Shown here one piece after another: positions 1 through 64,000 of a stretch of DNA of 64,000 bases (positions are counted from its first letter, which is position 1; every line of letters begins with the position of its first letter). A program made the translations under genes and the position numbers. This DNA is from Actinomycetota bacterium (GTDB lineage: Bacteria; Actinomycetota; Thermoleophilia; Solirubrobacterales; 70-9). Under the pieces are notes generated by a model. That model searched no databases. It saw nothing but the letters and a program-made list of their open reading frames with translations, and had not been told where the DNA came from. The DNA lies in the NCBI GenBank assembly GCA_018268675.1, contig JAFDWB010000084.1, forward strand, positions 186,001-250,000. Reading direction: 5' to 3'.

Positions 1-184
1 ATCGGGCGCGGACCGGAAGGGACACGCCGATCGACCAGTTCGGCGAGGGGCACCTGATGGTCAAGGCGGGCGGAGCGGGCGGACGCCCGGCTCTACGCCG
101 CCAAGCGGCCGACCTCTGCCCCTACTAGAGGGTTTTCGGGTTTCTACGGATGGCGGAAACAAGGCCGCGCGAGATTCTCCGCGG

Positions 185-400
185 ATCAACTTCAGGGTAG
201 AACGATGGTCGGAGAGCGGCTGGGAACTGACGGCCGGTGCGCTGGGCGCCGACGATGCCCGCCAAGCGGTCGCACGGGGCGCCCATGACGCCGGTCTCTA
301 CCGCGCCCGCCCAATCGGAGGCCAAGGCCCGGAGGAGCATTTCGTCCTCCCGGACTGGGGACCGCCGGAGCCGGTCGAGCCAGGGCTCCCTCGACGCTGA
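185..400 (+). pseudogene. Possible small or degraded gene without a normal start
   Basis: In this frame the translation from about base 185 to the TGA at 398-400 reads like real protein, for example GWELTAGALGADDARQAV and EEHFVLPDWGPPEPVEPG. The frame is open from base 2, but between 122 and 200 it contains no ATG, GTG or TTG, and the codons before 185 read like noise. It may be a decayed gene, a gene truncated at its 5' end, or chance. I do not recognise the family. The compositional look of the translation is the only support. Confidence 0.25.
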
Positions 401-657
401 CCGCATCCGCCCGGAGACTGGGGCGGCGCCCCCGGCCCCCAATGTGGACCTTGTCGCAGTGCCGGCCCGATCGGTCGGGTCTGACCTCGAGGTCCCGATC
501 ACGCTGACGATGCGCACCCGAATCGGTCGGGAGCGTCCGAAGTGTCATGTCGCACTCCCAGGACCCCGCGAGGTTTGGGCGATAGGTCCCAACTCCGACA
601 GGCTGGCGAAGAACGAAACTCCTTAATCCCGGTCCGGATTTGCTAGTTTCTTCCGGA

Positions 658-682
658 GTTTTTACATCCGGGCTGTGATTTA
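658..682. promoter_or_regulatory. Palindromic operator (ACA-N7-TGT type), site 1, before nirA
   Basis: Left arm GTTTTTACA, spacer TCCGGGC, right arm TGTGATTTA. The right edge is 30 nt before the TTG start of the nitrite/sulfite reductase gene at 713. This is one of eleven copies of the same 9-N7-9 palindrome in the window. Confidence 0.6.
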
Positions 683-712
683 GCTCGACGCGACCACAGG
701 AGGACGAGAGAC

Positions 713-2596
713 TTGGAGTCAGGCACGATCACCGGCAGCAGCGCGGCGGAGATCCTCGAGGGGTTCGACGTCGATCGAGACAAGCAGCAGACCGGCAAGG
801 GCGCGCCCGGTTCGCGCGAGAACCCGGAGGTCTACGAGAACGTCCCCGGCCATGTGATCCCGATCCTCGCCGACGAGTTCGACGACTTCGGCGCCAACGC
901 GGGGCGCTTCCTCGCCGGCGACGAGGGCGAGGACACCTTCATCCCCTTCCGCCTCAAACAGGGCGTCTACGGCCAGCGCCAGCCCGGCGTGCAGATGATC
1001 CGGGTGAAGCTGCCCTTCGGCGGCGTCTCCCCCGAGCAGATGGAGGCCTTCGCCGCCGGGATCGAACGCTGGGTGCCGCTGAACAAGGGCCACATCACCA
1101 CCCGCCAGAACATCCAGATGCACCACGTGCCGCTCGCCCATGCGGCGGAGCTGATCCGCGAACTGGGTGACGCCGGCCTCTCCTCGCGCGAGGGGTGCGG
1201 CAATACGGTCCGCAACGTCACCGCCGACCCGCTCGCCGGGGTCGCCGTCGACGAGGTGTTCGACCCGACGCCCTACGCGGGCGCCTACGTCCGTTTCTTC
1301 GTCCGCCATCCGGTCACCCAGGCGATGCCGCGCAAGTGGAAGACCGCCTTCTCCGCCTCGCCCGCCGACCGGGCGATCGTCCCGATCCACGACATCGGCT
1401 TCCTGCCGGTGATCCGCGACGGTCGGCGCGGCTTTGAGGTCTGGGTCGGCGGCGGCACCGCGATCATGCCGCGCGTCGCCCACAAGATCTTCGACTTCGT
1501 CGGCGCCGACGACGGCGAGTACCTGAAGGTCACCGAGGCGATCGTGCGGATCTTCGACCGCCAGGACTGGCTGCGCAAGAACCGGGCGCGGGCCCGGATC
1601 AAGGTGCTGCTCGACAAAATCGGCCCGGAGGCCTTCCGGGTCCTGGTCGACGAGGAGCTGGCGCGGCCGTGGACCGGCGAGCGCGACCACGCCGCCGAGC
1701 TGGCGCGCCTGCGCTTCGACGACGACGAGGAGGCGCGTGCCCCCCAGCGGCCCTTCGTCGCGGCCGAGCCGGGCGAGGATCGCGCCGCCTTCGAGACCTT
1801 CGTCGCCCGCAACGTCGAGGCGCAGCGGCAGGAGGGCTTCAACGCGGTCACCGTGCGGGTCGTCCGCGGCGATCTCACGCCGGACCAGTTCCGCGGCCTG
1901 GCCGCGATCATGCGCGGATTCTGCGGCGGCAACGCCCGCACCTCGGTCGAGCAGAACCTGGTCCTCCGCTGGGTCCGCGACGAGAGCCTCTACGACCTCT
2001 GGGTGCGCCTGGCCGAGCTCGACCTGGCGGCGACCGGCGCGCTGGAAGTCGACGACGTGATCAGCTGCCCCGGCACCGACAGCTGCAAAATGGGGATCAC
2101 CGCCTCGATGGGGCTGAACGAGGCGATCTCCGAGCGGCTGGCGGCGATGGACGTCACCGATCCGCTCACCCGCCGGGTGCAGATCAAGATGAGCGGCTGC
2201 CCGAACGGCTGCGGCCAGCACCACATCGGCTCGATCGGCTTCTACGGCGCCTCGCTGAAGGTGGGCGACCGCCAGATGCCCGCCTACATCCCGCACCTCG
2301 GGGGTCGCGCAGCCGATGGCGAGGTCGCCTTCGGTAAACGGCTCAAGACTCGACTGCCGGCGAAGCGCGTACCGGAGGCGGTGGAGCGCTGGCTACGTCT
2401 CTACGAGGCCGAGCGCGAGGCCGAGGAGGGGTTCGAGGACTTCGCGGGACGGGTCGGCAACGAGGCTTTCGAAGCCGCCGTCCACGACCTCACCCTACCC
2501 GCCGAGTTCGGCCTCGACACGATGCAGGAGTTCATCGACTGGAACCGCTCCTCCCCGTACAAGGTCGAGCGCGGCGAGGGAGAGTGCGCGATCTGA
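713..2596 (+). CDS. nirA: Ferredoxin-type nitrite/sulfite reductase
   Basis: A 627-residue siroheme/[4Fe-4S] reductase that uses six electrons to make ammonium from nitrite, or sulfide from sulfite. The two cysteine pairs that hold the coupled siroheme and Fe-S centre are visible as CPGTDSC (Cys452, Cys458) and CPNGC (Cys496, Cys500). TTRQNIQ and GNTVRN are typical of the N-terminal ferredoxin-like half. The TTG at 713 is chosen because AGGAGG lies 9 nt upstream and no better start follows. The sequence cannot decide between nitrite and sulfite as substrate. The convergent narK gene and nearby narGHJI and gltBD favour nitrite. A copy of the regional palindrome sits 30 nt upstream. Confidence 0.88.
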   Translation: MESGTITGSSAAEILEGFDVDRDKQQTGKGAPGSRENPEVYENVPGHVIPILADEFDDFGANAGRFLAGDEGEDTFIPFRLKQGVYGQRQPGVQMIRVKLPFGGVSPEQMEAFAAGIERWVPLNKGHITTRQNIQMHHVPLAHAAELIRELGDAGLSSREGCGNTVRNVTADPLAGVAVDEVFDPTPYAGAYVRFFVRHPVTQAMPRKWKTAFSASPADRAIVPIHDIGFLPVIRDGRRGFEVWVGGGTAIMPRVAHKIFDFVGADDGEYLKVTEAIVRIFDRQDWLRKNRARARIKVLLDKIGPEAFRVLVDEELARPWTGERDHAAELARLRFDDDEEARAPQRPFVAAEPGEDRAAFETFVARNVEAQRQEGFNAVTVRVVRGDLTPDQFRGLAAIMRGFCGGNARTSVEQNLVLRWVRDESLYDLWVRLAELDLAATGALEVDDVISCPGTDSCKMGITASMGLNEAISERLAAMDVTDPLTRRVQIKMSGCPNGCGQHHIGSIGFYGASLKVGDRQMPAYIPHLGGRAADGEVAFGKRLKTRLPAKRVPEAVERWLRLYEAEREAEEGFEDFAGRVGNEAFEAAVHDLTLPAEFGLDTMQEFIDWNRSSPYKVERGEGECAI

Positions 2597-2624
2597 CGGG
2601 TTGCCCTTGGTGGCGGCGCAACGT

Positions 2625-3803
2625 TCAGTTGTCGCGCAGGGGAACACGCCCGCCGAGCAAGGGTAGGACCAGCCCCGCGCAGGCGAGCGCGAACGCGACC
2701 AGGAAGACGAAGCCGAGGACGAAGTCCCCGGTGGCGTCCTTCACCACCCCCATCACCAGCGGGGGGAAGAAGCCGCCGAGACCGCCGGCGGCACCGACGA
2801 TCCCGGTGGCCGCGCCCACCGATTCCGGGAACTCCGTCGGGACCAACTTGAACACCGCACCGCTGCCGAGGCCGAGGAACCCGGCCAGCGTCAGGCAGAG
2901 GATCGTCACCGGGACGATGGTCGGATCGCTCGCCTGCCAGGCCAGTCCCGCCGCGTCGACGGCCACGCCGACAAACGCCGTGATCAGGACGCGCCCGGCT
3001 CCGATCCGATCGGACAACCACCCGCCGACCGGCCGTGCCAGCGTGGCGACGACGGTGAAGCCCCCGGCCCGCAGGCCCGCGTCGGTGAGCGAGTAGTCGA
3101 ACCAGTCCTTCAGCAGCTTCGGCAGGAAGATCGCCATCGCGACGAAGCCGCCGAAGCTGACGAAGTAGAAGAGCGCCAGCCGCCAGAGTCGCCATCCGGC
3201 CCTGATCACCGCCCGGTAGTCGACGCGGGGACGCTCGCCGGGCGCGTCCCGCGCGAGGGTGAACCAGACCAACGCGTAGGCGGCGATCACGACGGCGAAG
3301 ACGACCCCGGCGACGGCCTGGCTCGCCGCGTCGCGGATCGCCGGGACGGTGAAGGCGGCGATCGCGGTGCCGATGTTGCCCATCCCGTAGACGCCGAGCG
3401 CGAAGCCCTGGCGCTCGGGCTCGAACCAGCCGGCGACGAAGGGGACGCCGACCGCGAACGAGGCGCCCGCGGCACCGAGCAGGAACCCGGCCCCGAGCAG
3501 GGCGAGGTAGCTGCTGGCGAGCCCGAGGAGCAGTGCGGTCGCGGCGGAGTAGGCGAGGATGGCGGTGAAGAGGACGCGGCCCCCGAGCCGGTCGGTCAGG
3601 AGGCCGAGGGGGATCCTCAGGAGCGACCCGAGGACGACCGGGATCGAGACCATGAGGGCCGTTTCGGTGCTGGAGAGCCCCAGTTCGTCTTCCAGCTTCG
3701 GCGCCATCGGGGCCAGCATCCCCCAGGCCGCGAAGCACATCGCGAAGGCGAGGGTGGCGAGGACGAGGTTACGGTTGCGATCCCGCTCGGCGATGCGCCC
3801 CAT
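2625..3803 (-). CDS. narK: NarK-type nitrate/nitrite transporter (MFS)
   Basis: A 392-residue major facilitator with about twelve hydrophobic segments. The glycine-rich segments GMGNIGTAIAA and GIVGAAGGLGGF match the nitrate-signature helices of the NNP (nitrate/nitrite porter) family. It would import nitrate and/or export nitrite across the plasma membrane. The ATG at 3803 has GGGGAGAC about 10 nt upstream. It follows fdxA and a small membrane-protein gene on the same strand, so the three may be one operon driven from the palindrome at 4742. It converges on nirA with a 28-bp gap. Whether it is a nitrate/proton symporter or a nitrate/nitrite antiporter cannot be read from the sequence. Confidence 0.88.
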   Translation of the reverse strand: MGRIAERDRNRNLVLATLAFAMCFAAWGMLAPMAPKLEDELGLSSTETALMVSIPVVLGSLLRIPLGLLTDRLGGRVLFTAILAYSAATALLLGLASSYLALLGAGFLLGAAGASFAVGVPFVAGWFEPERQGFALGVYGMGNIGTAIAAFTVPAIRDAASQAVAGVVFAVVIAAYALVWFTLARDAPGERPRVDYRAVIRAGWRLWRLALFYFVSFGGFVAMAIFLPKLLKDWFDYSLTDAGLRAGGFTVVATLARPVGGWLSDRIGAGRVLITAFVGVAVDAAGLAWQASDPTIVPVTILCLTLAGFLGLGSGAVFKLVPTEFPESVGAATGIVGAAGGLGGFFPPLVMGVVKDATGDFVLGFVFLVAFALACAGLVLPLLGGRVPLRDN

Positions 3804-3930
3804 CAGCTTGCAGTCTCCCCGGGGACTCGGTCAGAAGCAAGCGGCTCGGCCTTTTTGGGGCTCCGGACGCCCTTAGTTGTTTGGCTTCGCCAACGGGAGT
3901 CGAGCAGCCGACTCAGCCTCGAGCCGGTTC

Positions 3931-4410
3931 TCAGCCACCAGGGGAGGAATGGGCCAGTACGGCGCCGACGAAAACGCTTGCCGCGAGTCCCAGGATGACG
4001 ATCCGGTAGATGATCACGCGACCGCTCTGGTCCCGACGGATGGGGCCTCCGCCGAGGGCGAATCCGGCGAGCGCGCCGAGCAGCATCGCGCTGCCGACGA
4101 CGACGACGCCCGCCGAGTCGGCGAGCACGCCACCCACGACGACGGCGTTGCCAACGTTCCAAAGTCCCAACTCCGCACCTCGGAGACGGGCAGCGAGCCT
4201 TGGTGCCGGCAGTCCCAGACACCAGACGCCCAGGAACATCTGGGCCACGCCGCCGACCAACACCAGATACGCGGCCACCCAGGAGCCATGGGCGAACGGC
4301 GCCGCACTGTTGATCGCGGCGACGAGGCCGCCCGCCACGATCAACGCCCCCGAGGTGGCCGCAAATGCCCAGGAGTAACGATCGGCCCGTTGCCAGATGG
4401 TCCCGTTCAT
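3931..4410 (-). CDS. Small integral membrane protein, short paralogue of the 12.2-kb NnrS-like protein
   Basis: A 159-residue hydrophobic protein with four or five predicted membrane helices, starting at ATG 4410. The stretch HGSWVAAYLVLVGGVAQMFLG and the later RGAELGLWNVGNAV can be aligned by eye with GSWLALHLAFVGGVSQLVLG and RAELLLWNLGAI in the N-terminal part of the membrane protein at 12251-13552. This protein therefore looks like a one-domain version of that larger one. Function is unknown. Its place between fdxA and narK, on one strand, suggests a role in nitrate or NO metabolism at the membrane, which is inference. Confidence 0.72.
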   Translation of the reverse strand: MNGTIWQRADRYSWAFAATSGALIVAGGLVAAINSAAPFAHGSWVAAYLVLVGGVAQMFLGVWCLGLPAPRLAARLRGAELGLWNVGNAVVVGGVLADSAGVVVVGSAMLLGALAGFALGGGPIRRDQSGRVIIYRIVILGLAASVFVGAVLAHSSPGG

Positions 4411-4453
4411 CGGCCGCGTTGAGCCGTGCCCGGCAGGGACGTGGGGACGCAGA

Positions 4454-4723
4454 TCAACCTCTGTGGTTCCGGTAATAGGTGGCATTGATCTCGATGTATT
4501 TCTGCCACTCGGGCGGGACCATGTCCTCGGGGGTGATCGCGTCCACTGGACAGGCCTCGACGCAGGCGTCGCAGTCGATGCACTCATCGGGATCGATGTA
4601 GAGCATCTCGTGCTGCTCGTAGTCGGCCTCGTCGGGAGTCGGGTGGATGCAATCGACCGGACAGACCTCCACACAGGAATTGTCCTTGGTGCCGATGCAG
4701 GGCTCGTTGATCACATAGGCCAT
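4454..4723 (-). CDS. fdxA: 7Fe ferredoxin, first copy
   Basis: An 89-residue FdxA-type ferredoxin carrying one [3Fe-4S] and one [4Fe-4S] cluster. The first cluster motif is C-x7-C-x3-CP ([14 protein letters not shown]) and the second is C-x2-C-x2-C-x3-CP ([12 protein letters not shown]). The ATG at 4723 is preferred over the in-frame GTG at 4729 because GGAGG is 5 nt upstream of it and because the paralogue at 14008 also begins MAYVI. It probably passes electrons to redox enzymes such as NirA. It is the first gene of a probable fdxA-membrane protein-narK operon, and the palindrome at 4742-4766 ends 18 nt before its start codon. Confidence 0.93.
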   Translation of the reverse strand: MAYVINEPCIGTKDNSCVEVCPVDCIHPTPDEADYEQHEMLYIDPDECIDCDACVEACPVDAITPEDMVPPEWQKYIEINATYYRNHRG

Positions 4724-4741
4724 GGCCACCTCCGGTCGCCA

Positions 4742-4766
4742 ATTTACACACTTGTTATAGGTAAAT
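4742..4766. promoter_or_regulatory. Palindromic operator, site 2, before fdxA-narK
   Basis: Left arm ATTTACACA, spacer CTTGTTA, right arm TAGGTAAAT (plus-strand reading). It lies 18 nt upstream of the fdxA start at 4723, so close that it must overlap the promoter or the start of the transcript. Confidence 0.6.
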
Positions 4767-4810
4767 GATAGGTGATCCTCGTGCTGGGGGCCATCGAACT
4801 CGAGGCGCGC

Positions 4811-5266
4811 TCACCCCGGAGCGGAGAAGAGTGAGCCGAGCCTGGCAAGCTCGGCCAGGTGGGGCACCGACAGCAACCGGATCAGATCCTCGCCACTCGT
4901 CGTCAGGCGAAGACGGATGACGCGATGATCGTCGGCGTCCCTCTCGCGCCGGATATGCCCGGCCTTCTGAGCGCGGTCGGCCAATTCGACGGCGCTGTGA
5001 TGGCGCAAGGCCAGATACTCGGCGACCTCGCCGATCGTCGGGCCTGCCGGATCGTCATGACCCTTCACCGCCAGCAGGAGCTGGTGTTGGGCAGGAGGCA
5101 CCCCGGCGCTGCGCGCCTGCTCCTCGCTCCAGTGCAGAAAGTGCCGGAGGACGGTGCGGATATGCAGGAGTGCCGCGTAGTCCTCCTGGGTCATCGTCTG
5201 CGCCCGGGGGGAGACCGATCCTCGTGGAGTAGCCCGACTGTTCCGATGGAGGGCCGGGGTGCTCAC
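4811..5266 (-). CDS. MarR-family transcriptional regulator, first copy
   Basis: A 151-residue winged-helix protein with the MarR pattern: helix LRHFLHWSEEQARS, recognition region GEVAEYLALRHHSAVELADRA and wing DADDHRVIRLRLT. The GTG at 5266 sits four bases beyond the alkA stop, so it is the last gene of an osmC-DUF488-alkA-marR operon. An inner ATG at 5194 (MTQEDYAALL) matches the N-terminus of its paralogue at 49906 and may be the real start. The two paralogues share long stretches, such as HQLLLAVKGH and DDHRVIRL. It may sense an oxidant or electrophile, given its OsmC and DNA-repair neighbours. That is inference. Confidence 0.85.
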   Translation of the reverse strand: MSTPALHRNSRATPRGSVSPRAQTMTQEDYAALLHIRTVLRHFLHWSEEQARSAGVPPAQHQLLLAVKGHDDPAGPTIGEVAEYLALRHHSAVELADRAQKAGHIRRERDADDHRVIRLRLTTSGEDLIRLLSVPHLAELARLGSLFSAPG

Positions 5267-5267
5267 G

Positions 5268-6221
5268 TCAGGCGACCAGACCGGCCCGGGAGAGCGAGTC
5301 GAGCAACAGGTGGAAGTAGACGAGACCGGCGTAAGGCGCCCAGCGCGAGACGACGGTCTCGACCCGCTCGTAGTCGAACTCTCCGTCGAGTCCGAGAAAG
5401 GCCTTCAATTTGTTCCGGGCTCCGACATCGTCACCGGGAAACACCTCCAGGCGCCCGAGCCCGCGCAGCATCACGTACTGAGCGGTCCAACGGCCGACTC
5501 CGTGCAGAGCGGTCAGGCGCTCGAGCACCTCGGCATCCTCGGCGCCCTCCAGCCTCACGAGATCCAGGTCGCCGTCGACGATCTTCCTCGCGGCGGTGAC
5601 TATGGTCTGCGCCTTCGCCATGCTGAACCCCAGGGGCCTGAGGTTCGCCGGATCCACCGTCGCGAGCGCCGACGGTTCGGGAAACGCGTGAAGACCACTC
5701 CCCGCGGCGTCTACGGGACGCCCATACGCCACGGTCAGCCGGTTGAGCAGATGCACCCCGACGTCGAGCGAGAGCTGCTGGCAGGCGACGCCGTTGACCA
5801 GACCCTCGAAGGGGGTCGCAAACCGCGGCGGCTTCAGCCCGCGCATCCGGGCGACCAGGGCAGCCAGAGCGGGATCCGACGCCGCGGCCGTCGCGAATCC
5901 GGAGAGGTCGGCCTCCAGGCCGAGGAGTCTCGTCAAGGCCTGGCGCGCCTGGGCTGCGGCGACGGGACCGAGCATGTCGCCCCTGAGCGTCACCTGCAGC
6001 CGCGGAGCCTCCGGAGCCCCGTCCTGCGTGACCGCGACCGCCATCGCACCCTCGCCGATCGGCAGGGCGCGTCGATAGACCCGGCCGTCCCAGAGGTCGA
6101 TCGCGTTATGGGGACGTCGTCGCAGCGCCCACGCGGTCATGTCGAGCCGAAACGGCGCCGCAGGCTCGATCAGGAAACTCGACTCCCGCGGAGTTTCCAC
6201 AAGCCGTGTGCCAGTCGGCAT
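5268..6221 (-). CDS. alkA: DNA-3-methyladenine glycosylase II (AlkA type)
   Basis: A 317-residue HhH-GPD DNA glycosylase that removes alkylated purines. The helix-hairpin-helix and catalytic loop are visible as LHGVGRWTAQYVMLRG followed by FPGDDVGARNKL, which contains the catalytic Asp. The region EGLVNGVACQQLSLDVG matches the AlkA subfamily rather than Nth or MutY, and there is no C-terminal Fe-S cysteine cluster. The ATG overlaps the stop of the DUF488 gene (TGATG). It sits in an operon with OsmC, DUF488 and MarR genes, consistent with protection against reactive nitrogen or oxygen damage. Confidence 0.88.
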   Translation of the reverse strand: MPTGTRLVETPRESSFLIEPAAPFRLDMTAWALRRRPHNAIDLWDGRVYRRALPIGEGAMAVAVTQDGAPEAPRLQVTLRGDMLGPVAAAQARQALTRLLGLEADLSGFATAAASDPALAALVARMRGLKPPRFATPFEGLVNGVACQQLSLDVGVHLLNRLTVAYGRPVDAAGSGLHAFPEPSALATVDPANLRPLGFSMAKAQTIVTAARKIVDGDLDLVRLEGAEDAEVLERLTALHGVGRWTAQYVMLRGLGRLEVFPGDDVGARNKLKAFLGLDGEFDYERVETVVSRWAPYAGLVYFHLLLDSLSRAGLVA

Positions 6222-6583
6222 CACGCCCCGCGGGGCAATCCCCGCCTCAGGACCTCCGCCAGGACGACGGCGTCGTTGTGATCGGTGTCCTTGGCGGCGT
6301 AGACGAGCGTCAGCGTGCCTTCGCGCGCCCGCTCTCGGAGGCTCGCCAATGCTTCGCGGTGCTCCCCGAGCTCATGTAGATAGCGCCGCCGGAAGTCCGG
6401 AAAGCGGTTGGGGTCATGACCGAACCACTTGCGCAACTCGGTGCTCGGCGCCAGCTCCCTCTCCCACTCGTCGAGCCTTGCCTGCTCGCGGGAGAGACCC
6501 CGCGGCCAGAGCCGGTCGATCAGGATTCGATACCCGTCGGAGTCCTCCGCGGGCTCATAGGCACGCTTCAGGCGGACGTCCAT
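6221..6583 (-). CDS. DUF488 family protein
   Basis: A 120-residue protein of the DUF488 family, shown by RILIDRLWPRGLSRE near the N-terminus, KWFGHDPNRFPDFRRRY in the middle and LTLVYAAKDTDHNDA towards the end. No biochemical role is established for the family that I can rely on. The ATG at 6583 lies inside the end of the osmC gene (16-nt overlap) and its stop overlaps the alkA start, so translation is probably coupled through the operon. Confidence 0.85.
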   Translation of the reverse strand: MDVRLKRAYEPAEDSDGYRILIDRLWPRGLSREQARLDEWERELAPSTELRKWFGHDPNRFPDFRRRYLHELGEHREALASLRERAREGTLTLVYAAKDTDHNDAVVLAEVLRRGLPRGA

Positions 6584-7038
6584 CGCCCCTCTTCCTGGTC
6601 CTCGATCAGTGTGGCGTTGACCGTGATGTCGGCCCCGGCGAACAGCCGCGAGACCGGGCACAGCTCGGCGGCCTCGGAGACGGCCAACGCAAACCCCTTC
6701 CGGTCCATGCCCTCGATCCGCCCCTTCGCCTCGATGACCGAGCTCGAGATCGTCGGCACCCCACCCACCTCGTCGAGGGTGACCGTCGCGTCGACCTCGA
6801 GGACCGAGGGCACGACACCGGCCTCGGCAAGTTTCAGGCCCAGGGCCATCGCGAAGCAGGACGAATGAGCGGCGGCGCACAACTCCTCCGGGCTCGTCCG
6901 GCCCTGGGGGTCCTCGATGCGCGACGCCCAGGTCACGTCGAGAGGGTCGATTCCCTCGGTGCCGACCTCGATCACGCCGTGGCCCGCGGCGAGGCTGTCG
7001 GTCCAAGTCGTCTTTGCACCGCGAATTGCGATCGGCAC
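6568..7038 (-). CDS. OsmC/Ohr-family peroxiredoxin-like protein
   Basis: A 156-residue OsmC-family protein, expected to reduce organic or lipid hydroperoxides with a pair of cysteines. The two active-site cysteines are in EELCAAAHSSCFAMAL and AAELCPVSRLFAG. The GTG at 7038 is chosen because AAAGGAG lies 5 nt upstream and the product then starts VPIAIRGAKTTW. Longer in-frame extensions to 7164 would run through the palindrome at 7074-7098. It heads the osmC-DUF488-alkA-marR operon and is divergent from the RIC operon. Confidence 0.87.
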   Translation of the reverse strand: MPIAIRGAKTTWTDSLAAGHGVIEVGTEGIDPLDVTWASRIEDPQGRTSPEELCAAAHSSCFAMALGLKLAEAGVVPSVLEVDATVTLDEVGGVPTISSSVIEAKGRIEGMDRKGFALAVSEAAELCPVSRLFAGADITVNATLIEDQEEGRWTSA

Positions 7039-7073
7039 GTTCGCTCCTTTGCATTGAAGATGTCGGCCACGCC

Positions 7074-7098
7074 ATTTATACAGCCGTACTGTAAAAAC
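7074..7098. promoter_or_regulatory. Palindromic operator, site 3, before osmC
   Basis: Left arm ATTTATACA, spacer GCCGTAC, right arm TGTAAAAAC. The arms match at seven of nine positions as an inverted repeat. It ends 35 nt before the osmC GTG at 7038, in the divergent osmC/RIC intergenic region. Confidence 0.65.
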
Positions 7099-7154
7099 CT
7101 GCCAGGGCACCGAGCGCGAAGCGATCGACGCCGTGGCCATGTACGGCGCCGAAA

Positions 7155-7179
7155 GTTTACACACTGGATGTGTATAAAC
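7155..7179. promoter_or_regulatory. Palindromic operator, site 4, before the RIC gene
   Basis: Left arm GTTTACACA, spacer CTGGATG, right arm TGTATAAAC. The arms match at eight of nine positions, making this one of the best copies. It ends 8 nt before the preferred GTG start of the RIC gene at 7188 and overlaps a possible upstream GTG at 7170. Confidence 0.7.
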
Positions 7180-7187
7180 TGGAGGAC

Positions 7188-8108
7188 GTGCCTCCCGCGA
7201 TCGACAACGCCTCGACCCTCGGAATGCTGGCGGCCGAGCAACCGCTGCGGATAGCCCTCTTCGAGCGCCTCCACCTGGACTACTGCTGCGGAGGATCGAC
7301 CAGCCTGGACGATGCCTGCACGCGCCGAGGTCTCGACGTCGATTCTGTCCGCGAGCAGATCGAAGCCGTCGATCGGGGCGGCTCCAGGCACGATGAGGCT
7401 GCGCCCGAATGGCGGCCTCGCGAGGCGACCATCGAGGAACTGTGCGACCACATCGTCTCGGTCCACCACGACGGAATGCGCGAGGAGATGCCTCGGATCA
7501 CCGAACTGCTGGAGACCGTGGTCCGCGTCCACGGCGCCGACCACGCCGACCTCGAGGTGGTCGAGCAGGCCTTCGCCTCCCTGCGGGCCGAGTTGGAGGA
7601 GCACATCGAGGAGGAGGAGGTGGTCCTCTTCCCCACCTGCCGGGGGCTCGAGCAGGGTTCCATCGACCCGGCGGGCGTCGAGCCCGAGCTGATCGCTCGC
7701 CACCGGACCGAGCATGAGGCGGTGGGCAGGAAACTCGCGGCGCTGCGCGAGCTGGCGGGGGGCTACGAGCTCTCCCGGGCACTCTGTGCGACCCACCGGT
7801 CCCTGCTCGAAGGGCTTCTACGCTTCGAGACGGACCTCCACCGACACGTGCACGAAGAGAACAACGTTCTGCTCGACCGGGTCGACGCGCTGCTCGACGG
7901 GCCGCCGCTCGCAGGCGCGACGCCGGTCGACGTGCTGGTCGAGGCCCTCGTCGAGCTCGCCGACGCCGGGCGCGCCGAGCGGGCGAGCCGTCTCGCCGCG
8001 AAGGCCTATGCCGGCCTGCGGCGCGGCGAGCCGGATCAGGCCCAGCGCCTCGACGCGCTCATGCACAAGCTGATCCTTTCCCCGCGATACAACGACGACA
8101 AGGAGTGA
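7188..8108 (+). CDS. ric: Iron-sulfur cluster repair protein RIC (DUF542 + hemerythrin)
   Basis: A 306-residue RIC (ScdA/YtfE/DnrN) protein that repairs Fe-S clusters damaged by NO or oxidants. The N-terminal DUF542 (ScdA_N) domain has the signature DYCCGG (Cys33-Cys34) after TLGMLAAEQPLRIALFERL. Two hemerythrin-like His/Glu sets follow, including HHDGMREEMPRI, EEHIEEEEVVLFP, HRTEHEAVG and HRHVHEENNVL, for a diiron site. The GTG at 7188 keeps the whole domain but has GGAGG only 2 nt away. A GTG at 7170 would start inside operator site 4, so translation may be leaderless. It leads a four-gene operon. Confidence 0.88.
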   Translation: MPPAIDNASTLGMLAAEQPLRIALFERLHLDYCCGGSTSLDDACTRRGLDVDSVREQIEAVDRGGSRHDEAAPEWRPREATIEELCDHIVSVHHDGMREEMPRITELLETVVRVHGADHADLEVVEQAFASLRAELEEHIEEEEVVLFPTCRGLEQGSIDPAGVEPELIARHRTEHEAVGRKLAALRELAGGYELSRALCATHRSLLEGLLRFETDLHRHVHEENNVLLDRVDALLDGPPLAGATPVDVLVEALVELADAGRAERASRLAAKAYAGLRRGEPDQAQRLDALMHKLILSPRYNDDKE

Positions 8109-8111
8109 CAG

Positions 8112-8360
8112 ATGCCGACTACCGACCCCGACCTCGACGTCCGCAACGAGCCGCCGGCCCGCCGCCATGAGCTGATCTTCGAGACCTGGGAAGCACTCGC
8201 CGCCGGCGAGGGCTTCGTCCTGGTCAACGACCACGACCCGAAACCTCTCGAATACCAGTTCGCCGCCGAGCACGCCGGACAGTTCACCTGGGACTACCTG
8301 GAGCAGGGTCCCGAGGTCTGGCGCGTGCGGATCGGCCGGTCGGCGGAGGCGACCGGCTAG
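8112..8360 (+). CDS. DUF2249 domain protein
   Basis: An 82-residue protein matching DUF2249: LDVRNEPPARRHELIFETWEA, GFVLVNDHDPKPLEYQF and the closing VWRVRIGR. This domain is often found next to or fused with hemerythrin, RIC and nitrogen-oxide genes, and is thought to belong to the TusA-like fold group, but its biochemistry is unclear. AAGGAG lies a proper distance from ATG 8112. It starts 3 nt after the RIC stop and so belongs to the RIC operon. Confidence 0.85.
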   Translation: MPTTDPDLDVRNEPPARRHELIFETWEALAAGEGFVLVNDHDPKPLEYQFAAEHAGQFTWDYLEQGPEVWRVRIGRSAEATG

Positions 8361-8362
8361 CG

Positions 8363-8704
8363 GTGACCGACGGCGCTCCCGGGCTGGCCGCGCTGGCCGA
8401 GGATCCCTCGGCGGACCTGGTGCGCGACCTGCTGCACGGGGTGATCGACCCCGAGCTCGGCATCGACATCGTCGAGCTCGGCCTGCTCCGCGAGGTGACC
8501 GTGGAGGCGGGAGTCGCCCGCATCCGCTTCACGGTCACCACCCCCGCCTGCCCGCTCTCCGGCTACATCGAAGACGAGATCCACGCTTGCCTCGCGCAGG
8601 CGCCGAACCTGCGGCAGGTCCTCGTCGAGAGCGAGCTCGACCCGCCTTGGCGCCCGGAGGACATGAGCGAGGTCGCTCGCGAGGCGCTCGGATGGAAGGA
8701 TTGA
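8363..8704 (+). CDS. MIP18/SufT-like Fe-S assembly protein
   Basis: A 113-residue MIP18-family (DUF59, PaaD/SufT-like) protein. The family signature is clear: VIDPELGIDIVELGLLREV at the N-terminus and TTPACPLSGYIEDEI, with its conserved cysteine, in the middle, then DPPWRPEDMSE near the end. Relatives help mature [4Fe-4S] proteins. The GTG at 8363 follows the previous stop by 2 nt, and the gene overlaps the next start at 8692. Its place after RIC and DUF2249 genes suggests repair or rebuilding of clusters after NO stress. Confidence 0.87.
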   Translation: MTDGAPGLAALAEDPSADLVRDLLHGVIDPELGIDIVELGLLREVTVEAGVARIRFTVTTPACPLSGYIEDEIHACLAQAPNLRQVLVESELDPPWRPEDMSEVAREALGWKD

Positions 8705-9912
8705 GCGACCCGACCGGGCTCGGCTCCTCGCGCCTGCTGAGGCGGGCGCCGCTTCTCGCCGCGGCCCTCGTCGCGCTCCTGGCGGGCCTCTGGGCCGGCC
8801 TGCTGCGCCTCGGGATCGGCCTGCCGCCATTGCGCCCGCAGCTGGCCGGCCTGCACGGTCCGCTGCTGGTACTCGGCTTCCTCGGCACCCAGATCGGCCT
8901 CGAGCGGGCGGTGGCGCTGCGCCGGCCGATTCCCTGGCCTTATCTCGCTCCTACCTTCGCGGCCGCAGGCGCCATCTGGCTCCTGGTCGGGCTGCCCAGC
9001 TCGATCGGCCGGCTCCTGCTGGCGCTCGGCGGTGCCGCCCTCTGTGCCGTCTTCATCGCCGTCCATCGGATCGATCCGACCTGGCACAACGCCGTGATGG
9101 GGCTCGGGGCGGTGGCCTGGATGGCGGGAGCGATCGTCTGGCTGGTCGACGATCAGGTCGCTCGCGCGATGCCGTTCCTGGCGGCGTTCCTGGTGCTGAC
9201 GATCGTCGGCGAGCGCCTGGAGCTCTCGAGGATGCGCCGGCCTGCGCCGCGCGCCCGGTCGGTGCTGCTCCTCGCGATCGCCCTCTTCGCCGGCGGCGTC
9301 GTCCTGACCTTGTCGGACCCCGGGCTCGGCGTCCGCGTCGCCGGGGCGGGTCTGCTCGCGCAGGCTGCCTGGCTGGCGCACTACGACGTCGCTCGCCGTA
9401 CGATCCGGATGGTAGGCCTCACCCGCTACATGGCAGTCGCATTGCTCGCCGCCTACTGGTGGCTCGCGGTGGCCGGGGCGCTCTGGCTCTGGGCCGGGGA
9501 ACTCCCGCCGGCCGGCTCCACCTATGACGCGATGGTGCACACCATCTTCCTCGGCTTCGTCTTCTCGATGGTCTTCGCGCACGCGCCGGTGATCGTGCCC
9601 GCGGTGCTGGGCGTCGCCCTGCCGTACCGGCGGGCGATGTATGCCCCGCTGGCGCTCCTGCATGCCGGGCTCGCCCTGCGGCTGTTCGGCGACCTGCAAG
9701 GGGACGTCGCGATCTGGCAGTGGGGCGGAGGGCTGGACGAGGCCGCGATCCTGGCCTTCATCGGCCTTGCCGCCTGGAGCGCGATGAAAGCCCGGCGGCC
9801 TCGGCTCGGGGCCGGCGGTCTGGAACCACGACAGAGCGGGGCATCGCCCCGACCGGCCGCCGGGGCACCGGGCCCGCAGCCGCCCAGACGTGGACATATC
9901 CGATCCAGGTGA
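8692..9912 (+). CDS. NnrS-like polytopic membrane protein, first copy
   Basis: A 406-residue protein with about twelve hydrophobic segments. The pattern LHGPLLVLGFLGTQIGLERAVAL and later VHTIFLGFVFSMVFAHAPVIVPAVLG resembles the NnrS family, heme/copper membrane proteins linked to NO tolerance in other bacteria. Histidines in these helices could bind metal or heme. The ATG at 8692 (MEGLSDPTG) overlaps the SufT-like gene by 13 nt. Upstream extensions of the frame are shadow sequence. The last 155 bases overlap the end of the convergent ctaA gene. The family assignment rests on recalled motifs, so I hold it with moderate confidence. Confidence 0.72.
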   Translation: MEGLSDPTGLGSSRLLRRAPLLAAALVALLAGLWAGLLRLGIGLPPLRPQLAGLHGPLLVLGFLGTQIGLERAVALRRPIPWPYLAPTFAAAGAIWLLVGLPSSIGRLLLALGGAALCAVFIAVHRIDPTWHNAVMGLGAVAWMAGAIVWLVDDQVARAMPFLAAFLVLTIVGERLELSRMRRPAPRARSVLLLAIALFAGGVVLTLSDPGLGVRVAGAGLLAQAAWLAHYDVARRTIRMVGLTRYMAVALLAAYWWLAVAGALWLWAGELPPAGSTYDAMVHTIFLGFVFSMVFAHAPVIVPAVLGVALPYRRAMYAPLALLHAGLALRLFGDLQGDVAIWQWGGGLDEAAILAFIGLAAWSAMKARRPRLGAGGLEPRQSGASPRPAAGAPGPQPPRRGHIRSR

Positions 9913-10810
9913 GCGTCGCCAGCACCACGTGCACCCAGACGATCTCGGTCGGGAGGGCGAGCGCGTACTGGGTGATGCCGACCACACCCTGCGCCGCCAG
10001 CAGCAGGCAGACGAAGGTGAGGGTGACGACGACCTCGGCGCTCGCGCCGCGCCGGCGTGAGAGCCACCAGGCGCCGACGGTCGCCAGACCGAGGACGGTG
10101 ACGATGAGGCCGTGCGCGGCGACGAGCGCGGCCAGGGTCGCATCGCCCCACCAGCCGATCCGGTGAACCATCTGGCCCGTCCCCGAGGCGCCCGCGTGAG
10201 GGCCCGCGGCCGTCGCCGCACTGCCGAGCACGATCACCACGGCCGCCCAGCCGACGAGCACCCGAAGGCCGAGAACCGTGGCTCGATCGCCACCGGAAAG
10301 CCCGATCTCCTCGGGCTCCAGGCGCGAGCGTCGCCACAACTCGAAGGCGGCGATGAGGATGAGCATCGAGATCCAATAGTGCGCCATCACCCAGACCGGC
10401 GCGAGTTTGTAGAGGACCGACTCGCCGCCGACGATCGCCTGGACGAGCACGCCGAACGGCAGTAGCGCGGCAAGCAGCCGGAGATCCCTCCGTGGCGGTC
10501 GCAAGGGACGTCGCAGGTAGGCGCCGACCCAGGCGGCAAGAGCGGCCGCGGAGACCAAGACGATGAAGACGCGGTTGCCGAACTCGATCAGCGAGTAGCT
10601 CTTCAATGGCGGATGGAACGAGGAGGTCGTGCACCTCGGCCAACTGGAGCAGCCGAGTCCCGAGCCCGTGAGCCGGACGGCGGCACCGGTGAAGACGACC
10701 ACGGTCAGCGTCACCAGGGCGGCGAGGGCGACCTTTTCGTAGGTGGCCGCGCCGATCGACCAGCGCTCGCGTCGACCGACGAGCCCGCCCGATCGCGATG
10801 CACCGATCAC
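9758..10810 (-). CDS. ctaA: Heme A synthase CtaA
   Basis: A 350-residue polytopic membrane enzyme that converts heme O to heme A for aa3-type oxidases. The extracytoplasmic loop motif GSGLGCSSWPRC after GAAVRLT is diagnostic, and paired histidines in the helices (EFGNRVF, MAHYWIS, MVHRIG, AAHGLIV) fit the two four-helix halves. The start is GTG 10810, which overlaps the hemQ stop (GTGA), so the two are translationally coupled. The C-terminal tail after about 9885 is not conserved-looking and overlaps the 3' end of the NnrS-like gene on the other strand. The product fits with the CtaD gene at 29.8-31.8 kb. Confidence 0.9.
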   Translation of the reverse strand: MIGASRSGGLVGRRERWSIGAATYEKVALAALVTLTVVVFTGAAVRLTGSGLGCSSWPRCTTSSFHPPLKSYSLIEFGNRVFIVLVSAAALAAWVGAYLRRPLRPPRRDLRLLAALLPFGVLVQAIVGGESVLYKLAPVWVMAHYWISMLILIAAFELWRRSRLEPEEIGLSGGDRATVLGLRVLVGWAAVVIVLGSAATAAGPHAGASGTGQMVHRIGWWGDATLAALVAAHGLIVTVLGLATVGAWWLSRRRGASAEVVVTLTFVCLLLAAQGVVGITQYALALPTEIVWVHVVLATLTWIGYVHVWAAAGPVPRRPVGAMPRSVVVPDRRPRAEAAGLSSRSRRQGR

Positions 10811-11520
10811 GCGCCAGGCGAGACGGAAACCCGCCCTCCCACGACCGTAGGCGCCCCGTCGAGGGCGTCGAGGGCGCGGCTCACCGACGTCGAGACGCAG
10901 GTGAGCATCGGGGTTTCGCGCTCGGTGTACTCGCTCGACTCGGTCGGCCGCAGGTCGCTCACCAGTTCGAGGAATTCGCCCGGGTCGTCGCCCTCGAAGC
11001 AGACCACGAACTCCTGGTCGTCGATCCCGTAGGAGTAGGTCGTGTTGATCGTGATCTCCGGGTACCTGCGGCCGATCTCGATGTGGCTTTTCATGATCCG
11101 ACCGCGCTCGGCGGGCTCGAGGCCGTACCAGCGGCGCTGCTTCACCATCGGATAGAGGAAGAGGTACTTGCGGTCGGAGACGCAGATCTCGGGCCTTGCC
11201 TTCTCCTCCGAGTAGGGCGACTTTTTCGTCATCGAGAGGAACGAGTAGGGCGTCTCGCACCACTTCGCCAGGCCCGACTGGCCGAGCACGACGTGGAAGG
11301 TGTGGATGTCCTCCAGGTTGGCGCTCTGGCTGAGCAGCACCAGGTCGACGTCGCCACGCGTTCCTATGGTTGAGTAGGCGCGCAGCGACCGGTCGATGCC
11401 GAAGTCCTCGCAGGCGGCGAGGAACTCCTGCTTGTCGGCGGCGCGCAGGTCGGCGGGATTCCGGCGCCAGGCAGGGTCAACCTTGAAGAAGCTGAATTTG
11501 GCGAACGTGCGGTCATTCAT
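10807..11520 (-). CDS. hemQ: Chlorite dismutase-family HemQ (coproheme decarboxylase type)
   Basis: A 237-residue Cld-family protein. In actinobacteria this family member normally acts as coproheme decarboxylase, the last step of heme b synthesis. The proximal heme histidine is in MKSHIEIGRRYP (His146), and KQRRWYGLEPAERG carries Tyr132, the expected radical tyrosine of HemQ enzymes. A true chlorite dismutase would need a distal arginine that I cannot place. ATG 11520 is preferred over an upstream ATG at 11538. It is divergent from the SufR-like regulator, with the palindrome at 11554-11578 between them, and is followed by ctaA in an operon. Confidence 0.88.
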   Translation of the reverse strand: MNDRTFAKFSFFKVDPAWRRNPADLRAADKQEFLAACEDFGIDRSLRAYSTIGTRGDVDLVLLSQSANLEDIHTFHVVLGQSGLAKWCETPYSFLSMTKKSPYSEEKARPEICVSDRKYLFLYPMVKQRRWYGLEPAERGRIMKSHIEIGRRYPEITINTTYSYGIDDQEFVVCFEGDDPGEFLELVSDLRPTESSEYTERETPMLTCVSTSVSRALDALDGAPTVVGGRVSVSPGA

Positions 11521-11553
11521 CGAAAGCCCACCCGGCATCCAGGGCGCGGTGTG

Positions 11554-11578
11554 TTTTTCACAGGGTACATGTGCAAAA
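11554..11578. promoter_or_regulatory. Palindromic operator, site 5, between hemQ and the SufR-like gene
   Basis: Left arm TTTTTCACA, spacer GGGTACA, right arm TGTGCAAAA. The arms pair at eight of nine positions. It lies 11 nt before the regulator start at 11590 and 33 nt before the hemQ start at 11520, so it could control both directions and autoregulate the regulator. Confidence 0.72.
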
Positions 11579-11589
11579 ATAGGAGAGTA

Positions 11590-12261
11590 ATGGATCTACC
11601 GAGCAACGGCGACGACGTACTGACCCAGCGCACCCGTGCGCGGATGTTCTCCTGGCTCGCCGAGCACCGGGGACCCGCGAGCACCGAGGAACTCGCCGCC
11701 GCGGTCGGGTTGCACCCGAACGGAGTGAGACGTCACCTCGAGCGGATGCAGGAAGCGGGGCTGGTCGAGCGCAGCCGCAGCACGGGCCGGCGGGGTCGGC
11801 CCGGGGACCTCTGGGCGATCGCCGCCGATGCGGATCCTGGCGGGGAGCGTCCCAGCGGCTATACCGATCTCGCCCGTTGGTTGGCCCGCGCCATCCCGCC
11901 GGGCCGCAACCGCCTGCGGGAAGTCGAGAAGGCCGGGAGGGAAATCGGCCGGGAGCTCGCGCCGAGCGGTCCACAGGACGATCCCACCGAGGGCTTCCGC
12001 CAAGCGCTTGCCTCGCTCGGCTTCCGGCCCGCCCTCGAACCCAAGGCCGAAGGCGGCTTCGTCTGCAGGCTCGAAAACTGCCCTTACAAGGAGTCGGTCC
12101 GCGAGAACCAGCCCATCGTCTGCGCCTTGCACAAGGGCATCACCAGCGGCCTCCTGGCGGAATTCCTCCCGGAGGCCCGCCTGGTCGGCTTCGAACCGCA
12201 CGACCCCGACGTCGCCGGCTGCATCGCCAGCGTCTCGGGATCGATCGACGGTGACGACTGA
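11590..12261 (+). CDS. SufR-like winged-helix regulator with C-terminal cysteine cluster
   Basis: A 223-residue DeoR/ArsR-like regulator. Residues 12-80 form a winged helix (TRARMFSWLAEHRGPAST, ELAAAVGLHPNGVRRHLERM). The C-terminal part carries Cys159, Cys164, Cys178 and Cys211, including the stretch ENCPYKESV and a C-x13-C spacing, much like the [4Fe-4S]-binding SufR repressors of cyanobacteria and mycobacteria. ATG 11590 has AGGAGAG just upstream. The best-matching copies of the regional palindrome include the one at its own promoter. It overlaps the next gene by 11 nt. I infer that it senses NO, oxygen or cluster status and controls the regulon. No suf operon is present in the window. Confidence 0.8.
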   Translation: MDLPSNGDDVLTQRTRARMFSWLAEHRGPASTEELAAAVGLHPNGVRRHLERMQEAGLVERSRSTGRRGRPGDLWAIAADADPGGERPSGYTDLARWLARAIPPGRNRLREVEKAGREIGRELAPSGPQDDPTEGFRQALASLGFRPALEPKAEGGFVCRLENCPYKESVRENQPIVCALHKGITSGLLAEFLPEARLVGFEPHDPDVAGCIASVSGSIDGDD

Positions 12262-13552
12262 CCCCTCCGCTGTCGTCGCCGGCCCGTTGCCGCAAGGGCG
12301 TCGCTGCCGGCATCGGCCGGTACCACGCCGCGACGGTGACCTGCGTCCGACCGACGTGGTCGGATCCTTCTTCGTCTGCGGCATCGCCTTCCTGCTCGCC
12401 GCCGCCCTCGCCGGTCTGATCCAGACCGTCTCGCCCTGGCCGTGGGGAAGCTGGCTGGCGCTGCACCTGGCCTTCGTCGGCGGTGTCTCCCAGCTCGTCC
12501 TCGGGGCCAGTCAGTTCTTTGTCGGAGCGTTCCTCGCCACCGACCCGCCCCCACGTCCGCTGGTCCGCGCCGAGCTGCTGCTCTGGAACCTCGGCGCGAT
12601 TCTCCTCGCCGTCGCCGTGCCCGCGACCGCCGGCGCGGCGATCTGGCTCGCCGTCGGCTGCCTGGTCTTCTCGCTCGGGCTGTGGAGCGTCTCGATAGGG
12701 CTGATGTGGCGCCGTTCACTGCGCCGGACGGTCTGGGCGATCGGCTGGTACAGCAGCGGTGCGCTCTTCCTCGGCTTCGGTGTGATAGCCGGTTCCCTGC
12801 TTGCGCACGCCGTGCCGTGGAGCCACGGCGATCTACTCGCCGCCCACATGTCACTGAATCTCGCAGGCTGGTTCGGTGGCGCGATCGTCGGCACCATGCA
12901 CACGTTCTACCCCTCATTGACCCAGACCCAGCTGCGCTTCCCGCGCCTGCAGGGACTCACGTTCGCCGCCTGGACGGCAGGCGTGGTGGCGCTGGCGATC
13001 GGCTACACCTGGGGCGTCGACCCCCTGGCCGTCGCCGGCTGGCTCCTGCTCTGCCTGGGCGCCGTGGGGTTGCTCGCGAACGTCGCGGCATGCCTGCGCG
13101 GTGCGAGCGGGCCTCTGTCGCTGGCCGCCCGGATCGTCGGGGCCGCCCAGCCGTTCTTGCTCGCCGCGTTGCTCATCGCCACGATCTCGGCCGTGGACGG
13201 CGGACCCGAGCAGGCGCTCACCGGGACCTCACGCGCCGTCGTCGGCACGCTCCTGGTCGCCGGCTGGATCGGCCTCACCGTCCTCGGCTCACTGTTGCAC
13301 CTGCTGGCGGTGGTGATCCGCGTCCGGGGCGGCTTTGCCGCCCCGATGCCGGTCGCGAGGCCTCGGCTCGACGGCGCGATCGCGGCGCTGGCGATGACGG
13401 CGATCGCAGCGCTGTCTCTCGCCCAGGGAACCGGCATCGGCGGTCTGCACGGCCCCGCAGGCCTGCTGCTGCTCGCCGTCTACCTGGTCCTCGGGACGCG
13501 CGTCGCGCAACTCGCAGGCCGCGTCATCGTCTGCGCCCGTCCCAGCATCTGA
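12251..13552 (+). CDS. NnrS-like polytopic membrane protein, second copy
   Basis: A 433-residue protein with roughly twelve membrane helices. HMSLNLAGWFGGAIVGTMHTF followed by YPSLTQTQLRFP, and conserved histidines in LALHLAFVGGVSQ and LLHLLAVVIRV, resemble NnrS or heme-copper oxidase-like proteins. The start is GTG 12251, overlapping the regulator stop by 11 nt. Longer versions of the frame are shadow sequence of the regulator gene. The first third matches the small protein at 3931-4410. It probably acts in NO handling or electron flow at the membrane. The exact family is uncertain. Confidence 0.72.
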   Translation: MTTDPSAVVAGPLPQGRRCRHRPVPRRDGDLRPTDVVGSFFVCGIAFLLAAALAGLIQTVSPWPWGSWLALHLAFVGGVSQLVLGASQFFVGAFLATDPPPRPLVRAELLLWNLGAILLAVAVPATAGAAIWLAVGCLVFSLGLWSVSIGLMWRRSLRRTVWAIGWYSSGALFLGFGVIAGSLLAHAVPWSHGDLLAAHMSLNLAGWFGGAIVGTMHTFYPSLTQTQLRFPRLQGLTFAAWTAGVVALAIGYTWGVDPLAVAGWLLLCLGAVGLLANVAACLRGASGPLSLAARIVGAAQPFLLAALLIATISAVDGGPEQALTGTSRAVVGTLLVAGWIGLTVLGSLLHLLAVVIRVRGGFAAPMPVARPRLDGAIAALAMTAIAALSLAQGTGIGGLHGPAGLLLLAVYLVLGTRVAQLAGRVIVCARPSI

Positions 13553-13562
13553 TGAGGAAGCC

Positions 13563-13932
13563 ATGAAGCAAGCCGAGGCCCTCCGGCCACTCTCCCGCGA
13601 CCGACGAGTTCCTGGCCTTCTGGAACCTCCATGGCAGCCGTCACTTCGGGATCGAGGAGGAGGTGCTGCTGCCGGGCCGGGCGGCCTACGGCGAGGTCGA
13701 CCATGACGGCGTCGCGCGGATGCTCGAGGAGCACCTGGCGATCCGCCGCGAGGTGCTACGACTCCAGGCGGGCGAACTTTCGATCGGAGAGATCCACCTG
13801 CTCGGGAACCTCCTGCACGACCACGTCCGGTTCGAGGAGCGGGTGCTGTTCGTGGCGGCCGAAGAGGCGCTCGACGCGGTCTCCCTCGCCCGTCTGGCGA
13901 CCGCGATAGAGGCGGCAGAGCCCGACCCTTGA
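13563..13932 (+). pseudogene. Hemerythrin-domain protein, frameshifted/internally deleted
   Basis: ATG 13563 begins a typical hemerythrin N-terminus, KQAEALRPLSRD, in one frame. The rest of the domain (DEFLAFWNLHGSRHFGIEEEV, MLEEHLAIRREVL, LLHDHVRFEERVLF) continues in another frame to the TGA at 13930-13932. Compared with intact relatives, about 25-30 residues containing the first helix after LSRD are missing, and the junction near 13600 shifts frame. A shorter product from GTG 13660 is possible but would lack iron ligands. The gene follows the second NnrS-like gene by 10 nt. An assembly error could give the same picture. Confidence 0.65.
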
Positions 13933-13957
13933 TCGCGAGCACGTCTGCCTTCATGGT

Positions 13958-13982
13958 ATTTTCACATCCTTAGTGTCCAAAA
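13958..13982. promoter_or_regulatory. Palindromic operator, site 6, before the second fdxA
   Basis: Left arm ATTTTCACA, spacer TCCTTAG, right arm TGTCCAAAA. It ends 25 nt before the ferredoxin start codon at 14008. Confidence 0.65.
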
Positions 13983-14007
13983 GATGTCGAGACCCGGAGG
14001 AGTCGGA

Positions 14008-14274
14008 ATGGCCTACGTGATCACCGAGCCGTGCATCGGCACCAAGGACAATTCCTGCGTCGAGGTCTGTCCGGTCGACTGCATCCATCCGACCCCCGAC
14101 GAGGGGGGCTACGAGGCAGCGGAGATGCTCTTCATCGATCCCGACGAGTGCATCGACTGCGACGCCTGCGTCGAGGCCTGCCCGGTCGACGCGATCTTCG
14201 CCGAGGACTCGGTCCCGGCTGAATGGGCCCATTACATCGATCGCAACGCCGCGTATTACCGACAGGGCAGGTAG
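14008..14274 (+). CDS. fdxA: 7Fe ferredoxin, second copy
   Basis: An 88-residue FdxA-type ferredoxin, nearly identical over its first 32 residues and both cluster motifs to the product at 4454-4723, but with a different C-terminus ([21 protein letters not shown]). It would carry one [3Fe-4S] and one [4Fe-4S] cluster. ATG 14008 has GGAGGAG upstream. The in-frame ATG at 13984 would extend into the operator. The next gene starts directly after its stop codon, so it heads a three-gene operon under site 6. Confidence 0.92.
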
Positions 14275-14742
14275 ATGCCTCCGCTCGCCGCGTCGGTCCC
14301 ACTGGTCGCCGTGAGCGCTGTCGCCTCGGCGGTCTGGATCGGAGGCCTCGTGGCGATCTTCATTGTCGCCCGGGTCGCGTCCGCGACACTCGACCAGGAA
14401 CAGCGGATCAGCTTCTTCCGCGCCCTCGGCCGCACCTACGGGATCGTCGGCGGCGTGGCGCTCCTCGTCGCACTCGCCGGCGGCGCGGTCCTGCTCGACG
14501 GCCACCCCTGGGATGTCCTCTTGATCGCCACGGCGATCGTCGCGGGAGCGTTGGTGGCGGCGACCATCGCCGGGATCGCGCAGGCACGGGCGATGACGCG
14601 CCTTCGCCGACGTGCCATTTCCGGGCCGACCCTGCTGCGAGAGCAGGTCCGTCGCGGTGCCGTCATCGCGGCGACCCTACGCGGTCTGATCGCCCTGCTC
14701 ACGCTGACCCTCGTCGTACTGGGCTCGGCCTTGGTCGCCTAG
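14275..14742 (+). CDS. Small four-helix integral membrane protein
   Basis: A 155-residue protein with four hydrophobic segments: VAVSAVASAVWIGGLVAIFIV, YGIVGGVALLVALAGGAVLL, VLLIATAIVAGALVAATIAG and GLIALLTLTLVVLGSALVA. The loops are rich in arginine. The layout recalls CopD-like or DUF4149-like membrane proteins, but I cannot name the family. The ATG directly follows the ferredoxin stop (TAGATG), so the two are probably co-translated, which hints at a membrane partner for the ferredoxin. That is inference. Confidence 0.75.
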   Translation: MPPLAASVPLVAVSAVASAVWIGGLVAIFIVARVASATLDQEQRISFFRALGRTYGIVGGVALLVALAGGAVLLDGHPWDVLLIATAIVAGALVAATIAGIAQARAMTRLRRRAISGPTLLREQVRRGAVIAATLRGLIALLTLTLVVLGSALVA

Positions 14743-14813
14743 CGTGGACGAGAGCACGCACTCCCATCGGCCAAATCGCCTCCTATGGGGCGGTTGAGGT
14801 GGCGGCGGCCGAC

Positions 14814-15026
14814 ATGACCCGCGAGGAGTGGGTCCGCGCGTTCTGCGCCGAGCTTGGGGTCGCCGCGCCGACGCCGGAGGAGGAAGCGGCGCTGCTCGGA
14901 CTGGCGGCGATCGCCGCGCACGACTCGGAGCGGCCCGCCGCCCCGCTCGCCTGCTGGGCCGCAGGTCGGACGGGACGGTCCGCCGACGAAATCCGCGACA
15001 TCGCCCGCGAGATCAATCCCGTCTAG
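14814..15026 (+). CDS. DUF6457-like small protein
   Basis: A 70-residue protein beginning MTREEWVRAFCAELGV and containing LLGLAAIAAHDSERPAAPLACWAAG and EIRDIAREINPV. This is the pattern of a short actinobacterial family, which I recall as DUF6457, often found near molybdenum cofactor genes. GAGGTGG lies about 10 nt before ATG 14814. An in-frame GTG at 14799 is an alternative. It is the last gene of the fdxA unit. Function is unknown. Its place between ferredoxin and nitrate reductase genes is consistent with a cofactor role. Confidence 0.7.
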   Translation: MTREEWVRAFCAELGVAAPTPEEEAALLGLAAIAAHDSERPAAPLACWAAGRTGRSADEIRDIAREINPV

Positions 15027-15365
15027 TCCGCTTGCCGCTCGGTCCGCCCGTCAGAGATGCCAGCCTCAGCGACTGTCCGAGCGAGCTCGGTTGGCGATAA
15101 TTACATTCAGAGTGTGTAAAATGGATATCGACATGGTCGTCACCAGTCCTGACAGCATCAACCCTGGCTCGCTGATCACCGAGGACGCGAGGAGAGAAGC
15201 TCCTCCTGCGCGCCTGCCTATCTGTTGTCAGGCTTGGGTCGCCGAGTCCCGTCACGTCCTACGCCATCCACGGCAGCAGCGACCGAGTTCCCGCACGCCC
15301 GGAGACGCCGATGCCGAGACTCCAGACTCCGGCGAGGAGCCGGATCTGCGAACCGAAGGAGTCTC
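15027..15365 (+). other. Region before the Rieske gene, with a doubtful 82-residue ORF
   Basis: No clear gene lies here. Operator site 7 is at 15097-15121. An ORF from ATG 15121 to the TGA at 15367-15369 overlaps the Rieske start in an ATGA arrangement, which is operon-like, but its translation reads like noise and its start codon lies on the edge of the operator. It could instead be a long leader for the Rieske gene. Confidence 0.35.
15097..15121. promoter_or_regulatory. Palindromic operator, site 7, upstream of the Rieske gene
   Basis: Left arm ATAATTACA, spacer TTCAGAG, right arm TGTGTAAAA. It lies 244 nt before the Rieske start at 15366, the greatest distance of the set. Confidence 0.55.
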
Positions 15366-15683
15366 ATGAGCACGATGCTTACCGTCTGTTCTTCGCAGGA
15401 TCTGGCCGCCGGGGCGATGCGCCTGACCAGGTGGAAAGACCAGGAGATCCTCATCGCCAATTGCGACGGTGTCTTCCACGCGATGGAGGATCGCTGCTCC
15501 CACGATGACGGCCCACTTCACGAGGGCAGGCTCGACTCCGCGGCCTGCACCGTCGAATGCCCGCGCCACGGTTCGATCTTTGACCTGGGCAGCGGGCGAC
15601 CGCTTTGTCTCCCGGCCTATAAGCCGGTCGCCACCTTCCCGGTTCGCCTGGAGAGCGGCGTGATCAAGATCGAGGTCGACTGA
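15366..15683 (+). CDS. Rieske [2Fe-2S] ferredoxin-like protein
   Basis: A 105-residue single-domain Rieske protein. The cluster ligands are in DRCSHDDGPLHEG (C-x-H) and ECPRHGSIFDL (C-x2-H), and the C-terminal strand TFPVRLESGVIKIEVD is typical of NirD or dioxygenase-type ferredoxins. GAAGGAG precedes ATG 15366. It could deliver electrons to a reductase or help Fe-S metabolism, since Rieske proteins of this size also occur in suf operons. The adjacent narI gene converges on it with only 12 bases between the stops. Confidence 0.9.
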   Translation: MSTMLTVCSSQDLAAGAMRLTRWKDQEILIANCDGVFHAMEDRCSHDDGPLHEGRLDSAACTVECPRHGSIFDLGSGRPLCLPAYKPVATFPVRLESGVIKIEVD

Positions 15684-15695
15684 GGGGACGGGACA

Positions 15696-16388
15696 TCAGC
15701 GCGATGCGTAGCGCCGGCGGTAGAGGATGTAGGGCCTGCCGATGTACTGCAGCGGGATGCTCCACGCGTGGACGAGGCGACTGAAGGGGAAGAGCGCCCA
15801 GAAGGCCCAGGCGACGATCGCGTGCACCTGGTAGACCAGCGGCGCCCCCGCGGCCGCTTCCACGTCGGGGTCGAGGTAGAAGATCGAACGCCACCAGTCG
15901 GCGATCGAGGAGCGGTAGTTGTACGGGTCGGCGGTGAAGAGGGTGTGGCTGAAGGTCATCCAGCAGCCCATCAGGATCAGCACCGTGAGCAGGAAGTAGG
16001 TGACCATGTCGATGCGGGTGGTCGTCTGCCTGACCCTCGGGCTGGTGGTGCGTCGATAGAGGAGGCCGAGGAAGCCGACCAGCGTCACCAGTCCGGCGAT
16101 CCCGCCGGCGATCCCCGCGATCCAGCGGTAGAAGCCCTCCGAGATCCCGATCGAGGAGGTCAGCGATTCCGGGATGCAGAGCCCGAGCACGTGGCCGCCG
16201 ACCGCCGCCAGGGCCCCGTAGTGGAAGGCGGGACTCGCCCAGCCGAGCACGCTGCGGTCGAGCAGCTGGGTCGAGCGACTGGTCCAGGCGAACTGGTCCC
16301 GCCGGTAGCGCCACCAGTGGCCGACCACGAAGGAGGTGATCGCCACGTAGGGCAGGATGATCCAGAGCAGCACTTCCCCCGCGTTCAT
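15696..16388 (-). CDS. narI: Respiratory nitrate reductase gamma subunit (cytochrome b)
   Basis: A 230-residue membrane subunit with five helices that oxidises quinol and passes electrons to NarH. Its histidines at 56, 66, 189 and 207 fit the four heme ligands known from E. coli NarI (56, 66, 187, 205), in FHYGALAAVGGH, YQVHAIV and SRLVHAWS. ATG 16388 overlaps the narJ stop (ATGA). Longer frame extensions run into narJ and are shadows. It is the last gene of narGHJI. Confidence 0.93.
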   Translation of the reverse strand: MNAGEVLLWIILPYVAITSFVVGHWWRYRRDQFAWTSRSTQLLDRSVLGWASPAFHYGALAAVGGHVLGLCIPESLTSSIGISEGFYRWIAGIAGGIAGLVTLVGFLGLLYRRTTSPRVRQTTTRIDMVTYFLLTVLILMGCWMTFSHTLFTADPYNYRSSIADWWRSIFYLDPDVEAAAGAPLVYQVHAIVAWAFWALFPFSRLVHAWSIPLQYIGRPYILYRRRYASR

Positions 16389-17035
16389 CGGCGCGCCTCC
16401 GCGCTCGGCATCACCTCGGGCGGCGCGAACGGCTCTAATCCGACCAGCTCCTGGGGCGGGCCGGCCGCGGCCAGCCGACCGACCCTCACCCGCTCGGCCG
16501 CCGAGGGCGCGCCGACCGTGTGGCAGACGGCGTCCAACACGTCCGCGTAGGGGCTGGCCAGGTCGCGCAGGCTGAGCCGGACCAGCTCCAGCGCGGCGCG
16601 GTTCTCGCGCAGCACGATCTCCCCGCGGCCGTCGGGCGCGGCGGCGGCGAACTCGAGCATCACCGGCAGGTAGTCGGGCAGCTCGGTGCCCTCGAGCGGC
16701 AGGCCGGCGGCCCGGTAGAGCCGCTTCAGCCGCACCAGGGCGCTGCCCCGCTCGCGCTTGTCGCCGTCCGAGTAGAAGGTGAGGTAGAGGCCCGAGCGCT
16801 TGTTCAGGTCGATCGTCTCGACGTAGTGCTGGGCGACGGCGAGCGGATCGGTCCCGCCCCACCAGTCGAGGAAACGCCCCAGCGCCGTGACCGCAGGGGA
16901 ACCGGGCAGCTGGTCGAGTGCCGCGGCGAGCTCCTCGCGAGCAGCGAGGAGCTCCTCGTCGGGATAGGAGAGGAGCAGCGAGCAGAGCCTGTAGGTGGTC
17001 GCCGCGCTCTCGCGGCGCCGGCCTCGCAGAGCCAT
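16385..17035 (-). CDS. narJ: Nitrate reductase assembly chaperone NarJ
   Basis: A 216-residue NarJ/TorD-family chaperone, needed for molybdenum cofactor insertion into NarG and for membrane attachment. Typical features are LLSYPDEELLAAREEL near the N-terminus, HYVETIDLNKRSGLYLTFY in the middle and DYLPVMLEFAAAAP. It overlaps narH and narI by one and four bases. It is not expected to be part of the finished enzyme. Confidence 0.92.
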   Translation of the reverse strand: MALRGRRRESAATTYRLCSLLLSYPDEELLAAREELAAALDQLPGSPAVTALGRFLDWWGGTDPLAVAQHYVETIDLNKRSGLYLTFYSDGDKRERGSALVRLKRLYRAAGLPLEGTELPDYLPVMLEFAAAAPDGRGEIVLRENRAALELVRLSLRDLASPYADVLDAVCHTVGAPSAAERVRVGRLAAAGPPQELVGLEPFAPPEVMPSAEARR

Positions 17036-18621
17036 CAGCCCTGCCCCCCCTCCCGGCGCCGACCGCCGGCCATCTTCACCAGGTCGAGATCGACCCGGCC
17101 GGGGTCGCCTTCGAGCATGAAACCCTCCGTGTCGGCCTCGGGCGACGCGACCGCGCCGCAGTTCCCCGGCCCGCCCTCGAAGTCGAGACCGCAGGCGCCC
17201 TGCTGTTCCATCAGCCGCTCGCCCAGCTCGGTGTGGGCCTGCGGGATCACGTAGCGGTCCTCGTACTTGGCGATCGCCAGCAGTCGGTACATGTCCTCGA
17301 CGTCCTCGACGCTCATCCCGACCTGGGCCGGCATCGTCTCGTCGTGCTCGCCGAGCACCTCGCGCTTGCGCATGTGCCCGCGCATCGCCGCGAGGCGGCG
17401 GAGGACGCCGCGGATCCGCTCCGCGTCACCCGCCGTAAGCAGATTCGCGAGGTAGTCGACCGGGATCCGCATCGAGTCGATCGCCGGGAAGACCTCGTCG
17501 GGATCGGCCTCGTAGCCGTCCTCTTCGAGCGCGCTGACGATCGGCGAGAGCGGCGGCACGTACCAGACCATCGGCAGCGTGCGGAACTCCGGATGCAGCG
17601 GCAGCGCCACTTCATAGCGATGGGCGAGCGCGTAGACCGGCGAGCGACGCGCCGCCTCGAGCCAGTCATCGGGGATTCCTTCGGCTGCCGCTCGCTCCCG
17701 CACCTCCGGGTCCTCGGGATCGAGGAAGACGTCGTGCTGGGCGTCGAGCAGATCGTGCTCGTCGGGGACCGACGCCGCCGCCTCGACCCGGTCGGCGTCA
17801 TAGAGCACGAGGCCGATGTAGCGGATGCGCCCGACGCAGGTCTCCGAGCAGATCGTCGGCAGCCCGGCCTCGATCCGCGGGTAACAGAGCGTGCACTTCT
17901 CCGCCTTGCCGGTCTTGTGGTTGAAGTACACCTTCTTGTACGGACAGCCGGAGACGCAGAAGCGCCAGCCGCGGCACTTCTCCTGGTCGACGAGCACGAT
18001 CCCGTCCTCCTCGCGCTTGTACATCGCCCCCGAGGGGCAGGAGGCGACGCAGGAGGGGTTCAGGCAGTGCTCGCAGATCCGCGGCAGGTAGAACATGAAC
18101 GCCTGCTCATAGGTCGCCTTCACCTGCTCCTGGATCCCATCGGTGAGCGGGTCCTGATGGATGCGCTCCGGGGCGCCGGCGAGGTTGTCGTCCCAGTTGG
18201 GCCCCCACTGGATCTCGTCGAGCTGCCCGCCGGTCAGCTGCGAGCGGGCGCGGGCGACCGGGTCGTGTTTCGAGAGCGGTGCGGTGATCAGCTTCTCGTA
18301 GTCGTAGGTCCAGGGCTCGTAGTAGTCGTCGATCTCCGGCAGGTCGGGGTTGGAGAAGATCGAGAGCAGCTTCTTCACCCTGCCGCCCGCCTTCAGGCGG
18401 AGTCGGCCCTTGCGGTCGAGCTCCCAGCCGCCCTTCCACTGCTCCTGGTCCTCCCACCGTTTCGGGTAGCCGACTCCCGGCTTGGTCTCGACGTCGTTGA
18501 ACCACATGTACTCGGCACCGGGTCGGTTCGTCCAGACCTGCTTGCAGGTGACCGAGCAGGTGTGGCAGCCGATGCACTTGTCGAGGTTCATCACCATCCC
18601 GACCTGTGCCTTGATCTTCAC
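17035..18621 (-). CDS. narH: Respiratory nitrate reductase beta subunit (Fe-S)
   Basis: A 528-residue electron-transfer subunit with four cysteine clusters: CIGCHTCSVTC near the N-terminus, CEHCLNPSCVASCP, CRGWRFCVSGCP and CTLCYPRIEAGLPTIC. The tryptophan in CRGWRFC replaces a cysteine, as in other NarH proteins that hold a [3Fe-4S] cluster. It joins NarG to NarI on the cytoplasmic face. The start overlaps the narG stop by four bases. Confidence 0.95.
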   Translation of the reverse strand: MKIKAQVGMVMNLDKCIGCHTCSVTCKQVWTNRPGAEYMWFNDVETKPGVGYPKRWEDQEQWKGGWELDRKGRLRLKAGGRVKKLLSIFSNPDLPEIDDYYEPWTYDYEKLITAPLSKHDPVARARSQLTGGQLDEIQWGPNWDDNLAGAPERIHQDPLTDGIQEQVKATYEQAFMFYLPRICEHCLNPSCVASCPSGAMYKREEDGIVLVDQEKCRGWRFCVSGCPYKKVYFNHKTGKAEKCTLCYPRIEAGLPTICSETCVGRIRYIGLVLYDADRVEAAASVPDEHDLLDAQHDVFLDPEDPEVRERAAAEGIPDDWLEAARRSPVYALAHRYEVALPLHPEFRTLPMVWYVPPLSPIVSALEEDGYEADPDEVFPAIDSMRIPVDYLANLLTAGDAERIRGVLRRLAAMRGHMRKREVLGEHDETMPAQVGMSVEDVEDMYRLLAIAKYEDRYVIPQAHTELGERLMEQQGACGLDFEGGPGNCGAVASPEADTEGFMLEGDPGRVDLDLVKMAGGRRREGGQG

Positions 18622-21600
18622 TCGAACACCACCTCCGCCTCGCGCTTGCGTATCACCGTGATCTCGTCGCGCTGGGATCCGGTCGGGCCGTAGTAGTTGA
18701 AGCCGAAGGAGAGCTGCGCGTAGCCGCCGATGAAGTGGGTCGGCTTCATCACGATCCGGGTCAGCGAGTTGTCGGTGCCGCCGCGCTTGCCTTCGATCTC
18801 GGTCAGCGGCACGTTCAGGTGGCGGTCCTTGGCGTGGTACATCAGGCAGGTCCCCTCGGGGATCCGGTGGGAGACCGTCGCCCGGCAGGAGACGACGCCG
18901 TTGCGGTTATAGGCCTCGACCCAGTCGTTGTCGTGGATGTCCAGGGACTCGGCATCCTCGCGGCTGATCCAGAGCATGCCGCCACCCCGGAACAGGGTCA
19001 GCATGTGGAGATTGTCCTGGTACTCGGAATGGATCGACCACTTCGAGTGGGGCGTCAGGTAGCGCAGGGTCAGCTCTTTGCGCCCGGAGCCGTCGGCGGC
19101 CCCCTGGTCACCGAAGATCGCCCGGTGGTGCAACGGCGGTCGGTAGACCGGCAGCCCCTCGCCCAGCTCGAGCATCCAGGCGTGGTCGAGGTAGAGGTGC
19201 ATCCGCCCGGAGAGCGTGTGCCAGGGCTTCTCGCGCTCGACGTTCATCGTGAACGGCGCGTAGCGGCGACCGTGCGCCTCGATCCCCGACCACTCCGGCG
19301 AGGTGATCACCGTGCGCGGCTGCACCCGCGCGTCGGCGAGGGTGATGCGGTCGCCGGCGCGGCCGGCCGCGAGGTCGGCGAGCTCGACGCCGGTGGTCTC
19401 CTCCAGCGCGCGGAAGCCCTCGACCGCGAGGCGGCCGTTGGTGGTCCCCGAGAGGGCGAGGATCGCCTCGCAGGCCTGCTCCACCCGCGCCAGCGACGGC
19501 CGGCCGTCGGCGACGCCGCCGCGCACCGCGCCGTTCGTGGCGACCAGCTCGGCCACCTCCTCCTCGGCGACCCAGCTCGCCCCCTTGACCGCCGTGCCCT
19601 GCTGCTCCACCAACGGGCCGAGCGCCCGCCACTTCTCGGCGACCTTCGGGTAGTCGCGCTCGACCACGATCAGCTTCGGCATCGTGCGGCCGGGGACCGG
19701 CTCGCACTCCCCCGCCTTCCAGTCGCGGACCTCGCCCATGGGCTGGGCGATCTCGTCGGCGGTGTCGTGCAGGAGCGGTGCGGCGATGACGTCGCGGCGG
19801 ACGCCGAGGTGCTTCTCGGCGAGCTCGGAGAACCGCTCGGCGATCCGCGAGAAGGCGTCCCAGTCGGTCTTCGACTCCCAGGGCGGCGGCACCGCCTGGT
19901 TGAAGGTGTGGACGAAGGGGTGCAGGTCGGTGCTCGAGAGGTCGACCTTCTCGTACCAGGTGGCGGCCGGCAGGACGACGTCGGAGAAGAGCGCGTTGCT
20001 CGTCATCCGGAAGTCGATCGTGGTCAGCAGGTCGAGCTTGCCCTGTGGCGCCTCCTCGCGCCAGGCGACCTCGCTCGGGCGCAGCTCGGGCGGGGACTCC
20101 TCGGCGCGGACCGCATCGTCGGTGGTGCCGAGCAGGTGCTTGAGGAAGTACTCGTGGCCCTTGCCCGAGGAGCCGAGCAGGTTCGAGCGCCAGACCGTCA
20201 TCACCTTGGGGTGGTTGTCGGGGGCGTCGGGGTCCTCGCAGGCGAAGTTCAACCGCCCTTCCTTCAGCTCGCGGACCACGTACTCGGCCGGATCGAGGCC
20301 GGCCCGTTCGGCCTCCTCGACGAGGTCGAGGCTGGAGCGGTCGAAGCTCGGATAGGACGGCAACCAGCCGAGCCGTGCACCGAGCGCGTTGACGTCGGCG
20401 ATGTGCCTGCCCTTGAGGAGTCCGCGACCGAGCGGCGAGGCGAGGTCCTCGGGACGATGGCGCTCGTAGCGCCACTGGTCGGTCGCGAGGTAGAAGAACG
20501 GCGTGCCCGACTGGTGGCGCGGCGGCCGCGTCCAGTCGAGGGCGAAGGCGATCGTCTGCCAGCCCGCCAGCGGGCGGACCTTCTCCTGACCGACGTAGTG
20601 GGCCCAGCCACCGCCGTTCACCCCCTCGCAGCCGCAGAGCTGGACCAGGGCGAGAAAGGTCCGGTAGACCTGATCGGAGTGGAACCAGTGGTTGGTCCCG
20701 GCGCCCATCGCGATCATCGAGCGCCCCTCGGTGACCTCCGCGTTGCGGGCGAACTCGCGCGCCACCCGAGCCACCAGCTTGGCGTCGACGCCGGTGATCG
20801 GCTCCTGCCAGGCCGGCGTGCAGGGTTGCGGATCGTCGTAGTCCTTCGGCCATTCGCCCGGCAGGCCCTCGCGGCCGACGCCGTAATGGGCGAGGCTGAG
20901 ATCGAGGACCGTCGTGACGAGGTGCCCGCCGACGCGCCGCACCGGGACGCCTCGGCGCACCGATCCCCCGCCCTCTCCGTCGCCGACGTCGAAGCGGGGC
21001 AGGTCGATCGCGACGCGCTCCTCCGCCCCGTCGATCAGGGTCAGCAGGGGCTCGACCCCCTCCAGCTTCAGGTTCCACTGCCCGGGCTCCCCGTAGCGGT
21101 GTCCCACCGACCCCTTGGGCACCACCGGCTCACCGCTGCGCCCGTCGATCAGGACCGGCTTCCACTCGCCGTTCTCCTCCTGGCCGCCGGGGAGGTCGGA
21201 GGCCCGCAGCAACCGGTCGGGGACGTAGGCGCCGTCGTGCTCGCGCAGGGTGACCAGCAGCGGCAGATCCGTGAAGCGCCGCGCGTAGTCGGTGAAGTAG
21301 GGCGTCTCGCGATCGACGTAGAACTCCTTCAGGATCACGTGGCCCATCGCCATCGCCATCGCCCCGTCGGAGCCCGCCTCCGCCGCCAGCCAATGGTCGG
21401 CGAACTTGGTGTGCTCGGCGTAGTCGGGCGAGACGACGACCACCTTCTGGCCGCGGTAGCGGGCCTCGGTCATGAAGTGGGCGTCGGGGGTGCGGGTGGT
21501 CGGCAGGTTGGTGCCCCAGATCAAGAGGTAGCCGGCGTTCCACCAGTCGCCCGACTCGGGCACGTCGGTCTGATCACCGAAGGACTGCGGCGAGGATGGC

Positions 21601-22283
21601 GGCAGGTCCGCGTACCAGTCATAGAAGGAGAGGATCGTGCCGCCGATCAGCGAGAGGAAGCGGGTGCCGGCCGCATAGGAGGCCATCGACATCGCCGGGA
21701 TCGGGGAGAAGCCGACGACGCGGTCGGGGCCGTGGCGCCTGATCGTGTGCACATGCGCGGCGGCGATCAGCTCGACCACCTCGTCCCAGCTCGCCCGGAC
21801 GAAGCCGCCTTTGCCCCGCTGGCGCTTGTAGGTGCGGGTCTTCTCCGGGTCGTCGACGATCTCGGCCCAGGCCTCGACCGGGTCGCCGAGGCGGTCGCGG
21901 GCCTCGCGGAACATCTCCAGCAGGCTGCCCCGCACGTAGGGGTACTTGACCCGCAGCGGCGAGTAGGTGTACCAGGAGAAGGAGGCGCCGCGGGGACACC
22001 CGCGCGGCTCGTAGTCGGGCATGTCGGCCCCCGGCGAGGGATAGTCGACCGCCTGGGACTCCCAGGTGATCAGGCCGTCCTTGACGTAGACGTTCCAGGA
22101 GCAAGAGCCGGTGCAGTTGACGCCGTGGGTCGAGCGGACCACCTTGTCGTGGGACCAGCGACCGCGGTAGGAGCGCTCCCAGTCGCGGTCCTTGGCGACG
22201 AGCTGACTCCAGTGCTCCTCGGAGACAGGCCCGCGCCGCAGGAAGCGGTGCGCCTCGAGCAGCGGATTCAGGCGATCCGACAA
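18618..22283 (-). CDS. narG: Respiratory nitrate reductase alpha subunit (Mo-bisMGD)
   Basis: A 1221-residue catalytic subunit that reduces nitrate to nitrite with a molybdenum bis-MGD cofactor. The FS0 cluster ligands are His53, Cys57, Cys61 and Cys96 (THGVNCTGSC, RGCPRGASFSW). The molybdenum ligand Asp222 is in FYDWYADLPPSSP, at the same residue number as in E. coli NarG. The N-terminus lacks a cleavable Tat signal, as expected for the cytoplasm-facing enzyme. It heads narGHJI, diverges from a small cupin gene, and has operator site 8 about 41 nt upstream. Reduced NarG can also turn nitrite into NO, which would explain the NO-defence genes around it. Confidence 0.96.
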   Translation of the reverse strand: MSDRLNPLLEAHRFLRRGPVSEEHWSQLVAKDRDWERSYRGRWSHDKVVRSTHGVNCTGSCSWNVYVKDGLITWESQAVDYPSPGADMPDYEPRGCPRGASFSWYTYSPLRVKYPYVRGSLLEMFREARDRLGDPVEAWAEIVDDPEKTRTYKRQRGKGGFVRASWDEVVELIAAAHVHTIRRHGPDRVVGFSPIPAMSMASYAAGTRFLSLIGGTILSFYDWYADLPPSSPQSFGDQTDVPESGDWWNAGYLLIWGTNLPTTRTPDAHFMTEARYRGQKVVVVSPDYAEHTKFADHWLAAEAGSDGAMAMAMGHVILKEFYVDRETPYFTDYARRFTDLPLLVTLREHDGAYVPDRLLRASDLPGGQEENGEWKPVLIDGRSGEPVVPKGSVGHRYGEPGQWNLKLEGVEPLLTLIDGAEERVAIDLPRFDVGDGEGGGSVRRGVPVRRVGGHLVTTVLDLSLAHYGVGREGLPGEWPKDYDDPQPCTPAWQEPITGVDAKLVARVAREFARNAEVTEGRSMIAMGAGTNHWFHSDQVYRTFLALVQLCGCEGVNGGGWAHYVGQEKVRPLAGWQTIAFALDWTRPPRHQSGTPFFYLATDQWRYERHRPEDLASPLGRGLLKGRHIADVNALGARLGWLPSYPSFDRSSLDLVEEAERAGLDPAEYVVRELKEGRLNFACEDPDAPDNHPKVMTVWRSNLLGSSGKGHEYFLKHLLGTTDDAVRAEESPPELRPSEVAWREEAPQGKLDLLTTIDFRMTSNALFSDVVLPAATWYEKVDLSSTDLHPFVHTFNQAVPPPWESKTDWDAFSRIAERFSELAEKHLGVRRDVIAAPLLHDTADEIAQPMGEVRDWKAGECEPVPGRTMPKLIVVERDYPKVAEKWRALGPLVEQQGTAVKGASWVAEEEVAELVATNGAVRGGVADGRPSLARVEQACEAILALSGTTNGRLAVEGFRALEETTGVELADLAAGRAGDRITLADARVQPRTVITSPEWSGIEAHGRRYAPFTMNVEREKPWHTLSGRMHLYLDHAWMLELGEGLPVYRPPLHHRAIFGDQGAADGSGRKELTLRYLTPHSKWSIHSEYQDNLHMLTLFRGGGMLWISREDAESLDIHDNDWVEAYNRNGVVSCRATVSHRIPEGTCLMYHAKDRHLNVPLTEIEGKRGGTDNSLTRIVMKPTHFIGGYAQLSFGFNYYGPTGSQRDEITVIRKREAEVVFE

Positions 22284-22324
22284 GGTGGGTCGATTCCTAT
22301 CACAGGCACCCGGCCATCGCGTTA

Positions 22325-22349
22325 TTTCTTACAGGCGCAGTGTTTGAAA
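22325..22349. promoter_or_regulatory. Palindromic operator, site 8, between narG and the cupin gene
   Basis: Left arm TTTCTTACA, spacer GGCGCAG, right arm TGTTTGAAA. It is 41 nt before the narG start and 108 nt before the cupin start at 22458. Confidence 0.62.
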
Positions 22350-22457
22350 GGGCCACCGCGGTGGGGGATCCGGGTAGGATGGGCGCGCAGGCGCCAGATC
22401 GGTCGACGGGGGTCGGCCCAGGTGCCTTCGATACCGGCACCGACCGAAGGAGAGACC

Positions 22458-22832
22458 GTGAAGAGCTGGGAGCTGAATGCCTTGGATCTCAAGCCACGGC
22501 TGCCGGAGATCCTCTCTTCCAGCGATGCCGCGCGCGCGATCGCGCTCAACCTGGCCGCCGGTGAGAGTCTCGCCGAGCATGAGGTCCATGAGCGGGCCTG
22601 GTTGGTCGTCCTCGACGGAGAGATCGAGGTCATCGGCGCCGGCACGACCACCGCCGGGGGTTGCGGCCTCTTGGTCGAGTTCGAGCCCAGAGAACGTCAC
22701 GAAGTCGTCGCCGTGAGCGACGCCCGCCTGCTGCTCCTACTTACCCCCTGGCCCGGTGACGGGCACCCCGGCGCGATGACGATCCAGGAGAAGCTCTACA
22801 GCCGCCGGCACGCAGCCAAGCGCTCGGCGTGA
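22458..22832 (+). CDS. Small cupin-domain protein
   Basis: A 124-residue single cupin. The first cupin box is represented by LAAGESLAEHEVHERAWLVVLDGEIEV, and LVEFEPRERHEVVAVSDARLLLLL is the second. One or two histidines and a glutamate could bind metal. GTG 22458 has AAGGAGAG upstream. Much longer in-frame extensions are shadow sequence antisense to narG. It diverges from narG across operator site 8. Function is unknown. A sensory or protective role in nitrate respiration is possible. Confidence 0.78.
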   Translation: MKSWELNALDLKPRLPEILSSSDAARAIALNLAAGESLAEHEVHERAWLVVLDGEIEVIGAGTTTAGGCGLLVEFEPRERHEVVAVSDARLLLLLTPWPGDGHPGAMTIQEKLYSRRHAAKRSA

Positions 22833-22871
22833 AGGGGTCCTCCCTTCGAAGCGACAGGCCGTCCGGTACTA

Positions 22872-22896
22872 TTTCTCACACTACGTGTAGTTAAAT
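22872..22896. promoter_or_regulatory. Palindromic operator, site 9, before gltBD
   Basis: Left arm TTTCTCACA, spacer CTACGTG, right arm TAGTTAAAT. It lies 98 nt before the gltB start codon. Confidence 0.58.
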
Positions 22897-22994
22897 TCGC
22901 AGTGGCATCGCGGCTGAGCGATGCACGACGCGGCGCCGGTTTGCCCCGAGTGGGCGCTACGTCCCCTCCCTGACCCGGCCGACGGAAGGAGACC

Positions 22995-25900
22995 GTGAAC
23001 AGCTCGGCAACCGACGGACTCTTCGACCCGCGCGCGGGTCGCGACGGCTGTGGGCTCGGCTTCGTCGCCCGCCTACGTCCCGGCCCCTGTCACGAGGTGG
23101 TCGCCCGCGGCCTGACCGTGTTGGATCGGATGGAGCACCGCGGCGCCGAGGGTGCCGACCCAGAGACCGGCGACGGCGCCGGGATCCTGCTCCAGGTCCC
23201 CGACCACCTGTACCGCGAGGAGGTGGGGTGGGAGCTGCCCGCGCCGGGCCGCTACGGCGTCGCGATGTGCTTCCTGCCGCGCGACGAGGACGAGCGGGGC
23301 CGGCAGCGAGCGCGACTGGAGGACATCGTCGTCGGCGCGGGCCGGCAGGTTCTCGGCTGGCGCGACGTGCCGGTCGACCTCGACCACACCGGCACCGTGG
23401 CGCGCGGCTGCGCGCCCCACGTCGCCCAGCTGTTCGTCGCCGACCGCGCGGGCGCCGCCGACCAGGACGCTTTCGAGCGCAAGCTCTACGCGATCCGCCG
23501 CGCCTTCGAGCACGACGCCGGCGCGGACGTCGCGGTGGTCTCATGCTCCTCGCGCACTGTCGTCTACAAGGGGATGCTGACCGCCCCCCAGCTGGCGGGC
23601 TTCTACCCGGAGCTGCGCGACGAGCGACTGCGCAGCCAGGTGGCGCTCGTGCACTCGCGGTTCTCGACCAACACCTTCCCGAGCTGGGAGCTGGCCCACC
23701 CGTACCGCGTGCTCGCCCACAACGGCGAGATCAACACGCTGATGGGGAATCGCAACTGGATGCGGGCGCGCGAACCCCAGCTCGGCTCCGAGCTGCTGGG
23801 CGAGGACCTCGAGCAGCTGAAGCCGCTGGTCAGCCGCGAGGGCTCGGACTCGGTCACGCTCGACAACGCGCTGGAGCTGCTGACGATGGCCGGGCGCTCC
23901 TTCCCCGAGGCGCTGATGACGATGGTGCCCGAGGCGACCGCCGGACGGGACGGGCTGGGGGCGGAGGTGCAGGACTTCTACGACTACCACGCCTGCGTGA
24001 TGGAGCCCTGGGATGGGCCGGCGGCGATCGCCTTCAGCGACGGGCGCGTCGTCGGCGCGATGCTCGACCGCAACGGGCTGCGCCCGGCACGCTGGCTGAC
24101 GACCGAGGACGGATACGTGGTACTCGCGTCTGAGGCCGGGGTGCTGCCCGTCGCGCCGCAGATGGTGACCCGCAAGGGTCGCCTCGCCCCGGGCGAGATC
24201 ATCCTCGTCGACCTTGAGCGGGGGCGGCTTCTGGAGGATGCCGAGATCAAGGAGCAGGTCGCCCGCGAGCGCCCTTACGGTCGCTGGCATCGAGAGGGGA
24301 TCGTCGACCTCGACGAGCTCCCCGAGCCCGACCCTCCCCCGCGCCCCGACCGGGCGATGGCGCACGCGCTGCGACTTGCCTTCGGCTACACCCAGGAGGA
24401 CCTGCGGGTGCTGCTGGAGCCGATGGCGATGAGCGGCGCCGAGCCGATCGGCTCGATGGGAAACGACCTCGCCCTGGCCGCGCTCTCCGATCGCGAGCCG
24501 CTGCTCTTCTCCTACTTCAAGCAGCTCTTCGCGCAGGTGACCAACCCGCCCATCGACCCCCTGCGCGAGCAGGTGGTGATGAGCCTGACGACGCGGATCG
24601 GGCCGCGACGCAACCTGCTCGAGGCATCGCCCAAGCACTGCCGGCAGTTGCGGACCGGGCAGCCGGTGCTGCGCGATGGCGAGCTGGCGCGGCTGCGCGG
24701 GCTCGAGGGCAGGGGCTTCCCGACGGCCACGCTCGACGTCACCTGGCCGGGCGCCGAGGGCGCCGCCGGGATGGAGGCGGCGCTGGCGCGGGTCTGCGCC
24801 GCGGCCGAGGAGGCCGTCGCGGCGGGGGCGGCGATACTCGTCCTCTCTGATCGCGCCGCCGGACGGGAACGGGTCGCGATCCCCTCGCTGCTGGCGCTGG
24901 CGGGCGTCCACCACCACCTGATCCGTGCCGGGACTCGGATGTCCACCGAGCTGATCGTCGAGTCGGCCGAGCCGCGCGAGGTCCACCACGTGGCGGCGCT
25001 AATCGGCTACGGCGCCGCGGCGGTCAACCCATACCTGGCGCTCGCCACCGTCGCCGAGCTCGCCGAGCGGGGCCACCTGGGGGAGGAGGTCGAACCCGAG
25101 GAGGCCGAACGGCGGCTCGTCAAGGCGTTCGACAAGGGGCTACTGAAGGTGATCTCGCGGATGGGGATCGCCACGATCCACTCCTACCAGGGCGCCCAGA
25201 TCTTCGAGGCGGTCGGGCTCGAGCGGGATCTGGTCGAGCGCCACTTCACCGGCACCGCCTCGCGGATCGGCGGTGTCGGCCTCGGCGTCCTGGCCGCCGA
25301 GGCGGTCGGCCGCCACAACCGCAGCTACGCGACGACGCCGGAGCTGGGGCTGCTGCCGGTCGGCGGCGTCTACCAATGGCGGCGTCAGGGGGAGCGCCAC
25401 ATCTGGAACCCGGCTACCGTCGCCAAGCTGCAGCAGGCGAGCGGCCTGCTCGACGGCGACGGCAGCCACTCCTACGAGGAATACGCGCGGCTCGTCAACG
25501 AGGAGGCGGCGCGGGGCGGCACCCTGCGCGGGCTGCTGGCGCTGCGCGAGGACCGCGAGCCGATCCCGCTGGAGACCGTCGAGCCGGCGGCCGAGATCGT
25601 CAAGCGCTTCTCGACCGGCGCGATGAGCCTCGGCTCGATCTCGCCCGAGTCCCACGAGGCGCTGGCGGTGGCGATGAACCGGCTCGGCGGCAAGTCCAAC
25701 ACCGGGGAGGGCGGCGAGGATCCCGGGCGCTTCGGCGACGAGCGCCGCTCGGCGATCAAGCAGGTTGCCTCGGGCCGTTTCGGTGTGACGATCGACTACC
25801 TCGTCAACGCCGACCAGCTGCAGATCAAGATCGCCCAGGGGGCGAAGCCCGGCGAGGGAGGCCAGTTGCCGGGACCGAAGGTCTCCGAGTACATCGCCTC

Positions 25901-27521
25901 GCTGCGCCACTCGACCCCCGGCGTCGGCCTGATCTCGCCGCCGCCCCACCACGACATCTACTCGATCGAGGACTTGAAGCAGCTGATCTACGACCTGCGC
26001 TGCGCCAACCCGGACGCGAGCGTCTCGGTCAAGCTGGTCGCCGAGGTCGGCGTCGGCACGGTCGCCGCGGGAGTCGCCAAGGCGGGCGCAGACCACGTCA
26101 CGATCGCCGGCCACGACGGCGGCACCGGCGCCTCGCCGCAGTCCTCGATCCAGCAGGTCGGCGTACCGTGGGAGATCGGCCTCGCCGAGACTCAGCAGAC
26201 GCTGGCCGGCAACAATCTGCGGGCGCGGATCGCGGTCCAGGCCGACGGGCAGCTGAAGACCGGCCGCGACGTCGTCGTCGCGGCGCTGCTGGGCGCCGAC
26301 GAGTTCGGCTTCGCGACCGCGCCGCTGATCGCGATGGGCTGCATCATGATGCGGGTCTGCCACCTCAACACCTGCCCGGTCGGGATCGCCACCCAGAACC
26401 CGGAGCTGCGGCGGCGCTTCCGGGGCAGCCCCGACCACGTGGTCGAGTACTTCGTCGGCGTCGCCGAGGAGGCCCGGCATCTGATGGCCGGGCTCGGCGT
26501 GGCGCGCTTCGAGGACCTGATCGGGCGAGCCGACCTGCTCGAGATGGACGCCGCGCTCGACCACTGGAAGGCGCGACGGGTCGACCTCTCCGCCCTGCTC
26601 GCCGTCCCCGACCCCGCCGACGAGCGGCCGCGACGCCGCCTGCACGGCCCGCCGGCGGCGCTCGACGCCGCCCTCGACCGGGAGCTGATCGAGGCGGCGG
26701 AGCCCGCGCTCGAGCGCGGTGAGCCGGTGCGTCTCCGGCGGCCGGTTGCCAACGTCGACCGCACCGTCGGTGGCCTCCTCTCGGGGGAGATCGCCCGCCG
26801 CCGCGGCGCCTCCGGGCTGCCCGAGGGGACGCTCGAGATCGGGCTCGAGGGCTCGGCCGGACAGTCGTTCGGCGCCTGGCTCGCCCCCGGCGTCGTCCTC
26901 GACCTGGAGGGCGACGCGAACGACTACGCCGGGAAGGGGCTCTCCGGCGGCGTGATCGCGATCCACCCGCCGCGCGCGGCGGTCTTCGTCGGCGAGCGCA
27001 ACGTGATCGTCGGCAACACCGTCCTCTACGGGGCGACCGGCGGGCGCGCCTTCTTCGCCGGGCTGGCAGGCGAGCGCTTCGCGGTCCGCAACTCCGGCGC
27101 GCTGGCGGTGGTCGAGGGGGTCGGCGACCACGGCTGCGAGTACATGACCGGCGGCCGCGTGGTCGTCCTCGGCCCCACCGGCCGCAACTTCGCCGCCGGG
27201 ATGAGCGGCGGCATCGCCTACGTCCTCGACGAGGACGGCCGCTTCCCGGGCCTCTGCAACCAGGAGCTGGTCGGACTGGAGGCGGTGGGGCCTGGCGAGG
27301 ACGACGAGTTGCGGACGCTGGTCGCCGAGCACGGGCGGCGCACCGGCTCGCGCCTGGCGGGGCGGCTGCTGGAGGCCTGGGCCGAGGCCCTGCCACGCTT
27401 CGTCAAGGTGATGCCGAGCGATTACAAGCGGGCGCTGGAGGAGATTGCGCAGAAGGCCGAGCGGGTCTCGCCCGGAGGCGAGATCTCTCCGCCGGTGCCG
27501 CAGGAGGCCGGCCGTGGGTGA
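22995..27521 (+). CDS. gltB: Glutamate synthase large subunit
   Basis: A 1508-residue NADPH-type GOGAT alpha subunit that makes glutamate from glutamine and 2-oxoglutarate. The N-terminal glutaminase domain has CGLGFVARL with the nucleophile Cys19, normally exposed after propeptide removal. The FMN-binding synthase domain shows [10 protein letters not shown] and the cluster motif [13 protein letters not shown], and the C-terminal GXGXG beta-helix is present ([14 protein letters not shown]). GTG 22995 follows GAAGGAGA. It overlaps gltD by 8 nt. Operator site 9 upstream links ammonium assimilation with the nitrate genes. Confidence 0.96.
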
Positions 27522-29019
27522 GATCGGCGGCTTCCTGCGCGTCCACCGGGTCGGCTTCGACAAACGCGACGCAGCGACCCGCACCGGCGACTACGAGCAC
27601 TACTTCGAGACCCAGCCCGACGCCGAGTTGCGCGAGCAGGGGGCGCGCTGCATGGATTGCGGGGTGCCGTTCTGCCACCTCGGCTGCCCGCTCGGCAACC
27701 TGATCCCCGACTGGAACGACCAAGTCTATCGCGGCCGTTGGCGGGAGGCGATCGACCAGCTCCACAACACCAACAACTTCCCGGAGTTCACCGGCCGGAT
27801 CTGCCCGGCGCCCTGCGAGTCGGCCTGCGTGCTGGCGATCAACGACGACGCGGTGACGATCCAGCAGCTCGAGCTGGGGATCGTCGAGCACGCCTTCCGC
27901 GCGGGCTGGATCGTGCCCGAACCGCCGGCCACGCGCAGCGGCCGCAGCGTCGCCGTGATCGGCTCCGGGCCGGCCGGCTTGGCGGCCGCGGCCGAGCTCA
28001 ACAAGCGAGGACATAGGGTCACCGTGTTCGAGCGCGACGAGGGGGTTGGTGGGCTGATGCGCTTCGGCGTCCCCGACTCCAAGCTCGAGAAGTGGGTGAT
28101 CGATCGGCGCGCGCGACTGCTCGAGGCCGAGGGCGTCGTCTTCGAATGCGGCGTCGAGGTGGGCCGCGACGTCGGCGCCGAGGAGCTGCGGGGGCGCTTC
28201 GACGCGTTGGTGCTGGCGACCGGCTCGCGGGTCGGGCGGCGGCTTGAGATCCCCGGCAGCGAGCTGGCGGGCGTCCATCAGGCGATGGACTACCTCTATC
28301 AGCGCAATCGTGCGGCCGCCCGCGCCAAGGGCGAAGAGCCCTGGGCGGGGGCCCCGGACCCCGGCGAGGAGATCAGCGCCGCCGGCCGCCATCTGGTCGT
28401 GATCGGCGGCGGCGACACCGGCATGGACTGCCTCTCCAACGCGGGCCGCGAGGGGGCGCTGAGCGCGACCGCGCTCGACACGTATGCCGAGATCCCCGCC
28501 GCGGGCCGCTACCCGAGCACCCCCTGGCCACTGCAGGCCAAACGCACCCCGACCACCTACGCGCTCGAAGAGGGCGGCGAGCGCCGCTGGGGCACCCAGG
28601 CGCTGCGCCTGGAGGGGATGGAGGACCGCGTCGCCCGCGTCCACGCGGTCGGCGTGCGCGGCACCTCGACCTCCGACGCCGCGCCGGTGCCGGGGACCGA
28701 GTTCAGCCTGCCGGCCGACCTGGTCCTGGTGGCGATCGGCTTCTCCCATCTCGAGCACGAGGGACCGCCGGCCGAACTGGGCGTCGCCCTCGACGGCCGC
28801 GGCAACATCAAGGCGGGCACCTACGCGACCTCCGTCGACGGCGTCTTCGCGGCCGGCGATGCCCGCCGCGGCCAGTCCCTGATCGTCTGGGCGATCGCCG
28901 AGGGCCGTCGCTGCGCCCGCGTCGTCGACCGCTGGCTGGGCGGCGAGGGCGGGCCGCTGCCGCTCGGCGCCGAGACGCCCGGCGTCCCCGGCGAGACGGG
29001 CATCCTGCCCTCCGCCTGA
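27514..29019 (+). CDS. gltD: Glutamate synthase small subunit
   Basis: A 501-residue GOGAT beta subunit that oxidises NAD(P)H and sends electrons to GltB. N-terminal cysteine motifs [14 protein letters not shown] and CPAPCESAC bind two [4Fe-4S] clusters. The FAD site is [10 protein letters not shown] and the NADPH site is [12 protein letters not shown] 27514 lies inside the gltB stop region, so the pair is coupled. The extra upstream residues of the open frame are shadow. The stop at 29019 faces a convergent gene 49 bp away. Confidence 0.95.
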
Positions 29020-29068
29020 CCGCCGCCCCGCCGACCCCGCTCCGCGCCGATCGGCAGCGAGCTCGCCC

Positions 29069-29788
29069 TCAGCGACGCTCTCCTGCTTCACGTCTGAGCA
29101 GGCCTCGCCCTCTCGATTGGCATGCGGAGCTCGACGCCCCGACGGGCAGGTGCAGAAACTCGGCCTGAAGCCGACGCCGCAGTTCGGTGGCACTCTGCTC
29201 CGCGACCGCAAGTTCCTCCCTGCGGGTTAGCATCACGACATCGGTCGCGGGATAGGTTCGCAGCTCGTCCTCGACCGCCTGGACGATGTCGCCATCCCCT
29301 ACCGTCGCCGTCGCCTCCAGGCCGGCGCCGACCAGACCGGCGAGCGAGATCACGCAGTTACGCTGGGCGACCGTACGGGCGGCCCGATCGGAGCACCAGC
29401 GGTCGAGAACCCGCTCGCGGACGGGGACCAGTAGCCGCAACTCCCCGGGGGCCTGGTCGAGATCGAGGTCGCCGGAGAGCTCGGCGATCTGCGCGAGCGC
29501 CTGCGGATCCTCGATCGCGTCGCGACTGATCAGAAGGATGTGGTGGCGAAGGTCGCGCAACGGCGCCGGAACGATCGGGCCCCGCGGCGCCGCGCGCGCC
29601 GCCATGAAGACGATCGCCGCGGCGGCGAGGGCACCGATCGGCAGACCGAGTCCCGGGCCCCCGATATAGAACGCCCCTACGATCGCGATCGAGACGGTGA
29701 CGACTATCGCCGGCGGCTGCCAGGTCGCCAAAGCGGGTTCCCCGGCGCGGTCTCCGACGTGGTCGGCGGACTTGGCGCCGTTCGCCAT
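29069..29788 (-). CDS. Membrane-anchored protein with a stress protein-like domain
   Basis: A 239-residue protein. Residues 20-70 form two membrane helices ([17 protein letters not shown] and [18 protein letters not shown]). The rest, from [18 protein letters not shown] to VVMLTRREE, has the alternating strand-helix look of a universal stress protein-like fold but no clear ATP loop. ATG 29788 overlaps the ctaD stop (TGATG), so it is co-translated with the oxidase subunit. It may be an assembly or regulatory partner of the oxidase. That is inference from position. Confidence 0.75.
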
Positions 29789-31812
29789 CAGCTGCGCTCC
29801 GGCGGGACGTCCCCCGTCGCCTTGCTCGGGATCGAGGCGCCCGAGGCGCCGGCCGCGACCTTGGCCGGGCGAATCTCGGGCTCCTTCATCAACGCATGCA
29901 CCGCGCCGGGGACGCCGAACTCATAAGGCCCGCCGACCACTCGCGGGATGCGGTCGAAGTCGAAGCGCGGCGGCGGCGAGGAGACCTGCCACTCGATCGT
30001 CCTCGCCCGCCAGGGGTTCCCGCCGGCCTTCGGGCCGAATCGCCATGAGACGATCATGTTGTAGAGGAACACGAGCTGGGCGGCGCCGAGCATGAACGCG
30101 AAGCAGCTGATCAGCAGGTTCCAGTTGCCGAACTGGCTCGCGTAGTCGGCGACCCGTCGCGGCATCCCGTCCATCCCGATCCAGTGCATCGGGACGAACG
30201 TCCCCCAGGTCCCGATCAGGGTCAGCCAGAAGTGGATCCGACCAAGCCTCTCATCGTACATCCGACCGGTGATCTTCGGGAACCAGTAGTAGATCCCGGC
30301 GAAGATCGTGAAGACCGATCCCGCGAACAGGACGAAGTGGATGTGGGCGACGATGAAGTAGGTGTCGGTGACGTGGATGTCGATCGGAACCAAGGCGATC
30401 ATCACCCCGCTGATTCCGCCGAGGATGAAACTGCAGATGAAGCCGAGCGCGAAGAGCATCGAGGTCGAGCGCAGGTGGATCTTGCCGAAGAAGAGCGTCC
30501 CCACCCACGAGAAGATCTTGATTCCGGTCGGGATCGCGATCAGCACCGAGGTCAGCATCATCGGGACCCGCAGCCAGCTGAACATGCCCGCGACGAGCAT
30601 GTGGTGAGCCCAGACCGAGTAGCTGAGGATGATGATCGCGATCAACGAGAGCGACATCAGCCGGTAGCCGAAGATCGCTTTGCGAGCGTTGGTCGAGATC
30701 ACCTCGCTGATGATCCCGAAGCCGGGGATGATCATGATGTAGACGGCAGGGTGTGAGTAGAACCAGAAGATGTGCTGGTAGCTGATGACGTTCCCGCCAG
30801 CACCGAACTCGAAGAAGTTGGTGTGGAGGATGCGGTCGAGCAGGACCATGAACTGGACCCCGGCAAGGAAGGGGGTCGCGGCGACGACGAGTAATGAGGT
30901 GGCGAGGTTGGCCCAGACCAGCAGCGGCATCCGCCAGAAGGTCATCCCCGGCGCCCGCATCGTGATGATCGTGACCAGGAAGTTGAGCGCCGCGAGGATC
31001 GAGGAGAAGCCCGCGAACTGGAGTCCGACGTTGAAGAAGCTCTGCCCGAGCGGCGCCCCGGTCGAGAGCGGCGCGTAGCCGGTCCAGCCCGCGTCGAAGG
31101 AGCCCCCCGGGAGGAGGAAGCTCGAGAGGAAGATCACCCCGGCCAGCGGCAGCAGCCAGAAGCTGAGCGCGTTGAGCCGCGGGAAGGCCATGTCGGGGGC
31201 GCCCAGCATCAGTGGCAGGACGTAGTTGGCGATCCCGGCGAAGACCGGGATCACGAAGAGGAAGATCATGATCGCGGCGTGCGTCGAGAACAGGGAGTTG
31301 TAGGTACCGGCGCCGACTATCTGCGTACCCGGCTGGGCGAGCTCGGCACGGATCACCATCGCGATCAGCCCACCTACGAAGAAGAAGAAGAAGGTGGTGA
31401 CGATGTACTGGATGCCGATCACCTTGTGGTCGGTGTTGAAGGTGAAGTAGTCGCGCCAGGTCGCGGCGCCGTGGTCCGCGTGATCGTCGGCGCGTGACGG
31501 CATCCCGAACGCCCACCGCAGCCAATAGTCGAAGGCGCCGAACCCGAGCAGGAACCCGAGCGGGGCGGTGAAGAGCGGCACGACGATGTGCGGATAGCCG
31601 GTCTGTTCGGTCTGCCAGACCCCGAGCCCGGAGATCGCCCGCAGACCTACGACCAAGGCAACGCCGAAGGCCGCCCCGATGATCGCCCCGGCGATCCCCC
31701 GCAGCCACTTGTGTAGTAGCTCCTCGCGGGAGACACCGAATCCGGGGGTTTCAAGATCGCCCGCGGCGCTGCCGGTCGCCGGCCGTGATCCCTGGAGCGT
31801 GCTGTCCGCCAT
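29788..31812 (-). CDS. ctaD: Cytochrome c oxidase subunit I, A2-type, with N-terminal extension
   Basis: A 674-residue heme-copper oxidase catalytic subunit. Heme a and a3/CuB ligands are visible: His178 (FSTHAAIMIFL), His354 and Tyr358 (YSHPAVY), His403-His404 (WAHHMLVAGM) and His490, His492 (VAHIHFVLF). YSHPAV replaces GHPEV, the mark of A2-type oxidases that lack the D-channel glutamate. Residues 35-100 add two extra helices before the core. ATG 31812 is used, with a TTG just before it as an alternative. No subunit II or III gene is in the window. Operator site 10 ends 18 nt upstream. Confidence 0.93.
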   Translation of the reverse strand: MADSTLQGSRPATGSAAGDLETPGFGVSREELLHKWLRGIAGAIIGAAFGVALVVGLRAISGLGVWQTEQTGYPHIVVPLFTAPLGFLLGFGAFDYWLRWAFGMPSRADDHADHGAATWRDYFTFNTDHKVIGIQYIVTTFFFFFVGGLIAMVIRAELAQPGTQIVGAGTYNSLFSTHAAIMIFLFVIPVFAGIANYVLPLMLGAPDMAFPRLNALSFWLLPLAGVIFLSSFLLPGGSFDAGWTGYAPLSTGAPLGQSFFNVGLQFAGFSSILAALNFLVTIITMRAPGMTFWRMPLLVWANLATSLLVVAATPFLAGVQFMVLLDRILHTNFFEFGAGGNVISYQHIFWFYSHPAVYIMIIPGFGIISEVISTNARKAIFGYRLMSLSLIAIIILSYSVWAHHMLVAGMFSWLRVPMMLTSVLIAIPTGIKIFSWVGTLFFGKIHLRSTSMLFALGFICSFILGGISGVMIALVPIDIHVTDTYFIVAHIHFVLFAGSVFTIFAGIYYWFPKITGRMYDERLGRIHFWLTLIGTWGTFVPMHWIGMDGMPRRVADYASQFGNWNLLISCFAFMLGAAQLVFLYNMIVSWRFGPKAGGNPWRARTIEWQVSSPPPRFDFDRIPRVVGGPYEFGVPGAVHALMKEPEIRPAKVAAGASGASIPSKATGDVPPERS

Positions 31813-31830
31813 CAAACGTCCAATCGGTTC

Positions 31831-31855
31831 TTTTTCACACTTACGTTGGGTAAAT
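31831..31855. promoter_or_regulatory. Palindromic operator, site 10, before ctaD
   Basis: Left arm TTTTTCACA, spacer CTTACGT, right arm TGGGTAAAT (plus-strand reading). It is 18 nt from the ctaD ATG. Confidence 0.6.
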
Positions 31856-31880
31856 TAGCACGGCGCTCGCACGCTCGCCC

Positions 31881-31908
31881 CTCCTCCACCGGCCGGCCGG
31901 TGGAGGAG
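31881..31908. repeat. Perfect 28-bp palindrome between ctaD and the 31.9-kb gene
   Basis: The arms CTCCTCCACCGGCC and GGCCGGTGGAGGAG are exact reverse complements with no spacer. As RNA it would form a very stable hairpin. It lies between divergent promoters and has no T-run, so a role as a DNA site or insulator is as likely as termination. Confidence 0.7.
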
Positions 31909-31926
31909 CTGGATAGGAACACCCAT
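31909..31926. promoter_or_regulatory. DosR-like box, weaker copy, before the 31.9-kb gene
   Basis: CTGGA, spacer TAGGAACA, CCCAT. It keeps the right half of the ATGGG-N8-CCCAT palindrome and lies 35 nt before the start codon at 31962, the same distance as in three better copies. Confidence 0.4.
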
Positions 31927-31961
31927 TGCCGTACGGCCGCCGGTGACGGAGACTCAGATGC

Positions 31962-32261
31962 ATGAGCCAGATCGCAGTCCGCTGTCATCCCTACGCGCCG
32001 CTCGCGACCGATGAAGTGCAGAAGTGGTTGACCGCAGAGGTCGGTCGGCTGCGCGAGGACGCTCCCGAGGCGGCGATCCGCCTGCTGCGCCTGAGTCAGG
32101 CCGGCCCAGAAGGTGAGATCGGGGTCGGCTGGCAGATCGAGCTCGGCGTCACCCTGCCCGAGGCGCCGCTGGACCAGCAGAGCCTTTCCCACCTGCTCGG
32201 GGATCTGCGCCTGCTTGGTCTCCAGCCATCGGTTCTCCGCGTCCAGGACTCGAACGGGTAG
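31962..32261 (+). CDS. Hypothetical protein of 99 residues
   Basis: A small soluble protein, MSQIAVRCHPYAPLATDEVQ and further, with alternating strands and helices (WQIELGVTLPEA, LGLQPSVLRVQD). I do not recognise the family. GGAGA lies 9 nt before ATG 31962. A close out-of-frame ATG at 31958 is less likely. A weak DosR-like box sits 35 nt upstream, which groups it with the stress genes rather than with ctaD. The small gene at 32266 follows by 4 nt. Confidence 0.65.
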   Translation: MSQIAVRCHPYAPLATDEVQKWLTAEVGRLREDAPEAAIRLLRLSQAGPEGEIGVGWQIELGVTLPEAPLDQQSLSHLLGDLRLLGLQPSVLRVQDSNG

Positions 32262-32265
32262 ACAC

Positions 32266-32448
32266 ATGCGCGACCCCCGCACTCCAGCCCTTCCTTCCGA
32301 CGCGAAGGTCGCCCCAGACCAGGAGACGGCGATTCCGAAATCGACGCGTGTGGACGAGGCCGGGCCGGACTCCTTTCCGGCCAGCGACCCCCCGGCAGTC
32401 TGGACCTGGGAAGTCGAGAGCAAACCGCAGGCACCGGAGGCGCCCTGA
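32266..32448 (+). CDS. Small protein with SFPASDPP motif
   Basis: A 60-residue, proline-rich polar protein beginning MRDPRTPALPSDAKVAPD. The segment DEAGPDSFPASDPPAVW matches a motif that recurs in many short bacterial proteins of unknown role. It starts 4 nt after the previous stop, so it is probably co-transcribed. No membrane segment or signal is visible, and it is likely disordered. Confidence 0.6.
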   Translation: MRDPRTPALPSDAKVAPDQETAIPKSTRVDEAGPDSFPASDPPAVWTWEVESKPQAPEAP

Positions 32449-32482
32449 GCATGACGGTGCTCGCCCTGACCGCCGGTCCCGC

Positions 32483-33010
32483 TCACGATCCCGCGTTACC
32501 GACCCTGCGAACCATCACTCGCTGTTGTCCGGAGTCGGCTTCGAGCGCGGCCAACGCACTACGCGCCGCGGCCTTGAGGTCACTGCCGTCCGGGCTATAG
32601 AGAGGACCGCTCCCGTCGGTCAACAGGATGTTCGTCTTGGCCGCTCCCTGAGGGCTGATCGGCAGATGGCCCCGCATCCGGTAGGCCAGCCTCTCCAAGG
32701 CGGGCGCGGCGTCGCGGACCGCCTGGGTCCGCACCGGGACCTGGGCCGTATGGCGCGCGGGACGCTCTGCTTGGCGCCGGGCCCGGTCGATGCCGGAAGC
32801 CATCCTCAGGCGTGACTCCCGGGACAGCAGGATCTGTGCGCGCTCGCGAAGCAGCGGATCGCTATCCGGCCTCACGCCTGCCGCCAGTTCCTGGTCGAGA
32901 CGAGCCCGACCGAACTGGGCTCGCATGAGGCGAAGGCGGCGGCGCACGCGGCTAGATGCGGCGGAGAGGCCGGGGAGGGTGGGCCTGGATTGCTGGGGGG
33001 CCTGATACAT
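32483..33010 (-). CDS. Hypothetical actinobacterial protein of 175 residues
   Basis: A basic, helix-rich protein with RVRRRLRLMRAQFGRARLDQELAAG, LLRERAQILLSRESR and a C-terminal YSPDGSDLKAAARSALAALE. This looks like a real conserved protein, but I cannot name the family. AGGAGG precedes ATG 33010. A DosR-like box lies 79 nt upstream at 33090. It could be a ribosome- or nucleic-acid-binding stress factor, but nothing in the sequence proves that. Confidence 0.68.
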   Translation of the reverse strand: MYQAPQQSRPTLPGLSAASSRVRRRLRLMRAQFGRARLDQELAAGVRPDSDPLLRERAQILLSRESRLRMASGIDRARRQAERPARHTAQVPVRTQAVRDAAPALERLAYRMRGHLPISPQGAAKTNILLTDGSGPLYSPDGSDLKAAARSALAALEADSGQQRVMVRRVGNAGS

Positions 33011-33089
33011 CTGATCGAACCTCCTGACTCGTGGGGAGGCCCATCACGGGCCATCACCTCAAGCATCGATCGCCTCGGCGACCACGGCC

Positions 33090-33107
33090 ATGGGTGTTTA
33101 GGCCCAA
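33090..33107. promoter_or_regulatory. DosR-like box before the 33.0-kb gene
   Basis: ATGGG, spacer TGTTTAGG, CCCAA: one mismatch from the perfect ATGGG-N8-CCCAT palindrome. It is upstream of the minus-strand gene starting at 33010. Confidence 0.5.
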
Positions 33108-33132
33108 GTTTCTACGCGGCCCGCGTACGGCC

Positions 33133-33792
33133 TCAGGGCTCCACGAGGCCCCGCCTGATCGCGTAACGGGTCAGCTCGACCCGATTGCGCATTCCCAGCT
33201 TCTCGAGCATGTTGGCCCGGTGGCGGTCGACCGTCTTCTTGCTGATCACCAGAAGCTCGGCTATCTCCTCGCTGGTATGACCCTCGGCGATCAGCTTCAC
33301 CACTTCAAGCTCGCGAGGAGTGAGGGGATCCTCCGGGACCGTCTCCCCTCGCCGCGCGCCGTCGAGATAGTCCCGGACCAGCGTCGTCAAAGCAGCGGGG
33401 TATAGAAAGGGCTCTCCGCGCATCGTCGCCCTGCAGGCCTCGAGCAGATCGCGGTTGGCGACCGACTTCAACACGTAGCCGGACGCGCCCGCCTTCAGCG
33501 CTTCGAACAGATACTGCTCGTTCTCGTGCATCGAAAGCATGAGGATCCTCAGCTCGGGCCGCCTGCGACTGATCTCCCTCGCGGCCTGGAGACCGGTCAT
33601 CACCGGCATCGATACATCGAGGATCGCCAGGTTGGGCTCTCCCCTCAGTGCGAGCTTGACCGCCTCGGCGCCATCGCCGGCTTCGGCGACGACCTCGATG
33701 TCCGGGGCCGCGTTCAGCACCATCCGCAGGCCCTCGCGCACGACCACGTGGTCGTCGGCGAGCAGGACCTTCGTCTTAAGCGGGACCGGCAT
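33133..33792 (-). CDS. NarL/DevR-type response regulator
   Basis: A 219-residue two-component regulator. The receiver domain has ADDH (Asp13, Asp14) and the phospho-acceptor Asp59 in LAILDVSMPV, and the GYVLKSV lysine follows. The C-terminal LuxR-type helix-turn-helix reads LTPRELEVVKLIAEGHTSEEIAELL and SKKTVDRHRANMLEKLG. ATG 33792 is used, since the longer frame to 33939 overlaps the kinase gene more deeply. It overlaps the kinase by 17 nt and is surely its partner. It is the best candidate to bind the DosR-like boxes of this region. Confidence 0.9.
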   Translation of the reverse strand: MPVPLKTKVLLADDHVVVREGLRMVLNAAPDIEVVAEAGDGAEAVKLALRGEPNLAILDVSMPVMTGLQAAREISRRRPELRILMLSMHENEQYLFEALKAGASGYVLKSVANRDLLEACRATMRGEPFLYPAALTTLVRDYLDGARRGETVPEDPLTPRELEVVKLIAEGHTSEEIAELLVISKKTVDRHRANMLEKLGMRNRVELTRYAIRRGLVEP

Positions 33793-34888
33793 CCGCCCCC
33801 TCCAATGGAAGCTCGAGGCGGACCGTCGTACCCTGGCCGGGCCGCGAGGTGATTTCCAGCGTCCCGTGGACCAGCCGTGCCCGTTCGCGCATTCCACTGA
33901 TACCGGCCGTGTGCACGGGGAGGTCGGCCGGTAGACCATGACCGTCGTCGACGACCGAGAGGGTGAGATTTTGGCCTTCGACGCCCAGGGCGACCGTCGC
34001 CAGCGAGGCCCCGGAGTGGCGGATGACGTTGGTCAGGCTCTCCTGGGCCACGCGATAGATGACCAGCTCCAATTCCGGCGCGAGATCGGGCGGTCTTTCG
34101 AGTCGTCGCTCGATGCGCAGGTCTCCTTGAGAGGCAAGACGTGAGCAGAGCGAGATCAGCGCGTTGACCAGGCCGAGGTCGTCGAGAGCCTCAGGCCTCA
34201 GCTCGCGGGCGATGCGGCGTACTTCGTCGAGGCTGCCACGGACGGTATCGGCGATTCGGCGCAGGTCGTCAGGGGAGTCATGTCCGGTGTCGGCGGCGTG
34301 CTCTATCTGGATCGCCGCCGCGGTCAGCGTCTGTCCGATCTCGTCATGCAGCTCGGCGGCCAGCCGCCGGCGCTCGCCCTCCTGTGCGGCGAGCGCGACC
34401 CTGACGCTCTCACGTCGCTCATGCTCTAGTCGGTCGAGCATCTCGTTGAAGGCGTCGGTGAAAGCGCCGACGTCGGGGCCGTAGGGGCCGATGTCGACGA
34501 TCCGCTCTCCGGGTTTGTCGGGATCGATCTTTCCTATCGACGCGGTCAGTCTCCTAACCGGAGCAAGGACCCGTCTCAGAACCCAGAGGTTGGCCAAGAG
34601 CATCAGGACCAGTCCACCGACCACGATCGCCAACTGCCCGAGCGCGATCGGAGCGTGGATGGTCACCGGCGTCACGGCAAGCGCCACCGCGGCCACGACC
34701 ATGATCAAGGCGCTGGCGGAAAAGGCCCGCCAGAGGAGCGGAAGACGCTTGTCAGGCGCGGATCGCGGGGGAACGGGGCCGGAGACCACCGCGCCGGGGC
34801 GCGGGTCGATGCCCTTGGTCACGGCCGGATCGTCGACGATTGCATCAGACCAACTGTCCTCGGTCGGCCGGTGGGGGTCAATGGGCAT
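33776..34888 (-). CDS. Sensor histidine kinase, NarX/DesK class
   Basis: A 370-residue kinase with two membrane helices (SASALIMVVAAVALAVTPV and LGQLAIVVGGLVLMLLANL), a HAMP-like linker, a HisKA_3 dimerisation helix with the phospho-histidine in AAELHDEIGQTL, and an ATPase domain (YRVAQESLTNVIRHSGA, DDGHGLP). The short loop between the helices gives little room for an external sensor. ATG 34888 is chosen. ATG 34933 would overlap the divergent stress-protein start by two bases. The DosR-like box at 34881-34898 covers the chosen start. Confidence 0.85.
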   Translation of the reverse strand: MPIDPHRPTEDSWSDAIVDDPAVTKGIDPRPGAVVSGPVPPRSAPDKRLPLLWRAFSASALIMVVAAVALAVTPVTIHAPIALGQLAIVVGGLVLMLLANLWVLRRVLAPVRRLTASIGKIDPDKPGERIVDIGPYGPDVGAFTDAFNEMLDRLEHERRESVRVALAAQEGERRRLAAELHDEIGQTLTAAAIQIEHAADTGHDSPDDLRRIADTVRGSLDEVRRIARELRPEALDDLGLVNALISLCSRLASQGDLRIERRLERPPDLAPELELVIYRVAQESLTNVIRHSGASLATVALGVEGQNLTLSVVDDGHGLPADLPVHTAGISGMRERARLVHGTLEITSRPGQGTTVRLELPLEGADAGPA

Positions 34889-34898
34889 CGCAACCCAT
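34881..34898. promoter_or_regulatory. DosR-like box before the first stress protein gene
   Basis: ATGGG, spacer CATCGCAA, CCCAT: a perfect 5-bp-arm palindrome with 8-bp spacer. It ends 33 nt before the universal stress protein start at 34932, and it covers the start of the divergent kinase gene. Confidence 0.58.
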
Positions 34899-34931
34899 GG
34901 TGCCGATCTCCTGGGCGAGGAAGATCGGGTC

Positions 34932-35447
34932 ATGCCCGCTTCTCAAACCCGCACCGACCTCTGCGATCTCCCGGCGGGCGATGCAGTGTCGCGTGCCCAC
35001 CCCCTGATCCTCTGCTACGACGGCTCCGAGGGTGCGAAGCGTGCGATCGGACACGCGGGCGCCCTCTTCTCCGGTGGCCATGCCCTGGTCCTGACCGTGT
35101 GGCGATCGACCACCAGCCTTGGCAGCGTGGGTTGGTCGGGGGCGATGGTGATGCCCAACTTCGCGGAACTCGACGACGCGGCGTTCGAAGCGGGGGCGAG
35201 CAGAGCCGCAGAGGGTGCCTCGCTGGCGCGCCGCGCGGGCCTCGAGGCCGAGCCGCTCACGGTCGAGGCCGACGGACCGGTCTGGGAGGCGATCGTCGAG
35301 ACCGCCGACCACCGGCAGGCGGCGGTGATCGTCCTGGGCTCGAGGGGCTTGACCGGGCTGCGCTCGATCCTGCTGGGGAGCGTCTCCGGAACGGTTGTCC
35401 ATCAGGCTCACCGCCCGACGTTGGTGATCCACGGGTCCGTCGGTTAG
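34932..35447 (+). CDS. Universal stress protein, single domain
   Basis: A 171-residue UspA-family protein. It opens the fold with HPLILCYDGSEGAKRAIGHAGALF and ends with VIVLGSRGLTGLRSILLGSVSGTVVHQAHRPTLVI, which carries the ATP-binding G-x2-G-x9-G-S/T type motif. ATG 34932 has GAGGAAG upstream. It is divergent from the kinase/regulator pair. Genes of this family are classic members of DosR regulons, matching the box 33 nt upstream. Confidence 0.9.
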   Translation: MPASQTRTDLCDLPAGDAVSRAHPLILCYDGSEGAKRAIGHAGALFSGGHALVLTVWRSTTSLGSVGWSGAMVMPNFAELDDAAFEAGASRAAEGASLARRAGLEAEPLTVEADGPVWEAIVETADHRQAAVIVLGSRGLTGLRSILLGSVSGTVVHQAHRPTLVIHGSVG

Positions 35448-35508
35448 ACCCGGCCGGCGCCCGCGCCGAACCGGCGCGTCAGACAGGTGCCCACCATTCA
35501 TGGCGAGA

Positions 35509-35541
35509 GCCCGCCGTCCTTTCCCGTTTTGGACGACGGGC
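35509..35541. terminator. Hairpin between convergent genes
   Basis: GCCCGCCGTCC and GGACGACGGGC pair with one mismatch around an 11-base T-rich loop. It lies between the stress protein gene and the convergent DoxX gene, and could end both transcripts, though no T-run follows. Confidence 0.55.
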
Positions 35542-35593
35542 ACCTCGACACCGCGCCCGAGTCACGACACGGCTTCAGTCCGGGTTCGCCGCC

Positions 35594-36055
35594 TCAGAGG
35601 CTTATACGGAATCCGGGCGGGTCGTACTTGCTCGCCAGTCGGGCCAGGGTGAGGGCACCCAGCATCAACCCGAAGTCGCGCAGGGCGATGTCGTAGTAGC
35701 CGGAGTAGGTCAGCAGGTCGATGACGATGCCCGCCAGCCAGGCGGCGACGACGTAGGCGCCGTAGCGCGGCTTCAGGGCGACGGCGATGCCGGCGATGAT
35801 CTCGATCACGCCCACCAGGTGCATCGCGGTCGAGGCGCTCCCGGGAATGATGTCGTTGATCCAGGGGGCCAGGTAGGACTCCCAGTCGACCATGATGTTG
35901 AAGAACTTGTCGAGGCCGAAGAGGATCGGTGCGACGGTGAAGGCGATCCGCAAGAGCAGGAAGGCCTGGTAGGCAGGGTCGCCCTTGAGGCGTTCGCCGA
36001 ACGTCGTCGAAGTCAGGCCGACTTCGCGCGGGTCGAGGGTCGCGGTGCTGGACAT
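35594..36055 (-). CDS. DoxX-like membrane protein
   Basis: A 153-residue protein with four membrane helices, starting AFLLLRIAFTVAPILFGLDKFF, then MHLVGVIEIIAGIAVAL, YVVAAWLAGIVIDLLTYS and a last hydrophobic stretch. The helix arrangement and the FGLDKFF motif fit the DoxX/DUF-like group. Relatives are linked to thiol redox or oxidase systems. AGGAGGT lies just before ATG 36055. No partner gene is adjacent. Confidence 0.8.
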   Translation of the reverse strand: MSSTATLDPREVGLTSTTFGERLKGDPAYQAFLLLRIAFTVAPILFGLDKFFNIMVDWESYLAPWINDIIPGSASTAMHLVGVIEIIAGIAVALKPRYGAYVVAAWLAGIVIDLLTYSGYYDIALRDFGLMLGALTLARLASKYDPPGFRISL

Positions 36056-36204
36056 GGGACCTCCTTACGTAGGTGATTGCTGGCTGTCCCTGTCTTCGCG
36101 TCTCGCGGTCGCCGAGTCTTACCGTTCGCGGCGATCAGGTCCGCTTTTGACGCGTCCTCGCGAGACCGAGGTAAGGATCGAACGGCGGCGGTCGCTAACA
36201 ATGC

Positions 36205-36891
36205 ATGGCGTCAGCGACGATGACGATGCCGATCGAGACTCCTGCCGAAGATTCTGCCGCGCGAGGCGAGGACGACTCGCGACGGTGGCTGCAGCGGCTC
36301 GGCGCGAGCGGACCGAGGCGGGACGCTGCCGTCGTCGAGCTGCACGGGCTGCTCTTGAAGGCGGCCCGCTTCGAGATCGATCGCCGCCGGGCCTCCCTCC
36401 CCCACCTGCGCGGCGACGATCTGGAGGACATCGCACAGCAGAGCGCCGACGATGCGCTCTTTGCGGTGTTGTCGAAGCTCGGGGATTTTCGCGGCGAAGC
36501 ACGATTCACGACCTGGGCCTACAAGTTCGCCTTGCTCGAGGCTTCGGTGAAGGTTCGGCGCCGCGCCTGGCAGGGCCGCGAGACCCCGCTCGCCGAAGAT
36601 GCCTGGGCGGTGCTTGCCGACACCGCCGGCCGCACCGCCACTGCACGTGCCGAAGACACCGAGCTGTTCGGGGCGCTGCGCGAGGAGATCGAGGGTTCCC
36701 TCACCGAGCACCAGCGTGAGGTACTCGTGGCCGTGACGCTGAACGACGTTCCGATCGATGTCCTGGCCGAGCGGTTGGAGACCACGCGCGGTGCCCTCTA
36801 CAAGACCTTGCACGACGCCCGGCGCAGGCTGCGAACCGCGCTCGCCGGACGTGGCTTCAGGATCGAAGGAATCCGAGAGGAGGCGCCATGA
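36205..36891 (+). CDS. ECF-type RNA polymerase sigma factor, first copy
   Basis: A 228-residue sigma factor. Region 2 reads DLEDIAQQSADDALFAVL and FTTWAYKFALLEA, and region 4 reads LTEHQREVLVAVTLNDVPIDVLAERL and TRGALYKTLHDARRRLR. Its stop overlaps the start of a zinc-finger anti-sigma gene (ATGA). It is closely related to the sigma domain at 41993, sharing ALPHL, QQSADDALLAVL-like and FTTWAYKFALLEA stretches. It probably controls itself and the downstream GH15 gene, but I cannot define its promoter. Confidence 0.88.
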   Translation: MASATMTMPIETPAEDSAARGEDDSRRWLQRLGASGPRRDAAVVELHGLLLKAARFEIDRRRASLPHLRGDDLEDIAQQSADDALFAVLSKLGDFRGEARFTTWAYKFALLEASVKVRRRAWQGRETPLAEDAWAVLADTAGRTATARAEDTELFGALREEIEGSLTEHQREVLVAVTLNDVPIDVLAERLETTRGALYKTLHDARRRLRTALAGRGFRIEGIREEAP

Positions 36892-37133
36892 ACGACCGCG
36901 ACAAGAGCAAGGCGCCGGAGCGCGAGGCGGTGCTGGCCCGACTTCTCGGGCCCGACGGACCCGAGCTCGGCTGTGAGGAGTGTTTCGCCGAGCTGGACCG
37001 CTATGTCGAGCTGGACCTCGCCGGTTCGGATCCGGACGGAAACGTGCCGGGGATGCGGGCCCACCTCGAGGGCTGCCCAGCTTGCGCGGAGGACTTCCGC
37101 AGTCTGAAGGCGCTGCTCGAGGAGACCGACTAG
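36888..37133 (+). CDS. Zinc-finger anti-sigma factor-like protein
   Basis: An 81-residue soluble protein with CEECFAELDRYVELDL and MRAHLEGCPACAEDF, the H-x3-C-x2-C pattern of the zf-HC2/ZAS anti-sigma domain. It has no membrane helix, so it would act in the cytoplasm, probably as a redox- or zinc-sensitive partner of the sigma factor it overlaps by four bases. The next gene, GH15, starts 10 nt later. Confidence 0.85.
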   Translation: MNDRDKSKAPEREAVLARLLGPDGPELGCEECFAELDRYVELDLAGSDPDGNVPGMRAHLEGCPACAEDFRSLKALLEETD

Positions 37134-37143
37134 CGGGCTGACG

Positions 37144-38943
37144 GTGGCCTCAACTCGCGACACCGGCTACCTGCCGTTGCGTGAGTATGCGGCGATCGGC
37201 GACGGGCGCACGTTGGGGTTCGTCGCGAGCGATGGATCGCTCGAGTGGCTCTGCCTGCCTGATCTCGACTCGCCCAGCATCTTCGCCACGGTTCTCGACT
37301 TGGAGAGAGGCGGCAGCTTCAGCTTCGCGCCTGAGCCGCCGTTCGAGACGGAGCGCCGCTACCTGCCTGACACCAATGTGCTGGAGACCACCTTCAGGAC
37401 CGCGACCGGGTCGGTGCGGGTGACGGACGCGATGTTGCTGCCGGACGGCGGCCTGGTACCGGCCCGAGAGCTTGCCCGACGGGTCGAGGGACTCTCCGGC
37501 CAGGTGTCGATGAATTGGCGGGTCGAGCCGCGATTTCGCTATGGGAGGAGGACGCCTCGGATGGGACGCCGCGGAGGGACGCCGGTGGCGACGGCCGGAG
37601 GCGACGCACTCGCCGTATCGAGCTGGGCGGCCGGCGCTCCCGCCATCGCGGACGGGTCGATCAGTGGCAGCTTCATCGCAACCGCTGGAGCCGACGCGTT
37701 GGTGGTCCTGGGTAGCGCACACCAGGAACCGCTGGTCCTCCCGTCCCGCTCCGAAGCGGAATCCCGCCTGTCCTCGACGATTTCCTTCTGGCGTGCGTGG
37801 GCGGTCGGTCGGACCTACGTGGGACCCTGGCGGGACGCGGTGATCCGCAGCGCCTTGGTCCTCAAGCTGCTGATCCATTCGCCTTCGGGAGCCATAGCGG
37901 CGGCGGGGACGGCATCGCTGCCCGAGCAGATCGGCGGCGAGCGCAACTGGGACTACCGATTCTGCTGGGTCCGTGACTCGGCGCTCACCCTTCACGCCTT
38001 GATGCGGCTCGGCTGTCCGCAGGAGGGCGAGTCCTATTTCTGGTGGTTGCTCCATGCCTCGCAACTGACCCATCCCCGCCTGCGGGTTCTCTACCGTCTC
38101 AACGGCAGTGAGCGGACGCCCGAGTCGACGCTTCCGCTTGGTGGCTATCGCAACTCTGCGCCGGTCCGGATCGGCAACGCCGCCGGCGGCCAGGAGCAGC
38201 TTGATGTCTACGGCGACCTGATGCAGACCGCCTGGCTGTATGCCGCCGCGACAGGCCGACTCGACTCAGATACCGCCCGCCGGTTGGTGGAGATCGCCGA
38301 CCTGGTCTGTGAGATCTGGCGGCGGCCCGACAGCGGTATCTGGGAGGTGCGCAGCAGGCCCCTTCACTTCACGCACTCCAAGATCATGTGCTGGATCGCC
38401 CTCGACCGGGCCGTGCGCCTGGCCGAGGGCGGCCTGATCCCGTCCGCGCACGCGAGCAGATGGAGCGCGGAGGCCGAGGAGGTCAGGAGGTTCATAGAGG
38501 AGAGCTGCTGGTCGGAGGAGGCCGGCAGCTACATGCGATCGGCCGGTGGCCGCGATCTCGACGCCAGCCTGTTGCTCGGCGCCTTGATGGGCTATCCGAG
38601 CGAACGCGATCCCGGGCTCAACGCCACGATCTCGGCCCTGAGGCGCGACCTCGGCTCCGGCCCGCTGCTGGATCGCTACAGCGGCGAGGACGGCGTCGAG
38701 GGGAAAGAGGGCGCCTTCCTCTGCTGCTCGTTCTGGCTCGCCGACGCGCTCGCCCGGGCCGGTCGCGTCGTCGAGGCGACCGAGCTGATGGAGCAACTGA
38801 TCGGGCTGGCCAACGATGTCGGGCTCTACGCCGAGGAGATCGATCAAGGAAGCAGCGCATTCCTCGGCAACCTCCCCCAGGGGCTCGTCCACCTGGCTCT
38901 GATAAACGCCGCGGTCTCGATCGGAGAGGTCCAGCGACGATGA
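37144..38943 (+). CDS. GH15 glucoamylase/trehalase-like hydrolase
   Basis: A 599-residue glycoside hydrolase family 15 protein. The N-terminal beta-sandwich starts GYLPLREYAAIGDGRTLGFVASDGSLEWLCLP. The (alpha/alpha)6 barrel contains RNWDYRFCWVRDSA, and the catalytic acid and base fit Glu401 (SGIWEVR) and Glu564/565 (LYAEEID). Relatives act on trehalose, glucans or dextrins. There is no signal peptide, so it works inside the cell, for example on trehalose or glycogen. GTG 37144 is the start. Its stop overlaps the next gene (ATGA). It belongs to the sigma/anti-sigma operon. Confidence 0.9.
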   Translation: MASTRDTGYLPLREYAAIGDGRTLGFVASDGSLEWLCLPDLDSPSIFATVLDLERGGSFSFAPEPPFETERRYLPDTNVLETTFRTATGSVRVTDAMLLPDGGLVPARELARRVEGLSGQVSMNWRVEPRFRYGRRTPRMGRRGGTPVATAGGDALAVSSWAAGAPAIADGSISGSFIATAGADALVVLGSAHQEPLVLPSRSEAESRLSSTISFWRAWAVGRTYVGPWRDAVIRSALVLKLLIHSPSGAIAAAGTASLPEQIGGERNWDYRFCWVRDSALTLHALMRLGCPQEGESYFWWLLHASQLTHPRLRVLYRLNGSERTPESTLPLGGYRNSAPVRIGNAAGGQEQLDVYGDLMQTAWLYAAATGRLDSDTARRLVEIADLVCEIWRRPDSGIWEVRSRPLHFTHSKIMCWIALDRAVRLAEGGLIPSAHASRWSAEAEEVRRFIEESCWSEEAGSYMRSAGGRDLDASLLLGALMGYPSERDPGLNATISALRRDLGSGPLLDRYSGEDGVEGKEGAFLCCSFWLADALARAGRVVEATELMEQLIGLANDVGLYAEEIDQGSSAFLGNLPQGLVHLALINAAVSIGEVQRR

Positions 38944-39422
38944 GCGTCTGGGGAGCCCTGGCCGGAGGTTTCGTCGGGACGCTGGTCCTGACCACGGCGC
39001 TCAGCACCGCCGGCGAGTTCGGGGTGACGCGGATGGACCTGCCATTCCTGCTCGGGACCATCGTGTCCTCCGATCGCTCGCGGGCGAAGGCGCTGGGCTA
39101 CGCGATGCATTTCGCCGCCGGGCTGCTTTTCGCCTTGGTCTACCTCGGGATCTTCGCGGCGATCGGTCACAGCGGCTGGCTTTTGGGGGCGCTGTTCGGC
39201 CTCGTCCACGGGCTCTTCGCCGGCACCGCCTTGGTCACCGTCCTCCTCCCGATGATTCACCCCCGGATGGGCACCCCCTTCAGCGCCGCAGCTGATCGAC
39301 CGCTCTTGGAGGCGCCGGGGTTCATGATGCTGAACTACGGTCGTCGGACTCCGCTGGCGACGGTCGTCGCGCACATGGCCTACGGCACGATCGTCGGCGG
39401 TTTCATCTCACTCGCCTCCTGA
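38940..39422 (+). CDS. Small membrane protein with four helices
   Basis: A 160-residue integral membrane protein: WGALAGGFVGTLVLTTALSTAG, ALGYAMHFAAGLLFALVYLGIF, GWLLGALFGLVHGLFAGTALV and a final PLATVVAHMAYGTIVGGFISL. HFAAG and MAYG resemble YagU-like or DUF-type membrane proteins, but I cannot name the family. ATG 38940 overlaps the GH15 stop. It is the last gene of the sigma-anti-sigma-GH15 operon and converges on tal with a 24-bp gap. Confidence 0.75.
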   Translation: MSVWGALAGGFVGTLVLTTALSTAGEFGVTRMDLPFLLGTIVSSDRSRAKALGYAMHFAAGLLFALVYLGIFAAIGHSGWLLGALFGLVHGLFAGTALVTVLLPMIHPRMGTPFSAAADRPLLEAPGFMMLNYGRRTPLATVVAHMAYGTIVGGFISLAS

Positions 39423-39446
39423 GGCCGCGACGACGAGATGGGTGCG

Positions 39447-40556
39447 TCAGGCGTCGACCTCGTTCACCACGGCGAGCCTCCTCTCGATGCAGGCGAGGAG
39501 TTGGCGGTAGGAGTCGCAAAAGGACCGCACGCCCTCTCGTTCGAGCTCGTCGGTGATCGCCGTGAGGTCGATCCCCGCGCTCGCGACGTCGGCGAGGGCC
39601 TGGGCGGCGCCCGGCGGATCGACGGCGAGGGTCTCGGCGACCTCTCCGTGGTCGGCGAAGGCACGCAGCGTCGCCTCGGGCATCGTGTTGATCACCCCGG
39701 GACCGATCAGCTCGGCGACATAGAGGACGTCGGAGTAGGCGGGGTCCTTGGTCCCGGTACTCGCCCACAGCGGCCGCTGGGGACGGGCGCCGAGCTCTGC
39801 CAAGCGCTCCCACTCGCGGCCGGAGAACTTCGCGAGATAGCGCTGGTAGGCGACGCGGGCACCGGCGATAGCCACCCGGCCGCGCAATGGCGAGTTCTCC
39901 GCGAGCCGGGCGTCGACCTTGGTGTCGATGCGCGAGAGGAAGAACGACGCAGCCGAGGCGATCCCGGTGAGCGGCTGGTTTTCACCTGCCCGGGCCCTCA
40001 GCCCGCGCAGGTAGGCGTCGGCCACATCCTCGTAGCGATCGACCGCGAACAGCAGCGTCACGTTGACGTTGATCCCGCGGCGCGTCAGCTCCTCGATGGC
40101 CGCGAGGCCCGCGCGCGTGGCGGGAACCTTGATCATCACGTTGGGCTGGTCGAGGCGCTGCCAGAGATCCGTCGCCTGGTCGATGGTGGCCTCCGCGTCG
40201 TCGGCGAGATCCGGCGTGCACTCGAAGGAGATGAAGCCGTCCCGACCCTCGCTTGCGTCGTAGGCGGGGCGCAGCTGCCGGGCGGCCACGCGAACGTCGT
40301 CAAGCGCCAGTAAGAAGAACAACTCCTGCGGATCACCGCCCTCCGCGGGATCCAGGCGCCGCAACTGCTCGTCGTAGAGGTCCGAGCCGGTGATCGCCTT
40401 GGCGAAGATCGTCGGGTTCGACGTCGCCCCGGTGACACTGCAATCGCGGATCAGGTCGGTGAACTCGCCGCTCTCCAGCAGGTGTCTCGAGAGCGTGTCG
40501 AGCCAGATCGAGACCCCTGCGTCGTGCAGGCGGGCGAGGTTCGGGCTGGCGGGCAT
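39447..40556 (-). CDS. tal: Transaldolase
   Basis: A 369-residue transaldolase of the pentose phosphate pathway. The Schiff-base lysine is Lys143 in NVMIKVPATRAG, and the substrate-binding motif GATSNPTIFAKAI is near the N-terminus. ASTGTKDPAYSDVLYV, typical of the actinobacterial type, follows. ATG 40556 has GAGGCG upstream and lies 10 nt after the reductase stop on the same strand, so the two may share a transcript. It lies away from its usual zwf/tkt partners, which are not in the window. Confidence 0.93.
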   Translation of the reverse strand: MPASPNLARLHDAGVSIWLDTLSRHLLESGEFTDLIRDCSVTGATSNPTIFAKAITGSDLYDEQLRRLDPAEGGDPQELFFLLALDDVRVAARQLRPAYDASEGRDGFISFECTPDLADDAEATIDQATDLWQRLDQPNVMIKVPATRAGLAAIEELTRRGINVNVTLLFAVDRYEDVADAYLRGLRARAGENQPLTGIASAASFFLSRIDTKVDARLAENSPLRGRVAIAGARVAYQRYLAKFSGREWERLAELGARPQRPLWASTGTKDPAYSDVLYVAELIGPGVINTMPEATLRAFADHGEVAETLAVDPPGAAQALADVASAGIDLTAITDELEREGVRSFCDSYRQLLACIERRLAVVNEVDA

Positions 40557-40566
40557 CTTCGCCTCC

Positions 40567-41808
40567 TCAGCCTCGACCCGCGACGGCGGGGGCCAGCGAG
40601 TCGAGCGGCGTATCGGGGTCGGCCAACGTGGCCACGTCGATGATCTGGCGGGAGCCGATCAGGGACCGGATCTGATCGTTGACGTCCCAGACGTTTACGT
40701 TCATCCCTGCGGCGACACGCCCGTCGCGCAGCCAGAAGGCGATGAACTCACCGCTCGCCTGGTGACCGCGGAAGACGACCTCGTCCCAACGGGGCGCATA
40801 GCCGGAGTACTCCATGCCGACCTCGTACTGATCGGAGAAGAAGTAGGGGATGTGTTCGTAGCGGACCGTTTCGCCGAGCATCGCCCGCGCGGCCGCGGGC
40901 CCCTGGGTGAGGGCATTGGACCAATGCTCGACGCGAACCTGTCCGCCGTAGAAGGGATGCCAGGCACATGCCACATCGCCCGCGGCGAACACCCCCGGAG
41001 CCGTGGTCTGCAGCCCTTCGTCGACCAGGATGCCGTTCTCGAGCGCCAGGCCCGCGTCCCTGGCGAGCTCCGTGCGCGGGACGACCCCGACCCCGACCAC
41101 GGCCAGATCGCACTCGATCTCCCGGCCGCCGCTGGTGTGCACTCGACGAAGGGTTCCATCTCCCTCGAAAGACTCGACACGCTCACCGAGGACCAGATCG
41201 ACGCCCTGTCGGGCGTGCAGATCGCGATAGAAGGCACCGATCTCGGGACCGAAGATGCGTTCGTTGGGCAGGGCGGTCGGGTCGATCATGGTGACCTCGT
41301 GGCCGGTCTGACGGGCCGATGCCGCAAACTCGCTGCCGATCCAGCCGGCTCCGACCACGGCGACGCGCCCGCCGCCGTCGAGTCGGTCCTGCAGCAGGTC
41401 ACAGTCGGCAAGGGTCCTGAGGTAGTGGATTCCGTCCAGCTCGGCACCGGGGACCCGCAACCGTCGCGGCTCCGCGCCGGTCGCGAGGAGCAGCCGGTCG
41501 TAGTCGAGCTCGCTTCCGTCGGGCAAGGTGACGGTCGCCGCGACCGGATCGATCGCGGTGACGGTCGTGTCCGTCAACAACGAGATCCCGCGCTCGGCGT
41601 AAAAGTTCTCCTCATGGACGTAGGTCGACCCGCGATCTGACTCACCCCGCAAGTAGTCCTTGGTCAGCGGCGGCCGTTCATATGGCCGCTCAGCCTCCGC
41701 GCCGATCAATACCAGCCGCCCGTCGAATCCTCGCTCGCGCAGCTCCTCGGCCGCCTTGGCGCCGGCCAGACTCGCGCCGACGATGATGAAGGTCTGCTTC
41801 TTGCCCAT
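40567..41808 (-). CDS. FAD-dependent NAD(P)H:ferredoxin reductase-like protein
   Basis: A 413-residue flavoprotein of the class that reduces ferredoxin or rubredoxin. The FAD site is IIVGASLAGAKAAEEL, the NAD(P)H site is VAVVGAGWIGSEFAASA, and the second flavin motif is GVFAAGDVAC. The C-terminal domain begins near RVEHWSNAL, as in the Reductase_C family. ATG 41808 (MGKKQTF) is used rather than a start three residues earlier. Its upstream region, shared with the second sigma factor, contains a DosR-like box at 41941. Confidence 0.9.
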   Translation of the reverse strand: MGKKQTFIIVGASLAGAKAAEELRERGFDGRLVLIGAEAERPYERPPLTKDYLRGESDRGSTYVHEENFYAERGISLLTDTTVTAIDPVAATVTLPDGSELDYDRLLLATGAEPRRLRVPGAELDGIHYLRTLADCDLLQDRLDGGGRVAVVGAGWIGSEFAASARQTGHEVTMIDPTALPNERIFGPEIGAFYRDLHARQGVDLVLGERVESFEGDGTLRRVHTSGGREIECDLAVVGVGVVPRTELARDAGLALENGILVDEGLQTTAPGVFAAGDVACAWHPFYGGQVRVEHWSNALTQGPAAARAMLGETVRYEHIPYFFSDQYEVGMEYSGYAPRWDEVVFRGHQASGEFIAFWLRDGRVAAGMNVNVWDVNDQIRSLIGSRQIIDVATLADPDTPLDSLAPAVAGRG

Positions 41809-41940
41809 CGCGCACACCGCCTCTCCAGGTCATGCTCTGAACGTCTTTGGTCTGGGTCCAGCCGGTTAGCGTCGGATCGGGCCTTCGTCTTACCTCAGAC
41901 CCGAGATCCATGGGGAGAACGCGCGCCTTGCTGGGACGAG

Positions 41941-41958
41941 ATGGGCATTCGTGCCCAT
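41941..41958. promoter_or_regulatory. DosR-like box that is also a UUCG hairpin
   Basis: ATGGG, spacer CATTCGTG, CCCAT. The arms extend to ATGGGCA and TGCCCAT around TTCG, a perfect 7-bp stem with a UUCG tetraloop. It ends 34 nt before the second sigma factor start at 41993. Confidence 0.58.
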
Positions 41959-41992
41959 GGCCCGACGAGCGGTGGACCACGACCCTGTCGTC

Positions 41993-43057
41993 ATGATCAC
42001 GGCCACTGATCGCAACTCTCACCCATCGAACGGGCTCGGGGTGCGGGGCGCGATCGACGCCGAGTCCCAGGCCTGGCTCGATCGGTTGACGCCGGGGAGC
42101 GAGGACCTCGAGGCGGGGATCGAGGATCTGCACGCCCTTCTTCTCAGAGCCGCCCGGTTCGAGGTCGGCCGTCGCCGCGCGGCGCTCCCTCACCTGTGGG
42201 GGGACGACTTCGACGACCTCGCCCAACAGAGCGCCGACGACGCCCTCCTCGCAGTTCTTCGCAAGCTCGAGGACTTCCGCGGCCAGAGCCACTTCACGAC
42301 CTGGGCCTACAAGTTCGCGCTGCTGGAGGCCGCGGCGACGGTCCGCTCTCGTGCCTGGCAGGGACGGGAGGTACCGACCGAACCCGACTGGTGGACTCGG
42401 TGCGCCGCACGCGGTCCGACCGCCCAGGAGGATCTCGAGATGAAGGACCTGCTCGCCGCCCTGAAGGCCGCGATGGCGACCGAGCTCACCGCTCGTCAGC
42501 GCGAGGTTCTCGTCGCGGTGGCGCTGAACGACGTCCCGATCGATGTCCTGGCGACCCGGATGGGCCGGACCCGGGGGGCGGTCTACAAGACCCTCCACGA
42601 CGCCCGGCGAAAGCTCCGGACAGCCGTCGCGGCGCGGGAGGGTGCTCTTGGGCGATGCCCTCCGCCCGAAGGCCAGATCGTGCCCTCGCGCGCCGGGGAG
42701 CCTGCCCCTGGCGGGCGACGAGGACGCGGCCGACGGAGCCTCAGGGCGGGCACGGTCATCGCGACCCCGTCGGCGATCGACGAGATCTTGAGGCTTCGCG
42801 CCAGGTACCACCTGGTCGCCCTGCGCCACACCGAGGAGCGCGGTGCTTCCCGCTCGGTGTGTGAGGCGAAACTGCCGGCAGGATTCAACGATCTACAACT
42901 CGGCGAGATCGGCGGCGTCCCATTCCTGATCGATGCCGATCGGTACAAGGGTTGGGGTTGCCCCGACCTCGTCGTCGACCTGCCCCAGGGCGGCGGTGGA
43001 TCAGCGGCCGACGATGCTGCCGACAGGGTCACGCTCACGCTCCGGTCCTCCCGCTGA
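41993..43057 (+). CDS. ECF-type sigma factor fused to a DUF779-like domain
   Basis: A 354-residue protein. Residues 40-215 are an ECF-like sigma factor closely related to that at 36205 (DDLAQQSADDALLAVL, FTTWAYKFALLEAA, LTARQREVLVAVALNDVPIDVL, TRGAVYKTLHDARRKLR). After a basic, glycine/proline-rich linker, residues 254-354 resemble DUF779: TVIATPSAIDEILRLRARY, LQLGEIGGVPFLIDADRYKGW and a closing RSSR. The cysteine-rich GGCCDG motif of that family is gone and only Cys290 remains nearby. ATG 41993 aligns with the paralogue start and keeps the 34-nt box distance. A longer frame to 41951 exists. Confidence 0.8.
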   Translation: MITATDRNSHPSNGLGVRGAIDAESQAWLDRLTPGSEDLEAGIEDLHALLLRAARFEVGRRRAALPHLWGDDFDDLAQQSADDALLAVLRKLEDFRGQSHFTTWAYKFALLEAAATVRSRAWQGREVPTEPDWWTRCAARGPTAQEDLEMKDLLAALKAAMATELTARQREVLVAVALNDVPIDVLATRMGRTRGAVYKTLHDARRKLRTAVAAREGALGRCPPPEGQIVPSRAGEPAPGGRRGRGRRSLRAGTVIATPSAIDEILRLRARYHLVALRHTEERGASRSVCEAKLPAGFNDLQLGEIGGVPFLIDADRYKGWGCPDLVVDLPQGGGGSAADDAADRVTLTLRSSR

Positions 43058-43111
43058 CCTCCCGGCCCTGAGCCGTCGACCTGAGCGGCGAGGGACGAAG
43101 GGGGCGTCGAA

Positions 43112-43129
43112 ATGGGGGTTTGGGCCCAT
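43112..43129. promoter_or_regulatory. DosR-like box before the GreA-like gene
   Basis: ATGGG, spacer GGTTTGGG, CCCAT: perfect arms. It ends 35 nt before the start codon at 43165. Confidence 0.58.
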
Positions 43130-43164
43130 GGTCCACGGCGCTCCCGGCGGCGAGGATCGGTCAT

Positions 43165-43764
43165 ATGAACACCACCGCTGAGACGCAGATCGTCCCCGAC
43201 CATCCGAACGGCCCGCGTGCCGATCTCCCCGGAGTCCCGCGCCGCACCATCATCACCCGCGATGGCGAGCGGATCCTGCGCGCCGAGCTCGAGCGCCTCC
43301 GGTGCGAGCTCGGGGGCGGCATGGCCGAACGCCTGCGAGAGGCACGCGGGTTCGGTGCCCCGGCGGACAATGACGAGTATCTCCAGATCCAGGAGGAGGA
43401 GGTCGTCATGGCCGTCCGCGCCGCCCGCCTCGATGAGTTGTTGCAGAGCGCCGAGGTGGTCGACGAGGGTCCGCTCGACGGTAGGGCGGCGGTCGGCACC
43501 ATCGTCGACGTCAAGGACGTCGAGAGCGGCGAACTCGCCGAACACGAGCTGGTCGGCGGCCACGAGGGGCCACGGGCGAATGCCGCCTCTGCCGCCTCGC
43601 CGATCGGCGAGGCTCTGATCGGTCGAACCGTGGGTGCCATCGTCGACGTGCACCTGCCCAAGGGTCGGAGACGGCGTCTTCAGATCCTTCGAATCCGATC
43701 CGCGCCGCCGACCGACTGCCTCCAAGGTCATCGACCGGAGGCGACCGGCCCGATCCCGGAGTGA
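43165..43764 (+). CDS. GreA/GreB-like transcription factor
   Basis: A 199-residue protein. The N-terminal coiled-coil half reads RAELERLRCELGGGMAERLREAR, then NDEYLQIQEEEVVMAVRAARLDELL, as in Gre factors, which insert a coiled coil into the RNA polymerase channel. The tip acidic residues are partly kept. The C-terminal FKBP-like domain has GTIVDVKDVESGE and SPIGEALIGRTVGAIVDVHLP. ATG 43165 has GAGGA about 9 nt upstream. The next gene is 11 nt downstream. Unusual Gre paralogues can regulate RNA polymerase under stress, which suits the DosR-like box. Confidence 0.82.
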   Translation: MNTTAETQIVPDHPNGPRADLPGVPRRTIITRDGERILRAELERLRCELGGGMAERLREARGFGAPADNDEYLQIQEEEVVMAVRAARLDELLQSAEVVDEGPLDGRAAVGTIVDVKDVESGELAEHELVGGHEGPRANAASAASPIGEALIGRTVGAIVDVHLPKGRRRRLQILRIRSAPPTDCLQGHRPEATGPIPE

Positions 43765-43775
43765 AAGGAGCCACG

Positions 43776-44639
43776 ATGTTCGAGAACGTGATCGTAGGAG
43801 TCGACGGTAGGAGCGGAGGCCGCGACGCCGCCGCGCTGGCCCGGCGCCTCCTGGATCCCCACGGACGGCTCACCCTGGTCCATGTCCACCTGGAAACCAC
43901 CGCCGTCGTCGTCCATGAATTCGACTCCTCGGCCCGGGAGGAGGCCCAGAGGCTGCTGCAGAGCGAACGGGAAGCAGTCGGTGGAGAAGCGGAAATCGCG
44001 CATGCCGGCGGAACCTCGGTGGCCGTGGGGTTGCATCGATTCGCCGAAGAACACAACTCCGATCTCCTCGTCGTCGGTGCCTCCCGCCGTGGCTTCGTCG
44101 GCCGGGTCCTGGCAGGTGACGACGCCCGTTCCTCGCTGCAAGGCGCCCCCTGCGCGGTAGCGGTTTCCCCTTCGGGATATGCCGACTCTCCAAACCCGAT
44201 CGAGGTCATCGGCGTGGGATACGACGATTCGGCCGAGAGCCAAGGTGCGCTCGCGAGTGCAGGCGATCTGGCCGGCGGCACCGAAGCCGAGCTACACGCC
44301 TTGATCCTCGTCGCGAGGATCCGGTTCGATGGCTCGCTCACCCCGATGAATGGCGTCATGGGGACCGACCCGCGCCTCACGGGGATCGCGCGCCGGCTGA
44401 GTCGACTCGATCGTGTAAGGGTGCGGCCGGCCTATGGGGTGCCCGTGGAGGAGCTCCGATCCTTCGGCAGCGAAGTGGACCTGCTGGTGCTCGGATCCGG
44501 CAGGCCAAAACCGGAAGGGCAGGTGGTTCTCGACCGGACGTCCAAGAGCCTCACTCGCTCTCCCGACTGCCCCGTGTTGGTCCTTCCTTCAGTCTCGGCC
44601 GACGACCGCGGTGGCCGTGCCTCGGTGGCGACCTTCTGA
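43776..44639 (+). CDS. Universal stress protein, two-domain
   Basis: A 287-residue protein with two tandem UspA-like domains: the first starts MFENVIVGVDGRSGGRDAA and the second near IEVIGVGYDDSAESQGAL. The first domain has LLVVGASRRGFVGRVLAGDDARSSLQGAPCAVAV and the second has LLVLGSGRPKPEGQVVLDRTSKSLTRSPDCPVLVL, the usual nucleotide-binding ends. ATG 43776 follows AAGGAG at good distance, and the residues before it are not conserved. It is probably co-transcribed with the GreA-like gene. Confidence 0.9.
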   Translation: MFENVIVGVDGRSGGRDAAALARRLLDPHGRLTLVHVHLETTAVVVHEFDSSAREEAQRLLQSEREAVGGEAEIAHAGGTSVAVGLHRFAEEHNSDLLVVGASRRGFVGRVLAGDDARSSLQGAPCAVAVSPSGYADSPNPIEVIGVGYDDSAESQGALASAGDLAGGTEAELHALILVARIRFDGSLTPMNGVMGTDPRLTGIARRLSRLDRVRVRPAYGVPVEELRSFGSEVDLLVLGSGRPKPEGQVVLDRTSKSLTRSPDCPVLVLPSVSADDRGGRASVATF

Positions 44640-44685
44640 TGAGGCGTCGGAGTCTCGCCTTTTCAAGGTACGAGCTGGCCTAGGC

Positions 44686-44710
44686 TTTTACCCATCATGA
44701 TTGTGTAAAG
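44686..44710. promoter_or_regulatory. Palindromic operator, site 11, before the sulfurtransferase operon
   Basis: Left arm TTTTACCCA, spacer TCATGAT, right arm TGTGTAAAG. It is 65 nt before the start at 44776. It is the only copy of this palindrome I found beyond 32 kb. Confidence 0.58.
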
Positions 44711-44775
44711 TCGTGGCGAGACCGAATCCTGATCGGAATCAAGGCAATAGCGACAGAAGACTCCTGGAGGCCGTG

Positions 44776-45618
44776 ATGAACTACGCCAAGGACGTGCTGG
44801 TGGACACCGACTGGGTCGCCGAGCACCTGGACGACGATTCGATCCGGATCGTCGAGGTCGACGAGGACCCCGCCCTTTACGCAAAGGGCCACATCCCTGG
44901 CGCTATCGGCTTCGACTGGAAGGCGGACCTCCAAGACCAGGTCGAACGTAACTTCCTCGGCCCGGAGGCCTTCGGCGGGCTGATGGGGAGCCGCGGCATC
45001 TCCAACGACCACACCGTGGTCCTCTACGGCGACCGCAACAACTGGTTTGCCGCCTACACGTACTGGTACTTCCGACATTACGGGCACGACAAGGTGAAGC
45101 TGATCGACGGCCCGCGCGAAAAGTGGGTCGCGGAGGGACGCGAGACGGTCGCCGATGTCCCGTCCTATCCGGCGGCGACTTTTGCCATCCACTCCAAGGA
45201 CTGCTCGATCCGCGCCTTCCGCGACGAGGTAGCGGCTGCGCTCGGCACGGCCACGCACCTGGTCGACGTGCGCAGCCCGCAGGAGTTCGCCGGCGAAGTG
45301 ATATCGCCCGCGGGCTATGAGCAGGAGGGGGCCCAACGCGGTGGCCACATTCCTGGCGCCGCATCGGTCCCCTGGTCCCAGGCGGTGGAAGAGGACGGGA
45401 CCTTCAAATCGGCCGACGAGTTGCGCGATCTGTACACCGCGAAGGGCGTGATCTCCGGTGACGACCCGATCATCGCCTACTGCCGGATCGGCGAGCGCTC
45501 GGCCCACACCTGGTTCGTTTTGCACGAGCTGCTCGGCGAGGAGAACGTCAAGAACTACGACGGTTCCTGGACGGAGTGGGGAAACCTGGTCGGTGCGCCG
45601 ATCGAGAAGGGCGCCTAG
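44776..45618 (+). CDS. Thiosulfate/3-mercaptopyruvate sulfurtransferase (CysA-like)
   Basis: A 280-residue double-rhodanese protein of the actinobacterial CysA type. The N-terminal half is inactive (DEDPALYAKGHIPGAIGFDW) and the C-terminal half has the catalytic Cys236 in AYCRIGERSAHTW. It moves sulfur from thiosulfate or mercaptopyruvate to acceptors such as cyanide, thiols or Fe-S assembly proteins. ATG 44776 has GGAGG upstream. The next two genes follow closely, forming a possible sulfur-amino-acid operon. Operator site 11 ties it to the Fe-S/NO regulon. Confidence 0.92.
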   Translation: MNYAKDVLVDTDWVAEHLDDDSIRIVEVDEDPALYAKGHIPGAIGFDWKADLQDQVERNFLGPEAFGGLMGSRGISNDHTVVLYGDRNNWFAAYTYWYFRHYGHDKVKLIDGPREKWVAEGRETVADVPSYPAATFAIHSKDCSIRAFRDEVAAALGTATHLVDVRSPQEFAGEVISPAGYEQEGAQRGGHIPGAASVPWSQAVEEDGTFKSADELRDLYTAKGVISGDDPIIAYCRIGERSAHTWFVLHELLGEENVKNYDGSWTEWGNLVGAPIEKGA

Positions 45619-45623
45619 AGCCT

Positions 45624-45854
45624 GTGCCTCGATTCAAGGTCATCTGTCGTGCGAACTTCAACGAAGAGGTCAGCGCCAGACTTGACGAGCAGGGGCTGTA
45701 CTGGTTCACGGGCGGTCGGGTGGAGACCGGATCGGGCCCGCGCCGCCGGCACCACCTCGAGATCGAAGCCCCGGACCGCGAGGAAGCCTTGAAGGCGATC
45801 CGCAAGGCCGTCGAGGACGCCGGCGGAGACGCCGGCGACCTCCACGTCGTCTAG
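45624..45854 (+). CDS. Hypothetical protein of 76 residues
   Basis: A small protein, MPRFKVICRANFNEEVSARL and further, with HHLEIEAPDREEALKAIRKAVEDAG near the C-terminus. It has a likely strand-helix-strand fold and looks like a small conserved actinobacterial protein. I do not recognise it. GTG 45624 lies 5 nt after the sulfurtransferase stop, which suggests coupling. Conserved pairing with CysA-type genes would support a role in sulfur transfer. Confidence 0.65.
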   Translation: MPRFKVICRANFNEEVSARLDEQGLYWFTGGRVETGSGPRRRHHLEIEAPDREEALKAIRKAVEDAGGDAGDLHVV

Positions 45855-45898
45855 GGCCGGCCGAAGGCCACTCAAATCGATCAAGGAGAAGTGATCTG

Positions 45899-48175
45899 TT
45901 GGCACGCACCGCCCTCCTGGGCCTACCCCGAATCGGACCCGACCGCGAGCTGAAGTTCGCCCTCGAGGCCTGCTGGGCCGGACACACCGTCGAGGCCGAA
46001 CTGGCGGAGACCGCCCGCGGGCTCCGCGCGGCGAACTGGAAGCTCGCCACCGCAGCCGGGATCGACGTCATCCCCTGCGGGGATTTCAGCCTCTACGACC
46101 ACGTTCTCGACACCGCCTGGGCGCTCGGCGCAATCCCGTCGCGCTTCGGCGCCCTCGACCGCGAAAGCGTCGCGGACTATTTCGTTCTCGCTCGAGGGAC
46201 CGCCGATGAGCGACCACTCGAGATGACCAAGTGGTTCGACACCAACTACCACTACTTGGTGCCTGAGCTGGAGCCCGACATGCGCTTCGAGCCGCGGGCC
46301 GACCACTGGACGGGTCCGCTGCGCGAGGCCGCCGAGCTGGGCGTCCAGGCGCGCCCTGTGGTCCTCGGCCCGCTCAGCCTCTTGCTGCTCTCGAAGGGAC
46401 TCGCCCGCCCGCTCGACCTCCTCGAGGATCTCGTCCCCGCCTACGCGGGGCTGCTCAACGCGCTGAGCGCAGCGGGTGCGACCGAGATTCAGATCGACGA
46501 GCCATGCCTGGCGCTCGACCGCGCGCCGTGGGAGCTCGTCGCCTTCGCGAATGCGTGGCGGGCGCTCACCGACGCCGCCGGCGGGACCGAGCTCTGCCTC
46601 GCCACCTACTTCGCCAGTCTCGACCCAGACGTCCTCGAGCGCCTCGCCACCCTGGCGCCGGCCGAGCTCCACCTCGACCTGGTCCGCGCGCCCGGGCAAC
46701 TCGGCCCGGCGCTTGAGGCCTTCGCCGACACTCCGACGAGGCTCTCGCTGGGCGTCATCGACGGCCGCAACGTCTGGATCGCCGACCCCGACCTGGCCCT
46801 CGACCGGATCGACGCGGCGATCACCGCACTCGGCTCCGAGCGGGTGACGATCGCGCCGTCCTGCTCGCTGTTGCACGTCCCGTACGAGGCGGCCCGCGAG
46901 GAGGGGATCGAACGGGAGGTCCGTCCATGGCTCGCCTTCTGCGTCGAGAAGCTCGAGGAGCTGAGAACCCTGGTCACGGCAGTCGGATCGGACGCCGACC
47001 GCGAGGAGGTGCTCGCTGACGGACGCGCGATCGTCTCGGCCCGGCGCACCTCGAGTCAGACCAACGAGCCGGCGGTGCGCGAGCGCGTCGGCGCGCTGTC
47101 GGTGGCTGACTACGACCGGCCGTCGCCATTCGAGGAGCGGCGGCCACTGCAGGCGGAACGTCTCGGCCTGCCCGAGCTGCCGACCACGACGATCGGCTCC
47201 TATCCGCAGACCGAGGCGATCCGCACCGCCCGGCGCGAGCTGCGCGAAGGCAAGCTCGACAGGTCCTCCTACCTCCAGTTCATCCGCTCCCAGGTCGACG
47301 AGGTGGTCGCCTTCCAGGAGGAGCTCGGCCTCGACGTATTCGTCCACGGCGAGCCTGAGCGCAACGACATGGTCGAGTACTTCGGCCAGCAGCTCGCCGG
47401 CTTCGCCTTCTCGGCCCACGGCTGGGTGCAGTCCTACGGCAGCCGCTGCGTGAAGCCGCCCATCCTCTTCGGCGACGTCTCACGTCCGACCGCGATGACC
47501 GTCGACTGGTGGCGCTACGCGCAGTCGCGCACCGCGAAGCCCATGAAGGGCATGCTGACCGGCCCCGTGACGATCTTGCAGTGGTCGTTCGTCCGCGATG
47601 ATCAGCCGCGTTCGGAGACCTGCACGCAGATCGCGCTGGCGATCCAGGACGAGGTACTCGACCTCGAGGCGGCGGGCGCACCTATCGTCCAGGTCGACGA
47701 GGCAGCGCTGCGCGAGGGGCTGCCGCTGCGAGCCGCCGAGCGCGACGACTACGTGCGGTGGGCGGTCGACTGCTTCCGCCTGGCGACCGCCCCGGCCCGG
47801 CCGGACACCCAGATCCACACTCACATGTGCTATTCGGAGTTCAACGAGATGATCGAGCACATCATCCGACTCGACGCCGACGTGCTGTCGATCGAGGCCT
47901 CTCGCTCCCGGATGGACGTGCTCGACGCGTTCACCGACGGCGTCACCTACCCGAACGAGATCGGGCCGGGCATCTACGACATCCACTCGCCGCGGGTGCC
48001 TTCGATCGAGGAGATCGAGGGGCTGCTCGAACTGGCCGAGCGGCGGATCGGCCGCGATCGACTCTGGGTCAATCCCGACTGCGGCTTGAAGACGCGCACG
48101 TGGAAAGAGGTACGCCCGGCCTTGGAAAACATGGTCGCCGCTGCCGAGCGGCGGCGGGCAGCAGTCGCAGTTTGA
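45899..48175 (+). CDS. metE: Cobalamin-independent methionine synthase
   Basis: A 758-residue MetE that transfers a methyl group from 5-methyltetrahydrofolate to homocysteine. The N-terminal half starts LGLPRIGPDRELKFALEACW and the C-terminal half has LPTTTIGSYPQTEAIR. The zinc ligands are in HTHMCYSEF and NPDCGLKTR. TTG 45899 is used because AAGGAG lies upstream and the reading starts right at the MetE N-terminus. No B12 riboswitch fits in the 44-bp gap before it. It ends just before the hairpin at 48181. Confidence 0.94.
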   Translation: MARTALLGLPRIGPDRELKFALEACWAGHTVEAELAETARGLRAANWKLATAAGIDVIPCGDFSLYDHVLDTAWALGAIPSRFGALDRESVADYFVLARGTADERPLEMTKWFDTNYHYLVPELEPDMRFEPRADHWTGPLREAAELGVQARPVVLGPLSLLLLSKGLARPLDLLEDLVPAYAGLLNALSAAGATEIQIDEPCLALDRAPWELVAFANAWRALTDAAGGTELCLATYFASLDPDVLERLATLAPAELHLDLVRAPGQLGPALEAFADTPTRLSLGVIDGRNVWIADPDLALDRIDAAITALGSERVTIAPSCSLLHVPYEAAREEGIEREVRPWLAFCVEKLEELRTLVTAVGSDADREEVLADGRAIVSARRTSSQTNEPAVRERVGALSVADYDRPSPFEERRPLQAERLGLPELPTTTIGSYPQTEAIRTARRELREGKLDRSSYLQFIRSQVDEVVAFQEELGLDVFVHGEPERNDMVEYFGQQLAGFAFSAHGWVQSYGSRCVKPPILFGDVSRPTAMTVDWWRYAQSRTAKPMKGMLTGPVTILQWSFVRDDQPRSETCTQIALAIQDEVLDLEAAGAPIVQVDEAALREGLPLRAAERDDYVRWAVDCFRLATAPARPDTQIHTHMCYSEFNEMIEHIIRLDADVLSIEASRSRMDVLDAFTDGVTYPNEIGPGIYDIHSPRVPSIEEIEGLLELAERRIGRDRLWVNPDCGLKTRTWKEVRPALENMVAAAERRRAAVAV

Positions 48176-48180
48176 CGCGG

Positions 48181-48203
48181 GGACGGCCTGCGTGAAGCCG
48201 TCC
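48181..48203 (+). terminator. Hairpin after metE
   Basis: GGACGGC and GCCGTCC form a perfect 7-bp stem with a 9-base loop, starting 5 nt after the metE stop. No T-run follows, so termination efficiency is uncertain. Confidence 0.55.
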
Positions 48204-48255
48204 GGCATCGGACCGACGGGCCTAAATAGGTCGTAACGCGATACTTTTTCACGGG

Positions 48256-49905
48256 ATGACCCCACCTCGCCCCCGCGACCTGAACCACCTCGGCGATTTC
48301 GCCGTGGTCCCTCGGATTCTCGCGATCGCCGGGCTCGCATTGCCGATCGGGGCACTCAGTGCCGGCGTGGCCTGGTGCCTGCTACGTCTGATCGGCCTGA
48401 TCACCAACCTCGTCTTCTACCAACGCCTCGGGACCGCCCTGGTGGCGCCCGGGGAAGGCCACCACTCCCCCCTTCTGATCCTCCTCGCGCCGATCTGCGG
48501 AGGGCTCGCGGTCGGCCTGATGGCGCGCTTCGGCACGGAGAAGATCCGCGGCCATGGGATTCCGGAGGCAATCGAGGCAATCCTGGTCTCCGGCAGCAAG
48601 GTGCAGCCACGTGTTGCCTTTTTGAAGCCGATCGCCTCGGCAGTGACGATCGGCACGGGGGGACCTTTCGGGGCCGAGGGCCCGATCATCATGACTGGGG
48701 GCGCTCTCGGCTCGATCTGGGCGCAGTTCCTCCACCTCACCGCCGATGAGCGAAAGACCCTCCTGGTCGCCGGCGCCGCGGCGGGGATGGCGGCCACGTT
48801 CAACGCCCCGCTCGCATCGGTCCTGCTGGCGGTCGAGCTACTCCTCTTCGAGTGGCGGCCGCGAAGCTTCATCCCGGTCGTGGCCGCGGTGGCGGTCGCG
48901 ACGATCGTACGGGTGCCGCTACTCGGGGGCGGCGCGATCTTCCCGATGCCCCCCGGCACGCTTCACCTCGATGCCGCCGTCTACGGTCTTTGCGTTGCCT
49001 CGGGCATCGCCGCCGGGCTCCTCGCCCTACTCGCGACCACCCTCGTCTATCTGTCCGAGGACACCTTCCAACGCCTGCCGCTCCACTGGATGTGGTGGCC
49101 CGCCATCGGCGGCGTCATCATCGGCGTCGGCGGTCTGATCGTCCCGCAGGCTCTGGGAGTCGGCTACAACGTGATCGAATCGGAGCTGAACGGGACGATC
49201 ACGACCGACCTGATCGTCGGCATCCTCATCGTCAAGACGCTGATCTGGTCGCTCTCCCTGGGCTCGGGAACCTCGGGCGGCGTGCTCGCGCCCATGCTGA
49301 TGATCGGCGGCGCCTTCGGCGGCCTCGAGGCGGCCATCTTCCCCCACGTCGGCACCGGATTCTGGCCCCTGGTGGGCCTGGCCGGGGTGCTCGGCGGGGT
49401 CATGCGCTCGCCTCTGACCGGGGTCGTCTTCGCCTTGGAGCTGACCCACCGCTATGAAGCCCTGCTGCCCCTGCTGATCGGGGCCACGGTCGCCTACGCG
49501 GTGTCGATCCTCATCCTTCGGCGCTCTGTCCTGACCGAGAAGATCGCCCGCCGGGGCCTGCACCTGACCCGCGAATACAGCGTCGATCCGCTCGAGGTGC
49601 TGTTCGTGGGCGACGTGATGAGCACCGTCTTCAGTCCCTCGGGAGGTTCAGCGGAGACGGTCGTCGCCCATGTGGACGACACCCTGCGGCACGTCGCCTA
49701 CGTGATGGCCGAGCACGGCGTGACCGATCTCCCCGTGGTGGACCGTGAGGATCACACCGAGGTCGTCGGGACGATCACGCTGGAGCAGCTTCTCCAAGGG
49801 CGTCTGCGCGACCTCCAGGAGGAACGCCACAGCGAACGCGTCCTGCGGCCTGGTGACATGATCGGCCTAGGCCGGGCCACCGCGACGAAGGAGACCGTCC
49901 GATAG
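48256..49905 (+). CDS. ClC-family chloride channel/transporter with CBS domains
   Basis: A 549-residue ClC protein with about ten membrane helices. Ion-path motifs are GHGIPEAIEAI, GTGGPFGAEGPII with the gating Glu141, and GSGTSGGVLAP. The cytoplasmic C-terminus from about residue 450 has a CBS pair (DVMSTVFSP, MAEHGVTDLPVVDR, GTITLEQLL) that may bind nucleotides. ATG 48256 is used. A partial DosR-like box (ACGGG-CCTAAATA-GGTCG) lies 22 nt upstream. The following MarR gene starts directly after its stop. Confidence 0.92.
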   Translation: MTPPRPRDLNHLGDFAVVPRILAIAGLALPIGALSAGVAWCLLRLIGLITNLVFYQRLGTALVAPGEGHHSPLLILLAPICGGLAVGLMARFGTEKIRGHGIPEAIEAILVSGSKVQPRVAFLKPIASAVTIGTGGPFGAEGPIIMTGGALGSIWAQFLHLTADERKTLLVAGAAAGMAATFNAPLASVLLAVELLLFEWRPRSFIPVVAAVAVATIVRVPLLGGGAIFPMPPGTLHLDAAVYGLCVASGIAAGLLALLATTLVYLSEDTFQRLPLHWMWWPAIGGVIIGVGGLIVPQALGVGYNVIESELNGTITTDLIVGILIVKTLIWSLSLGSGTSGGVLAPMLMIGGAFGGLEAAIFPHVGTGFWPLVGLAGVLGGVMRSPLTGVVFALELTHRYEALLPLLIGATVAYAVSILILRRSVLTEKIARRGLHLTREYSVDPLEVLFVGDVMSTVFSPSGGSAETVVAHVDDTLRHVAYVMAEHGVTDLPVVDREDHTEVVGTITLEQLLQGRLRDLQEERHSERVLRPGDMIGLGRATATKETVR

Positions 49906-50298
49906 ATGACACCGATGTCGGATGACGACTACGCGAATCTGCTGGAGTTCCGGTCAGCCCTACGGCGATTCCTACATTGGAGCGAGGAACAGGCCCGCGG
50001 CGAGGGGCTGGCGCCGAGCCAACACCAGCTCCTGCTCGCCGTGAAAGGCCACCGCGGTCCCGACGGACCGACGGTCGGGGAGGTCGCCGGGTATCTCGCG
50101 GTTCGTCATCACAGTGTCGTGGGACTCATCGACCGGGCCGAGAAGTCCGGCCTTGTCCGACGCGTCCAGGATTCCGACGACCACCGGGTCATCCGACTGC
50201 AACTGACCGCGACAGGGGATGAACTGATCAAGCGGCTGTCGCAGGTGCATCTGGAAGAGCTCCGTCGCTTCCGCGCGTTCCCGCTGCCCACGTCCTGA
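49906..50298 (+). CDS. MarR-family transcriptional regulator, second copy
   Basis: A 130-residue MarR protein related over its whole length to that at 4811-5266: both share LRRFLHWSEEQAR-like, HQLLLAVKGH and DSDDHRVIRLQLT-like segments. The ATG directly follows the ClC stop, so the genes form a pair. A second ATG at 49915 is possible. Its target may be the small palindrome at 50358, between it and atpB. Ligand unknown. Confidence 0.87.
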   Translation: MTPMSDDDYANLLEFRSALRRFLHWSEEQARGEGLAPSQHQLLLAVKGHRGPDGPTVGEVAGYLAVRHHSVVGLIDRAEKSGLVRRVQDSDDHRVIRLQLTATGDELIKRLSQVHLEELRRFRAFPLPTS

Positions 50299-50357
50299 CG
50301 CAACATCGAGAGGCACCGGCCGCCGTACCAGGACCCATGACGCGCTCATTCGAATAT

Positions 50358-50370
50358 ATCGTGTTACGAT
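50358..50370. promoter_or_regulatory. Small palindrome upstream of atpB
   Basis: ATCGT-GTT-ACGAT, an exact 5-bp inverted repeat in an AT-rich stretch, 105 nt before the atpB start. It could be a MarR-type operator. That is inference from position. Confidence 0.4.
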
Positions 50371-50475
50371 GTTTCAGATGAGCACGGGGTGCCATGACCA
50401 CTGCATCGAGGCCGACCTCCGAACAGTGGCACCGTCCACCTCACCGTCGGTATCGCCTCGGCGATCCTCGTCACC

Positions 50476-51384
50476 GTGAAGACCAAGACCAAGGTCGTGA
50501 TCGGCCTCGGCTCCTACCTGGCCATCGCGATCGCCCTGCTTCTGGTCTTCGGAAGCGACGGCAAGAACGAAGAGTTCAAGCCGCAGAACGAGTTCAAGCT
50601 TCCGGCCTGGGTTCACCTGAAGATCGGGCCGATCGACCTGTCGATCAATCGCGCGGTCTTCTATCTGACGCTGGCCAGTGTGCTGACGATCGTGACCATG
50701 GCATGGATTGCGAGAAAGATGCAGGAGCGGCCGAACCGTACGCAGGCCGCTGTCGAGATCGCCTACGAACTCGCCAAGAACAACATCACCCGCGACAACA
50801 TGCCGAGCGACGTGGCGACCCGTTGGTTCCCGTTCATCGGCGCCCTCTTCTTTTTTCTCCTGTTCTCGAACCTGGTCGGCTACCTGCCGTTGCCTACCAA
50901 CACCGGGGAGCACTTCAATGTCCTCGGCCTCGAAATCCCGACCTTCGCGGTCTACGCGGCGACGGCGAACATCTCGGTCCCGATCGTCCTCACCCTGGTG
51001 GTCTGGGTCAGCTACCACGTCGAAGGCGTCCGGGCGAAGGGGTTTGTCCCCTACCTGAAGAGCTGGCTGCCGCCGGGCCTGGAGAACATGAGCCCGATTG
51101 GCCGCGGCGCGATCTTCGTGATCGAGGTCGTCTCCCACTTCGTGCGCCTGATCAGCCTCTCCGTCCGACTCTTCGCCAACATCCTGGCCGGCCACCTGCT
51201 GCTCCTCTTCATGGGTGGTGGGCTCGCCGTTCTGCTGGGGATCGCCGCTTTGGGCGCGGTCACCTTCCCGCTCGCCTTCGTCTTCTTCATCTTCGAGGTC
51301 GCCCTCGTGGGCACGCTGCAGGCGTTCATCTTCGCGACTCTCAGTGCTATCTACATCGGCGCGGCCGCCTCTGACGCCCACTGA
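50476..51384 (+). CDS. atpB: F-type ATP synthase subunit a, orphan copy
   Basis: A 302-residue membrane protein. The essential stator arginine is Arg231 in SLSVRLFANILAGH, and FPFIGALFFFLLFSNLVGYLPLP matches subunit a. There are about six helices and a hydrophobic N-terminal segment. GTG 50476 is the first sensible start. None of the usual neighbours (atpE, atpF, atpI, atpHAGDC) is here, so the gene is separated from an atp operon. It may be a spare copy, a moved gene, or the main copy in a split operon. Confidence 0.9.
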   Translation: MKTKTKVVIGLGSYLAIAIALLLVFGSDGKNEEFKPQNEFKLPAWVHLKIGPIDLSINRAVFYLTLASVLTIVTMAWIARKMQERPNRTQAAVEIAYELAKNNITRDNMPSDVATRWFPFIGALFFFLLFSNLVGYLPLPTNTGEHFNVLGLEIPTFAVYAATANISVPIVLTLVVWVSYHVEGVRAKGFVPYLKSWLPPGLENMSPIGRGAIFVIEVVSHFVRLISLSVRLFANILAGHLLLLFMGGGLAVLLGIAALGAVTFPLAFVFFIFEVALVGTLQAFIFATLSAIYIGAAASDAH

Positions 51385-51875
51385 CAGCCTGAAAAGCGAG
51401 GCATCTCAACTGATGGTCGAGTTGCTCGTCACCGTCTCGCTCAGGGAGGCCATGCGGGTCCGAGGTGGCAACGAGGACAAGATGCGTGCGATATTCGTGG
51501 GGCAGGTGGAAGGTGGACTACAACCGCTCACTGCTCGAGAACCTAGGCATCGAGGTCGACGCTGCCGACCTCGCGTCGATGCCTCGGTCAAGGTCGGAAC
51601 GACCGTGCTCGCCGGCGGCAAGGCCACCGAGTAGAAGGGCGCCTGGCAGGGCCCGTGGCGTCATTCGTGGGGTCAAACGCCGCCCAACACCCCCGAACAG
51701 AGCCGATCGGCATGGACCTTGATTTCGCTGTACAAGCTGGAATCCGCTCTGCACTGGGACCTGCGCGGCATACGTGCGACGCTTCACACGCGAGAGGTCG
51801 CTGGTTCGAAACCACCCGTGCCCATCCCGGATGCCCCATCCGCAGTCGGTACGGCGCCGCCCGACCGGGCGTTCA
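51385..51875. other. Region without a convincing gene after atpB
   Basis: ORFs at 51413-51634 and 51465-51722 translate to unrelated-looking, low-quality protein. One stretch, VDYNRSLLENLGIEVDAADL, looks protein-like and may be a gene remnant. Near the right end is the tRNA-like 3' fragment at 51776-51824. Confidence 0.5.
51776..51824 (+). other. tRNA-like 3' fragment (possible attachment-site remnant)
   Basis: The segment ends with a T-arm-like structure: GCTGG, loop TTCGAAA, then CCACC (four of five pairs), followed by a 7-base acceptor-like strand CGTGCCC and an A. The preceding AGAGGTC looks like a variable loop. No matching 5' acceptor strand or D-arm is found upstream, so this is at most the 3' part of a tRNA. 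Such pieces are left by integrative elements. It may also be chance. Confidence 0.33.
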
Positions 51876-52346
51876 CTAGAGCCCCAGCTCACCGAGGCCC
51901 GGATGGTCGGCAGGTCGTGGGCCGGGGCGGTCCCAGTGGAACCGCCGCTCCGACTCTTCGATCGCGACGTCGTTGATGCTGGCGTGCCGTTCCGACATCA
52001 GCCCTTCGCCGGTGAACTGCCAGTTCTCGTTGCCGTAGGCGCGGAACCACTGGCCCGCCTCGGAGTGCCACTCGTAGGCGAAGCGGACGGCGATGCGGTC
52101 CTCGGTGAAGGCCCAGAGCTCCTTGATCAGCCGGTAGTCGTGCTCCCGTTCCCACTTCTGGGTGAGGAAGGCCACGATCTCGTCGTGCCCGGTGATGAAC
52201 CGCGAGCGGTTGCGCCAACGACTGTCGGGCGTATAGGCCTTCGCACAGCGCTCCGGGTCGCAGGAGTTCCAGGCGTCCTCGGCGGCGCGGATCTTCTCGA
52301 TCGCGCCCTCCCGGGTGAACGGCGGCAACGGCGGTCGTGGGGTCAT
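51876..52346 (-). CDS. DUF1348 (NTF2/SnoaL-like) protein
   Basis: A 156-residue protein of the DUF1348 family, an NTF2-like fold. Its signature is [71 protein letters not shown] and GNENWQF. The pocket usually binds a small molecule and the enzyme activity, if any, is unknown. It stands alone between two tRNA-like remnants in a sparse region. Confidence 0.88.
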
Positions 52347-52814
52347 CGGCGGGCTCGCTTTCGGTGGTGTCGGACGTTTGCGAGATCCTGGCGTCCTGGA
52401 TGAGCAGCTACCCCGTTTCGGAGACGGGCAGCCGCGGCTCCTCCTCGGCTGGTCAGATTCGGCCCCCCGAAAGCTCCCCGACTGGTTTCCGCCTCAGGGT
52501 GCTAGGACGTTTTGGGACACAGCCGGTGGCCCAAGGTCCTGCAATAGACAACGAGGTCCCGGTCGGCTGGAATGGCGTTGTGAAGCCAAAGACGCGTAAC
52601 GGGAGCGACGGGACTCGAACCCGCGAAAGAAACCTAGGGATTGAGATTCGGGAGTAGTCGGGAGGCTGATCGCAGACTGCGGCTAAGTCCTATTTCGACG
52701 ATTCGGCCGTCAGGTTGTTCGGACGGGTGGAATCTGCGCGGCCCAAAATGACCATGGCCATTAGCTGAAGCCTCTCCCGTCACCCCACACGCGCGGACCC
52801 ACTCAACGAAACTG
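52347..52814. other. Gene-poor region with a tRNA-like remnant and a hairpin
   Basis: No ORF here looks like a protein gene. A hairpin at 52504-52540 pairs AGGAC with GTCCT and TTGGG with CCCAA. The tRNA-like piece at 52601-52625 lies further right. Base composition is less GC-rich than in the flanking operons, which suits an old insertion point or decayed DNA. Confidence 0.5.
52601..52625 (-). other. 3' end of a tRNA gene (possible attachment-site remnant)
   Basis: On the minus strand the sequence reads as a good T-arm (GCGGG, TTCGAGT, CCCGT; all pairs formed, one G-U) followed directly by a 7-base acceptor strand CGCTCCC and G. No GGGAGCG strand occurs where the 5' end should be, and sequence past the T-arm does not look like a variable loop or anticodon arm. 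It is the 3' 25 bases of a tRNA, the piece typically copied when an element integrates. Confidence 0.5.
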
Positions 52815-53963
52815 TTATGCGGCGGGCACGCCACCGCCAGGCTTCCCGGCCGATTTGAGGAATCGTGATCCTCGCGGATGTATGGCTCCAGAGCCGCCCT
52901 TGAGCGGTTCTCCGCCGCGATCGGAGCGCACAGCGACGATCTCCGCCAACACCGAGACCGCGACCTCCTCGGGCGTCGCCGCGCCGATGTCGAGACCGCA
53001 GGGCGCGTGGATTCGGTCTAGTTCCCAGGCCTCCACCCCGCACTCACCGAGCCGCCGCGCGCGATCGGCTGTCGTCTTCCGCGAGCCGAGCGCCCCGATG
53101 TAGCCAGCCTCGGTGGCCAGCGCGCCGATCAGGGCCGGCTGGTCGAACTTCGGGTCGTGGGTGAAGACGAGCACCGCGTCGCGGGGGCCGAGGCGGATCC
53201 GCTCGAAGGCCTCTTCGGGCCAGGCGCGCACGGTCGTGGCGGCACCTTGGAAGCGCGGTGTCTCGATGAAGGGGCGCCGCGGGTCGGCGATCGTCACCTC
53301 GTAGCCGAGCTCGGAGGCCAGGCGGGCGAGGGCAGCCGAGAAATCGACGGCGCCGAAGATGAGCATCTTCGGCGGCGGCGCGAAGGAGGAGACGTGCACC
53401 GCCACCTCGGCGCCGAGCGCGGCGCCGTCGGGGCCGTAGCGACGGACCCCGGTATGGCCTTGGGCGAGCATCCCTTCGGCGTCGCGGGCGACCGAGTGGT
53501 CGAGCAGTTCGGGCCCGCCAAAGCCGCCGAGGACCGTGCGGTCGATGACCGCCAGCTTCCGGCCGGCCTGCGGGCCGTCAAGCAGGGTGGCGATCGCCAC
53601 CGGCCGCCCGGCGGCGACCGCGTCGAACGCCTCGGTCTGCTCGCCGAAGAGCTCATGGACGAAGATCTGGACGCCACCGCCGCAGGTCAGACCGACCGAA
53701 CCGGCGAGCTCGTCGGAGATCCCGTATCTGACCGTCCGGGCGGGGCCGCCGGCGAGGACGGCCTGCGCCTCGCCGACCACCGCCGTCTCGACGCAGCCGC
53801 CGGTGATCGAGCCTTCGATCGCGCCGTCGTCGGCGATCAGCATCAGGGCGCCCGCCTCGAGCGGCGCCGACCCCTCGATCTCGACCAACAACGCGGCGAC
53901 CACGCGGCGCCCGTCGCGCAGCCACTCGCTCGCGGTGGCAGCGGTGCGACGGGCCGTGGTCAT
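52815..53963 (-). CDS. XdhC/CoxF-family molybdenum hydroxylase maturation factor
   Basis: A 382-residue XdhC-type protein that binds molybdenum cofactor and aids its sulfuration and insertion into Mo hydroxylases. The N-terminal domain shows GSAPLEAGALMLIADDG, GSITGGCVE and LTCGGGVQIFV. The C-terminal Rossmann-like domain has KMLIFGAVDFSAALARLASELGYEV and ALGSRKTTADRARRL, with IGAATPEEVAVSVLAEIVA at the end. ATG 53963 is used. GTG 53993 is an alternative. It is the last gene of the minus-strand Mo-hydroxylase run, so it likely matures that enzyme. Confidence 0.9.
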   Translation of the reverse strand: MTTARRTAATASEWLRDGRRVVAALLVEIEGSAPLEAGALMLIADDGAIEGSITGGCVETAVVGEAQAVLAGGPARTVRYGISDELAGSVGLTCGGGVQIFVHELFGEQTEAFDAVAAGRPVAIATLLDGPQAGRKLAVIDRTVLGGFGGPELLDHSVARDAEGMLAQGHTGVRRYGPDGAALGAEVAVHVSSFAPPPKMLIFGAVDFSAALARLASELGYEVTIADPRRPFIETPRFQGAATTVRAWPEEAFERIRLGPRDAVLVFTHDPKFDQPALIGALATEAGYIGALGSRKTTADRARRLGECGVEAWELDRIHAPCGLDIGAATPEEVAVSVLAEIVAVRSDRGGEPLKGGSGAIHPRGSRFLKSAGKPGGGVPAA

Positions 53964-54038
53964 TTCGTCTCGCGGTGGCGCGTCACCGGTCACCCCAGAA
54001 ATGGTGCCTGATCCGCGGCGGCCGTGCGACCCATCGAA

Positions 54039-55427
54039 TCAGAGCCGGGCGGCGGAGGTCCGGCGCTGGAGCACCGATGCCCGGTAGCGTTTGCCGCGGG
54101 CGGTCCGCGGGACGATGAAGTAGTCGTAGAAGGCGACCAGTGCCACCACCCCGAACCAGACGTACGACGGCGCCGGATATTCCTTCAGCACGCCGTAGGC
54201 CATCAGGATCGAGGCGACCAACAGGGCGATCGCCAGCGCCGTGCCGAAGCGCGCCACCACCGGTCGCTCGAGTTGCTTGTTGCGGCGCATGCCAAGGAAG
54301 CAGAGGGCGACGACCGCGTAGAGCGTCACCGCCCAGGCGCTCACCAGGTGGACGATGAATTCGTACCCGGTCCAGTAGGCGCCGGCGAGTGCGAGTGCGA
54401 TCAGGAAGAGGATCGCCACCCAGGGAACCGCCCCGCGGGTCGAGTAGCGGCCGAAGACACGGGGGATCGCGCCCTGGTGGGCGTAGGTGGCGATCGTCTT
54501 CCCCATCGTCATGAAGTAGACGTTGAAGGTGGTCGCGTTGCCGATGATCACGAAGATGAAGGCGAGTACGTAGAGGAGATTTTTCCCGTACGTGACTTCG
54601 ACGAAGCTGACCGGTGGGACGGCGAATTCGAACAGTTCGCCGATCGGGAACACACCCATGATCCCGATGCCGACGACGAACTCGAGGAAGAAGAGCTGGA
54701 TCAGCCCGAGCGGCATGCCGACGTCACGCGAGCGTTTGAAGTTGTCCCAGTCGTCCACCAGGATCGCCTGCGCCTCGAGGGCGCCTGCCATCAGGGCGAT
54801 CCAGAGGCCGGCGATGGTGGCGACGCCGATTACGCCCGGGGCGCTCACCTGAGCCCAGTTTTCCGACCAGACCGAGGAGTTGAAGTGGGTCCAGATGAGG
54901 ATCCCGAGGAGGACGTTCAACACCAGCATGATGCTGACCAGCGTCGCCTGCAGCTTCGCCGTGATCTGGAACCCGGCCAGGTTGACGATCGCCAGCGGGC
55001 CGATCAGGACGAGCGGCCAGATGTGCTTGTCGACCCCCGGCGCGACACCCTGGAGAAAGGCCGTGGCGACCGCGAACTCGAGCCACATGAACGCAGCGTA
55101 GACGGGAACGAACAGTATGAAATAGGAGGTTCCGAGGGAGAACAGACCGGCCTCGCGACTCCATGACTGGATCCAGCCGGCCTCCGGGACCGCGGTGACG
55201 ATCTCGCGGTAGAGCCACCAGGCGACGAGGACGATCACCGCGGCGATGCCGAAGCCGATCAGCCCCCACATCAGGCCATAGATGCTGGCGATGTAGACGA
55301 TGAACCCCCAGGTCAGCATCGCCAGGAACTCGCCCGACCCGATCGTCGAGACGTCGAACCAGGTCAGCTTCTTCTCGCCGATCAGCTCGATGTCGTCGTG
55401 AGCCGGTGCCTCGTCGATCGTCGCCAT
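54039..55427 (-). CDS. APC-family amino acid permease-like transporter
   Basis: A 462-residue transporter with about twelve hydrophobic helices. The first helix, WFDVSTIGSGEFLAMLTWG, has the unwound GSG-type substrate site of the APC superfamily. Helix six (GLWIALMAGALEAQAILVDDWDN) also fits. It probably imports an amino acid-like or nitrogen-containing substrate for the neighbouring Mo hydroxylase. That link is inference from position. XdhC starts 75 nt downstream. Confidence 0.87.
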   Translation of the reverse strand: MATIDEAPAHDDIELIGEKKLTWFDVSTIGSGEFLAMLTWGFIVYIASIYGLMWGLIGFGIAAVIVLVAWWLYREIVTAVPEAGWIQSWSREAGLFSLGTSYFILFVPVYAAFMWLEFAVATAFLQGVAPGVDKHIWPLVLIGPLAIVNLAGFQITAKLQATLVSIMLVLNVLLGILIWTHFNSSVWSENWAQVSAPGVIGVATIAGLWIALMAGALEAQAILVDDWDNFKRSRDVGMPLGLIQLFFLEFVVGIGIMGVFPIGELFEFAVPPVSFVEVTYGKNLLYVLAFIFVIIGNATTFNVYFMTMGKTIATYAHQGAIPRVFGRYSTRGAVPWVAILFLIALALAGAYWTGYEFIVHLVSAWAVTLYAVVALCFLGMRRNKQLERPVVARFGTALAIALLVASILMAYGVLKEYPAPSYVWFGVVALVAFYDYFIVPRTARGKRYRASVLQRRTSAARL

Positions 55428-55466
55428 GCGGCCATCCTCTCCCCGTTCGGTTTTGCGGTAACCCCA

Positions 55467-55531
55467 GATCAGCTTGCTTGATCGGGCGGCCTGCCGGCTG
55501 CGGGGTTTCGCCGAAACCGGCTGCGGGTTTC
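55467..55531. repeat. Repeats and hairpins between the Mo-hydroxylase and permease genes
   Basis: GATCA-N7-TGATC at 55467-55483 is an inverted repeat. GGTTTCG-C-CGAAACC at 55504-55518 is a perfect short hairpin. CCGGCTGCGGGGTTTC at 55494 recurs almost unchanged (CCGGCTGCGGGTTTC) at 55517. These lie in the 117-bp gap and could adjust expression of the permease relative to the enzyme subunits. Confidence 0.5.
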
Positions 55532-55544
55532 CCCGGCTCGCCGA

Positions 55545-56090
55545 TCAGCCGCGCATCCGCTCGGCCGCCAGCAGCGCCGCGTCGACGATGCTCTGGTAGC
55601 CGGTGCAGCGGCAGAGGTTGCCGCGCAGCGCCTCGCGCACTTCCGCCTCGGTCGGATCGGGAACGCGGGCGAGGAACTCCTTCAGCGTCAGCAGCATCCC
55701 CGCCGTGCAGTACCCGCATTGGAGCGCGCCGCGCTCGTGGAAGGCCTGCTGGAGCGGGTGCAGGGAGCCCTCGTCGACACCGCGGGCGCTGAGCGGCACG
55801 TAGGTCCCGACCGAGCCCTCGGTGGTCGGATCCTCGATCGTCGTGGTGTCGCCCGTCGCCAGGCCCTCGACGGTCTCGACCTCGCGTCCGTCGGCCTGCG
55901 CGGCGAGCACGTTGCACGACTTCACGACCTGGCCGTCGAGGAGGACGCTGCAGCAACCGCAGCGCGCTTCGAGGCAGCCGTTGCGCGCTCCGGTCAGGCC
56001 GGCGACGTCGCGGACGAACTCGAGCAGGAGGGTGCGCTCGTCGACCTCGCCGGCGACCGGCCTGCCGTTGATCGTGATCTCAACCTTCAT
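55545..56090 (-). CDS. Molybdenum hydroxylase small [2Fe-2S] subunit (CoxS-like)
   Basis: A 181-residue iron-sulfur subunit. The plant-type cluster is held by CLEARCGCCSVLLDG, and the second cluster by QCGYCTAGM and LCRCTGYQ. It takes electrons from the molybdenum subunit to the FAD subunit. ATG 56090 overlaps the FAD-subunit gene by 11 nt, and longer frames are shadows of it. Confidence 0.94.
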   Translation of the reverse strand: MKVEITINGRPVAGEVDERTLLLEFVRDVAGLTGARNGCLEARCGCCSVLLDGQVVKSCNVLAAQADGREVETVEGLATGDTTTIEDPTTEGSVGTYVPLSARGVDEGSLHPLQQAFHERGALQCGYCTAGMLLTLKEFLARVPDPTEAEVREALRGNLCRCTGYQSIVDAALLAAERMRG

Positions 56091-56958
56091 CGCGAGCCTC
56101 CTCGAGTGCGCGGCGGACGAGCGCAGGCAGGAGGCTCCGCCGGTACTCCCTGCCGAAGCGGGCGCCACCGAGCTCCGGGACGACCTCCGCCGCGAGCCGC
56201 TCGCCGAGCTTCTCCGCCTCGACCTCGCCGATCGGCCGCCCGATCAACCAGGTCTCGCATCCGTAGGCCCGGCTCGGCCTCTTCACCGCTCCGCCGACGA
56301 CGATGCGGCAGCACTCGACCCGGCTTTCGCCGTCGACCCGGACCGCCAGGGCGACCGAGGACAAGGCGGCATCGTGGGCTCGCATCCCCTGCTTGGCGAA
56401 GCCCCACCTCCAGGACCCGGCCGGATCGGGAACGACGATCGCGCTGAGCAGCTCCCCCTGCTCGAGCGCCGTCTGCTTGACGCCGCGGAAGAACTCGTGC
56501 GCCGCGACCCGGCGCGTGCCGCTCGCCCCGGCGACCTCGAAGCCGGCGTCGACGACGGTCAGCGCGACCGGGATGTCGAACGCCGGTTCGGCCTGGCAGG
56601 CGGCCCCGCCGACGGTCGCCATCGTCCGCACCGCGCGGTCGGCGATGTTGGCGATCACCCGGGTGAGGAAGCCCGTCACCGCGGATCGCGAGGCGATCGC
56701 GGCAAACGCCTCGCCGTCGGCGATCGCCCGGTAGGTGACAGTCGGCCCGACCCGGATCTCACCGTGTCCGCCGGAGACCGCGCCGAGCGCCTCGACGCCG
56801 GCCAGGCTGACCAGCCGGGCCGGCGCCCGTTCGCGGCTCTTCAATTCGAGTAGGAGACTCTGCCCGCCCGCGATCGGCGCGGTCTCCTCGGGCCGCTCGG
56901 CGACCGCCTCCAAGGCCTCCTCGAGCCCGGCCGGGGTGAGGTATTCGAAGGGCCGCAT
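56080..56958 (-). CDS. Molybdenum hydroxylase FAD subunit (CoxM-like)
   Basis: A 292-residue FAD-binding subunit of the xanthine/CO dehydrogenase family. FAD contacts are in APIAGGQSLLLELKSRE and in ATVGGAACQAEPAFDIPVAL, where the usual TIGG loop reads TVGG. The C-terminal CoxM-type domain ends with REYRRSLLPALVRRAL. The start overlaps the stop of the large subunit gene (TGATG). The order large-FAD-small on this strand is a common operon type. Confidence 0.92.
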   Translation of the reverse strand: MRPFEYLTPAGLEEALEAVAERPEETAPIAGGQSLLLELKSRERAPARLVSLAGVEALGAVSGGHGEIRVGPTVTYRAIADGEAFAAIASRSAVTGFLTRVIANIADRAVRTMATVGGAACQAEPAFDIPVALTVVDAGFEVAGASGTRRVAAHEFFRGVKQTALEQGELLSAIVVPDPAGSWRWGFAKQGMRAHDAALSSVALAVRVDGESRVECCRIVVGGAVKRPSRAYGCETWLIGRPIGEVEAEKLGERLAAEVVPELGGARFGREYRRSLLPALVRRALEEARDEG

Positions 56959-59411
56959 CAGTCGATCAATTCGAGGTCGTCGAATTCCTCCGGTTCGGGC
57001 CACTCGGTCGGCCCGTCGTAGTCCGGCATGTCCCGCGGGTAGACGATCGGCGCGCCGCGGCGCTCGCTCTCGACCAGGGCGCGCTTGACGTCGTCGGGCA
57101 TGATCGGCAAGGAGCAGAAGCGGACGCCGGTCGCCGCCTGGAGGGCATTGGCGATCGTCGCCGCGACCGGCGCGGTGGCGCTCTCCCCGGCGCCCTTCTG
57201 GCCGCCCGGGATCACCGTCGAGGGAGCCGGGACCTCGATCGTCGGGTGCAGGGAGGGAAGGTCGGCGGCCGAGGGCGCGAAGTATTCCTTGAAGCCGGCG
57301 TTGGCGACGGCGCCGTCCTCGCCCCAGCGCACCTCCTCGCCGAAGACCATCGCGTAGCCGTGCAGGAACGCCCCCTGGTGCTGGCCCTCGACGATCAGCG
57401 GGTTGATGATCACCCCGGTGTCGTGCGCCATCACGTAGTCGAGGACCCGCCAGCGACCGGTCTCGCGGTCGACCTCGACCCGCGCCGCGTGGGCCGCGGC
57501 ACTGTAGGTGGGGCTGAGGTTGCCGGTGCCGTCGCTGCGTTCGCGCTCGGTCGGCGTGTCATAGGTGGCCTGGGCCTGGATCGGACCGGGCTCGAAGCCC
57601 TCCGGCAGCTGGTGGGTCGCGTAGGCGGCGAGCAGCACCAGGTTCTGGATGAAGAGGCCGGTGCCGGGCATGCCGACGAAGCGCACCCGGTCCTCGGCGA
57701 CCTCGAGCTCCTCCGGCGCGGTTTCGAGGATGTGCGCCGCCAGTTCGATCAGCTTGGCCCGAACCCGCTCCGCCGCCATCCTCGCCGCCGTCCCGAGGAT
57801 CGCGCCCCCGCGGCTGCCCCACGTACCGAGGCTGAAGGGACACGTCTCCGTGTCGGAGCTGGTGACGCGCACCTTCTCGACCCCGACCCCGAGGGCATCG
57901 GCGACCACCTGCGCGACCGTCGTCCCATGGCCCTGCCCGTGCGGGGAATCGCCGGAGAAGACGCTCACCGTGCCGTCGGTCTCGAGCACGATCCTGACGC
58001 TCGCCAGGTCGCTGTCGAGCGAGGGGTGACGGGCGCTCGTGTACTTCATGCAGACCGCGAAGCCGACCCCGACGTCCTCCGCCTCGCTGCGGTCGATCGC
58101 CTCGGCGGCCCGTTCCAGGCAGCGGTCGATGCTGGTGCTGTCGACCCGTTGGCCGAGCGGCGTCACGGTCGGGCAGTCGTCGCCGTGGAGGACGTTGCGG
58201 AGCCGCACCTCGACCGGGTCGAGGCCGAGCTCCGTGGCGGCCATGTCGACGAGCTGCTCCTTGGCGAAGATCGCCTCGGGAACGCCGAAGCCCCGCACCG
58301 GCCCGGCCGGGCCGGTGTTGGTGTGCACCGCGAAGCCGTCGACGTGGATGTTGGGAATCGCGTAGGGGAGCATCCCGATCTGGGTGCCGATGCGAAGGAT
58401 CTGGTTGCCCCAGGCGGAGACGCCGCCACAGGCGAAGATGACGCGCTCGCCGTAGGCGGTGATCGTCCCGTCGGCGCGCATCGCCAGCTCCGCGTAGCGC
58501 ACCTGGCGACCGCGGCCGGGCACGGTTTCGAACACCTCACGCCGGCTGAGCACACAGCGCACCGGCCGCCCGGTGCGGATCGAGGCGACCGCCGTAATCA
58601 CCTCCCAGGGGAAGACGTCGCCCTTGGAGCCGAAGCCGCCGCCGACGAAGGGGGCGACGACGCGGACCTGGGTGCGCGGGAGATGGAGCGCCTTCGAGAG
58701 CCCGTCGCGCAGCGGATGGACCATCTGGGTCGCCGAATGGAAAGTGAGCTTGCCGCTCGACGGGTTGTAGTCGGCCAGGCACGCGTGGGGCTCGAGCGCG
58801 GCCGCGCCCGAGCAGCCGGTGGTGAAGCGGGCGCGGACCACCACGTCGGCTTCGTCGCGGGCGAATTCGAAGTCGCCGACGCGGATTCTGTAGGAGGCGT
58901 CGTAGGCGTTGCCGACGCCGCCCTCGTAGTCGACGCCGTCCTGGATCACGGGAGCGTCCGGCTGCATCGCCTGCTCGGGATCGACCAACGGCTCGAGCGG
59001 CTCGTAATCGACCTCGATCGCCTCGATCGCGTCCTCGGCCTGCCATTTCGTCTCGGCCACGGCGACCGCGACCTCCTGGCCCTGGTACACGGCCTTGTCG
59101 CGGGCGAAGGCGATGCGGTCGCCGGTGAGGATGTCCTGGGTCAGGTCTCCCCACGGCTCGACGCTGCGCTCGACGTCGGCGCCGCAGAAGACGTCGACGA
59201 CCCCCGGCAGCCGGCGCGCGGGCTCGAGATCGATGCGCCTGATCCGCGCGTGGGCGTGAGGGCTGCGCAGGATGCGGGCGTGCAGCAGCCCGGCCGGCCG
59301 CATGTCGTCGACGAAGACCGCGGTCCCGGTCAGCAGCGCCAGGTCCTCGCGCCGAGGCAGCGAGCGGCCGATCAGGCTCTCGCCGGTTGCGCGATCGGCG
59401 GCGACGCTCAA
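56958..59411 (-). CDS. Molybdenum hydroxylase large subunit (xanthine/CO dehydrogenase-like)
   Basis: An 817-residue catalytic subunit that binds molybdopterin. The first domain is LPRREDLALLTGTAVFVDDM, cofactor-contact regions include VVAPFVGGGFGSKGDVFPWE and SPHGQGHGTTVAQVVADALG, and the active-site glutamate is in GGQKGAGES. The active-site loop reads GPVRGFGVPE, not the AYXCSFR loop of form I CO dehydrogenase, so it is a different hydroxylase with unknown substrate. TTG 59411 is chosen next to the stop of the SCP2-like gene. A start at 59471 would overlap that gene by 59 nt. Confidence 0.88.
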   Translation of the reverse strand: MSVAADRATGESLIGRSLPRREDLALLTGTAVFVDDMRPAGLLHARILRSPHAHARIRRIDLEPARRLPGVVDVFCGADVERSVEPWGDLTQDILTGDRIAFARDKAVYQGQEVAVAVAETKWQAEDAIEAIEVDYEPLEPLVDPEQAMQPDAPVIQDGVDYEGGVGNAYDASYRIRVGDFEFARDEADVVVRARFTTGCSGAAALEPHACLADYNPSSGKLTFHSATQMVHPLRDGLSKALHLPRTQVRVVAPFVGGGFGSKGDVFPWEVITAVASIRTGRPVRCVLSRREVFETVPGRGRQVRYAELAMRADGTITAYGERVIFACGGVSAWGNQILRIGTQIGMLPYAIPNIHVDGFAVHTNTGPAGPVRGFGVPEAIFAKEQLVDMAATELGLDPVEVRLRNVLHGDDCPTVTPLGQRVDSTSIDRCLERAAEAIDRSEAEDVGVGFAVCMKYTSARHPSLDSDLASVRIVLETDGTVSVFSGDSPHGQGHGTTVAQVVADALGVGVEKVRVTSSDTETCPFSLGTWGSRGGAILGTAARMAAERVRAKLIELAAHILETAPEELEVAEDRVRFVGMPGTGLFIQNLVLLAAYATHQLPEGFEPGPIQAQATYDTPTERERSDGTGNLSPTYSAAAHAARVEVDRETGRWRVLDYVMAHDTGVIINPLIVEGQHQGAFLHGYAMVFGEEVRWGEDGAVANAGFKEYFAPSAADLPSLHPTIEVPAPSTVIPGGQKGAGESATAPVAATIANALQAATGVRFCSLPIMPDDVKRALVESERRGAPIVYPRDMPDYDGPTEWPEPEEFDDLELID

Positions 59412-59412
59412 C

Positions 59413-59829
59413 TCACCAGGTGAGGTATGAGATTGCCGCGAGCATCCGGCGCCGCTCGGTCTCGTTGCCACGAATCTTGATCCGCCCGGCGATCGCCTCG
59501 ATCGCGGCGGTCGTCTCCTCGAAGTAGATCTTCTCCTGCGTCCCGGCGGCCATCACGACCAGGATCCGCGCCTGGGCCGGCTTGCCGTGCTCGATGCTCA
59601 CGACCCGGCCCTCGTCGATCATCACGGTGAAGTCGGCGCCCAGGTCGGGCACGCGGACCACCACCGGCCAGTCGCGCCACTTGGCCAGGGTCTTCAGCAC
59701 CGACTCGTTGACGTTCCACTTTTCCTCGTAGTAGCCGGACAGCAGCGCCAACATGTACTCGGGCGACATCTCGTCCGCCTTCTGCAGCCGACCGTTCTCG
59801 TCTTTTGCAAATTCGCTCACGGTGGTCAT
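59413..59829 (-). CDS. SCP2 sterol-transfer-like protein
   Basis: A 138-residue protein. The C-terminal two thirds, from VPDLGADFTVMIDEGRVVSIE to MAAGTQEKIYFEETTAAIEAI and GRIKIRGNETERRRMLAAI, fit the SCP2 lipid-carrier fold. A short helical N-terminus (MLALLSGYYEEKWNVNESVLKTLAKW) precedes it. It may hold a hydrophobic substrate for the hydroxylase encoded by the next, overlapping gene. ATG 59829 has GGGAGAGA nearby. The 103 bp upstream could contain a promoter. Confidence 0.8.
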   Translation of the reverse strand: MTTVSEFAKDENGRLQKADEMSPEYMLALLSGYYEEKWNVNESVLKTLAKWRDWPVVVRVPDLGADFTVMIDEGRVVSIEHGKPAQARILVVMAAGTQEKIYFEETTAAIEAIAGRIKIRGNETERRRMLAAISYLTW

Positions 59830-59932
59830 CTCTCTCCCATCCCCAGGCTCATCTAAGCACTGGAAGGGGCGCCCGAAAAACGGACTTCCCCCTTGGTCTT
59901 GGCGGGTTTTCCCGACTCCGACCGAAGTCGGT

Positions 59933-61054
59933 TCAATCGTATTCCACGGCCCGGGGGCGCTCCGCCGACGGCGAGCCTTCCATCGCCGCCAGGACCGCCG
60001 CGGTCCGCACCGCGTCCGCCACCGGCGCGATCCCGGCCTCGCCGGCCACAGCCCGGCACAGCTCATGCGCGCCGAGGACCTTGAGGTCGTCGTATCCCAT
60101 CGGTAGGCCCGGCGCGGGCTGGAAGGCGGCGTAGCCGGGAAAGGAGCCGTCCGCGTGCCGCCGCGTCCACCCGCTCGGGGCCGCGGACGGCCTGCCGGCG
60201 ACGCGCAGCTCGTTGAGGCGATCGAAGCGCCAGGAGAGGGCCCCGTCGCTGCCGGTCAGCTCGATCGAGATCTCCGAACGCCTGCCCGGGGCGACCCGGC
60301 TCGCTTCCAGCTGCCCGGTCGCGCCACCGGCGAAGCGGGCGACGGCGACTACCTGATCCTCGTTCTCGACCGGGATCATGCGGCCCGGGTCGTCGGGCGC
60401 CGGCCGCTCCGGGACGACGGTTGTGCAGGTCGCTCCGACGGCGACGATCTCCCCGACCAGGAACCGCGACAGGTCGACCAGATGGGCCATCAGGTCGCCG
60501 AGGGCACCCGAGCCGGCCAGGTCCCGTCGGAAGCGCCAGCCGTGCGGCGCGGCCGGATCGGCGGCGTAATCGGTGAGGAAGGCGGCGCGGACCGAGTGGA
60601 TCTCGCCGAGCTCGCCGGCGGCGACGATCTCCCGCGCGCGGCGGATGCAGGGAGCGAAGCGGAGGTCGAAGCCGACCACCGTCGCCACCCCCGCGGCAGC
60701 CACGGCCGCGGCGATCGCCCTGGCGTCGGCGAGGTCGCGACCGGCCGGCTTCTCGAGCCATATGTGCCTGCCCGCCGTCGCCGCGGCGACGGCGACCTCG
60801 CGATGGAGCCAGTTCGGCGTCGCGATGCTGACCGCGTCGACACGCTGGTCGGCGATCACCTCCTGCCAGGCCTCGACCGCTCGCCGGTAGCCGAGCGCCG
60901 AGGCCGCCGCGCGGAGGTCGGGGTCGACCTCGGCGACGACCTCGAGCCGGGGAACCGGCGCTTCGGGAAAGTGATGGGGAAGCCGTTGGTAGGCCTCGGT
61001 ATGGCGCCTGCCCATCCAGCCGAAGCCGACCAGGCCGATCGCGAGCTCGGTCAT
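59933..61054 (-). CDS. Gfo/Idh/MocA-family oxidoreductase
   Basis: A 373-residue NAD(P)-dependent dehydrogenase. The Rossmann motif is GLVGFGWMGRRHTEAY, the catalytic lysine is in IWLEKPAG, and the C-terminal substrate domain includes GWRFRRDLAGSGALGDLMAHLVDL. Family members act on sugars, inositols and related polyols. The start overlaps the SDR stop (ATGA). It could oxidise a hydroxylated or sugar-linked intermediate in the same pathway, which is not provable here. Confidence 0.92.
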   Translation of the reverse strand: MTELAIGLVGFGWMGRRHTEAYQRLPHHFPEAPVPRLEVVAEVDPDLRAAASALGYRRAVEAWQEVIADQRVDAVSIATPNWLHREVAVAAATAGRHIWLEKPAGRDLADARAIAAAVAAAGVATVVGFDLRFAPCIRRAREIVAAGELGEIHSVRAAFLTDYAADPAAPHGWRFRRDLAGSGALGDLMAHLVDLSRFLVGEIVAVGATCTTVVPERPAPDDPGRMIPVENEDQVVAVARFAGGATGQLEASRVAPGRRSEISIELTGSDGALSWRFDRLNELRVAGRPSAAPSGWTRRHADGSFPGYAAFQPAPGLPMGYDDLKVLGAHELCRAVAGEAGIAPVADAVRTAAVLAAMEGSPSAERPRAVEYD

Positions 61055-61761
61055 CAGATCAGCTGCCCGGCGGGCCGGATCACGAGCTCGCCGAGGCTGG
61101 CACGGGCCGGCTGCCCGAGCGCGAAGGCGACCGCCGCGGCGACGTCCGCCGGATCCAGCATCGGCTCCTCGAGCCCGTCCGGCTGCAGCGCCGTGTCGAC
61201 CCGGCCGGGCTGGATCACGGTGACCCCGACGCCGCGCGCGGCGAGCTCGGGCCGCAGCGACTCGGCCAGGCCGCTGACCGCCCACTTGGTCGCCGAGTAG
61301 AAGCTGCCGGGGATCGCGACCCGGCCGACCACCGAGCCGATCAGGACCAGCCGGCCGCCGCTCCGCGCGAGTGTCGGCGCACAGGCCCGGGCGGTGAAGG
61401 CGACCCCGAGGACGTTGGTCCGCAGCATCTCCAGCCACTCCCGGGGCGTGTCCTCGCCGTCCAGGAGCGGCGCGCCGATCTCGCTGCCGGCGCCGGCGAT
61501 CGCCACGTCGATCCGGCCGAACCGATCGAGCGCGGCGTCACGCAGCCGCTGCTGCTGGTCCCACTCGCCGACGTCGCAGGCGACCGCCAGCACCTGTGCG
61601 CCGCCGCCGAGGCGGTCGGCGACCTCACCGAGCCGGTCGGCCGAGCGGCCCGCTAGGACCAGGGCGTAACCGCGTCCGGCCAGCTCCGCCGCGATCGCGG
61701 CGCCGATCCCGCCGCCCGCGCCGGTCAGGACCGCGACCCGATCAGCGGCCGTAGAGCTCAT
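61054..61761 (-). CDS. Short-chain dehydrogenase/reductase
   Basis: A 235-residue classical SDR. The cofactor motif is TGAGGGIGAAIA, the structural NAG-type motif appears as AGAGSE, and the catalytic Ser-Tyr-Lys is in LIGSVVGRV and FYSATKWAVSG. ATG 61761 is used. The longer open frame lies over the cupin gene. It overlaps that gene by 20 nt and is the second gene in the minus-strand run. Confidence 0.92.
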   Translation of the reverse strand: MSSTAADRVAVLTGAGGGIGAAIAAELAGRGYALVLAGRSADRLGEVADRLGGGAQVLAVACDVGEWDQQQRLRDAALDRFGRIDVAIAGAGSEIGAPLLDGEDTPREWLEMLRTNVLGVAFTARACAPTLARSGGRLVLIGSVVGRVAIPGSFYSATKWAVSGLAESLRPELAARGVGVTVIQPGRVDTALQPDGLEEPMLDPADVAAAVAFALGQPARASLGELVIRPAGQLI

Positions 61762-62428
61762 AGCCGTCGCTCGCGGTCGAGGCGGCGCCCAGGTAGGCGA
61801 AGGCGACGGTGGCGGTCGACTCTCCGGAGTTCGCCAGCCCGTGCCATTCGTCGCGCGGGATGAAGGTCGATTCACCCTGCCCGAGGGGCCGCGCCCAGCC
61901 GCCCTCGCCGATCAGCCGGCAACCGTCGCCGTCGAGCACGTACATCACCTCGGCCGCCGCACGGTGGCGGTGGATGTCGTGGCGGCCACCGGGGGCGAAC
62001 CTGGAGACGCCGAGGAGGATGCTCTCCGACCCGGCGCCGTCGGCACCCACGGCCAGGGTCGAACGGACCCCGACGAAGCCGAGGCCGGCGCCGAGCTCGA
62101 CGCTCGGCAGCTCGCGCCAGGAGACCGGGCCGAACGGCGGCCGGGACGGAGGGATCTCCGCGGCGGGCGCCGCCGGCGCGGCGACCACCAGGAGGCGCGC
62201 CGGCGTGGCTCCGATGTTCAGGAACTCGTAGGGCGCGCGGGGTGGCAGGAAGAGGACGGCCGAGGCACTGAAAGGCAGGGGGATCGGGCCGGAGGTCTCG
62301 GCGCCGGTCCCTTCCAGGACGAAGATCACCCGCTCGCCCGCGCTCTGATCGCCGACCACCTCGCCCGGGGCGACCTCGAGCTCGCTCAGCGGTACCGCCG
62401 CCGCGGTGCTTCCCACTGCCAGATCCAT
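61742..62428 (-). CDS. Bicupin protein
   Basis: A 228-residue protein with two cupin domains. The C-terminal one has FAPGGRHDIHRHRAAAEVMYVLDGDG and FIPRDEWHGLANSG, which gives the metal-binding histidines and glutamate. The N-terminal copy (ELEVAPGEVVGDQSAGERVIFVLEG) lacks the histidines. Double cupins like allantoin- or quercetin-related proteins share this layout, so it may be a metal-dependent enzyme of the pathway. It is first in the minus-strand run and divergent from the dioxygenase operon. Confidence 0.87.
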   Translation of the reverse strand: MDLAVGSTAAAVPLSELEVAPGEVVGDQSAGERVIFVLEGTGAETSGPIPLPFSASAVLFLPPRAPYEFLNIGATPARLLVVAAPAAPAAEIPPSRPPFGPVSWRELPSVELGAGLGFVGVRSTLAVGADGAGSESILLGVSRFAPGGRHDIHRHRAAAEVMYVLDGDGCRLIGEGGWARPLGQGESTFIPRDEWHGLANSGESTATVAFAYLGAASTASDGYELYGR

Positions 62429-62463
62429 CCTTCCAGCCTAGCCGGGGCGTTCCGCGGTGTATG

Positions 62464-62498
62464 GCGGAAAACCCGCTGCGCCGCCGCGGGATTACCGC
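62464..62498. promoter_or_regulatory. Inverted repeat between divergent catabolic operons
   Basis: GCGG-AAAA-CCCGC, a 9-base spacer, then GCGGG-ATTA-CCGC: nine of thirteen positions pair across each arm, with the arms' AT centres facing each other. It is 36 nt from the bicupin start and 74 nt from the dioxygenase start, a natural place for a shared regulator. Confidence 0.5.
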
Positions 62499-62571
62499 AT
62501 CTCGACCGCTGATCGGCGGGCGTACTGTTGTAAGGGCAAGATCGAGCCGAAGCCGTACGGAGGAGGGCCAG

Positions 62572-63888
62572 ATGTCCGTTGAGTCGACCCATGATTACGA
62601 GGCGCTCGTCCGGCCGGAGGAGGGCGAGGTCAGCCGCCGTATCTTCGCCGATCCGGAGGTCCACGCCGAGGAGCTCGAGCGGATCTTCGCCCGCTCCTGG
62701 CTCTTCGTCGCCCATGCCTCGGAGATCCCGTCCGCGGGCGACTACGTGACCCGTCTCTCCGGCACCGACCCGGTCGTCGTCACCCGCACCGAGGACGACC
62801 AGATCCGCGTCTTCCACAACTCCTGCCGCCACCGCGGCATGCAGGTCTGCCGGGTCGACCGCGGCAACACCGCCCACTTCCGCTGCCCCTACCACGGCTG
62901 GACCTACAAGAACGACGGCCGGCTGATCGGCGTGCCCGCCCACAAATACGCCTACGGCGAGCTCGACCGCTCGCGGCTCGGCCTGCTCGAACCCCCTCAC
63001 GTGCGGGTGCTGCACGGGCTCGTCTTCGTCAACTGGGATCCCGACGCGCCCTCGCTCGAGGACTACCTCGGCGACATGCTCTGGTATCTGGAGATCCTCT
63101 TCGCCCGCACCGAGCAGGGCATCGAGGTGGTCGGCTCGCCGCAGCGCTCGCTGACGGCGATGAACTGGAAGCTCGGCGCCGACAACTTCTCCGGCGACGG
63201 CTACCACGTGGCGATGACCCACCGCCACGCGCTCGAGCTGGAGCTCTTCGGCGGCGGCACGATGTTGGGCCACACGATCGTCTGCGAGGGCGGCCACACG
63301 GTCCGCTTCCAGAACTTCCCTCCCCAGATCCCGCTGCCGCACCACCTCGCCCTGCCCGACGAGGTGATGGAGTCGATGCGCCGCACCCTCGACCCGGATC
63401 AGCTCGACGCGATCGACGCGATCACCGTGATGCACGGCAACGTCTTCCCCAACTTCTCCTTCGTCGATGCGATCTTCACCACCACCGGCGACCCCGACAT
63501 CCCGCCCGTCTCCTTCCAGAACATCCGCCTCTGGCAGCCGGCGTCGGCCGACGAGACCGAGCTCTGGTCCTGGGTGACGATGGCGAAGGAGACTCCGGAT
63601 TGGTGGCGGGACGCCAGCCTCGAGACCTTCGTCCGCAGCCACGGCATCGCCGGCACCTTCGACCAGGACGACATCGAGGTGTGGACCAACATCACCGCCG
63701 CCAACCGCGGCCCGATCGCCCGGCGCCAGACCTTCAACTACGAGATCGGCCTGCGCAACCCGCGGCCCGACCCCGACTGGATCGGCCCTGGGACCGCCTA
63801 CGCGGCCGACTACAACGAGGCCAACCAGCGCGCCTTCTACAGCACCTGGCGCGGCTACATGCAGAGCCGCACTGGAGTGAAGGCGTGA
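62572..63888 (+). CDS. Rieske non-heme iron ring-hydroxylating dioxygenase, alpha subunit
   Basis: A 438-residue oxygenase subunit. The Rieske cluster is bound by Cys85 and His87 (CRHRGMQ) and Cys105 and His108 (CPYHGW). The mononuclear iron histidines are His212 and His217 in GYHVAMTHRH, with an acidic ligand further on. It adds both atoms of O2 to an aromatic ring. GGAGGAGGG precedes ATG 62572. The next gene overlaps by four bases. The substrate, and the reductase and ferredoxin partners, are not visible here. Confidence 0.93.
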   Translation: MSVESTHDYEALVRPEEGEVSRRIFADPEVHAEELERIFARSWLFVAHASEIPSAGDYVTRLSGTDPVVVTRTEDDQIRVFHNSCRHRGMQVCRVDRGNTAHFRCPYHGWTYKNDGRLIGVPAHKYAYGELDRSRLGLLEPPHVRVLHGLVFVNWDPDAPSLEDYLGDMLWYLEILFARTEQGIEVVGSPQRSLTAMNWKLGADNFSGDGYHVAMTHRHALELELFGGGTMLGHTIVCEGGHTVRFQNFPPQIPLPHHLALPDEVMESMRRTLDPDQLDAIDAITVMHGNVFPNFSFVDAIFTTTGDPDIPPVSFQNIRLWQPASADETELWSWVTMAKETPDWWRDASLETFVRSHGIAGTFDQDDIEVWTNITAANRGPIARRQTFNYEIGLRNPRPDPDWIGPGTAYAADYNEANQRAFYSTWRGYMQSRTGVKA

Positions 63889-64000
63889 GCGCCGAGGCCA
63901 CCGGCCAGGCCGTCGACCCGGCGCTCCACCTGGAGCTCAGCGCCTTCCTCTTCCGCGAGGCCAGGCTGCTCGACGAAGGTCGCTTCGAGGACTGGCTGGC
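63885..64000 (+). CDS. Dioxygenase beta subunit, partial
   Basis: The first 38 residues of a SnoaL/NTF2-like small dioxygenase subunit: LHLELSAFLFREARLLDEGRFEDWL is the standard N-terminus of this family. GTG 63885 overlaps the alpha-subunit stop (GTGA). The gene runs past the end of the window. The beta subunit normally has a structural role in an alpha3-beta3 enzyme. Confidence 0.9.
   Translation, partial: MSAEATGQAVDPALHLELSAFLFREARLLDEGRFEDWL

What the first reader, a model, noticed from the sequence alone, without database searches (positions are those of the whole stretch)
11590..12261. SufR-like protein is the likely master regulator, wired outside a suf operon
The protein has a winged helix and four C-terminal cysteines (159, 164, 178, 211) like SufR. 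From memory, mycobacterial SufR binds ACACT-N5-TGTGA, which also has ACA and TGT separated by 7 bases, the core spacing of the motif here. One of the best copies is at its own promoter. The known role of SufR is control of Fe-S assembly. Here it would control nitrate respiration, NO repair, heme synthesis and ammonium assimilation instead, with no suf genes in view.
Basis: partly seen in the sequence, partly recalled or inferred. Interest (0 to 1): 0.8.

Follow-up and report, generated by a model that had tools for sequence, protein, structure and literature searches.

The report
ArnR-like nitrate/nitric-oxide regulator, not SufR
A soil actinobacterium (Solirubrobacterales) carries a probable iron-sulfur repressor that sits on its own promoter and on those of nearby nitrate-respiration, nitric-oxide-repair, heme and ferredoxin genes; it looks like the nitric-oxide sensor ArnR rather than the iron-sulfur-assembly regulator SufR.

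Summary
The gene, winged helix, four cysteines and palindrome at its own promoter are real. In 62 orthologues only Cys164, Cys178, Cys211 and His181 are invariant; Cys159 is Tyr in 28. That is the three-Cys-plus-His pattern of Corynebacterium ArnR ([4Fe-4S], NO-responsive, represses narKGHJI), not SufR's CQHHC four-Cys pattern. The C-terminal domain is predicted to have a TRAPPC3/V4R/H-NOX-like fold, as published (TRAPPC3) for ArnR. SufR membership fails: TIGR02702 19.9 bits against a cutoff of 178.8, no sufB/D in 61 neighbourhoods, and this genome's suf operon has its own Rrf2-like regulator and no site.

The wiring claim holds. A matrix trained only on orthologues' own promoters in other genomes (TTTTnCACA-N7-TGTGnAAAA) finds 11 sites in the window (0 in controls), best at this gene, others before nirA, ferredoxins, osmC, ric, hemQ, narG, gltB, cox1 and a rhodanese. 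Site and regulator co-occur across 399 genomes (p = 6e-18). Sites overlap the likely -10, suggesting a repressor. It is a separate clade, neither ArnR nor SufR by phylogeny. A 70%-identical second copy exists, so "the" master regulator may be two proteins. Cluster, NO sensing and DNA binding are inferred, not shown.

The parts
11590..12261 (+). regulator gene: wHTH (res. ~11-77), helical linker, C-terminal sensor domain with C164, C178, H181, C211
11554..11578 (.). operator in the divergent regulator/hemQ gap, best site in window (34.9 bits); overlaps putative -10
10807..11538 (-). hemQ-like (chlorite-dismutase family) gene, divergent from the regulator
12251..13552 (+). polytopic membrane protein gene overlapping the regulator's 3' end; homologue found near the regulator in 19/61 relatives; no Pfam match even at E<=10
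13958..13982 (.). operator (24.7 bits) before ferredoxin 13984-14274 (+)
7155..7179 (.). operator (27.1 bits) at start of RIC/YtfE/ScdA Fe-S repair gene (7170-8108 +)
7074..7098 (.). operator (24.0 bits) before OsmC-family peroxiredoxin gene (start 7038, -)
4742..4766 (.). operator (24.3 bits) before FdxA-type ferredoxin gene (start about 4723-4729, -)
658..682 (.). operator (14.5 bits) before NirA-family nitrite/sulfite reductase gene (713-2593 +)
15097..15121 (.). operator (16.2 bits), about 240 bp before a Rieske ferredoxin gene (15363 +); target gene uncertain
22325..22349 (.). operator (20.1 bits) before narG (start 22283, -), first gene of narGHJI
22872..22896 (.). operator (20.2 bits), 98 bp before gltB, glutamate synthase large subunit (22995 +)
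31831..31855 (.). operator (28.6 bits) before cytochrome oxidase subunit I gene (start 31815, -)
44686..44710 (.). operator (27.4 bits) before rhodanese/3-mercaptopyruvate sulfurtransferase gene (44701-45618 +)

Best explanation
A dimeric winged-helix repressor whose C-terminal TRAPPC3/V4R-like domain holds a [4Fe-4S] cluster through Cys164, Cys178, Cys211 and probably His181. The cluster-loaded dimer binds TTTTnCACA-N7-TGTGnAAAA over the -10 region of its own promoter and of a local regulon (narGHJI, nirA, ric, ferredoxins, osmC, hemQ, cox1, gltB, rhodanese; elsewhere nuoA and a HesB-like gene). When nitrate/nitrite reduction produces NO, nitrosylation of the cluster releases the repressor, so the nitrate-respiration, repair and electron-transfer genes come on together. 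Sequence evidence shows the family, the conserved ligand set, the operator and the target promoters. Binding by this protein, and repression, are strongly inferred. The cluster and NO as the signal are inferred from ArnR.
For: Palindrome ending 7-11 nt before the orthologues' own start codons: at least 11/16 consensus letters in 47/62 upstream regions, no internal control above 9. Matrix from other genomes: 11 window sites against 0; 138 sites in 60 relatives' loci against 2 with the reversed matrix. Own genome at <=1 mismatch: 13 sites, 0 in control; 7 in this 64-kb window and 3 around the paralogue. Sites also conserved in relatives before Fdx 38/45, RIC 4/4, cox1 4/4, FeS_assembly_P 5/7 and nirA 2/2 at >=10 bits. 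Site-regulator co-occurrence 29/63 against 11/336 genomes, p = 6e-18. Invariant C164/C178/C211/H181 in 62/62; 14-residue C1-C2 spacing as in the ArnR orthologue next to narI. In a same-genus relative (L042) the regulator sits 62 bp downstream of narI, as arnR follows narKGHJI (PMC12343034). C-terminal model (pLDDT 93) matches TRAPPC3, V4R and H-NOX; TRAPPC3 similarity is published for ArnR. (A/G)AnACT -10-like element kept in several orthologues where the palindrome is lost.
Against: No spectroscopy, binding or expression data. Exclusive sisterhood with ArnR is rejected (AU p 0.025), so function is transferred by motif and context, not orthology. narG sites score >=10 bits in only 3/10 relatives. 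34 of 63 regulator genomes lack an exact site at the strict pattern; 11 genomes have a site but no detected regulator, including three of the same genus. A paralogue could be the real binder. Foldseek E-values are weak (best 1.7e-3). The proposed -10 is unmapped.
Confidence: 0.62

Rival explanations
1. It is a diverged SufR: a four-Cys [4Fe-4S] regulator that left the suf operon and took over other promoters.
For: Recognition-helix sequence GVRRHL identical to SufR; sufR promoters contain ACA-N7-TGT; holding the two groups together as one clade is not rejected (AU p 0.17).
Against: Fourth Cys not conserved (18/62 Cys, 28/62 Tyr) and no CQHHC; TIGR02702 19.9 bits vs 178.8 over the HTH only; 0/61 neighbourhoods with sufB/D; SufR forms its own clade, 100/100; this genome's suf has an Rrf2-like regulator and no site.
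Confidence: 0.1
2. Same operator and regulon, but the signal is O2, redox or Fe-S/iron status rather than NO.
For: Targets include cox1, ferredoxins, nuoA, osmC and a HesB-like gene, broader than NO defence; Fdx is the commonest conserved neighbour (45/61); SufR-type proteins can read cluster status (PMC11995493).
Against: RIC, nar and nirA among targets; the characterised three-Cys relative ArnR degrades only very slowly in O2 and responds to NO (PMC12343034).
Confidence: 0.25
3. The C-terminal domain binds zinc or a small hydrophobic ligand, as other V4R/TRAPPC3 domains do, and there is no Fe-S cluster.
For: Fold matches TRAPPC3, MopR/DmpR and BcsD; TRAPPC3/V4R domains bind Zn or phenols/palmitate (PMC10933270).
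Against: Cys3-His layout matches ArnR, where each Cys is needed for the Fe-S cluster (PMC12343034); regulon rich in Fe-S and NO-repair genes.
Confidence: 0.08
4. The palindromes belong mainly to the paralogue at C71:55207-55875, or to both copies as homo- and heterodimers (compatible with the best explanation's mechanism).
For: 70% identical, identical recognition-helix segment HPNGVRRHLER; three sites around it.
Against: The best window site is at this gene's own promoter, and most relatives have only one copy with the same site.
Confidence: 0.3

Closest known systems
ArnR (Corynebacterium glutamicum Cgl1185/cg1340), PMC12343034
   Same: wHTH + TRAPPC3-like sensor; CP[FY]-...-VCA[IL]HxG-...-C with three Cys and a His; genetic linkage to narGHJI; represses nitrate respiration and NO-defence genes
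   Different: Different clade (AU p 0.025); ~20% identity; probably a different operator (no ACA-N7-TGT palindrome found around narK or arnR in the ArnR-orthologue locus); own-promoter site here; far wider predicted regulon with fdx, cox1, hemQ, nirA, gltB; RIC instead of Hmp in view
SufR (actinobacterial, e.g. cg1765, Rv1460)
   Same: wHTH of the ArsR/DeoR-like type, C-terminal cysteines, GVRRHL recognition helix, operator over its own promoter
   Different: SufR has 4 Cys (CQHHC...C...C), sits in suf, binds AACACTAGTGTT-type sites; none of these apply here
Rv2621c and other three-Cys actinobacterial regulators (COG2345-like)
   Same: Three-Cys/His signature in 27/27 phylum-wide hits examined; highest profile score, 133.8 bits. 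Rv2621c is called ArnR-like in PMC12343034
   Different: Function unknown; no operator known to me
NsrR (Rrf2 family)
   Same: Functional analogue: Fe-S, NO-responsive repressor
   Different: Unrelated family; only a weak HTH match to Rrf2 (21.8 bits, below cutoff 30)

Membership tests
SufR | NCBIfam TIGR02702 (SufR_cyano) above cutoff | tested here: not met
   19.9 vs 178.8 bits, HTH part only
SufR | four conserved C-terminal Cys (CQHHC...C...C) | tested here: not met
   3 invariant Cys + His; Cys159 in 18/62; 9/9 sufB-linked SufRs have CQHHC, 0/62 here
SufR | linked to and controls suf operon | tested here: not met
   0/61 neighbourhoods with sufB/D; no site in own suf region
SufR | operator type | tested here: not met
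   sufR promoters conserve AACACTAGTGTT; here CACA-N7-TGTG with unconserved centre
SufR | falls in SufR clade | tested here: inconclusive
   outside the 100/100 SufR clade; union not rejected, p 0.17
SufR | [4Fe-4S] cluster | not testable with these tools
   needs protein
ArnR | three Cys + His signature | tested here: met
   62/62; C1-C2 spacing 14, C2-C3 33 (ArnR 14, 30)
ArnR | TRAPPC3-like sensor domain | tested here: met
   7b6d TMq 0.66, prob 1.00, E 2e-3, a weak E-value; published for ArnR
ArnR | linkage to narGHJI | tested here: met
   window narGHJI at 15.7-22.3 kb; 14/61 relatives within the fetched stretch, directly downstream of narI in L042, L053, L098
ArnR | orthologous clade | tested here: not met
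   separate clade, AU p 0.025: works like ArnR, not filed as ArnR
ArnR | [4Fe-4S] cluster, NO-dependent release from DNA | not testable with these tools
   needs protein
NsrR/Rrf2 | Rrf2 domain above cutoff | tested here: not met
   PF02082 21.8 vs 30 bits, HTH only

The most novel reading that the evidence does not exclude
A previously undescribed, widespread actinobacterial class of [4Fe-4S] regulators with a sensor domain of the H-NOX/TRAPPC3/V4R fold, the fold of heme NO sensors, re-equipped with an Fe-S cluster. In Solirubrobacterales it runs a whole nitrate-to-glutamate plus NO-repair plus respiratory-chain regulon from one operator type.
Probability: 0.4. Interest if true: 0.75.

Novelty: new variant of a known kind. 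Interest (0 to 1): 0.56.

Why it matters
It gives a testable operator and regulon for a regulator clade with no known function, in an order (Solirubrobacterales) for which my literature search found no such work. It suggests that the ArnR mechanism, known from Corynebacterium, belongs to a much larger three-Cys actinobacterial family including Rv2621c-like proteins, and that these regulators should not be annotated as SufR.

Tried and rejected
One protein alignment (A1) mixed wrong-strand translations and was discarded for A2. Identifying G1056 as C. glutamicum by mass failed (26264 vs 26166 Da), but Cys spacing and narI adjacency mark its ArnR orthologue. The V4R Pfam model finds nothing in this genome, so the fold claim rests on structure comparison only. 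The membrane protein at 12251-13552 was first thought NnrS-like (and is labelled so in scripts); Pfam gives no match, so that name is dropped. The M. tuberculosis and S. avermitilis SufR papers were not held, so ACACT-N5-TGTGA was checked on sequences instead.

Full report
WHAT IS THERE. The window is positions 186001-250000 of contig C82 of a 4.2-Mb genome; the only named relative found is a Solirubrobacterales MAG. The ORF at 11590-12261 encodes 223 aa with an N-terminal winged helix. The palindrome at 11554 lies 11 bp upstream of its start codon, in the divergent gap to a hemQ-like gene.

THE CYSTEINES. I collected 61 relatives (>=43% identity) from the same class. Across all 62 sequences Cys164, Cys178, Cys211 and His181 are invariant; position 159 is Cys in 18 and Tyr in 28. 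All nine carry CQHHC...C...C, four cysteines, with the spacing of the published positions 171/175/188/216 of C. glutamicum SufR (PMC11995493). I identified the ArnR orthologue by its place directly downstream of narGHJI; its Cys spacing (14 and 30) equals the published Cys179/193/223. The window family shares ArnR's CP[FY]...VCxLHxG...C layout. The paper on ArnR reports a [4Fe-4S] cluster, a dimer, three essential Cys and a conserved His nearby, loss of DNA binding on nitrosylation, and a TRAPPC3-like sensor domain (PMC12343034).

STRUCTURE. AlphaFold2 on 22 sequences gave pLDDT 85.6 for the whole protein and 93.2 for the sensor domain alone. Foldseek of the sensor domain returned BcsD, TRAPPC3/Bet3, H-NOX and DmpR/MopR V4R domains, with TM-scores about 0.4-0.7 but weak E-values (best 1.7e-3). 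These share a known fold relationship (PMC10933270). The match to TRAPPC3 repeats independently what was published for ArnR. The H-NOX similarity is suggestive only.

PHYLOGENY. The Solirubrobacterales clade is well supported (97/98) and separate from ArnR (100/100) and SufR (100/100). Forcing it with ArnR is rejected (p 0.025); forcing it with SufR is not (p 0.17). Profile scores of the window protein are ArnR 48.8, SufR 27.3 and other three-Cys phylum members 133.8 bits. The three-Cys signature is widespread (27 of 27 phylum hits examined), so it may be ancestral and SufR's fourth Cys derived. The protein works like ArnR but is not an ArnR orthologue; it belongs to a third clade.

THE OPERATOR. 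Upstream of the orthologues a 25-bp palindrome TTTTnCACA-N7-TGTGnAAAA recurs: 47 of 62 upstream regions match at 11 or more of 16 positions, against 0 of 62 internal stretches above 9. A matrix from 36 such sites, excluding this genome, finds 11 window sites of 14 bits or more; 30 Markov controls give none. Genome-wide, <=1 mismatch to the degenerate pattern gives 13 sites and 0 in the control, and <=2 gives 16 and 1. Seven of the 13 lie in this window and three around the paralogue on C71. In 399 genomes of the class, an exact site occurs in 29 of 63 with a strong orthologue and 11 of 336 without (p = 6e-18; related genomes are not independent, so the p-value overstates). Exceptions include three same-genus genomes with sites but no detected regulator.

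THE REGULON. Window sites precede nirA (658), fdxA-like ferredoxin (4742), osmC (7074), ric/ytfE (7155), regulator/hemQ (11554), a second ferredoxin (13958), a region before a Rieske ferredoxin (15097), narGHJI (22325), gltB (22872), cytochrome oxidase subunit I (31831) and a rhodanese (44686). Elsewhere they precede nuoA (C69) and a small HesB-like gene (C79; my reading of the sequence, no Pfam match); the C93 site falls inside coding sequence and may be spurious. In relatives, sites recur before ferredoxin (38/45), ric (4/4), cox1 (4/4), FeS_assembly_P (5/7) and nirA (2/2 at >=10 bits); narG is weaker (3/10). Ferredoxin is often divergent from the regulator within 100 bp, so part of those 38 share one intergenic region with the regulator's own site. 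Neighbourhoods hold ferredoxin in 45/61, the membrane protein in 19/61, nar genes in 14/61, sufB/D in 0/61. The genome's suf operon lies on C93 behind an Rrf2-type ORF and has no site.

DIRECTION OF CONTROL. The site's right half ends 7-11 nt before the start codon in most orthologues and runs into an (A/G)AnACT element. That element stays at the same place in several orthologues that have lost the palindrome (e.g. GAGACT in L059, L069, L088). The simplest reading is a -10 box of a nearly leaderless transcript covered by the operator, hence repression. This is inference; no start site is mapped.

SufR OPERATOR COMPARISON. The recalled ACACT-N5-TGTGA occurs exactly in one Mycobacterium and one Corynebacterium sufR promoter, and ACA-N7-TGT in all nine. 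But the strongly conserved palindrome there is AACACTAGTGTT, centred 1.5 bp off the ACA/TGT axis and occupying what is unconserved spacer in the present motif. The published SufR site is CAAC-N6-GTTG, GAAC-N6-GTTG in C. glutamicum (PMC11995493, PMC8593673). The likeness in half-sites is real but not identity.

VERDICT. A real, well-wired, probably NO-responsive Fe-S repressor of a nitrate/NO/respiration regulon. It resembles ArnR in sensor, context and likely logic, differs in operator, clade and breadth, and is not SufR.

Noticed in passing
G000:C71:55207-55875 (L004, L006): Second copy of the regulator, 70% identical, divergent from a cytochrome oxidase subunit I gene and followed by the same membrane protein and ferredoxin order as in the window; three operators around it.
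   Followed up: partly
window 8363-8704 (+): FeS_assembly_P (MIP18/SufT-like) gene downstream of ric; in 5 of 7 relatives' loci its homologue has its own strong operator.
   Followed up: partly
window 12251-13552 and 8587-9912: Two polytopic membrane proteins with no meaningful Pfam match; the first is repeatedly linked to this regulator (19/61 relatives).
   Followed up: partly
L102 14435-14970 (G000:C93): Rrf2/IscR-like ORF directly upstream of sufC, the likely suf regulator in this genome.
   Followed up: partly
G300, G368, G398 (same genus): Genomes with one to three exact operators but no detected regulator gene; gene loss, MAG gaps or another binder.
   Followed up: no
L177, upstream of narK (G1056): Palindrome TACGGGAATTTCCGTA before Corynebacterium narK; candidate ArnR operator, untested.
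   Followed up: no
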